This document shows positions 1-20,287 of a stretch of 20,287 nt of DNA, piece by piece. The first letter of the stretch is position 1. Each line of letters opens with the position of its first letter. Origin of the DNA: a virus; the IMG/VR virus record IMGVR_UViG_3300001533_000474, positions 1 to 20,287 of that record; one strand, written 5' to 3'. The notes under the pieces are model-generated. The model searched no databases. It saw nothing but the letters and a program-made list of their open reading frames with translations, and was not told the origin of the DNA. Made by a program: the position numbers and the translations under genes.

Positions 1-394
1 GCCATTGCAGATTACTCACAGTATCGTCTCCACCCTTTGATCGCGGCATCTTGTGATCTAGTTCCGCAGTTTTAGGAGTAAGTTTTTCGCCAGTTAACGC
101 ACATCTATACTCTTGAGATTTAAGCAGTCTCATTAATTCTTTCGCCGTTGCCGCTGAACTGGTAAGCTTGACGTCGCTTTCGTCAAGCAAGTCCCTGATT
201 TGTTTTTTACCCATACTCCTTGCTACACGCCGCAAGGCTTCCCTAGCTGTGTCTTGGGCGACTCCCAAAACCAAAGCTGCTTTGGCTGCTGAGCCTGTCG
301 CTTTATACGCTTCAAGATATCGCCTCTGCTTTTCTGTAATTTCTTTCGCCTCGCGCGTTTTGCTAAGGTCTGCGCTATTGATGTGCACTTCCAT
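1..394 (-). CDS. HNH endonuclease with N-terminal helix-turn-helix, truncated by the window edge
   Basis: This open frame starts at the ATG at 394 (an in-frame ATG at 400 is also possible) and runs off the left edge without a stop. AAGGA lies nine bases before the 394 start. Residues 20-60 look like a small helix-turn-helix (ITEKQRRYLEAYKATGSAAK followed by a second helix rich in R and A). Residues 96-131 carry the HNH signature: YRCALTG with C98, then ELDHKMPRSKGG with D113 and H114, then NLQW with N128. HNH enzymes cut DNA and in phages act as homing nucleases or packaging partners. The second zinc or metal half of the domain should lie beyond the window. The gene sits directly after a frameshifted zinc-ribbon gene and both may belong to one mobile module. 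The family call is firm; the biological role is not known. Confidence 0.85.
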   Translation of the reverse strand, partial: MEVHINSADLSKTREAKEITEKQRRYLEAYKATGSAAKAALVLGVAQDTAREALRRVARSMGKKQIRDLLDESDVKLTSSAATAKELMRLLKSQEYRCALTGEKLTPKTAELDHKMPRSKGGDDTVSNLQW

Positions 395-747
395 TCCCAT
401 TGGTCCTTACTGTTTCGATAATAAATAGCCTGAAGTCTTGCTCGCTGCCGACGCAAGCAACCTGTCCAAGTTTTAGGTAAAACCCTTGTTTTTTTCCTTC
501 TGCTACTAAATCTTTGCAAAAGCAAGCAAGAAGCCGATGAGCATCGCGACTTCCAAGCTTCTGACTCTACGCCAGTTAACCCTAACTTGCAAAGCATCCA
601 ATAAGCATTTCCAGTGCTGTTTTGCTTGCGCCTGTTGCGCTCGACTTTACGCCAATCTTGGTTTGCTCTCTTACTTGCTTTCGCCCAGTCTTTCTTAATT
701 TGAACAACAGGCTGCCTTGTAATGATCTGCGTGCGATTCGTATCTTG
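223..747 (-). pseudogene. Out-of-frame second half of a zinc-ribbon/HNH-type protein
   Basis: This frame is open from a TGA at 750-748 to a TAG at 223-225, but it has no ATG, GTG or TTG until the Met codon at 597. The translation before that Met already looks like real protein: IKKDWAKASKRANQDWRKVE, then a basic stretch, then NAYWMLCKLG. Further on it reads YRNSKDQWEWKC, a Trp-Lys-Cys pattern often seen ahead of phage HNH domains. It would continue the zinc-ribbon frame that ends at 695 if the ribosome or an indel shifted frame near 695-710. The last 170 bases overlap the start of the HNH gene, so the true end is uncertain. I interpret it as the broken or frameshifted continuation of the upstream gene, though programmed frameshifting cannot be excluded. 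Confidence 0.5.
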
Positions 748-1012
748 TCACAACTTTTTCGCAAACCACACACGCTACACTCACTCTTGGCTTTTTGCGG
801 GCATTGTGCCCACACTGGCTTGAGCAGCACGTTTTCCTTGCGTCTGCTGACTCAAAACCCCCGCCGCATACCTTGCAAATTCGCTTATTAAGTCCTAGAA
901 GCCTTAGCCGTCTGGTTTTCATGCAACCAGCGCATATGCCTCCATTTCGCAGTTCTCTTTTCGGGTGGTCTCGCAAACACGTTGCACATGAGCTAATCTT
1001 TCTAAATGCCAT
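695..1012 (-). CDS. Cys-rich zinc-ribbon protein, probably N-terminal part of a frameshifted endonuclease
   Basis: The 105-residue product has three Cys clusters: CATCLRD and CAGC near residues 9-30, CKVCGGGF and CCSSQC around 47-67, and CVVCEKV with a following His pair around 80-98. These are arranged like successive zinc ribbons. Such ribbons bind DNA and commonly precede HNH domains in phage nucleases. The start at 1012 has a GGGAA sequence about five bases upstream. The frame stops abruptly after a final CCSN, exactly where a fourth zinc ligand would be expected. Protein-like sequence resumes in another frame just beyond. A promoter candidate lies about 65 bases upstream, so this unit seems to be transcribed separately from the tail genes. 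The zinc-binding call is reliable; a complete function is not assignable. Confidence 0.55.
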   Translation of the reverse strand: MAFRKISSCATCLRDHPKRELRNGGICAGCMKTRRLRLLGLNKRICKVCGGGFESADARKTCCSSQCGHNARKKPRVSVACVVCEKVVTRYESHADHYKAACCSN

Positions 1013-1076
1013 GACGTTCCCAAATGAACTGATTGGCTAGACATTCGGTGAGGCTGCAACCTTGCCGAGTGTCGTT

Positions 1077-1105
1077 TTTATACCAAAAACACTCGTTTTT
1101 GTCTA
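1077..1105 (-). promoter_or_regulatory. Sigma70-type promoter for the zinc-ribbon/HNH module
   Basis: On the minus strand TAGACA (1105-1100) and TATAAA (1082-1077) are separated by exactly 17 bases. The -35 box overlaps the TAG stop codon of the 97-residue structural gene. Transcription would begin near 1070 and give a leader of about 58 bases before the zinc-ribbon start. A separate promoter here fits an acquired or independently expressed (moron-like) unit. Confidence 0.6.
1084..1101. repeat. 18-bp inverted repeat filling the promoter spacer
   Basis: CAAAAAC and GTTTTTG form perfect 7-base arms around the four bases ACTC, and lie between the -35 and -10 boxes. The position suits a repressor operator. 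It could alternatively act as a weak bidirectional terminator for the structural operon, since both arms are A/T-rich and the hairpin ends in T residues on either strand. Confidence 0.5.
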
Positions 1106-1396
1106 CTCAGCCTGCTCAGTCGTCACAGTCAGCGCACTTGTATGCGTGCCAACGTCAACGCTGTACTGTGCATTGCCGAACACAATGATTGTCGTATCGG
1201 CATCTACCGTTACATCACCGCTACTGTCAGTCACCGTCGCCCACGCTGCATCCCCGGCGCTATTGCGAATCTTTGGAGTAGCAGAGCCAGAACCGCTAGC
1301 CCATCGGAAGTGCAAGTAGTGTTTGCCTGGTCCGAGTGCAATGTGATCCGTTGCCTGCCCTGTTCCGCTTGTGATAATCTTTGCCGTAGCTGCCAT
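1103..1396 (-). CDS. Small phage structural-type protein, 97 residues
   Basis: I do not recognise a named family. The sequence is low in Lys, rich in Thr, Ala, Ser and Gly, and reads as alternating beta strands (TVDADTTIIVFGNAQYSVDV, TSALTVTTEQAE), as is usual for virion surface or decoration proteins. There is no signal peptide or membrane segment. AGGAG lies nine bases before the ATG. It follows the 238-residue gene after a 12-base gap and is the last gene of the apparent tail/adsorption operon, because a new promoter overlaps its stop codon. A fibre accessory or head-decoration role is plausible but only inferred from composition and position. Confidence 0.65.
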   Translation of the reverse strand: MAATAKIITSGTGQATDHIALGPGKHYLHFRWASGSGSATPKIRNSAGDAAWATVTDSSGDVTVDADTTIIVFGNAQYSVDVGTHTSALTVTTEQAE

Positions 1397-1408
1397 CTCA
1401 AATCGCTC

Positions 1409-2125
1409 CTATGTATACCTTGCCACCCAATTCATTCGTCGCGATCGACTCAGATCACTACGAGCGACTGTTATTTTATTTCCGCCTGCATCCCGCATCT
1501 CAACTGAATAGTTGTAAACACCCGCAGTAAGACCAGCGTTTTGCGCTTTGGTAACCTCAAACACCAAGTCAAACACGCCGCTTTCGACGCTCTCTACATC
1601 CCCTTCAACGCTTAGCGTACTTGTGCCGCATGCTGAAACAAACGCAAGCGTGCAAGCTATTGGCGTCGATGTTGTCTGCACTCGGAAGGTTATCTGCGTG
1701 CCCAGCGAGACCAGGTAATCATCGCCGATAACGAGCGTTGTAATTTGGCCTGTTGTACTCACCGGCGTCTGTATGATTGCGTTTCCCGTCCCGATCCGAT
1801 CCAGCTTAGCCAGCCGCTCGTCGGTTAGCCGGGATAGCACCTCCGCTGCTGCCGTCGTAGACTGTGCCGCCGCTGTCGCTGCACTCGCCTGGGTCAAGGC
1901 TAGTGCCGCTTGCATGGTTACCAGCGTCGTTTTTATCTCATCAACCTTCGCCAGTTTATTTGCAACACTCGCTTCGCTACTCGACTCAGTGAATGTCAGC
2001 GTCAGCGTATCGCCTTCCTCGATCTCTAAAACGCCTGAAGCACTCCCCTGAATCTGGTACACCGCTGGATTGGCCTCCATTAGTGCCGCTACGATTGCGT
2101 CAATGTCTGCTTGCTCAATAGCCAT
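1409..2125 (-). CDS. Putative fibre or baseplate accessory protein, 238 residues
   Basis: The N-terminal 45 residues are acidic and mixed (MAIEQADIDAIVAALMEANP). Residues 55-110 form a likely helical or coiled-coil segment rich in Ala, Thr and Gln. The C-terminal 120 residues look like a beta-sandwich, with strands such as GQITTLVIGDDYLVSL and a closing YNYSVEMRDAGGNKITVARS. This layout resembles baseplate upper proteins and other fibre-attachment proteins of siphophages, but I see no diagnostic motif. The start ATG shares one base with the stop codon of the SGNH fibre gene (TAATG), so the two are translationally coupled and probably made in fixed ratio. Assignment rests on architecture and neighbours. 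Confidence 0.7.
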   Translation of the reverse strand: MAIEQADIDAIVAALMEANPAVYQIQGSASGVLEIEEGDTLTLTFTESSSEASVANKLAKVDEIKTTLVTMQAALALTQASAATAAAQSTTAAAEVLSRLTDERLAKLDRIGTGNAIIQTPVSTTGQITTLVIGDDYLVSLGTQITFRVQTTSTPIACTLAFVSACGTSTLSVEGDVESVESGVFDLVFEVTKAQNAGLTAGVYNYSVEMRDAGGNKITVARSDLSRSRRMNWVARYT

Positions 2126-3849
2126 TACAGTACCACCGCTGCTACGATTGCCGCCAATGCCGAAACGCCAACTTCAGTCAAATGCACGCCATCTTCATCG
2201 TACGCCGTTGCTAGATCGTCTAACTCGCCAGTGCTAACCCTTATCTTGCCCATTGCGTCATGGCATACGATTAGTGTTGCATTATTCGCCGAGCACCACG
2301 TTGCCAAATACCCATTCCAAGTGCGGATCGTGGCCGCTTCCGTGTCGTCCCCGTTCGTCCAAGGGAGAATCTCGCTGATATACAGATTGGTGTTCTCAGG
2401 TATTACACTGCGAATTTTGTCAAGATTGTCCTCAACTTGACTCCAAGTTCGGGCTGATGCAACGTCATTTACCCCGCAGTGAATCCAAATGGATGCAGTA
2501 GGATTCAGTAGCACAGACTGCATGCCGTTGCCAGCTACCCACTCAAAGGTCTGACTACCTAATGCGTGATTCTCGTAATACCACGATGTCCCCTTGATTG
2601 CACGGATTTGCGCCCCGATTTCACATGTTTCGTCCCCGCCAAATCGCTCGGCGGTGTGCAGGTATCCGTGATATTCATTTGTACCGTTGTGCCCCTCGAC
2701 GATTGAATCGCCAGTAATTGCCAGGTCCATTGCTGGTCCAAGCAATTCAAGGTCCATCGCAAAATTGCTTAGCTGCGTAACCGTCGAAGTATCGACCAAC
2801 AACCCGTCTCCGTAAATCACATGGCTCCCAGACTGTGACGATACAGCTAGCTCTGCGTCATTGTCGCCCAGCCAAATGCCAACGGCGTCACCGGCCTTAA
2901 CCGCTAGCGGCGCGGCAAAGGTATAGTCTTGTGTCGCTGCCCCAAGCGGGAGCGTCAGTTCTTCCGACTGCTGCGAAATGTAATCATATTCCGTGCCATT
3001 CCAACGGTAGATACGGATTCGAAACGCTGATTCTGCACTGTCTCCCGTACGCAGCCTGCATCCGGTGATTGTGCCACTGCGTCGAATGTGCCTCGCGCTC
3101 GTGGTTGATTGGACCAGCGTTCTGCCACTACCGCTTGTTCCGCCACCGACTGCTGAGTTAGACAGCCACAGCGAAGTTGGGTTTCCTCCGTTCCAAACTG
3201 TTGGCCGCGTGCCTGATGGGTTGCGGAAGCCCTCTGCGTACAGACTGTATCTACGGTCTGCTACTGTTGCCGAGAACTCGCCAAGCGTTGGTAGTTGTCC
3301 GCCAGCGTACGGGCTTGCATCCAGCATAATGCCAGCACCCGCTACTGGATCAAAGTTGTACGTTTGGCCAGTTGTGTCGTGCCGGAAAGCCAGTGCGTAG
3401 GACGATCCATAGTTAAGCTGCGTGCTGGCAATGGGAATCGACTGCCAATCATTGGCCGATGTAGCATGACCGGCCACTACTACGGTCCCATCGCTGTTGT
3501 AAATGCCGACAGTTAGTGGCTTAGCAACGCCGTTGCAGTAGATCCAAATGCGATCTACCAACATGCTTGGATCGGCAAGAAACAGACCGTTACGCACTAC
3601 GTTGTCGGGCTGCACGTTCGGAGCAGTTGCCCCCTGCCTCTGCCAACCAATTGCCACACGTTCGTACCACTGCTTAGCGGCTTTGATAACTGCTGTGCCT
3701 GCGAGGAAAGTACGACTAACGCCATTTTCAGTGACGACGACATCATATTCGCCCGCATCGGCCAACGTCGTATTAGCTTTGCTATAACTAGCACTGGTCG
3801 CCCCGCTGATGTTAACGGCATCTTTTCGCCACTGGTACGTCTTAGCCAT
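2125..3849 (-). CDS. Tail fibre/spike with Ig-like domain and SGNH (GDSL) hydrolase domain
   Basis: The 574-residue protein begins at the ATG at 3849, where an immunoglobulin-like domain starts cleanly (MAKTYQWRKDAVNISGATSA, then LADAGEYDVVVTENG). An in-frame start at 3921 would add 24 residues unlike the rest. Residues about 75-370 are beta-rich carbohydrate-binding-like modules. Residues 374-574 form an SGNH hydrolase: block I ITGDSIVEG with nucleophile Ser382, block III HCGVNDV with Asn461, and block V DGVHLTEVG with Asp553 and His556. Such enzymes deacylate carbohydrates, so this fibre probably removes acetyl groups from a host surface polysaccharide during adsorption. It lies after a small gene in the tail operon and is coupled to the 238-residue gene. 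The catalytic call is strong; the substrate is inferred. Confidence 0.88.
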   Translation of the reverse strand: MAKTYQWRKDAVNISGATSASYSKANTTLADAGEYDVVVTENGVSRTFLAGTAVIKAAKQWYERVAIGWQRQGATAPNVQPDNVVRNGLFLADPSMLVDRIWIYCNGVAKPLTVGIYNSDGTVVVAGHATSANDWQSIPIASTQLNYGSSYALAFRHDTTGQTYNFDPVAGAGIMLDASPYAGGQLPTLGEFSATVADRRYSLYAEGFRNPSGTRPTVWNGGNPTSLWLSNSAVGGGTSGSGRTLVQSTTSARHIRRSGTITGCRLRTGDSAESAFRIRIYRWNGTEYDYISQQSEELTLPLGAATQDYTFAAPLAVKAGDAVGIWLGDNDAELAVSSQSGSHVIYGDGLLVDTSTVTQLSNFAMDLELLGPAMDLAITGDSIVEGHNGTNEYHGYLHTAERFGGDETCEIGAQIRAIKGTSWYYENHALGSQTFEWVAGNGMQSVLLNPTASIWIHCGVNDVASARTWSQVEDNLDKIRSVIPENTNLYISEILPWTNGDDTEAATIRTWNGYLATWCSANNATLIVCHDAMGKIRVSTGELDDLATAYDEDGVHLTEVGVSALAAIVAAVVL

Positions 3850-3871
3850 ATGCCTGTCCCATCTTATCCCT

Positions 3872-4069
3872 CTACTCTCGCCGTTCCCATTCGTATGAAT
3901 CCTTGCAATGCCCTGCCCCAAACCACCAGTCGAGCCAGCGGATTAGGGTTGTGTGTTGTGTACGCCACGCGAATGAAGACAGCATCTCATCAGCATCGCC
4001 ATCGAAGAATACGACGCAGGCTAGCTGGCTAAGTGCTTCGAGGATGCGTTGCTTGCGTGTTGGTCTCAT
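3872..4069 (-). CDS. Small conserved phage protein, 65 residues
   Basis: Its ATG overlaps the TGA of the preceding gene in the ATGA pattern, which supports real translation. The product contains VVFFDGDADEMLSS, followed by RTQHTTLIRWLDWWFG and a C-terminal HCKDSYEWERR. This FFDGDxDEMLSS plus HC...YEWE layout resembles small proteins I associate with phage tail or lysis regions, which have no known activity. There is no signal peptide, and the Trp-rich segment is too short and charged to be a confident membrane span. The gene lies between two virion-type genes. The SGNH fibre start is 22 bases downstream, so they are likely co-translated. Confidence 0.7.
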   Translation of the reverse strand: MRPTRKQRILEALSQLACVVFFDGDADEMLSSFAWRTQHTTLIRWLDWWFGAGHCKDSYEWERRE

Positions 4070-4644
4070 TCTTCACCAGTTGGCAGTACCGCCAAATACT
4101 CGGATTTGGTGAGCACCGTAACGGTTCCAGCAGATCGCAAGGGTACCCACTGACTTGCATTCATCAATTGACCCGATGCACCCACCGCACTCGATCGATA
4201 CCAGTAGTCACCGATTTCCCGGGGAAGATGGGACTGTCCTGATGTGCCCCACGTTTCCCATGTCTCTTTCGTTTCGCCCTCCGCTGGTTCAGGCGCGAAT
4301 GGACATTCAGCGGTGATGTCTTCGATCTCGAACCACACCGGATAGCCTTCGATGTCACCACCGAATGCAACAATGAGTGCGAGTTGGTCGAGTGTGAGGA
4401 ACGATTGATTGTCGATCGGTCCTAGCCATGCAAGCTCCGCACCAGTGCCACGGGTGAACGGTGCTCCACCCATGTCAAAGTCGTTTAGTGCCAGGATATG
4501 AGGGTTGGTGTCCCCAGCACTAAATCCCGCTGGTAGTCCAAGTGCTGTATGCACAGCGTTAACTGCTGCTGCTGCTTCAGCACTCAACGCCGAAAGCGTG
4601 AGGAAGCTGGGAATGTGGATGTAGCACTTGCCGTCGTTTATCAT
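4066..4644 (-). CDS. Virion-associated protein of unknown function, 192 residues
   Basis: No family is recognised. The N-terminus has IHIPSFLTLSALSAEAAAAV, and residues 40-110 are mixed alpha/beta with several Trp and Phe residues. An acidic Pro/Glu-rich linker (EPAEGETKETWETW) leads to a C-terminal domain with PREIGDYWYRSSAVGASGQL and SQWVPLRSAGTVTVLTKSEY. The C-terminal part looks beta-rich. It starts three bases after the large fibre gene and ends with an ATGA overlap with the 65-residue gene, so it is embedded in the adsorption operon. A fibre-cap, chaperone or small structural role is possible; sequence alone does not decide. Confidence 0.65.
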   Translation of the reverse strand: MINDGKCYIHIPSFLTLSALSAEAAAAVNAVHTALGLPAGFSAGDTNPHILALNDFDMGGAPFTRGTGAELAWLGPIDNQSFLTLDQLALIVAFGGDIEGYPVWFEIEDITAECPFAPEPAEGETKETWETWGTSGQSHLPREIGDYWYRSSAVGASGQLMNASQWVPLRSAGTVTVLTKSEYLAVLPTGEE

Positions 4645-4647
4645 TTG

Positions 4648-6492
4648 CTAGCTCGTATAGTTCTGTAAGGTTGTCAGGTCGCCACCCGTTGCCGCTTCTT
4701 CGAGGATGATAAATCGATCATCGCCAGTGGTCTTTGTTCGCCGGAATGCGGAATCCTCTGGAGTTACTCCCGCTATTGATCCACCAGGGGCTAGCTCAGT
4801 AGGAATACTCCTGCCGTTGTACTCAGCAGCCGTAAACGGATTGAGGTCCATCCGACTATACGGGTTGCCGTGTTTGCCTGGGCCTAGGGTGATTGGCTGT
4901 CCATCCGCTGCGGCTGAGCTATCGAGTTTGGCTGGGATAAACTCGCCATCGTCGCCAATGCGCCCCCCATATTCAATGCAATGGTCCTTCACCAAGCCAG
5001 GGCAGCGATTGGCCCAAATGTTGGCAACAGTGCCATTGACGAGGGTTGCATGGTTGCCATTACCTGAGACGTCGTACACACTGCGATTTTCACTGGCCGA
5101 ACCTGGACCCTCTTGGAATGTATAGATCGTTCCATCCGACAATTCCAACGAGTACAATTCTTCATCGCTGTCCCAGTCGATCCGCCCTGCACTGATAGTT
5201 GGCTCCGCTGTTGTGCCCTCAAATGACACGACGGCTTCACTGCCCGTAAGATGTGGGGCAGACAAATACACCATACCGCCTGCATTGGTTATTGCTGGCG
5301 TCTCCACAATCGCCGGATAGGGCGTCTTGCCTGTTGCCGTGAGAGCTTGACCGTCAGCGGAGAGGTTGTCGGTTGCTCGCTTTGGAACAAGCGTTCCACC
5401 TAGGATTGGTTGGGTTGTAGTTGTCTCGTAGGCTTGCGTTCCAGTGGTTAGCTGCATTTCGGATAGGTAGATGCCGCCTACGTCTTCGGCTTCAAAGTTC
5501 ACTGTAGGGGGAAGTTCGTCAATTAAAAAAACAACTGGGCGTACGGAATTACTGACCATGGAAAAAGTTATGGTTATTTTATACCAATCGTCGCCAAGGC
5601 TATCGATAGCCGTGTCAATAAGCGTCGCCGTCCCAATTACAGTACCAGGCCCTATAATAGCCCCTTGCTGTAAATCGTAATTAACAACTATTCGGTTACT
5701 GTCCGTGTCTGTTTCTCGGATATATAGGCGTAAATTTCTACCGATGCGCTTGGCAACAGCAGAAAAAGTCAGTGGCCCTCCAGGCGTTACAATCCCCCCT
5801 TGGTCCAACTGGCGAACTGCGGTGCCGCTGGATGGGTCCTCGGAAAATGTCCAAGATGGTTTCCCATTTGGCGTAAGCGGTCCAGCAGTGATAGGCTGGC
5901 ATCGGAGAGCAGCCCACGGCGATTCGTCCAGCGACTCACTCTGCAACAACAGGTTCTCACCAATTGCCCGATACCCGAACTCATTGTTAGGGTTGTACGT
6001 AATGCCACTATCAGCAGCATGGAACGTACTCAGCGTGGCATTGGTGATGGTGAGGTGGTTGCCATTGCCCGACGAGTCATAGCCGATGGAGCCGCTCTCT
6101 TCATTGCACCAGTATTCACTGCCATTGCTTAGCTTGAGGTAGCTTAGCGTTCCGGCTGTTGCGGTAATCTCACCAGTGCCAATGGTTAATGTTGCTGTGC
6201 CGATCTTTTCTACAATTGTCGTGCCAGTTACCGAGTCAGAAATTAACTTGTCATCCACCCCATCAAACGTCCAGCATCGCCCCTGCCGTGGAGCACGAAA
6301 ACTCCCGAACCGCTCCTGAGGATAGAGAGTGCGCAACCCCTCAAGAGCGGTCGGGTAGTATTTCTTGCCGTCGAGGAAACGGGTTAGAGCGTTGCGGATG
6401 ATTGCAGGCAGTCGCAGTCCCCCACCAACCCCCGCAACACTCCGCGCAACCGCACGAGCAACGGGACTGGCTACTGATCTAGCTATCGGCAC
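4648..6492 (-). CDS. Large phage fibre or surface protein with duplicated lectin-like segments, 614 residues
   Basis: The gene uses GTG at 6492, preceded by GAGGT at suitable distance; no better ATG follows. The N-terminus is an Arg/Ala/Val repeat (MPIARSVASPVARAVARSVA), probably a short anchor to the particle. The body contains two similar beta-rich segments, each with a YDxSGNGNHxT motif (residues about 133-141 and 463-471). Both motifs sit in the same context of a Tyr/Trp-rich strand before and a loop with NAT or NGT after. SGNGNH-type motifs are common in LamG/concanavalin-like fibre modules. A further carbohydrate-binding-like region lies between them (ENLLLQSESLDESPWAAL). I infer a receptor-binding fibre. 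No enzymatic motif is visible. Confidence 0.75.
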   Translation of the reverse strand: MPIARSVASPVARAVARSVAGVGGGLRLPAIIRNALTRFLDGKKYYPTALEGLRTLYPQERFGSFRAPRQGRCWTFDGVDDKLISDSVTGTTIVEKIGTATLTIGTGEITATAGTLSYLKLSNGSEYWCNEESGSIGYDSSGNGNHLTITNATLSTFHAADSGITYNPNNEFGYRAIGENLLLQSESLDESPWAALRCQPITAGPLTPNGKPSWTFSEDPSSGTAVRQLDQGGIVTPGGPLTFSAVAKRIGRNLRLYIRETDTDSNRIVVNYDLQQGAIIGPGTVIGTATLIDTAIDSLGDDWYKITITFSMVSNSVRPVVFLIDELPPTVNFEAEDVGGIYLSEMQLTTGTQAYETTTTQPILGGTLVPKRATDNLSADGQALTATGKTPYPAIVETPAITNAGGMVYLSAPHLTGSEAVVSFEGTTAEPTISAGRIDWDSDEELYSLELSDGTIYTFQEGPGSASENRSVYDVSGNGNHATLVNGTVANIWANRCPGLVKDHCIEYGGRIGDDGEFIPAKLDSSAAADGQPITLGPGKHGNPYSRMDLNPFTAAEYNGRSIPTELAPGGSIAGVTPEDSAFRRTKTTGDDRFIILEEAATGGDLTTLQNYTS

Positions 6493-6850
6493 GTAGCACC
6501 TCGCATAGTTCGCTGGCTTTGGATTGCAGGCGGTCGTATTTTTCGACCCATGCTGTTAGGTTGTCGCTAAGACGCTTGTTTTCAGATACAGCTTCCGCCC
6601 GCAATCTTTCGGATGAGTACAGCTTCACTCCGATCGCTTGCATCTCATCCCACTCGCGGCTCACGTTCAACAATTCATTCTTCAGCTCGGCGATCTGTTC
6701 GTCCTTCCGCTGAACCGCTCGATTCCATTGCCCGCCAATTGCGTCGTTCTCGGCGATCAGCGATTTGTTTTCTTCGTTGAGTAGCCAGCTAACCACTGCA
6801 AGAACCGCGATGGCAGCCAGGCACAATATAACAGCGACGGTGGCAATCAT
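6479..6850 (-). CDS. Membrane-anchored coiled-coil protein, spanin-like
   Basis: The 123-residue product starts with one hydrophobic segment at residues 2-24 (ATVAVILCLAAIAVLAVVSW). A long charged helix follows, with heptad-like Leu/Ile spacing from about 28 to 117. This is the shape of an inner-membrane spanin such as Rz, which links inner and outer membranes in the final step of Gram-negative lysis. No overlapping Rz1-like lipoprotein frame with a lipobox was found, so the spanin call is tentative. The start overlaps the stop of the holin-like gene (ATGA) and the end overlaps the fibre gene by 14 bases. An alternative is a generic phage membrane protein. Confidence 0.6.
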   Translation of the reverse strand: MIATVAVILCLAAIAVLAVVSWLLNEENKSLIAENDAIGGQWNRAVQRKDEQIAELKNELLNVSREWDEMQAIGVKLYSSERLRAEAVSENKRLSDNLTAWVEKYDRLQSKASELCEVLRADS

Positions 6851-7143
6851 TCTGCGTTCTGTATCCTTTCGAGCCGCTCCAACCTAAGTAGCATTTTTTC
6901 CATCACTAACGTTTGTTGGCTCATACTGGTCGTCTGCTGCTCAAGCCGCGATTGCATTTCACCCAGGTGAGATTCGAGCAGCGTCACAAACTCCAAATGC
7001 TTCTTCACCACCGGCAACAGCCAGTCATCCAGCCGCTTGCCGAACCACGCAAAAAACCTCCACATCGCCATCCCGATGGCAACCAGCATGACCATCGCCA
7101 CGCCGGCGTTTTGTAAGAACGATAGCCAAAGTTGCTCAGTCAT
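6847..7143 (-). CDS. Single-span membrane protein with coiled coil, holin-like
   Basis: Residues 13-31 (AGVAMVMLVAIGMAMWRFF) are a membrane span. Residues 45-98 form an amphipathic helix with regular Leu, Met and Gln. Small class III-like holins and tail-linked membrane proteins have this form. It is followed at once by the spanin-like gene, so the two could be a lysis pair. No endolysin is obvious next to them, and the role is inferred from topology and order only. The start ATG overlaps the stop of a possible 30-34-residue frame upstream. Confidence 0.55.
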   Translation of the reverse strand: MTEQLWLSFLQNAGVAMVMLVAIGMAMWRFFAWFGKRLDDWLLPVVKKHLEFVTLLESHLGEMQSRLEQQTTSMSQQTLVMEKMLLRLERLERIQNAE

Positions 7144-7244
7144 GTGCTATGGATTCTACGAGTAACACCGAAAGGGCGTCGCCCGCCGCGAACTAGCCGC
7201 GACGAGCGATCCCACCGGGGAAGTATCGACACAAGGTAGATCAG
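7140..7244 (-). CDS. Possible very small basic peptide with a non-ATG start
   Basis: This gap between two genes holds a strong ribosome-binding sequence (GGGGGTGATC, positions about 7255-7246), but no ATG follows. The in-frame candidates are CTG at 7244 and GTG at 7232. The frame runs through an Arg-rich stretch ending GVTRRIHST and stops with an ATGA overlap onto the next gene. A second frame in the same stretch reads CRYFPGGIARRG before a TAG. The strong ribosome site and coupled stop suggest translation, but the start spacing is poor and codons are unremarkable. It may instead be a decayed gene. Confidence 0.25.
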   Translation of the reverse strand: MIYLVSILPRWDRSSRLVRGGRRPFGVTRRIHST

Positions 7245-7274
7245 ATCACCCCCTTTCCTTGGCTCCAAGCGGGG

Positions 7275-7424
7275 CTACTTCTTCTGCTTGCTGATCGCCG
7301 CCACCAGCTTCAGCTTCACTTCCGGTTCTGCGATAAGCAGCTGCCGGAATACTTCGGATGCCTCAGGTGCATCGACGCGACTTGTCTTGCCGCACAACCA
7401 TTGCACGAACTCTTTTTGTGTCAC
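7275..7424 (-). CDS. Small acidic/basic phage protein, 49 residues, GTG start
   Basis: The gene begins at GTG 7424, whose GTGA overlaps the TGA of the preceding membrane protein; AAGGGGG lies four bases upstream. The product reads TQKEFVQWLCGKTSRVDAPE at its start, continues with a second helix around FRQLLIAEPEVKLKLV, and ends in a Lys-rich tail. It looks like a compact helical protein. I do not recognise a family. Its position between membrane-protein genes links it to the lysis or morphogenesis cluster. Strong ribosome site, coupling and helical composition make it a convincing gene despite its size. Confidence 0.65.
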   Translation of the reverse strand: MTQKEFVQWLCGKTSRVDAPEASEVFRQLLIAEPEVKLKLVAAISKQKK

Positions 7425-7897
7425 TTGTCCCCCTTTTCAAAATCTTCGAGCCGACCGAGTCCAATGGATACGCTCGAATCCTCAAATGTTGGCGGCTGCA
7501 CTTCCGGTGCAATCGCTTGTTGCCGTGGTTGGCTCAAATAGTACGCCGCTGCGGCCCCTGCCCCTGCTGCCCCCAGTCCAACAGGCACTAGGCCCGCTAA
7601 GGCCAAGGCTAGCGCTGTAAGCGTGCTCGACTGCTGCCCCGCGACGACGACGGTCGGCGGCTGGTGAATGTCTCCCAGAATTGTATTGCTTCCCATATCC
7701 TGGTCCTGGTCCGCCGCTTGCGTTTCGCCCCATACGGTCTTTCGCACGTGAGCCGCCTCCGCTTCGCTATTGCGTCTGCTCTCCGCCGCCATCGCCCGCA
7801 TGTGCTCGACCCCCGTCAGTTCCGCCAGCGCCTGAATCTTCCCCCGGCGTTCCAAGAATCGCTTGAAGCTGGTCGTCCAATGTTCGGTTGAACTCAT
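7421..7897 (-). CDS. Phage membrane protein with one long hydrophobic segment, 158 residues
   Basis: The ATG at 7897 has GGAG six bases upstream; a TTG at 7909 would add four residues. Residues about 1-60 are charged and helical (TEHWTTSFKRFLERRGKIQA). A linker contains MGSNTILGDIH and PPTVVVAG. Residues 91-121 form a small-residue-rich membrane span (LTALALALAGLVPVGLGAAG continuing into AAAAYYL). The tail is soluble with Pro and Glu. No enzymatic motif is present. The first 131 bases overlap the previous gene in another frame, which is longer than usual. It probably belongs to the lysis or virion-membrane group, but its role is unknown. Confidence 0.65.
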   Translation of the reverse strand: MSSTEHWTTSFKRFLERRGKIQALAELTGVEHMRAMAAESRRNSEAEAAHVRKTVWGETQAADQDQDMGSNTILGDIHQPPTVVVAGQQSSTLTALALALAGLVPVGLGAAGAGAAAAYYLSQPRQQAIAPEVQPPTFEDSSVSIGLGRLEDFEKGDK

Positions 7898-8021
7898 CGA
7901 GGTCTCCAAGCGTTCCAGCTAAACTAATTTCATTGACGCGAGCGGTCATCCTTTGGAATGCCGCCCGCGTGCGGTTGTTGCGCTCACTGAACGCTCTCAG
8001 TGAGCTTTCTATCGAGTCCAC
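7767..8021 (-). CDS. Small helical protein of unknown function, 84 residues
   Basis: It starts with GTG at 8021, three bases from the TAG of the previous gene. Residues 1-55 are strongly helical and charged (SSLRAFSERNNRTRAAFQRM, then EFNRTLDDQLQAILG), and the last 28 are Gly/Asp-rich and disordered. The Gly-rich tail coincides with the overlap with the next gene, so it may be only partly constrained. A perfect hairpin lies within codons 6-13. No ribosome-binding site better than weak is visible, and translation may be coupled to the upstream gene. No family recognised. Confidence 0.5.
   Translation of the reverse strand: MDSIESSLRAFSERNNRTRAAFQRMTARVNEISLAGTLGDLDEFNRTLDDQLQAILGTPGEDSGAGGTDGGRAHAGDGGGEQTQ
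7982..8005 (-). repeat. Perfect 9-bp hairpin at the start of the 84-residue gene
   Basis: GCTCACTGA (7982-7990) and TCAGTGAGC (7997-8005) are exact inverted repeats around a six-base loop. In mRNA the stem would begin 16 bases after the GTG start codon, a place where structure can slow or gate initiation. It lacks a T tract, so it is not a terminator. Confidence 0.55.
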
Positions 8022-8023
8022 GA

Positions 8024-8248
8024 CTAGCCGCCAGTTGCGGGTGGAGCGATCGGAGTCGCCATGACGCCACTGATGGCGCGGCTTTCCTCGGTGCCCATTT
8101 CATTGTGCACCTTCGCGACGCCAGCTTGCAGGCTGCCCATCGTGATGTTCGCAATGGCCCGGCCACTGGCGTTGGTAAACTGAATGTTGCCGACGCTCTC
8201 GGTCAGCAACTGGGATGCGACGCTCTCAGGTAAATCTACAGCTGGCAT
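8024..8248 (-). CDS. Small phage protein, 74 residues, with weak RebB-like features
   Basis: The start at 8248 is set by a near-perfect AAGGAGG eight bases upstream; a longer frame to 8347 has no such site. The product includes SVASQLLTESVGNIQFTNAS, then ANITMGSLQAGVAKVHNEMG. The order LTESV...TN...MGSLQ...N recalls the small R-body/RebB family (ITDSV...N...AMGxLYQ), but the match is loose and judged by eye. It lies between an exported protease and helical proteins. A structural or membrane-associated polymer-forming protein is one possibility; an ordinary unknown phage protein is equally acceptable. Confidence 0.65.
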   Translation of the reverse strand: MPAVDLPESVASQLLTESVGNIQFTNASGRAIANITMGSLQAGVAKVHNEMGTEESRAISGVMATPIAPPATGG

Positions 8249-8274
8249 TTTTGATGCCTCCTTCTCAACAACAG

Positions 8275-8306
8275 GTAACGTTACTACCCCGTCACCAATG
8301 ACGGGG
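8275..8306. promoter_or_regulatory. Hairpin plus 10-bp palindrome in the gap after the protease gene
   Basis: CCCCGTCA (8287-8294) and TGACGGGG (8299-8306) pair perfectly around CCAA. Directly beyond it on the minus strand lies GTAACGTTAC (8275-8284), a 10-base palindrome. The hairpin is not followed by T residues on the minus strand, so simple termination is unlikely. It may protect or separate the protease mRNA from the strongly translated gene that follows. Confidence 0.45.
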
Positions 8307-8330
8307 CTTTCCGAAAACTCGCTTGGTAAA

Positions 8331-9608
8331 TCACTGCTGCCTGGCATTGCGCAAAATCGTCTGAAAGTCGAGGACTATGGGTTCGCCAGGTGCATACGTT
8401 TCATCGTCGAGGATCTTGCCGGTCTTGCCATCGACCAACATAACCCGCTGGCCCGGGTGCTTTACCTGCGCCAGTATCTGCTGCGTCAGTGACGCCACAT
8501 CCAGTTCTGCCGCTTGGCCCGCTGGTCCCGCCTCGCCACGATCCCCCTTCGGACCTTGCGGACCGCGGAATCGATCGTCGCCTTCGATCGTCTGCAGAAT
8601 GGACTCGGTGACTGCCGCTAGATGCATTGCGTTTACGGTGCCGTCAGAACCGTCTCGGCCATCCTTGCCAGCTTGTCCCGCTGGTCCACGGAAACGTTCA
8701 TCGCCCGCCATCTTTTCCAGTACTGCTGCAATGATCGCATCTTGGTCACACTTGCAATTCGGTGACTGCGGGGCACTTGGTACAAGCTCCAGTGCAGGTG
8801 GTTGTGCTGGCGTTGGTTGCCCGCCTGGATACGTCGCCACGCCACCGCCTTGCCTCGGTGCTGGGCAACCCTGTGGTGGACATTGCGAGCCGTAGCCGAT
8901 ACCGGCAATCTGCCCTGCAATTCGATTAGCTCGCCACTGGGCCAAGCGCGGAAACAGCGGGCGGACGAAGACCGTGAATCTCCCCGTCCCGCTCGCCGTT
9001 GTCCGCTGGCCGTCACTTCCCCAAAGGCATCCGATTAGCTGGCCCGCTTCGTTGAATGCCGGCCCGCCCGAATCGCCTGGGATCGCCGCGTTCTCATGCT
9101 CGAACCAATCCCGCGTTGCTGTGCCGCCAGGTCCAGCCCACGAACCAGTCATCCTTCCGCCGAAGATCCGGAAGCCCCGCGCGAAGCCCGCCGAGTACAC
9201 CATTTCGCCCGCTTGCGGGTTGCTGCTCGCGAACTCGACGCCCGTCAGCGTTGGGTGCTCGCGCTCCAGCTCGACCACGCACTGGTCCCACACCTTGTCG
9301 ACCTGAATCACTTTGCAGCTCATCCGCACGCCATCGCGAAATTCAACCGTTCCATTGCCGCTACTGCCTCGAGCCACATGGTAGGCCGTCGCTACGAGCC
9401 GCTCCCCCAGGTAGACGCCGCTGCCTGCGCTAGCCGAGCTGCCCGAAAGCGGGAAACGAATCTGCACCGCGTTGGCCGCTGCCTGCTCAACCGGTCGAGT
9501 CGCCGTCTCTTGCACTCGCCACTGTGTCAGCCCGCGATCGTCCGCGACGTCCTGGGCAGCCGCCAGGCCGCAAAGCAGCATCGTGATAATCAGTAGCGAA
9601 CGTATCAT
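8331..9608 (-). CDS. Exported trypsin-like serine protease with collagen-like repeats
   Basis: Residues 1-19 form a signal peptide (MIRSLLIITMLLCGLAAAQ). Residues 45-230 match the S1/chymotrypsin fold: the catalytic triad is readable as His77 in ATAYHV, Asp108 in VWDQCVVEL and Ser180 in PGDSGGPAF. A Pro/Gln-rich linker with CPPQGCP follows. Two copies of a helix-plus-GDxRFRGP unit come next, each leading into Gly-X-Y collagen triplets (GPAGQAGKDGRDGSDG and GPQGPKGDRGEAGPAG). The C-terminus is a small globular piece. The enzyme would act outside the cytoplasm, on periplasmic, envelope or surface proteins, and may trimerise through the collagen units. It starts with an ATGA overlap on the DUF1353 gene. 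Whether it is a lysis, virion or secreted factor is inferred only. Confidence 0.88.
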   Translation of the reverse strand: MIRSLLIITMLLCGLAAAQDVADDRGLTQWRVQETATRPVEQAAANAVQIRFPLSGSSASAGSGVYLGERLVATAYHVARGSSGNGTVEFRDGVRMSCKVIQVDKVWDQCVVELEREHPTLTGVEFASSNPQAGEMVYSAGFARGFRIFGGRMTGSWAGPGGTATRDWFEHENAAIPGDSGGPAFNEAGQLIGCLWGSDGQRTTASGTGRFTVFVRPLFPRLAQWRANRIAGQIAGIGYGSQCPPQGCPAPRQGGGVATYPGGQPTPAQPPALELVPSAPQSPNCKCDQDAIIAAVLEKMAGDERFRGPAGQAGKDGRDGSDGTVNAMHLAAVTESILQTIEGDDRFRGPQGPKGDRGEAGPAGQAAELDVASLTQQILAQVKHPGQRVMLVDGKTGKILDDETYAPGEPIVLDFQTILRNARQQ

Positions 9609-9988
9609 TTTTTGTAGATCCCTCGCTTGCTAAAAAACGCATGGCAGCGAACTGCGATATACATCGCTGCCCGCTTCCAGCCCGGCACACCCGCCTTCGT
9701 CAGCAGCGCGAAAAACACCGCGTCGCCGATCACTCGCAGCTGGTAATCATGCTGGGCCTTGGCCTGGTCGCAGTACCAATCATGGACGCAAGCCGCGACG
9801 ACGAAACTCGGATCGAACGGGTGACCTATCACGCTCCACACGCATCGCGGAATACTCGCGCCGTCGAACACGTAGCCCACCGGCAGCTTGACGCGATGCG
9901 TGATTCCGCTGGCTCGCGTGATGTCGACATCGATCGACGCCGAAACCATCATCGTCCCAGAACCGTAGGGCTGGATTGAGAGCTTCAT
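9605..9988 (-). CDS. DUF1353 family phage protein
   Basis: The ATG at 9988 has AGGAG seven bases upstream; the longer frame to 10084 crosses the promoter and is rejected. The 127-residue product contains the family hallmark LPVGYVFDGASIPRCVW, then IGHPFDP, then the His-Asp pair in VVAACVHDWYCDQ. A GDAVFFALLTKAGVPGW helix and a basic C-terminus complete it. DUF1353 proteins are frequent in phages, often near lysis or tail genes; their activity is not established, although the conserved His and Asp suggest metal binding. It is the first gene after the 10.1-kb promoter and probably opens the late transcript. Confidence 0.85.
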   Translation of the reverse strand: MKLSIQPYGSGTMMVSASIDVDITRASGITHRVKLPVGYVFDGASIPRCVWSVIGHPFDPSFVVAACVHDWYCDQAKAQHDYQLRVIGDAVFFALLTKAGVPGWKRAAMYIAVRCHAFFSKRGIYKK

Positions 9989-10072
9989 CGAGTGGCTCCT
10001 GCCTACGCGACACAAAAAAGGAGGTGAGACGCGACCACGAGCCGCGACCCACCATCCACGAAACGCACTTGT

Positions 10073-10102
10073 ATTATCTACCAAAAAGCTGACAAATGTA
10101 AA
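10073..10102 (-). promoter_or_regulatory. Sigma70-type promoter for the lysis/adsorption operon
   Basis: TTTACA (10102-10097) and GATAAT (10078-10073) are separated by 18 bases on the minus strand; each differs from consensus at one position. A start site near 10066 would give a leader of about 78 bases to the DUF1353 gene. The replication-side genes end just upstream at 10115, so this looks like the switch point between two transcription units. Confidence 0.55.
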
Positions 10103-10106
10103 TTCC

Positions 10107-10116
10107 GACGTACGTC
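10107..10116. promoter_or_regulatory. Operator-like palindrome GACGTACGTC
   Basis: A perfect 10-base palindrome lies five bases upstream of the -35 box and overlaps the stop codon of the ribbon-helix-helix-like gene. A related eight-base sequence, GACGTACG, occurs in the leader of the replication gene at 12771-12778. A shared regulator could read both, and the neighbouring small DNA-binding protein is a candidate. This is inference from position and symmetry. Confidence 0.4.
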
Positions 10117-10321
10117 ATTCGGGGTCCGCAGAGTCAGATTTCGTAAGATTTGGGTAAAACTCTGCTAGCAATTTGTGCTTGTGCCGCCGATAGCAGGTTG
10201 TTTGCCGCAAGCCGAGCCGCTGGATCAAGAGTGCTTGCAGGGAAATACCTCGCTCGATTGCTTGGCGGTGTAGTTCGTCCCGATCTTGCTTGTCGAGACG
10301 AAGGCATACTGCGACTTTCAT
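10115..10321 (-). CDS. Small ribbon-helix-helix-like DNA-binding protein
   Basis: The product (68 residues from the ATG at 10321) begins MKVAVCLRLDKQDRDELHRQ, a beta strand followed by a helix, then AIERGISLQALLIQRL, a second helix after a turn. This is the layout of Arc/CopG/HicB-C-terminal ribbon-helix-helix domains, in which the strand contacts DNA as a dimer. A basic tail (CYRRHKHKLL) follows. Its ATG shares one base with the upstream stop codon (TAATG). It is the last gene before a promoter with an adjacent palindrome, which makes an autoregulatory or late-gene control role reasonable. The domain call is moderate because the protein is short. Confidence 0.65.
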   Translation of the reverse strand: MKVAVCLRLDKQDRDELHRQAIERGISLQALLIQRLGLRQTTCYRRHKHKLLAEFYPNLTKSDSADPE

Positions 10322-10539
10322 TACGTCACCTCTCGCCCACACCACGCGGCGAAAGAACTCAGATACAACTTGCCCTCAACGCCATTCTGCTCATAGCGAA
10401 CGACAGGCTCGCTTGGTCGGTCGCCATTGCTAAACCACGGAGCTTTGAGCTTATCGCTAATCTCAAGCACTTTCCGCGTCGTCAGTCCCTTGCCGCGATT
10501 GTAGTACGTCTTGCCAACTTCAATCTTTGATGGTGTCAC
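10321..10539 (-). CDS. Small phage protein of unknown function, 72 residues
   Basis: I place the start at GTG 10539, since AGGAG lies seven bases upstream and the preceding gene ends just before it. A longer frame to 10581 would overlap RusA. The product reads TPSKIEVGKTYYNRGKGLTT, followed by a beta-rich segment with EPVVRYEQNGVEGKLYLSSF and ending AAWCGREVT. This IxxGKxYxNRGKGxxxRxV start resembles short beta-barrel-like phage proteins found near replication genes, with no assigned role. It is coupled to the ribbon-helix-helix gene by one shared base. Confidence 0.65.
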   Translation of the reverse strand: MTPSKIEVGKTYYNRGKGLTTRKVLEISDKLKAPWFSNGDRPSEPVVRYEQNGVEGKLYLSSFAAWCGREVT

Positions 10540-10549
10540 CCGGAAACTC

Positions 10550-10909
10550 CTATAAAAATTCCACTCTAACCCCAGGCCCATTCACCCGATCAACCTCCTG
10601 CCGATACTCCACGCCCGTCACCCACTTCGGGCCGTCATCGTGCAAGAATCCGCAGTCAACCAGTGCGTCGATCAGCTCTTTCGCTGAGCCGCGCCCGATG
10701 CTGTCCGCATCGATCAGCCGTTGCCGAGGTCCGACGATTCGCGTCACCCGCAGGCTGACCGGCTGCTGGAACGGTTTCGCGTCTGGGTAGAGCGTGGCGA
10801 TTATGCGTAGGTATTTCTTCTTGCGGCTCGCGGCTCGGCCCCAGTGGGCAGAGCGGCCGGTGTTGTCGTTGACTAGGTTGATAGGCAACATTATCGATTT
10901 CGCGTCCAT
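10550..10909 (-). CDS. rusA: RusA-type Holliday junction resolvase
   Basis: The 119-residue product matches the RusA length. The N-terminus has NDNTGRSAHWGRAASRKKKY, the substrate-binding part with conserved basic residues. The catalytic region reads RLIDADSIGRGSAKELIDAL with Asp67, Asp69 and Lys77, then GFLHDDGPKWV with Asp91 and Asp92, closely matching the RusA acidic/Lys set. A strand with VNGPGVRVEF ends the protein. RusA dimers cut four-way DNA junctions and resolve branched phage DNA before packaging. It follows the HNH and coiled-coil genes and closes the replication-recombination cluster. The start ATG lies inside the end of the previous gene (19-base overlap). Confidence 0.88.
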   Translation of the reverse strand: MDAKSIMLPINLVNDNTGRSAHWGRAASRKKKYLRIIATLYPDAKPFQQPVSLRVTRIVGPRQRLIDADSIGRGSAKELIDALVDCGFLHDDGPKWVTGVEYRQEVDRVNGPGVRVEFL

Positions 10910-11058
10910 TGCTTATCTTGCAGCAATCTTAACGCTGCCTCCGTGCTTTGTTGTCTCATGCTTCGACTGGCGAGTTGCAATTCAAGTTCTGCGACTCGAC
11001 GTTCAAGTTCTCGGACTCGACATCGCAAGTATCGCTCGTTGTAGGTCTTTTCAGACAT
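10891..11058 (-). CDS. Short coiled-coil protein, 55 residues
   Basis: From the ATG at 11058 the product is almost entirely charged helix: MSEKTYNERYLRCRVRELER followed by RVAELELQLASRS. Leu, Val and Ile recur every three to four residues, so a dimeric coiled coil is likely. There is no other motif. The ATG lies within the last eight bases of the HNH gene, and the end overlaps RusA by 19 bases, so it is tightly coupled to both. An upstream in-frame start at 11082 would extend the overlap and is less likely. Function unknown. Confidence 0.6.
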   Translation of the reverse strand: MSEKTYNERYLRCRVRELERRVAELELQLASRSMRQQSTEAALRLLQDKQWTRNR

Positions 11059-11419
11059 CGCTTTCACATTGTGCAAGTTCACGAATCACCGCATTTCGCC
11101 GATTGTTCATTTCTGCATCTGACAAAAACCGCAGGATAGGGAGCGGAGGGAAGATGACGCGATCAGGAACAAGCTGCGGCTCTTCAATCCCATGCTGGGC
11201 AGCATGGCAAGTTGAGCAAAGAGCTTTCAAGTCTACATTTGACTCACAGCCCAGTGACTTGTAGTGCATATGGTGCATTTCAATTTGCGACCTCCCGAAA
11301 AAACCACCGCACCCCTCACACCTGTAGCCCTCATCGCAATACACCAATGCAAGCTTGCGCTTTCTGGTTAACAGCCAATGCCGACTGGCGAGATACTGTT
11401 GATACTCTTCTTTGTTCAC
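11051..11419 (-). CDS. HNH endonuclease, 122 residues
   Basis: I choose GTG 11419 because GGAAGG lies seven bases upstream; TTG 11425 is too close to that site. The product begins with EEYQQYLASRHWLLTRKRKL, typical of compact phage HNH enzymes. It then shows the zinc and catalytic set: CEGCGG (Cys34, Cys37), IEMHHMHY (His49, His50), Asn61, and ALCSTCHAAQHG (Cys68, Cys71, His72). Enzymes of this type nick or cut DNA; in phages they can assist packaging or spread as homing nucleases. Its first 89 bases overlap the end of the previous gene in another frame, consistent with insertion or recombination at this boundary. Confidence 0.88.
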   Translation of the reverse strand: MNKEEYQQYLASRHWLLTRKRKLALVYCDEGYRCEGCGGFFGRSQIEMHHMHYKSLGCESNVDLKALCSTCHAAQHGIEEPQLVPDRVIFPPLPILRFLSDAEMNNRRNAVIRELAQCESDV

Positions 11420-11927
11420 TTTCAAGCCTTCCAGTTAAAATAGGGTGCGACTGCATCTGTGTTTCTCCTGGCAGATAGGCATAGGCTTCATCACTTAAAA
11501 CCTGCCCATGCAGCCGCTGGTACGCTCTTAAAAACTCTCCGCGTATCCATTTCTCCTCCGTAGCATCGGTAAACCGCCAAACAAAAGCGGGCCACCCACC
11601 GAGAGCACGAATCACCGCATTAATCGTTACGTCGCGGAAAGCAATATGCTTGTAAGCACCGAGTGACACTGCACTTTGAGCATCCATCCAGGCTAGTTCC
11701 GCGCGAGCCTCGCTAGAGCCCTCAACCAACTCTCGAAGCTCTACTGGCTTCGGCATGAACTTGCATCGCTGCATAGCTAGCACCGCCGCTCGCTGAATAT
11801 CTGCAAGTTGCATGTCTTGCAATCCCCACCAGTACGCGAGAAACAATTGCTTGGTTGCCTCCTTATCGAACGCGGAAAAAAGTGATTCTACGATTTCCCT
11901 AAACGCGATCTTGTCCGATGCTTCCAT
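11331..11927 (-). CDS. DUF6475-like phage protein, possible helicase-loader counterpart
   Basis: The ATG at 11927 sits eight bases after a near-perfect AGGAGGTGAT sequence. The product has a helical N-terminus (FREIVESLFSAFDKEATKQL, AYWWGLQDMQ), then the marker MPKPVELRELVEG. A second domain follows with SLGAYKHIAFRDVTINAVIR, ALGGWPAFVWRF and EEKWIRGEFLRAYQRL. The KPxELR plus GGW...F...Y pattern resembles DUF6475, a domain often encoded next to phage replication initiators. By position it occupies the place of lambda P or DnaT, so helicase recruitment is a reasonable inference. The last 30 residues overlap the HNH gene and may be an extension gained when that gene arrived. Confidence 0.65.
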   Translation of the reverse strand: MEASDKIAFREIVESLFSAFDKEATKQLFLAYWWGLQDMQLADIQRAAVLAMQRCKFMPKPVELRELVEGSSEARAELAWMDAQSAVSLGAYKHIAFRDVTINAVIRALGGWPAFVWRFTDATEEKWIRGEFLRAYQRLHGQVLSDEAYAYLPGETQMQSHPILTGRLESEQRRVSTVSRQSALAVNQKAQACIGVLR

Positions 11928-12729
11928 CTCCATCACCTCCTATCGCTTGCAAGAATTCCTCTCCCGCCTGTTGTGTGTTAGCGAGCCGCTGTTGTGTAAA
12001 CGTCGTAGGCCCAGCTCTTACGCTAGACTCCATCCACGCCGCCTCAAATCCTCGCCACTCCTTGCCAGCAGCAATGACAATCGCTTCGTTGAGCGAAATC
12101 CCCGCCTTTGCCGCCTCGCTCGCGATCCGCTGCATTGCGGTCGCGGTTGGCGGGCCTACGCGGTGCTTCTTCTTCCGGACGTGCAGCCAGTCATCCCATG
12201 CTTGCTGGTCAACATTGCTTGGTCGGCTAGCCACTGCCTTCTTGGAGGTAGACGCACCTGGGATGGAATCACGGCATTCCTCATTCAGGATTCCACATTC
12301 AGGATTCAGGATTCCACATTCAGGATTCAGAGCGGGCTCGTTCATGCCTAGGTCGTTGCTTGCACCTACCTGGGTAGGTGCTTGTTCGTGCCTAGGTTGT
12401 GGTTCTGCTTGTTTCCCTGGTAATTCGCTACTTTTTTCCTTCACGTGTGGCCGCTGATGCTTGAGAAATTTGGGAATTGCGATGATTTTCACGCCGCCAA
12501 CGTCGTAGCGCTCTATCAAGCCCCACCTTGTGAGCTCGCCCAAGTGCTCGTCGATGTTTACGTTATCGTAAGGAAAGACCTGCGCTTTGACCTGCTTGGG
12601 TCGGTCTAGTAATCGCCCTTCCCGGTCTGCGCAGCACCAAAGTCCGACAAATAACAACCTAGATACGGGCGAGCACTCACCTAGGTCGGGGTTTGTGAAA
12701 AAAGACGGTTTTATGTTTCGGGCTCGCAT
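11899..12729 (-). CDS. Phage replication initiator with N-terminal winged-helix domain
   Basis: The 276-residue frame starts at ATG 12729, four bases after AAGGAGGGG. Residues 1-110 match phage O-like or DnaD-associated initiators: NIKPSFFTNPDLGECSPVSR, LLFVGLWCCADREGRLLDRP, KQVKAQVFPYD, then GLIERYDVGGVKIIAIPKF and HQRPHVKE. The middle is a variable linker with repeated NPECGIL. Residues 175-240 form a second helical domain (WDDWLHVRKKKHRVGPPTAT) that resembles the C-terminal part of such initiators. It would bind the origin and recruit the helicase system. The linker-coding DNA contains tandem 21-bp repeats and a palindrome, so the origin may lie inside the gene. A strong promoter and a structured leader precede it. 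Confidence 0.8.
   Translation of the reverse strand: MRARNIKPSFFTNPDLGECSPVSRLLFVGLWCCADREGRLLDRPKQVKAQVFPYDNVNIDEHLGELTRWGLIERYDVGGVKIIAIPKFLKHQRPHVKEKSSELPGKQAEPQPRHEQAPTQVGASNDLGMNEPALNPECGILNPECGILNEECRDSIPGASTSKKAVASRPSNVDQQAWDDWLHVRKKKHRVGPPTATAMQRIASEAAKAGISLNEAIVIAAGKEWRGFEAAWMESSVRAGPTTFTQQRLANTQQAGEEFLQAIGGDGDGSIGQDRV
12274..12330. repeat. Iteron-like tandem 21-bp repeats, candidate replication origin
   Basis: About 2.7 copies of a 21-base unit with core ACATTCAGGATTC are arranged head to tail. Copy one (12274-12294) is imperfect, copy two (12295-12315) is complete, and copy three (12316-12330) is cut short but exact. They encode the NPECGIL repeats of the initiator linker. Direct repeats at this point of an initiator gene match the organisation of the lambda origin within gene O. 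Confidence 0.6.
12362..12381. repeat. 20-bp palindrome beside the iteron-like repeats
   Basis: GCACCTACC and GGTAGGTGC are perfect inverted arms around TG, 31 bases from the repeats. CCTAGGT sequences flank it on both sides (about 12347 and 12391), and another occurs at about 12681. In the putative origin it could be a protein-binding or unwinding-associated element. Confidence 0.5.
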
Positions 12730-12755
12730 TTCCCCTCCTTGCACCATCCAAAAAC

Positions 12756-12819
12756 ACGGGCAGCCGGTTTGACGTACGCAGAGCAGTTGCGGAGAGTAAA
12801 AACTCACCCGGCTGCCCGT
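12756..12819 (-). promoter_or_regulatory. Structured leader of the replication gene (12-bp inverted repeat)
   Basis: ACGGGCAGCCGG (12756-12767) and CCGGCTGCCCGT (12808-12819) are exact inverted repeats separated by 40 bases. In the minus-strand transcript the stem would lie in the 5' leader, 26 bases before the initiator start codon. The loop contains a smaller GAGT-TTTT-ACTC hairpin and GACGTACG. A role in controlling initiator synthesis is a reasonable inference; an operator pair is the alternative. Confidence 0.55.
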
Positions 12820-12883
12820 TAATTGGATGTGTCAGACCTGCTCTCTTGAACGGACCAAAGACGTCAATCCTTGGATGCCTATA

Positions 12884-12912
12884 TTTATACGTCCTGCATT
12901 GACATTTATCAA
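12884..12912 (-). promoter_or_regulatory. Strong sigma70-type promoter for the replication gene
   Basis: TTGATA (12912-12907) and TATAAA (12889-12884) are separated by exactly 17 bases on the minus strand. The -35 box overlaps the stop codon of the upstream gene. Transcription from about 12877 would give a leader of about 148 bases that contains the inverted repeat described above. Confidence 0.7.
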
Positions 12913-13112
12913 CTCTCGCTCGACGGCAATTCTCGAATCAATTTAGCCCGCTCAACAATCCACTCTGGCGCAGCAACACCACGCCCGACAATAACCCGCC
13001 AATCGAAATAGGCGGCACGCTCAGCATCCTTGCGAGTCATGCCGCCGTCGTGTTCTCTGATTGCCGCACGCTCCTCGTATAGGTCAATCAGCTCTTGCTC
13101 GCTGTAGTCCAT
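12909..13112 (-). CDS. Small conserved-looking phage protein, 67 residues
   Basis: The product reads MDYSEQELIDLYEERAAIRE, then HDGGMTRKDAERAAYFDWRV, then IVGRGV and a C-terminal helix. The E-x-DGGMTRxxAExxAYFDWR pattern recurs in small proteins of phages and mobile elements, where it forms short helices of unknown role. Its ATG follows AAGG and six T residues. That AAGG is itself the last unit of the GGCNN repeat array, so the repeat doubles as the ribosome-binding site. The stop overlaps the replication-gene promoter. Confidence 0.65.
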   Translation of the reverse strand: MDYSEQELIDLYEERAAIREHDGGMTRKDAERAAYFDWRVIVGRGVAAPEWIVERAKLIRELPSSES

Positions 13113-13118
13113 AAAAAA

Positions 13119-13296
13119 CCTTGCCTTGCCCTGCCGAGCCGTGCCATGCCCAGCCGCGCCGTGCCCAGCCGCGCCGCAAAGACCACAGCGACCTATTCGC
13201 CCGCAATGGCCTAACCATGCCTAGCCTTGCCCAGCCGCGCCGTGCCCTGCCATGCCCTGCCTTGCCAAGCCTTGCCTTGCCGTGCCTTGCCATGCC
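13119..13296 (-). repeat. GGCNN pentanucleotide array A
   Basis: Read on the minus strand, the entire gap between two genes consists of GGC followed by two variable bases, repeated with a strict 5-base period. The array begins directly after the TAA stop at 13297 and ends in AAGG before the next start. The only interruption is the 44-bp core at 13178-13221. A 5-base period shifts codon frame each unit, so this is not coding sequence, although all frames are largely open. Confidence 0.8.
13178..13221. repeat. 44-bp core repeat, copy 1
   Basis: This non-pentameric segment, starting AAAGACCACAGCGACC and ending CTAACCATGCC on the plus strand, is identical to 13837-13880. GCGA and TCGC inside it could form a small hairpin. 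It sits in the middle of a GGCNN array in both places. Confidence 0.85.
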
Positions 13297-13743
13297 TTAT
13301 CTCTTCAACACCTTAACCACTTTTCGCGGTTCTTCCGGTGTAATATCTCGCCTGACTGTTTTAAGCATTGTGAGAATCCGCGATTGCCTGATGATTGCCT
13401 TGCTGTGATCCTCTCTTGCTTCCTTGCCTAGCTCACCAACGTCAACAGCATTCAGACGCCTGTTGCATCGCCGCATTTTGTCAATCGCAAGATCAAATCG
13501 GCTCTCGTTGTATTTGCTTGCTTCCTCATGCGTCAAAACTTGCACTTCGCCGTTGGTTGTGCGAACAGTCAGATGCTTACCAAGTCGCCATAGTGACTTT
13601 TGTATGAAGTCGCCGAGCTGCATCAACGCAAATTGATATGCGTACTCATTGCCAGTTCGCTTAATGCCTACAATACTCTCGCACTCGGACTGCTCAACCG
13701 TTGTACCCGGTTCAAGCACACGAACATCGATGTCAAATTTCAT
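13297..13743 (-). CDS. Phage protein of unknown function, 148 residues
   Basis: The ATG at 13743 is set by AAGGA seven bases upstream; the longer frame to 13845 merely translates repeat sequence. The N-terminus is beta-rich (MKFDIDVRVLEPGTTVEQSE), the middle has GNEYAYQFALMQLGDFIQKS, and the C-terminal half is a long charged helical region (SRFDLAIDKMRRCNRRLNAV, then RREDI-like Arg/Lys/Glu stretches) ending KVVKVLKR. It may bind nucleic acid given its basic end, but no motif proves it. It lies between two pentanucleotide arrays within the recombination/replication cluster, so its gene could have been exchanged as a unit. No family recognised. Confidence 0.65.
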   Translation of the reverse strand: MKFDIDVRVLEPGTTVEQSECESIVGIKRTGNEYAYQFALMQLGDFIQKSLWRLGKHLTVRTTNGEVQVLTHEEASKYNESRFDLAIDKMRRCNRRLNAVDVGELGKEAREDHSKAIIRQSRILTMLKTVRRDITPEEPRKVVKVLKR

Positions 13744-13767
13744 TCCTAGTTCCTTAAAGAGAAAAAA

Positions 13768-13930
13768 CCCTGCCTCGCCTTGCCCCGCCGAGCCTGGCCA
13801 TGCCTGGCCCAGCCGAGCCGTGCCGGGCCGTGCCATAAAGACCACAGCGACCTATTCGCCCGCAATGGCCTAACCATGCCATGCCATGCCAAGCCGCGCC
13901 GTGCCTGGCCGAGCCCAGCCGTGCCCAGCC
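13768..13930 (-). repeat. GGCNN pentanucleotide array B
   Basis: This second array occupies the upstream half of the 311-base gap between 13744 and 14054 and again surrounds a 44-bp core. It ends in GGGTTTTTT before the ribosome site of the 148-residue gene, a near match to the end of arrays A and D. Unit sequences differ from array A while the core does not. Confidence 0.8.
13837..13880. repeat. 44-bp core repeat, copy 2
   Basis: It is identical over all 44 bases to 13178-13221, although the flanking pentamers have diverged. The two copies bracket the 148-residue gene in direct orientation, 659 bases apart. Recombination between them would delete or swap that gene. Confidence 0.85.
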
Positions 13931-13934
13931 TCAA

Positions 13935-13980
13935 TTGACTGCTAGGGATTCGCACCCATGCACGCTCAAGCGACAGTCAA
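13935..13980. other. 46-base folded element between arrays B and C
   Basis: TTGACTG and CAGTCAA form a perfect 7-base outer stem. Inside it are two small hairpins: GGG-ATTCGCA-CCC and CGCT-CA-AGCG. On the minus strand the first loop reads TGCGAAT, similar to a tRNA T-loop. It is the only non-repeat sequence between the two arrays. It may be a structured RNA or a remnant of an insertion. Confidence 0.4.
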
Positions 13981-13983
13981 CAC

Positions 13984-14054
13984 CTTGCCTCGCCTCGCCT
14001 GGCCCCGCCCCGCCCCGCCGAGCCGTGCCCTGCCGGGCCTGGCCATGCCAAGCC
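13984..14054 (-). repeat. GGCNN pentanucleotide array C
   Basis: The array starts immediately after the TAA stop of the 188-residue gene (TAAGGC) and continues with 5-base period to GGCAAGG. It has no 44-bp core. Its start and end match the pattern of the other arrays. Confidence 0.75.
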
Positions 14055-14621
14055 TTATGCCAACTCAAACCGCCCGTAGCGCGGCCTGAAATCTCCTAGC
14101 CCAACCTTCGACCCCGCGTCCTCAATTGCTCGCGAAACATCACTCTCGTTAACCTGCTCGTCGTCGAACGCCAGCACAAACTCCATCGACCACTTGTAGA
14201 AGATCGGCCGAGTCCGCATGACCCGCGAAGTCCCAATGCGAACACCGCGAACATCCCGGTACTGATCGTCGGCCCATAAATCGCTGGCCTTGTCGTACTT
14301 CTTGCCAATGTCCAAGACCGCATCCGAATCAACAAAAACGGCAGATTTAAAAGCCTTGCCGAGCTTCGATTTCTTTGCGCCGTCGTAAACACATGCCTCG
14401 ATGCACGTTGATGGCATGATAATTTTCTGCTCGCCGTTGACATACAGGCCAGCATGCCATTCGATGCGACTCATTTCCGCGTAATCTTCATCCGTCTTTT
14501 TCCGCTTGCCGCTAATCTCCTTCATCTGCCTTGCAAATTTGTTCGTTGGATCTGCTGTTTGCCCGTTGTGCAAGAGCAGTGGACTAACACCGACAATCGA
14601 AACACTTAAATGCTGTAACAT
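14055..14621 (-). CDS. Conserved-type phage protein, 188 residues, possibly RAMP/Cas7-like fold
   Basis: The ATG at 14621 follows GGGAG by five bases. The N-terminus reads SIVGVSPLLLHNGQTADPTN, then KFARQMKEISGKRKKTDEDY, a charged helix. A central segment has QKIIMPSTCIEACVYDGAKK, and the C-terminal third has RGVRIGTSRVMRTRPIFYKW and finally VGLGDFRPRYGRFEL. I associate this layout with a phage protein encoded near recombination genes. The Gly-rich ending and alternating strands recall RAMP (Cas7-like) proteins, but this is a visual similarity only. It sits between a repeat array and the helix-turn-helix gene. A single-strand nucleic-acid binding role is plausible but unproven. Confidence 0.7.
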   Translation of the reverse strand: MLQHLSVSIVGVSPLLLHNGQTADPTNKFARQMKEISGKRKKTDEDYAEMSRIEWHAGLYVNGEQKIIMPSTCIEACVYDGAKKSKLGKAFKSAVFVDSDAVLDIGKKYDKASDLWADDQYRDVRGVRIGTSRVMRTRPIFYKWSMEFVLAFDDEQVNESDVSRAIEDAGSKVGLGDFRPRYGRFELA

Positions 14622-14640
14622 AAAAACTCCCAGTTAAAAA

Positions 14641-14663
14641 ACCTTGCCAAACCTTGCCATGCC
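14641..14663 (-). repeat. Short GGCNN array D
   Basis: Only about four units separate the TAA at 14664 from AAGGTTTTTT ahead of the 188-residue gene. It shares both ends with arrays A-C and seems to be the minimal form of the same element. Confidence 0.65.
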
Positions 14664-15152
14664 TTACCCAGCCGACCGAAATCCGCACGGAACATTCTTT
14701 CGTAACTCCCGCTGATTCAACCCGCTGCGATGGCCGGCATAGTCAACGTCATCAGGATGCCAGAGCTCCTCGTTAGCCTCGGCTCGTCGTCGCAATTCCT
14801 CAATCTTTTCGAGCGAACCGGGTAAGCATCGTGTAGGCGAATCTGGCAATGGACGCGATTTCAGATAAGGCAAATTGTGATACTCCACAAGGTCTTGCAC
14901 TCGCTCCTCGCTAATGTCGTGGTGCATCGCCAGCTCACTAATCGTTTGGAGGTTAGATAGTGTACTGCTGATAAACTGCTGGATATTCAAGCTGTACTGC
15001 AAGACAACCTGATTCCGCCGCAGCACACCACGCAAATAGCCGACGCCGATGCCCAGCGATTTTGCGATTTGGCCGCACGTGTAATTTTCCCCAGCCAGCT
15101 TAATGGCCCTCTCAATAATAAATTCATGCTCAGGGCGTTTCGGTGCATTCAT
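14664..15152 (-). CDS. Helix-turn-helix phage protein, 162 residues
   Basis: Residues 10-45 form a helix-turn-helix (IERAIKLAGENYTCGQIAKS, then LGIGVGYLRGVLRRN). A second helical unit resembling another HTH spans about 60-95 (ISELAMHHDISEERVQDLVE). The C-terminal part includes PGSLEKIEELRRRAEANEEL and WHPDDVD, a pattern seen in small phage proteins beside recombination genes. It probably binds DNA, perhaps as a regulator of this operon. Its ATG overlaps the stop of the previous gene (ATGA). The exact family is not recognised. Confidence 0.65.
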   Translation of the reverse strand: MNAPKRPEHEFIIERAIKLAGENYTCGQIAKSLGIGVGYLRGVLRRNQVVLQYSLNIQQFISSTLSNLQTISELAMHHDISEERVQDLVEYHNLPYLKSRPLPDSPTRCLPGSLEKIEELRRRAEANEELWHPDDVDYAGHRSGLNQRELRKNVPCGFRSAG

Positions 15153-15709
15153 TCGATTTCCTTTCTGCGAACGTCCATCAATTCAATTAGGTCAACCAGT
15201 TCGTCGGGCGTGAATTTCTGCTTGCGAATCCCATCTTCGATCTGCTTCAAGCGGTCGATCGTTGTTGCGCCGCTGATTGCTGATTTTGCACGGTCCAACA
15301 TCGATGCTTCAGCCGCCAATGGTGAAACCTGGAACTCAACACGCTTGCCGCGCGTCGCTGTCAGTAGAATCACGGTTGGCTTTTCGATATGGCTCAGATG
15401 CGATATGCGAATGCCACCAGCTCGCACGCCACCCCATTTAACCTCAGGATCGCAGTACAGCGTCATGCGTCGCCCGATCCATTCGCTCGGACGCTCGCCC
15501 CACAATGCAATCAGCACGCGACGCATTGACTTGCACGGCTTGTATGGCCTGCCGTCGTAGCCAGCCAGCTCAATGCAGACTGGTTGGTCTTCCGAGCCAC
15601 GTTTGACCGCTGAGACAGTTACAGTCGCTGGGCCGCTTACCAAGTCGTCCGCGTTTAGCTGGTCGGACTTGGGCTGTATGGTTTTCAGAATCCAATTGTC
15701 GTCACTCAA
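15149..15709 (-). CDS. Phage recombination-associated protein, 186 residues
   Basis: The N-terminal 130 residues carry a recognisable phage signature: KSDQLNADDLVSGPATVTVS, then GYDGRPYKPCKSMRRVLIAL, WGERPSEWIGRRMTLYCDPE and GGVRAGGIRISHLSHI. The C-terminal 50 residues are helical with KQIEDGIRKQKFTPDELVDL. Proteins with this signature are commonly encoded directly next to RecB-like phage exonucleases, as here with a four-base overlap. By context it may serve as the single-strand binding or annealing partner of that nuclease. The beta-rich core would suit an OB-like fold, but this is inference; no catalytic motif is visible. Confidence 0.7.
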   Translation of the reverse strand: MSDDNWILKTIQPKSDQLNADDLVSGPATVTVSAVKRGSEDQPVCIELAGYDGRPYKPCKSMRRVLIALWGERPSEWIGRRMTLYCDPEVKWGGVRAGGIRISHLSHIEKPTVILLTATRGKRVEFQVSPLAAEASMLDRAKSAISGATTIDRLKQIEDGIRKQKFTPDELVDLIELMDVRRKEIE

Positions 15710-16605
15710 AATATCACCTCTGGCGTTTCGCCATCTGTCGTTTCACTATCCCAGTCCATCAACTCTTCTGGCTCCATTTCCCACGGCGGCAAATGGACCA
15801 TCAGCGTCTCGGACCCACCATCGACGCCAGGCCAAACACCCGACGCCATGCACTCCTTGTATCGCTGTAGCTGCTCGCGAATTCGCCGCAATTGAATGTC
15901 GAGTGCAATCTCGGGAACGTCATAAACAACACAGTCATAGTCGCCGCTCGTCTCAACTGCGATCATCTGCACTCGCTCGATTTGGTAGCCGTTTTGGTTA
16001 GCCAACTCTCGATAGAATGCCATCCGAAAACCGTATGCGAGCTTTGAGAACGTACGACCGAATGCTCTTGGTTCGCAGTCGTTTGTTGTTTTCAGGTCTG
16101 CTAGGTATCCAGGCTTTAGCAGGTCCAATTTTCCCTTGCACTCTACGCCGTCGATTTGGCCGAGCAGTACAACCTCCTTGCTACACGAGTGAATTAGCTG
16201 ATCGAGTCCTTTATCGCTGACAGCCTCTTTATCGCTGACAGCCTCCACGCACATAATAATGCGATCCATGTCGTACCGCGATAAGATTTTGCGTCCTTGA
16301 TTCTCTCGCGCAAACTGCTCGACGCTCTGCTTGTAATAGCTGGTCGCCTTGCTATTCGTGCCCTTGCCGCCCTGGGTGACATTCGCACCATCGCGATGAA
16401 AATCAGGCATGACAACGTATTGAGTGTTGAACTTGTCTGGCTCAAGAATCGCCATGTGGACCGCTGTCCCAAACTCCATGTCCGGTGTAACGATTCGCGA
16501 TTGCGGCTCTGTCATCATCCGCCGCATCCGCTTCATCGATCGCAGGCTGTGGACCAGCGTTGAAGCGTTCATGTGCGGCAATGCTCGGTAGGTTGATTCG
16601 TCCAT
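15706..16605 (-). CDS. RecB-like PD-(D/E)XK exonuclease
   Basis: The ATG at 16605 has AGGGAG five bases upstream; the longer frame to 16689 would run into the HAD gene. The 299-residue product begins with YRALPHMNASTLVHSLRSMK, then the family motif FGTAVHMAILEPDKF with His50. The nuclease core follows: KEVVLLGQIDGVECKGKLDL (Glu144, Asp161), then LADLKTT with Asp170 and Lys172, then a Tyr-rich helix ending YGFRMAFYRE. These are the metal ligands and Lys of the RecB-type nuclease fold. Phage enzymes of this class resect DNA ends for homologous recombination. An internal tandem duplication adds a second EAVSDK near residue 126. Confidence 0.88.
   Translation of the reverse strand: MDESTYRALPHMNASTLVHSLRSMKRMRRMMTEPQSRIVTPDMEFGTAVHMAILEPDKFNTQYVVMPDFHRDGANVTQGGKGTNSKATSYYKQSVEQFARENQGRKILSRYDMDRIIMCVEAVSDKEAVSDKGLDQLIHSCSKEVVLLGQIDGVECKGKLDLLKPGYLADLKTTNDCEPRAFGRTFSKLAYGFRMAFYRELANQNGYQIERVQMIAVETSGDYDCVVYDVPEIALDIQLRRIREQLQRYKECMASGVWPGVDGGSETLMVHLPPWEMEPEELMDWDSETTDGETPEVIF
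16210..16245. repeat. Perfect 18-bp tandem duplication inside the exonuclease gene
   Basis: Units 16210-16227 and 16228-16245 are identical. The duplication is in frame and yields EAVSDKEAVSDK in a helical region before the catalytic core, so the enzyme should stay intact. It looks like a recent replication-slippage event. Confidence 0.85.
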
Positions 16606-16639
16606 CTGCTCTCCCTTCGTTCTGTAAACTTCCCGCTCT

Positions 16640-16948
16640 TCATAGACCACGCACAATTGCGTAAGGTGCATCGTCGAGCCAAATGTCAATCTTTATCCCT
16701 CGCCTTTCGACCTCGTCGAGCTTCGATCCAAGGTTTGAGAAAATGATAGGCATCTGAATACCGTGCTCCTCAAATTGCTCGTTGATAAGATCCGTGTTTT
16801 CCTCTGTGTTCCTGCGTGCTGTCACGCAGAAAAAAGTGTGGCCGCGACTTATGCCGAGCGTGACGAACGCAGCCCAAAGCTGCGGATCTTCAGTAAATGT
16901 GCCGTCAAAATCTAGCGCAAAAGTCCTAGGTTTCATCTTGTGTTCCAT
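16640..16948 (-). CDS. Small HAD-superfamily phosphatase-like protein
   Basis: The ATG at 16948 follows GGAGG by six bases. The 102-residue product has HAD motif I LDFDGTFTEDP with nucleophile Asp13 and Asp15, motif II CVTARR, and motif IV IWLDDAP with paired Asp. A Lys between them (GSKLDE) could serve motif III. There is no cap domain, so it is a minimal HAD. Such enzymes remove phosphate from nucleotides, nucleic-acid ends or sugars; phages often carry them in nucleotide metabolism. The gene is 34 bases ahead of the RecB-like exonuclease. The substrate cannot be stated. Confidence 0.8.
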   Translation of the reverse strand: MEHKMKPRTFALDFDGTFTEDPQLWAAFVTLGISRGHTFFCVTARRNTEENTDLINEQFEEHGIQMPIIFSNLGSKLDEVERRGIKIDIWLDDAPYAIVRGL

Positions 16949-16960
16949 AACAAACCTCCA

Positions 16961-17041
16961 GTGGATCGGGCAGGATTCGAACCTGCTTTTGGGCAAGCTG
17001 TTGAATGACAGGCTTCATTCCGGCCTACACATTAGCTCCAC
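16961..17041 (-). tRNA. tRNA-like element, degenerate or atypical
   Basis: The gap between the HAD and exonuclease genes has tRNA features on the minus strand. A perfect T arm reads GCAGG-TTCGAAT-CCTGC, the ends pair as GTGGAgC with GaTCCAC, and T and A follow the 5' acceptor as at positions 8 and 9. The total length of 81 is suitable. However, the D arm does not fold cleanly. The expected anticodon arm gives CTGT-CATTCA-ACAG with a six-base loop, so no reliable anticodon can be named. Two extra bases also separate the T arm from the acceptor. It may be a decayed tRNA or a tRNA mimic. Confidence 0.35.
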
Positions 17042-17064
17042 CTCGACAGTGAAGTTACTTGGTA

Positions 17065-17820
17065 TTAGCATCCCGACGATGAAGCGACCGGCTTGGCTTT
17101 TACCTGCGGATACAAAATCCGTTCCAAGTGCATTTTCGTGTTGGCTGAAAAATCCTTATCCAGCATCCACCGCCCAAAGCCTGGATCGTCCTCGACGGCC
17201 GTCCCTCTCGCCTTACCGATGTTGTAGGTCGGTCGCCCGTCCTTGCCGATTACGATCTTGCCCGCCAGGTCGACGCGAATTTCTTCGTAGTTCGATTCCT
17301 TGGCAAGTTCCTCCGCTGACTTGCCTAGCAGCCCATACTTAACCTGCTGGGCGTCCCAGACCTCCCACGTAGCCAGTACATCAGCCATTGCGTCGTGGGC
17401 CGCGTCGTGGGACTTATTGCAATAGAACTGGACCGCAGCGGAAAGGGTCCGTTCTTCACGTCGCTTGAACAGTGTGCCAGCGTCGAGCAGCTTTACGCCC
17501 GACAGATCCCACTCGATGCCGCAGCGATGGAACTCTTCCCACAGCAGAGGAACATCGAAGTTGGTGTGATTGAATCCGAGAATACAGTCGTAGCGGCTGA
17601 AAATATCCATCAGATACGCCGCCTCATCCGCGAATGTCGGACGATCGACTACATCATCGTTTGAAATCCCATGGACCGCTGTTGCCTCTGCGGGAATTGG
17701 AATCATCGGATCAACGAGTAGTTGCCCCTGTACGGTCGCAGACGCCCAGGCGATTTGCACAATCCGATCTTTTGCTGGATCTGTGCCGGTTGATTCAATG
17801 TCAAAGCAGATCGTTTTCAT
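17065..17820 (-). CDS. DEDDh 3'-5' exonuclease (DnaQ-like)
   Basis: The 251-residue product has the full DEDDh set: FDIESTG with Asp7 and Glu9, GFNHTNFDVPLL with Asp89, and AAHDAMADV with His142 and Asp147. It also contains AVHGISNDDV, a typical DnaQ-family segment. The C-terminal 90 residues form an extra region with KIVIGKDGRPTYNIGKARG and FGRWMLDKDFSANTKMHLER, seen in many phage/bacterial exonucleases of the DNA polymerase III epsilon-like group. It degrades DNA or RNA from 3' ends, for proofreading, repair or host DNA breakdown. Its ATG overlaps the previous stop (ATGA). Confidence 0.9.
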   Translation of the reverse strand: MKTICFDIESTGTDPAKDRIVQIAWASATVQGQLLVDPMIPIPAEATAVHGISNDDVVDRPTFADEAAYLMDIFSRYDCILGFNHTNFDVPLLWEEFHRCGIEWDLSGVKLLDAGTLFKRREERTLSAAVQFYCNKSHDAAHDAMADVLATWEVWDAQQVKYGLLGKSAEELAKESNYEEIRVDLAGKIVIGKDGRPTYNIGKARGTAVEDDPGFGRWMLDKDFSANTKMHLERILYPQVKAKPVASSSGC

Positions 17821-18092
17821 TTTTTCTTCTTGCCCCGTTTCTTTGTTGGTGATTTCTTACCTCGCCACTGCAACTCTTTGTCTGGATTGTTCTCCCTCAT
17901 GGCTTGCAGTAACATTGCATTCGCCAAGCTCATGCCCATCAGAAAATGTTGGTTGTAGGTATTTACCGCATCTGGAAGTTCGTCGCTTGGTTGTCGCTTT
18001 TCTACCTCCTCCTTAAACACTTTTGCGTACTGCATTAGAGCAGCCTCAAACGCCATGCATTCACTTAGCAGATCCGCCATTTTTTCATCCAT
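17817..18092 (-). CDS. Small helical phage protein, 91 residues
   Basis: The protein is helical and acidic at first (MDEKMADLLSECMAFEAALM), with a middle segment HFLMGMSLANAMLLQAMREN and a strongly basic tail (KKSPTKKRGKKKK). The middle segment is almost identical, in protein and DNA, to a 41-residue protein encoded at 19910-20035, so both share an ancestor. No family or activity is recognised. A second ATG at codon 5 may be the true start, since GGA lies eight bases before it. The basic tail would suit nucleic-acid binding. Confidence 0.6.
   Translation of the reverse strand: MDEKMADLLSECMAFEAALMQYAKVFKEEVEKRQPSDELPDAVNTYNQHFLMGMSLANAMLLQAMRENNPDKELQWRGKKSPTKKRGKKKK
17881..17939. repeat. 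Dispersed 59-bp near-identical repeat, copy 1
   Basis: These bases match 19941-19999 with two differences: one synonymous (Leu codons) and one changing Ser to Asn. The repeat encodes the shared NAMLLQAMRENNPD segment of two small genes. Confidence 0.85.
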
Positions 18093-18125
18093 GCTTGGTG
18101 ATTGGGCCGTCGCACCGCAGTCGGA

Positions 18126-18515
18126 TCACTCCATCAGCTCCCCGCATGGCGTGCCGTCGAGATGTGTTGTGTCTTCCAGCATCTGATCACGATCGTAATT
18201 AGAAGTGTCGCCGTCGTCGTCAACTGTTACGCACGAGTCAACCCTCGCTTGTATCACGAGCCGCACCTCACCGCCGTCTTTCCATCGGATTGCCTTCCCC
18301 ACCAACAACCGCAAATCGCTGTACGGCTTGTACTGCGGCTCGCGGATGAGGATGACTTCCTTATCGACATACCAAATGTCAAATCCGTCCTCAGCGTCCC
18401 AAGTTACAAAGTCCGTAGCACCATCGAGCCTTGTTCGGCACTCGCAGAACTCACACACCGTGTCGTCCTCGCAAGTGCGAAACTTATCCCCGGCCTTCAA
18501 ATCACTCAGCTTCAT
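18126..18515 (-). CDS. Phage protein of unknown function, 129 residues
   Basis: I choose the ATG at 18515, with GAGGGA four bases upstream, over the longer frame to 18608. The product starts MKLSDLKAGDKFRTCEDDTV, followed by CEFCECRTRLDGATDFVTWD. The second half has SDLRLLVGKAIRWKDGGEVR and ends in an acidic region with YDRDQMLEDTTHLDGTPCGE. The last pattern recurs in small phage proteins that carry a YxxxxLLEDxxxLDGxPCG tail. The Cys pair could bind metal. It overlaps the preceding gene by 14 bases. Function is unknown. Confidence 0.65.
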   Translation of the reverse strand: MKLSDLKAGDKFRTCEDDTVCEFCECRTRLDGATDFVTWDAEDGFDIWYVDKEVILIREPQYKPYSDLRLLVGKAIRWKDGGEVRLVIQARVDSCVTVDDDGDTSNYDRDQMLEDTTHLDGTPCGELME

Positions 18516-18705
18516 CACGTCCCTCTCTGGGTAAATCAGGTAACTCAATCCAATGCGTAACAATTCCCCCGCAATGCCACTCGCCACTCGGCAGCATGTG
18601 CGACACAATCATTGTCTCGTTCGGCCGCAGCACCAGCACATCAACCTCCGCTTCTGGTCTGTACAGCTTTGCGTCCATCCAATCTGGGTCATACCACTGC
18701 ATCAT
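18502..18705 (-). CDS. DUF551-like small phage protein
   Basis: The 67-residue product has the short pattern EVDVLVLRPNETMIVSHMLP, then GGIVTHWIELPDLPREG. The combination of a strand ending in V, a Gly/Trp-containing turn and THWxxLPxLP resembles the DUF551 family, small phage proteins of unknown activity. AGGTGCAAC before the ATG supports the start. It overlaps the Gly-rich repeat gene by 17 bases and the next gene by 14, so it is part of a continuous early operon. Confidence 0.65.
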   Translation of the reverse strand: MMQWYDPDWMDAKLYRPEAEVDVLVLRPNETMIVSHMLPSGEWHCGGIVTHWIELPDLPREGRDEAE

Positions 18706-19219
18706 GTTGCACCTTTTTTAAGATTTCATCGACCTGCTCTTGTGTGATCTCGACATCATGCGACTCCGCAATGGACTTCCATCGCTTTCGCCATTCAGCG
18801 ACAGACCATGTTTGGCAGCCAATCACGACAATCTGGAACACCCTGATGAACAGGACAGTGTGCCCAGCGATTTCCGTGATCACATCGCCGTAGCCGTGGC
18901 CGTAGCCGTCGCCGTCGCCGTGGCCGTGGCCGTGGCCGGAGCCGTAGCCGTAGCCGTAGCCGGAGCCGTCGCCGTAGCCGGAGCCGTAGCCGGAGCCGTA
19001 GCCGTCGACGTCGCCGGAGCCGTAGCCGTCGCCGGAGCCGGAGCCGGAGCCGTCGCCGGAGCCGTAGCCGTAGCCGTAGCCGGAGCCGTAGCCGGAGCCG
19101 TCGCCGGCTACGGAGCCGTGGCCGTAGCCGTAGCCGGAGCCGGAGCCGGAGCCGGAGCCGTAGCCGGAGCCGGAGCTGTAGCCGGAGCCGGAGCCGGAGC
19201 CAGTTAGCAAGCTTTCCAT
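18689..19219 (-). CDS. Gly-X dipeptide repeat protein with conserved C-terminus
   Basis: After MESLLT the first 110 residues are Gly alternating with Ser, Tyr, Asp or His (GSGSGY, GYGYGHG, GDGSGSGSG and similar). The last 60 residues are ordered: ITEIAGHTVLFIRVFQIVVI, then GCQTWSVAEWRKRWKSIAES and a closing helix. Proteins with a GxGxGxG repeat joined to a domain with IGCxxxxxxxWxxxWxxIA occur in phages, without known activity. The Tyr/Ser/Gly-rich part could self-associate or form a flexible condensate-like phase; that is inference. It is encoded by a tandem repeat prone to length change. GAGG lies about ten bases before the ATG. Confidence 0.7.
   Translation of the reverse strand: MESLLTGSGSGSGYSSGSGYGSGSGSGSGYGYGHGSVAGDGSGYGSGYGYGYGSGDGSGSGSGDGYGSGDVDGYGSGYGSGYGDGSGYGYGYGSGHGHGHGDGDGYGHGYGDVITEIAGHTVLFIRVFQIVVIGCQTWSVAEWRKRWKSIAESHDVEITQEQVDEILKKVQHDAVV
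18887..19200 (-). repeat. Hexanucleotide tandem repeat encoding Gly-X
   Basis: About 52 six-base units run continuously. On the minus strand each is GGC plus TAC, TCC, GAC or CAC, so Gly is fixed and only the first two bases of the second codon vary. A few units depart from this set (GTC, AGC, GCC). Six-base units keep frame when copies are gained or lost, so length variation would not abolish the gene. Confidence 0.9.
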
Positions 19220-19485
19220 TGCTCAATCGCCTCCCGCGCTGCATCAGACACCACAACCCACTGACGCACGCATACATCACCATGCTTCGCAACAGCTGCG
19301 GTGATTCGCGTTGCGCCCTTCGGCCCATTCGCGGCCAGTCCAAGCAGCCCGCCGCACTTAGCATCCCAGTACAGAATCATCCGTGCATTAGTCAGCGTGA
19401 TAGGCTGCCCCGCTACGGGCTCAACATCAGACTCGCCAACCAACACAGCGCGGCCATTTGTGCCGCAACAAATTAGATACATCAT
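19204..19485 (-). CDS. DUF6948-like phage protein
   Basis: The 93-residue product has GRAVLVGESDV, then GQPITLTNARMILYWDAKCG, then GLLGLAANGPKGATRITAAV and a C-terminal AAREAIEQWKA. This NARxxxYW...GLLGLAANGP layout matches the DUF6948 domain of phage proteins; its role is unknown. It starts with ATGA overlap on the acetyltransferase gene and overlaps the Gly-repeat gene by 16 bases. Related phage proteins often join this domain to Gly-rich repeats, so adjacency here is meaningful. Confidence 0.75.
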   Translation of the reverse strand: MMYLICCGTNGRAVLVGESDVEPVAGQPITLTNARMILYWDAKCGGLLGLAANGPKGATRITAAVAKHGDVCVRQWVVVSDAAREAIEQWKAC

Positions 19486-19913
19486 TTTTCAATCCACCTC
19501 ATCAAATAAAGATCACTCTGTTCGCCTCGTGCAGTCGAAAACCAGCGGAAGCCGTTTCGCTGGAGTAGCTTTTGTGTTCGCAGGTCGTACTCGTCAACGA
19601 TGACTTCGACTAACGAACGTCCCTTTTGCTGCAACATACGACAGAGAGCATGCCCCGCGTCTTCTGTCGAAAAAACAAGCCGCGACACACTCAGGAATCC
19701 CCTGTGCGGCTCGTACAATACGTATGCGTCAATGTGGCCATCGTCGAGGTTCAATAGCTTTTGCCCGACCGTACGCACTGGCCGCATTAGCGCGAGTAGC
19801 TCGTCGCTGTCTTTGGCGTCGTGTGCGTAGTAGTAATCGAGTTCGGCACACTCGTGTAGGTCGGAGGCGACTAGGGGGAGCGTGTACCATGTTTGGTTGG
19901 CTGTTGTTTTCAT
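19482..19913 (-). CDS. GNAT-like acetyltransferase
   Basis: The 143-residue protein has the expected size for a single GNAT domain. A strand pair with GHIDAYVLYEPHRGFLSVSR precedes a helix with Cys and Leu (HALCRMLQQKG). The C-terminal part LVEVIVDEYDLRTQKLLQRN-GFRW matches the usual strand-helix-strand of GNAT enzymes, where a partner residue pattern RxQxLLxxxGF follows acetyl-CoA binding. A full Q/RxxGxG/A loop is not clear, so catalysis is uncertain. Phage GNATs can acetylate host proteins or metabolites. It starts in an ATGA overlap with the 41-residue gene. Confidence 0.6.
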   Translation of the reverse strand: MKTTANQTWYTLPLVASDLHECAELDYYYAHDAKDSDELLALMRPVRTVGQKLLNLDDGHIDAYVLYEPHRGFLSVSRLVFSTEDAGHALCRMLQQKGRSLVEVIVDEYDLRTQKLLQRNGFRWFSTARGEQSDLYLMRWIEK

Positions 19914-20035
19914 CTTTGGATAGTCCCTGTTGATGTCGTGTCTGGATTGTTCTCCCTCATGGCTTGCAGCAACATTGCATTCGCCAAGTTCATGCCCATG
20001 TATTCGCGGATTAATTGTTGTGACTTTGTGCTCAT
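19910..20035 (-). CDS. 41-residue protein, partial paralogue of the 91-residue gene
   Basis: Both ends overlap neighbours by four bases (ATGA), strong support for translation. The product starts MSTKSQQLIREYMGMNLANA and shares NAMLLQAMRENNPD with the protein at 17817-18092, but lacks its acidic N-terminus and basic tail. GGTGA lies seven bases before the ATG. It is probably a duplicated helical module; function unknown. Confidence 0.7.
   Translation of the reverse strand: MSTKSQQLIREYMGMNLANAMLLQAMRENNPDTTSTGTIQR
19941..19999. repeat. Dispersed 59-bp near-identical repeat, copy 2
   Basis: This is the second copy of the segment at 17881-17939, in the same orientation and about 2.06 kb away. 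The two substitutions in 59 bases indicate recent duplication or gene conversion. Confidence 0.85.
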
Positions 20036-20100
20036 TTATGCGTCACCACCATCCAAAATTGAGTTGCAATAATCGCCGCCAACAAAAAGTAAAACCACAT
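20032..20100 (-). CDS. 22-residue single-span membrane microprotein
   Basis: The frame starts at ATG 20100, sharing one base with the TGA of the previous gene, and its TGA overlaps the next ATG. Residues 2-19 are hydrophobic (WFYFLLAAIIATQFWMVV) and the tail is THK, so it is a minimal inner-membrane span. It could be a small holin-like or regulatory membrane peptide. Coupling on both sides makes expression likely; the function is unknown. Confidence 0.6.
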   Translation of the reverse strand: MWFYFLLAAIIATQFWMVVTHK

Positions 20101-20287
20101 CACTTAATGCACTCCTGAATTAGCTCGTTCGCCGCTGACTCCGCGTCATCGCACAATGCCGCAATGTCCTGCCAGTGATTGATAAGATTCGCCCACTTGC
20201 TACTCGCCGCAGCCATCTTGCATCGCCACGGCTGCTGCGTCAGTTCCGGCACAGCCACGAGCAGTCGCATGCACCGCCCAAAGTCGT
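20100..20287 (-). CDS. C-terminal part of a conserved-looking phage protein, truncated by the window edge
   Basis: The frame is open from the right edge to the TGA at 20100-20102 and includes DFGRCMRLLVAVPELTQQ, then SKWANLINHWQDIAALCDDA and a final helix. A GRCxRLLxxVPE...WxxLxxHWxxI pattern is familiar from phage early-region proteins of unknown role. An internal ATG (M in RCMRLL) could be a start, but the residues before it fit the same pattern, so the gene probably begins outside the window. The stop is coupled to the membrane microprotein. Confidence 0.65.
   Translation of the reverse strand, partial: DFGRCMRLLVAVPELTQQPWRCKMAAASSKWANLINHWQDIAALCDDAESAANELIQECIK

Follow-up and report, generated by a model that had tools for sequence, protein, structure and literature searches.

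Evidence for a VIPR locus, closest to type II, in an uncultivated phage

Genes and repeat arrays of the window

The window, by which we mean the whole stretch of 20,287 nt analyzed here (IMG/VR record IMGVR_UViG_3300001533_000474), carries arrays of a GGCNN pentamer on its minus strand, situated directly downstream of the gene termed vipr and of the next gene and on the same strand as both (Table 1). The five long arrays keep a strict 5-base period: GGC is constant in 65 of their 65 units, and the NN positions are close to maximally diverse (entropies of 1.77 bits at position 4 and 1.97 bits at position 5). No first-order Markov shuffle of the window (n = 200) contained more than 4 consecutive units; the repeats are genuine and greatly exceed what chance would give. 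A first-pass annotation of this DNA had recognized the minus-strand periodicity, with GGC and spacing kept while the other bases vary, and had proposed that the pattern rather than one sequence is conserved, all of which proved correct, as did its closings of GG plus a T-run (GG followed by TTTTTT at 13769–13762, 13120–13113, and 14643–14636). It had counted four arrays filling whole intergenic gaps; in fact, there are five long arrays and one 4-unit run, and the gaps are interrupted by two identical 35-nt copies and one different segment (13984–13931). The identical 35-nt segments are bordered by arrays with different NN pairs, so that NN differs where the segment does not. A two-tier G-quadruplex (GG every 5 nt) was set aside by reasoning, as every unit has a C right after its GG and C also occurs among the NN bases.

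Table 1. Features of the array-bearing region (window coordinates)
Feature	Position	Strand	Description
vipr, 188-aa RAMP protein	14055–14621	-	phrog_4652; profile match to PDB 36pp, predicted fold
Short 4-unit run	14644–14663	-	GGCAT GGCAA GGTTT GGCAA, then GGTTTTTT; upstream of vipr; too short for a full guide
Array 1, putative guide	13985–14054 (14054–13985)	-	14 GGCNN units; begins right after the vipr TAA
Separator after array 1	13931–13984	-	By eye tRNA-like (TTGACTG...GGTGCGAATCC...CAGTCAA)
Array 2, putative guide	13876–13930 (13930–13876)	-	11 units
Hairpin tail copy 1, GCGAATAGG loop	13837–13871 (13871–13837)	-	Identical 35-nt copy; fold z = -3.49; covariation
Array 3, putative guide	13770–13834 (13834–13770)	-	13 units; then GGTTTTTT at 13769–13762
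Candidate vap (accessory) gene, 148 aa	13297–13743	-	Remote homologue of the SUSP1 gene adjoining vipr
Array 4, putative guide	13217–13296 (13296–13217)	-	16 units; begins right after the TAA of the vap candidate
Hairpin tail copy 2, GCGAATAGG loop	13178–13212 (13212–13178)	-	Identical 35-nt copy; fold; covariation
Array 5, putative guide	13121–13175 (13175–13121)	-	11 units; then GGTTTTTT at 13120–13113, then ATG of the next ORF

The vipr product belongs to a protein family listed in PHROGs as of unknown function and has no Pfam match, and its family profile matches a single relevant solved structure, the “SUSP1 Vipr protein” of PDB 36pp (E = 2.9e-48). The phiSUSP1 protein is a homologue with 40% identity. 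An AlphaFold2 model of the window protein (pLDDT 96.5) has as its best Foldseek matches in the PDB the RAMP subunits of CRISPR systems (Csm/Cmr/Cas7-type, E down to 9.1e-06). Toward the C terminus, G170, G174, and R179 are near-invariant and G183 is invariant, and the conserved glycines would fit a glycine-rich loop. Judged by profile and predicted fold, the protein is a Vipr-family small RAMP protein.

The next gene (13297–13743) is remotely homologous to the gene that adjoins vipr in SUSP1 (profile E = 2e-8; 93% probability in hhalign), and homologues of it adjoin vipr at other loci as well. We take that SUSP1 gene to be vap1 by its position, which makes the window gene a candidate vap1-like neighbor of vipr. 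Genes around the arrays include a replication/recombination block with an exonuclease VIII-like gene, a DNA polymerase exonuclease subunit, and a replication initiator; a search for the host by means of the exonuclease, carried out in two phyla, returned only distant matches (best, 34% identity).

Other ORFs of the window contain repeats of a different kind. A 52-copy GCCGTA hexamer array (18887–19201) lies inside a minus-strand ORF (18689–19219) that would encode a glycine/serine/tyrosine-rich repeat protein, and 21-nt repeats (12283–12330) in the replication-initiator ORF (11899–12807) encode a repeated NPECGIL motif. By eye, the minus-strand ORF 8331–9608 resembles a trypsin-type protease whose C-terminal half carries collagen-like G-x-y stretches.

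Linkage of array and gene across relatives

Relatives were gathered in two ways, by the repeat and by the gene. Scanning IMG/VR with the repeat alone found at least 120 viral stretches, 120 of which were used as array-selected loci, and a further set (n = 80) was fetched through relatives of the vipr product. Among these relatives, the unit generalizes to GGYNN, its third base being C or T. Same-strand GGYNN arrays occur in 76 of the 80 protein-selected loci, all of them on the vipr strand. In the reverse direction, among the matches listed, 85 of the 120 array-selected viral loci have a vipr-family gene, and in 83 of those 85 the arrays near the gene lie on the vipr strand. This reciprocal linkage indicates that repeat and gene belong to one system, and the approximately 160 array-plus-vipr loci so gathered test the link between gene and repeat independently, in both directions, among uncultivated phages. 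Bacterial genomes contain the same repeat pattern mostly as arrays of low NN diversity, with a vipr-family gene in only 2 of 120 loci. Also in phiSUSP1, GGY arrays occupy the gaps around the vipr gene. Among the matches listed, 35 of the 120 viral GGCNN-array loci (L003 to L122) are without vipr by profile; some of these end at contig or locus edges, and others may be divergent VIPR types.

The position of the arrays relative to stop codons is less regular than the window suggests. TAA-GGC openings, which the first-pass annotation had presented as a shared plan, do occur at two of the long gaps and at the short run (14663–14644), but they are not general: over 131 vipr genes, the distance to the downstream array has a median of 30 nt and is ≤1 nt in only 9. 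An array abutting the stop codon is thus a local trait of this window, and the suggestion of a mobile repeat that targets stop codons is unsupported, since arrays track vipr and mostly do not abut a stop codon. The idea of inert RNA spacers is likewise unsupported, the arrays tracking vipr on its coding strand.

A role as boundary elements in recombination had also been proposed, and this reading, or one of hot spots where phages exchange genes, draws some credit from the location of the arrays in gaps of the recombination/replication block and from a gene order around vipr that differs between the window and a relative, L243. Such elements, however, need no partner gene, invariant strand, or covarying hairpin, whereas the arrays follow one gene family, on its coding strand (83/85 and 76/80 loci), in diverse phages. 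We consider this explanation unsupported and extremely improbable.

Comparison of two relatives, L243 and L244, bears on the turnover of the arrays. Their vipr genes are 94.6% identical and their vap homologues 97%; identity falls to 75% and 85% in the two array gaps, whose alignments contain 194 and 15 gap columns, a divergence that would be as expected of fast-changing guides. Some relatives (L300 and L297) contain recent multi-unit duplications, implying that units can arise by duplication, with NN changing afterwards; this course fits retargeted guides without proving them. The same duplications, together with the pure pentamer repeats that exist in bacterial genomes, could be read as neutral slippage, that is, as functionless tandem expansion. 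Fresh slippage, however, would leave units that are all alike, whereas these arrays combine an invariant GGC with a near-random NN and are linked to one gene and strand. The invariant GGY and the gene linkage already contradict slippage, and since arrays recur in many relatives, they are not products private to this phage. The probability left to this explanation is negligible.

Hairpin tails and separators

For the 35-nt segment, the hairpin fold scores z = -3.49, and the L243 and L244 counterparts fold more strongly (z of about -5). Across six distinct sequences of the tail, 94.9% of cells are paired versus 64% in shuffles; because members of this same set supplied the structure, this share is favored, although the derivation does not explain changes on both sides of a pair, which are found in 12 of 13 stem pairs. 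The set reaches a covariation score of 0.985, compared with 0.357 in shuffles, and sliding the partner abolishes the signal. The GCGAATAGG loop is nearly invariant. A structured 3′ tail is therefore present, with both fold and covariation, after arrays 2 and 4; it is weak after array 1, where the separator folds no better than shuffles (z = -0.81), and no hairpin was seen after arrays 3 and 5, both of which end in GGTTTTTT. A tRNA or other known RNA was dropped as an explanation of these segments, ARAGORN and Rfam having returned no match in the window or in 16 relatives.

Two further separators were noted among the relatives. In L243 (1466–1600) and at the corresponding place in L244, the arrays are followed by a tRNA-like element with 7-bp acceptor-like ends and a GTGGGTTCGATCCCCAC arm; it is 100% identical between the two despite their differing arrays and is unrecognized by ARAGORN and Rfam. 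Another recurring separator, with the sequence GGGCTGCAGACGGCAGCACGGAGG and a long hairpin, has no Rfam match and is situated downstream of vipr in L259, L260, L270, L300, and similar loci, lying between arrays in many relatives.

Relation to VIPR and to other RNA-guided systems

The first-pass annotation knew of no named family with this structure; the GGY/NN plan is, however, that of the vrRNAs of VIPR (Viral Interference Programmable Repeat), an RNA-guided DNA recognition system carried by phages and described in a 2026 preprint (PMC13142463). VIPR comprises a small RAMP protein, vrRNAs of 9 to 16 YNNGG repeats with a structured 3′ tail, and the genes vipr plus vap; NN pairs read the DNA, and one target base is passed over between one pair and the next (PMC13142463). 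The Vipr protein is a RAMP homologue with an RRM core, a G-loop, and a thumb, and seven types have been published, of which the SUSP1 clade is type II (PMC13142463). Several parts of VIPR recur at the locus described here, where we observe a protein of Vipr family and fold, arrays within the range of 9 to 16 repeats with hypervariable NN, their linkage to vipr and position beside it on its strand, a tail hairpin supported by covariation, and a neighboring gene resembling vap1. The window almost certainly contains a VIPR locus that most resembles type II, and its arrays are best read as guide RNAs with NN pairs that address target DNA. The likeness to type II draws on SUSP1 as the characterized relative and on the putative vap1-like neighbor, and the locus adds to VIPR a member that comes from an uncultivated phage and has a distinctive hairpin between its guides.

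Transcription, processing, DNA binding with a 1-nt skip, and repression of a competitor are inferred from PMC13142463. By analogy, the array gaps would be transcribed and cut into vrRNAs, each consisting of a GGY/NN run and a structured 3′ tail; Vipr subunits would coat the vrRNA by gripping its GGY parts, leaving NN pairs to base-pair with double-stranded DNA with one unread target base between successive pairs; and the complex would repress the bound gene, typically that of a competing phage or satellite. In phages, VIPR probably serves to silence rival phages.

Applying the published 1-nt-skip rule, each array yields a gapped target. Exact patterns spanning 10 units of each of the five guides, and a further pattern of 9 units, found no match in IMG/VR, and arrays 1 and 4, at ≤3 mismatches, found no target in 392 genomes of one phylum (that of G001), chosen without firm host evidence. 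Neither was there an excess at any skip length when 400 guides were compared with 3.6 Mb of fetched loci on both strands with skips of 0 to 3. Given the small search space, these negatives have little power and neither support nor refute DNA targeting by this locus; five defined guides are now available for seeking prey.

A different use of the same protein-RNA pairing also has to be weighed. TRAP is a multimer that binds (G/U)AG-N2-3 sites in RNA, a triplet-plus-spacer design with a period of about 5 nt whose spacers hold no target information. The window repeats share this triplet-plus-spacer plan, as judged by description, although TRAP is a different protein; TRAP-like wrapping, an early lead to an RNA-binding partner, was superseded by Vipr. 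Still, the arrays could be binding platforms on the phage's own mRNA, where a protein coating GGY would regulate expression or protect the transcript and NN would be uninformative. Their same-strand position between genes, their near-random NN, and the lack of a DNA target in the collections searched all suit such platforms, but the same protein family with such repeats has been shown to use NN for programmable DNA recognition (PMC13142463), and we regard mRNA platforms as highly improbable.

Relative to type II VIPR of the Escherichia phage SUSP1 clade (PMC13142463; PDB 36pp), the locus described here agrees in its Vipr family (E = 2.9e-48), in arrays of 11 to 16 GGY/NN units on the coding strand around vipr, in the vap1-like neighbor, and in structured segments after arrays 2 and 4. 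It differs in the Y base, which throughout the long window arrays is C but in SUSP1 is mostly T, and in its tail, a hairpin with a GCGAATAGG loop that does not resemble the tail sequence of SUSP1. CRISPR-Cas class 1 RAMP effectors (Csm3/Cas7 type) are alike in fold class (Foldseek E down to 9.1e-06) and, by analogy, may be alike in forming an oligomer on a guide RNA whose pairing is interrupted periodically; CRISPR guides, however, are contiguous spacers, whereas the window guides are gapped 2-nt words. Membership in CRISPR-Cas is not supported: the tandem repeats of the window include no CRISPR direct repeat/spacer array and the ten window proteins scanned include no Cas family. TIGR-Tas (PMC12045711), found in phages and bacteria, likewise targets DNA by RNA guides encoded in a tandem array, but its protein (Tas) and its guide design are different. 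VIPR is reported to read DNA via a gapped code and has been proposed as an ancestor of CRISPR RAMPs (PMC13142463).

What is new here may be limited to the tails and the array layout, as opposed to the system, and the tail family backed by covariation is one contribution of the locus set. The order array-hairpin-array-GGTTTTTT leaves two of the five arrays (3 and 5) without a hairpin of their own, unlike the vrRNA plan of PMC13142463. The window shows this layout two times, and L243 and L244 have comparable versions of it; we tentatively suggest, as a possibility rather than an expectation, that it constitutes a vrRNA architecture absent from the main text of that preprint, in which a single GCGAAUAGG hairpin serves the guides on either side of it or the final guide is matured with no hairpin, and in which one tRNA-like separator might recruit host tRNA-processing enzymes.

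Follow-up and report, generated by a model that had tools for sequence, protein, structure and literature searches.

VIPR, first described in a 2026 preprint (PMC13142463), is a phage-encoded relative of CRISPR that is built on the RAMP protein Vipr and has been proposed as an ancestor of the CRISPR RAMP systems. In the account given in the preprint's main text, its vrRNA consists of 9-16 YNNGG units, in which GGY is fixed and NN varies, followed by an invariable structured 3' tail, and the loci carry vap accessory genes. For Escherichia phage SUSP1 (phiSUSP1; KT454805) the same text reports experiments in which the arrays are transcribed to RNAs of approximately 100 nt that co-purify with Vipr, and in which genes of competing phages are repressed through a 1-nt-skip reading of double-stranded DNA by the NN letters. 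The RNA tails are the least explored part of VIPR.

Here we analyze a stretch of 20,287 nucleotides, the window, which is an entire linear IMG/VR contig. An earlier note had pointed to an identical 44-bp core inside two pentamer arrays that bracket a single gene, and had suggested functional constraint, recent copying or gene conversion of the core, and a repeat-gene-repeat cassette that could be excised or exchanged. We conclude, with a probability of about 0.92, that the region is a phage VIPR locus, in which the core represents, for two guide RNAs (A2 and A4 in Table 1), the final repeats together with the tail. The two 44-bp stretches are probably part of an RNA and not the ends of a mobile gene cassette. 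The conclusion is based on what we computed: the fold and family of the protein, the structure of the arrays, the association between arrays and vipr, the vap1 family, and the covariation of the hairpin. An odd repeat noticed from sequence alone has in this way led back to such a system.

Results

The 44-bp core and its arrays

Both copies of the core lie where they had been reported (Table 1), they agree in 44 of 44 bases, and they are the only two sites in the whole record when up to three mismatches are allowed. The match stops with the core: not even one further base is shared on either side. A chance origin of an exact 44-base repeat within 20 kb is not expected. The database search that had been proposed as a check found no match to a 31-mer from the core in any other IMG/VR contig, and no match to a 29-mer among 84,980 genomes.

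Because the surrounding genes all lie on the minus strand, the core is to be read on that strand, as GGCATGGTTAGGCCATTGCGGGCGAATAGGTCGCTGTGGTCTTT. On the same, coding strand the pentamers are GGC-NN units that form five arrays, with a shorter GGY array upstream, and the arrays span from just past a stop codon to just ahead of the next start codon. Two features had been overlooked: similar arrays also flank the neighbouring gene, filling the intergenic space on each side, and the core itself holds GGY units, each copy including the last three of its array. Half of the six arrays (A3, A5 and the upstream one, in the last case at 14636-14643) are closed by GGTTTTTT directly before a gene start, without a recognisable tail. 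The arrays are of low complexity, and TRF resolves them into higher-order units that are 10, 15 and 20 bases long. The pentamers around the core have indeed diverged, as the earlier note held: when the flanking arrays are aligned on the core, their NN letters match at 18 of 42 positions, which is near random given the 12.6 expected from permutations (p = 0.04), and the slight excess hints at a duplication of the whole unit.

Table 1. Features of the locus, with positions in the window.
Feature	Positions	Strand	Description or basis
44-bp core copy 1	13178-13221	-	Last repeat units and hairpin tail of array A4; hairpin 13181-13211
44-bp core copy 2	13837-13880	-	Last repeat units and hairpin tail of array A2; hairpin 13840-13870
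Guide array A5	13121-13175	-	11 strict units; ends GGTTTTTT (13113-13120) ahead of the next start codon
Guide array A4	13217-13296	-	16 strict units, 18 including two in the core; begins right after the vap1 stop codon
vap1-family accessory gene	13297-13743	-	148 aa; profile-profile match, iterated HMM, identity to the L241 gene
Guide array A3	13770-13834	-	13 strict units; ends GGTTTTTT (13762-13769) ahead of the vap1 start
Guide array A2	13876-13930	-	11 strict units, 13 including two in the core
Tail A, after array A1	13931-13984	-	7-bp acceptor-like stem TTGACTG/CAGTCAA and T-arm-like GGGTGCGAATCCC; tRNA-like, degenerate; read from sequence
Guide array A1	13985-14054	-	14 GGC-NN units; begins right after the vipr stop codon
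vipr	14055-14621	-	Cas7/Csm3-like RAMP protein, 188 aa, phrog_4652; profile, identity, predicted structure
Short upstream GGY-NN array	14639-14673	-	7 units

A pattern scan of IMG/VR found such arrays in at least 120 contigs, so they are common. Among the matches listed, which were caught by the array pattern only, a phrog_4652 (vipr) gene lies near the arrays in 86 of 120 contigs, nearly always on the same strand, and among the matches listed with degenerate NN in 80 of 108. The 118 bacterial contigs that we scored divide in the same direction, vipr being present in 5 of 8 with degenerate NN arrays and in 0 of 110 with monotonous repeats, and unrelated viral contigs have it in 0 of 32. The association also holds in reverse: with 78 vipr genes identified only from the protein, GG recurs downstream at lags of 5, 10, 15 and 20 (2.2-2.5 times), and no such series is seen for CC on the same strand or in coding sequence.

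Some relatives look different. By eye, in L244, L251 and L260-L320 looser GGY arrays, broken by long repeated hairpins that give them a CRISPR-like look, follow the vipr genes, and in many of these loci an HNH-like ORF precedes vipr. In Listonella phage phiHSIC (L322, 3080-3440) a vipr homologue is adjoined by GCANN-like pentamers, whose fixed triplet is other than that of GGYNN.

Genes of the locus

The product of the gene upstream of array A1 matches phrog_4652 with E = 1.4e-60, and is 38% identical over 187 aa (E = 8e-47) to the Vipr of phiSUSP1, which belongs to the same phrog; the Vipr proteins of the related contigs L241 and L242 are 70% identical to it. Its AlphaFold model has a pLDDT of 96.6, and the best matches of the model in the PDB are all CRISPR RAMPs (Csm3, Cmr4, Cas7-11 and type VII Cas7), with a Foldseek E of 3e-6 and a VIA Z of up to 11.1 over the full length. 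The invariant or near-invariant residues include a C-terminal G-x-G-D-x-R-P...G-R-F loop. A family with 129 phage-collection records that is listed as function unknown in PHROGs thereby gains a probable role. Apart from this Cas7-like protein, no cas gene was found among the neighbouring proteins scanned. The 162-aa gene directly upstream of vipr (14664-15152) has a weak helix-turn-helix similarity; we considered it as a vap candidate and set it aside, as it has no relatives in the loci compared.

The two cores enclose a single gene, of 148 residues, as the earlier note had said. Direct searches of viral contigs and phages returned no relatives of its product, which was reached only via a profile of vipr-adjacent genes. 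Profile-profile comparison (hhalign) places it with the vap1 family of phiSUSP1 at a probability of 95.9% (E = 5.5e-9), and iterated HMM searches make the same link. In the nearest relative, L241, the gene beside vipr is 51-53% identical to it, and genes of the vap1 family are found amid guide arrays in many phages. The structural model of the window protein has a pLDDT of 94.7 and no match in the PDB better than E = 0.5, so the DNA binding proposed for vap1 receives no confirmation from structure. L241 and L242, the nearest relatives, carry vap1 and vipr in the opposite order, with arrays to either side. This speaks weakly for past shuffling, in which array-flanked genes were rearranged at some time, with no evidence of excision here.

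A covarying hairpin in the core

The tail of the core is a hairpin of 31 nt, with 10 bp in the stem and 11 nt in the loop, RGYGAAUARGU. Folding the core, another check that had been proposed, gives -17.1 kcal/mol for the window copies (z = -2.3). In L241 and L242 hairpins that share this loop but have other stems break up the arrays, and an IMG/VR scan for the loop next to an array, in which the protein was ignored, added one contig, L327, that encodes vipr and two more such hairpins; the remaining three new matches of that scan have neither vipr nor such a stem. The seven distinct hairpins align without gaps, 98.6% of the stem cells are paired, and all 10 stem pairs have been changed on both sides in some sequence. 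This count leans towards the structure to the extent that the hairpins were partly found by seeking it, though those of L241 and L242 had been noticed in the arrays ahead of any search by structure, and the scan that found L327 fixed the loop and the array alone. The covariation is 1.195, compared with 0.366 after shuffling and at most 0.43 when the alignment is slid. Where the loop occurs outside the hairpin set in the other loci compared, 0-8 of the 10 positions pair.

The functional constraint that had been suggested for the core is thus supported at the level of RNA: in relatives the loop is conserved, and the two strands of the stem change in concert. This class of tail is kept in four contigs, namely the window, L241, L242 (which is the same contig as L325) and L327, and a model of the tail found nothing beyond them above the E = 0.5 limit in 100 mostly vipr-bearing loci. 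Rfam returned nothing on the region at E ≤ 5.

A tRNA-like tail

Array A1 ends differently, in tail A (Table 1). Its predicted fold is no better than that of shuffled sequences (z = -0.81), so tail A alone proves little. Similar tails are however seen in L016, L079, L241 and L320, and a strict scan for a 7-bp acceptor joined directly to a canonical T-arm gave seven matches within 110 bases after GGYNN arrays (53.7 kb in all), compared with three in 3.47 Mb elsewhere. The seven are in L016, L079 (twice), L320, L241, L242 and L325, the last two being one contig. tRNA-like elements thus appear strongly enriched just 3' of GGYNN arrays, which makes the maturation of the guide RNAs testable. Rfam and ARAGORN, run on at least seven loci with tRNA-like tails, gave weak or odd calls alone, among them mascRNA in L089 at 22 bits, which is under the gathering score. 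By eye, L089 and L215 also have minihelices like these 3' of their arrays.

Guide targets and other features of the window

Scanning IMG/VR with a 1-nt skip for the eight-dinucleotide cores of guides A1, A2 and A4 gave 6, 7 and 19 matches, none of them beyond chance outside the seed. With 344 guides against 2.6 Mb of DNA, which is a small search space, the 1-nt skip was not superior to other skips or to shuffled guides.

The window contains other repeats. A 61-bp direct repeat (17879-17939 and 19939-19999, 97% identical and 2,060 bases apart) lies in coding sequence (QAMRENNPD) and is a partial gene duplication. A 52-copy GCCGTA hexamer array at 18887-19201, unlike the pentamers, is part of a minus-strand ORF (18689-19219) rich in Gly, Ser and Tyr, and a perfect 18-bp tandem duplication (16209-16244) is in frame in an exonuclease VIII-like gene. 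At 8331-9608 a protein is encoded in which a trypsin-like protease domain is followed by collagen-like repeats.

Discussion

The most coherent picture that we can draw is one in which the locus combines a single-domain RAMP, Vipr, a vap1-family protein, and several vrRNAs from same-strand intergenic spaces, each vrRNA consisting of consecutive GGY-NN units and then a 3' tail. The tail would serve as a constant handle and the NN letters as the guide, which would explain that the core is identical while the flanking NN differ. By analogy with the experiments on SUSP1 (PMC13142463), as its main text presents them, the arrays would be transcribed and bound by Vipr, and the NN letters would direct the repression of competing phages' genes by a 1-nt-skip reading of double-stranded DNA. 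We infer further that the loop may be the point on the tail that is recognized by Vipr or by an RNA-processing enzyme. Identical tails within one phage, with varying NN around them, are the VIPR pattern. The covarying tail with its fixed loop provides, in the four contigs that have it, ready compensatory stem variants for testing the role of the handle.

The suggestion that the core was recently copied or converted remains likely, given that the copies are identical in the contig and that tails also repeat within other loci of the VIPR kind. The two copies may have been kept identical by recent duplication, by conversion or by selection.

The excisable cassette is not supported by the same data. 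If the cores were direct repeats at which homologous or site-specific recombination removes or swaps the 148-residue gene, identical 44-bp repeats on either side of one gene would be accounted for, and the reversed gene order in L241 and L242 also fits. But the bracketed gene is an accessory gene of the very system to which the arrays belong, the core has evolved in the manner of an RNA hairpin, through compensatory changes that a DNA recombination site does not need, and in L241, L242 and L327 the hairpins of this class are not consistently placed on both sides of a vap1-family gene. No gene-less junction was seen, no other contig carries the core, and no recombinase was recognised beside the gene among the part of the window's genes that was scanned against family libraries. 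We therefore consider this explanation very improbable. A neutral expansion of tandem repeats, in which the arrays and the core are functionless products of slippage, is harder still to believe: it would predict the low complexity and the higher-order units found by TRF, but not the strict strand agreement and closeness to vipr in scores of unrelated phages, nor the pattern in which GGY is fixed and NN varied, nor the covariation of the tail. We also checked whether arrays are equally frequent with and without vipr, and found the opposite, that they are commoner with it.

An explanation closer to the RNA reading is that the hairpin acts mainly as an intrinsic terminator, or as a processing hairpin between array transcripts, without any contact with Vipr. 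The GC-rich stem of 10 bp, the folding energy of the window copies and the TTTTTT that follows one of the L327 copies are what a terminator would have; the window copies precede just TTTAT or TTTGC, however, and the L242 copy ATTGTTA, and the conserved part is the sequence of the 11-nt loop, which terminators do not need. We regard it as unlikely for these reasons, and note that terminating or processing could be combined with a role as tail.

Returning to the reading of the core as a guide-RNA tail, a tentative extension, for which we would give somewhat less than even odds, is that the tails of vrRNAs belong to several structural classes, of which at least two would be present in the window locus, the stem-variable hairpin with its fixed loop and the minihelix of tRNA-like acceptor and T-arm. 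Through the minihelix, the host's RNase P or RNase Z would be brought in to define the 3' end of the guide RNA. A parallel for the setting of a 3' end by tRNA-processing enzymes is the MALAT1 RNA, which ends in a tRNA-like element. Both tail classes go beyond the main text of the VIPR preprint, in which tRNA is not mentioned (PMC13142463), and the tRNA-like class may be new.

Comparison with known systems

The closest system is that of SUSP1. Besides a Vipr of the same phrog, both have a vap1-family gene and same-strand GGY-NN arrays up- and downstream, capped by a repeated structured 3' tail, and the strict arrays of the window, all on the vipr strand, are within the 9-16 tandem units described for VIPR. 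An invariable structured tail follows two of them, with a different one after A1. The units are mostly GGT in SUSP1 and almost all GGC in the window, and vap1 adjoins vipr in SUSP1 whereas three arrays separate the two genes in the window. The SUSP1 tail is reported in the main text of the preprint as a pseudoknot (PMC13142463); the window tail bears no visible resemblance to it, and a plain 10-bp hairpin with a conserved loop accounts well for the window tail, while another tail is tRNA-like.

With the RAMPs of class 1 CRISPR systems (Csm3, Cmr4, Cas7-11) the window shares a Cas7-like fold, the C-terminal glycine-rich loop GLGDFRPRYGRF and an array of RNA repeats beside the gene, but it has a lone 188-aa domain and no other cas gene recognised nearby. 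We also considered a CRISPR-Cas locus proper and rejected it, the units being 5-nt GGY-NN, without CRISPR repeats or contiguous spacers. Type III toxin-antitoxin (ToxIN) loci and RNA anti-CRISPRs are likewise small phage loci in which a protein is paired with short tandem RNA repeats, as here. Compared with ToxIN, the window encodes a RAMP fold rather than a ToxN-like fold, and its arrays are degenerate at two of the five positions.
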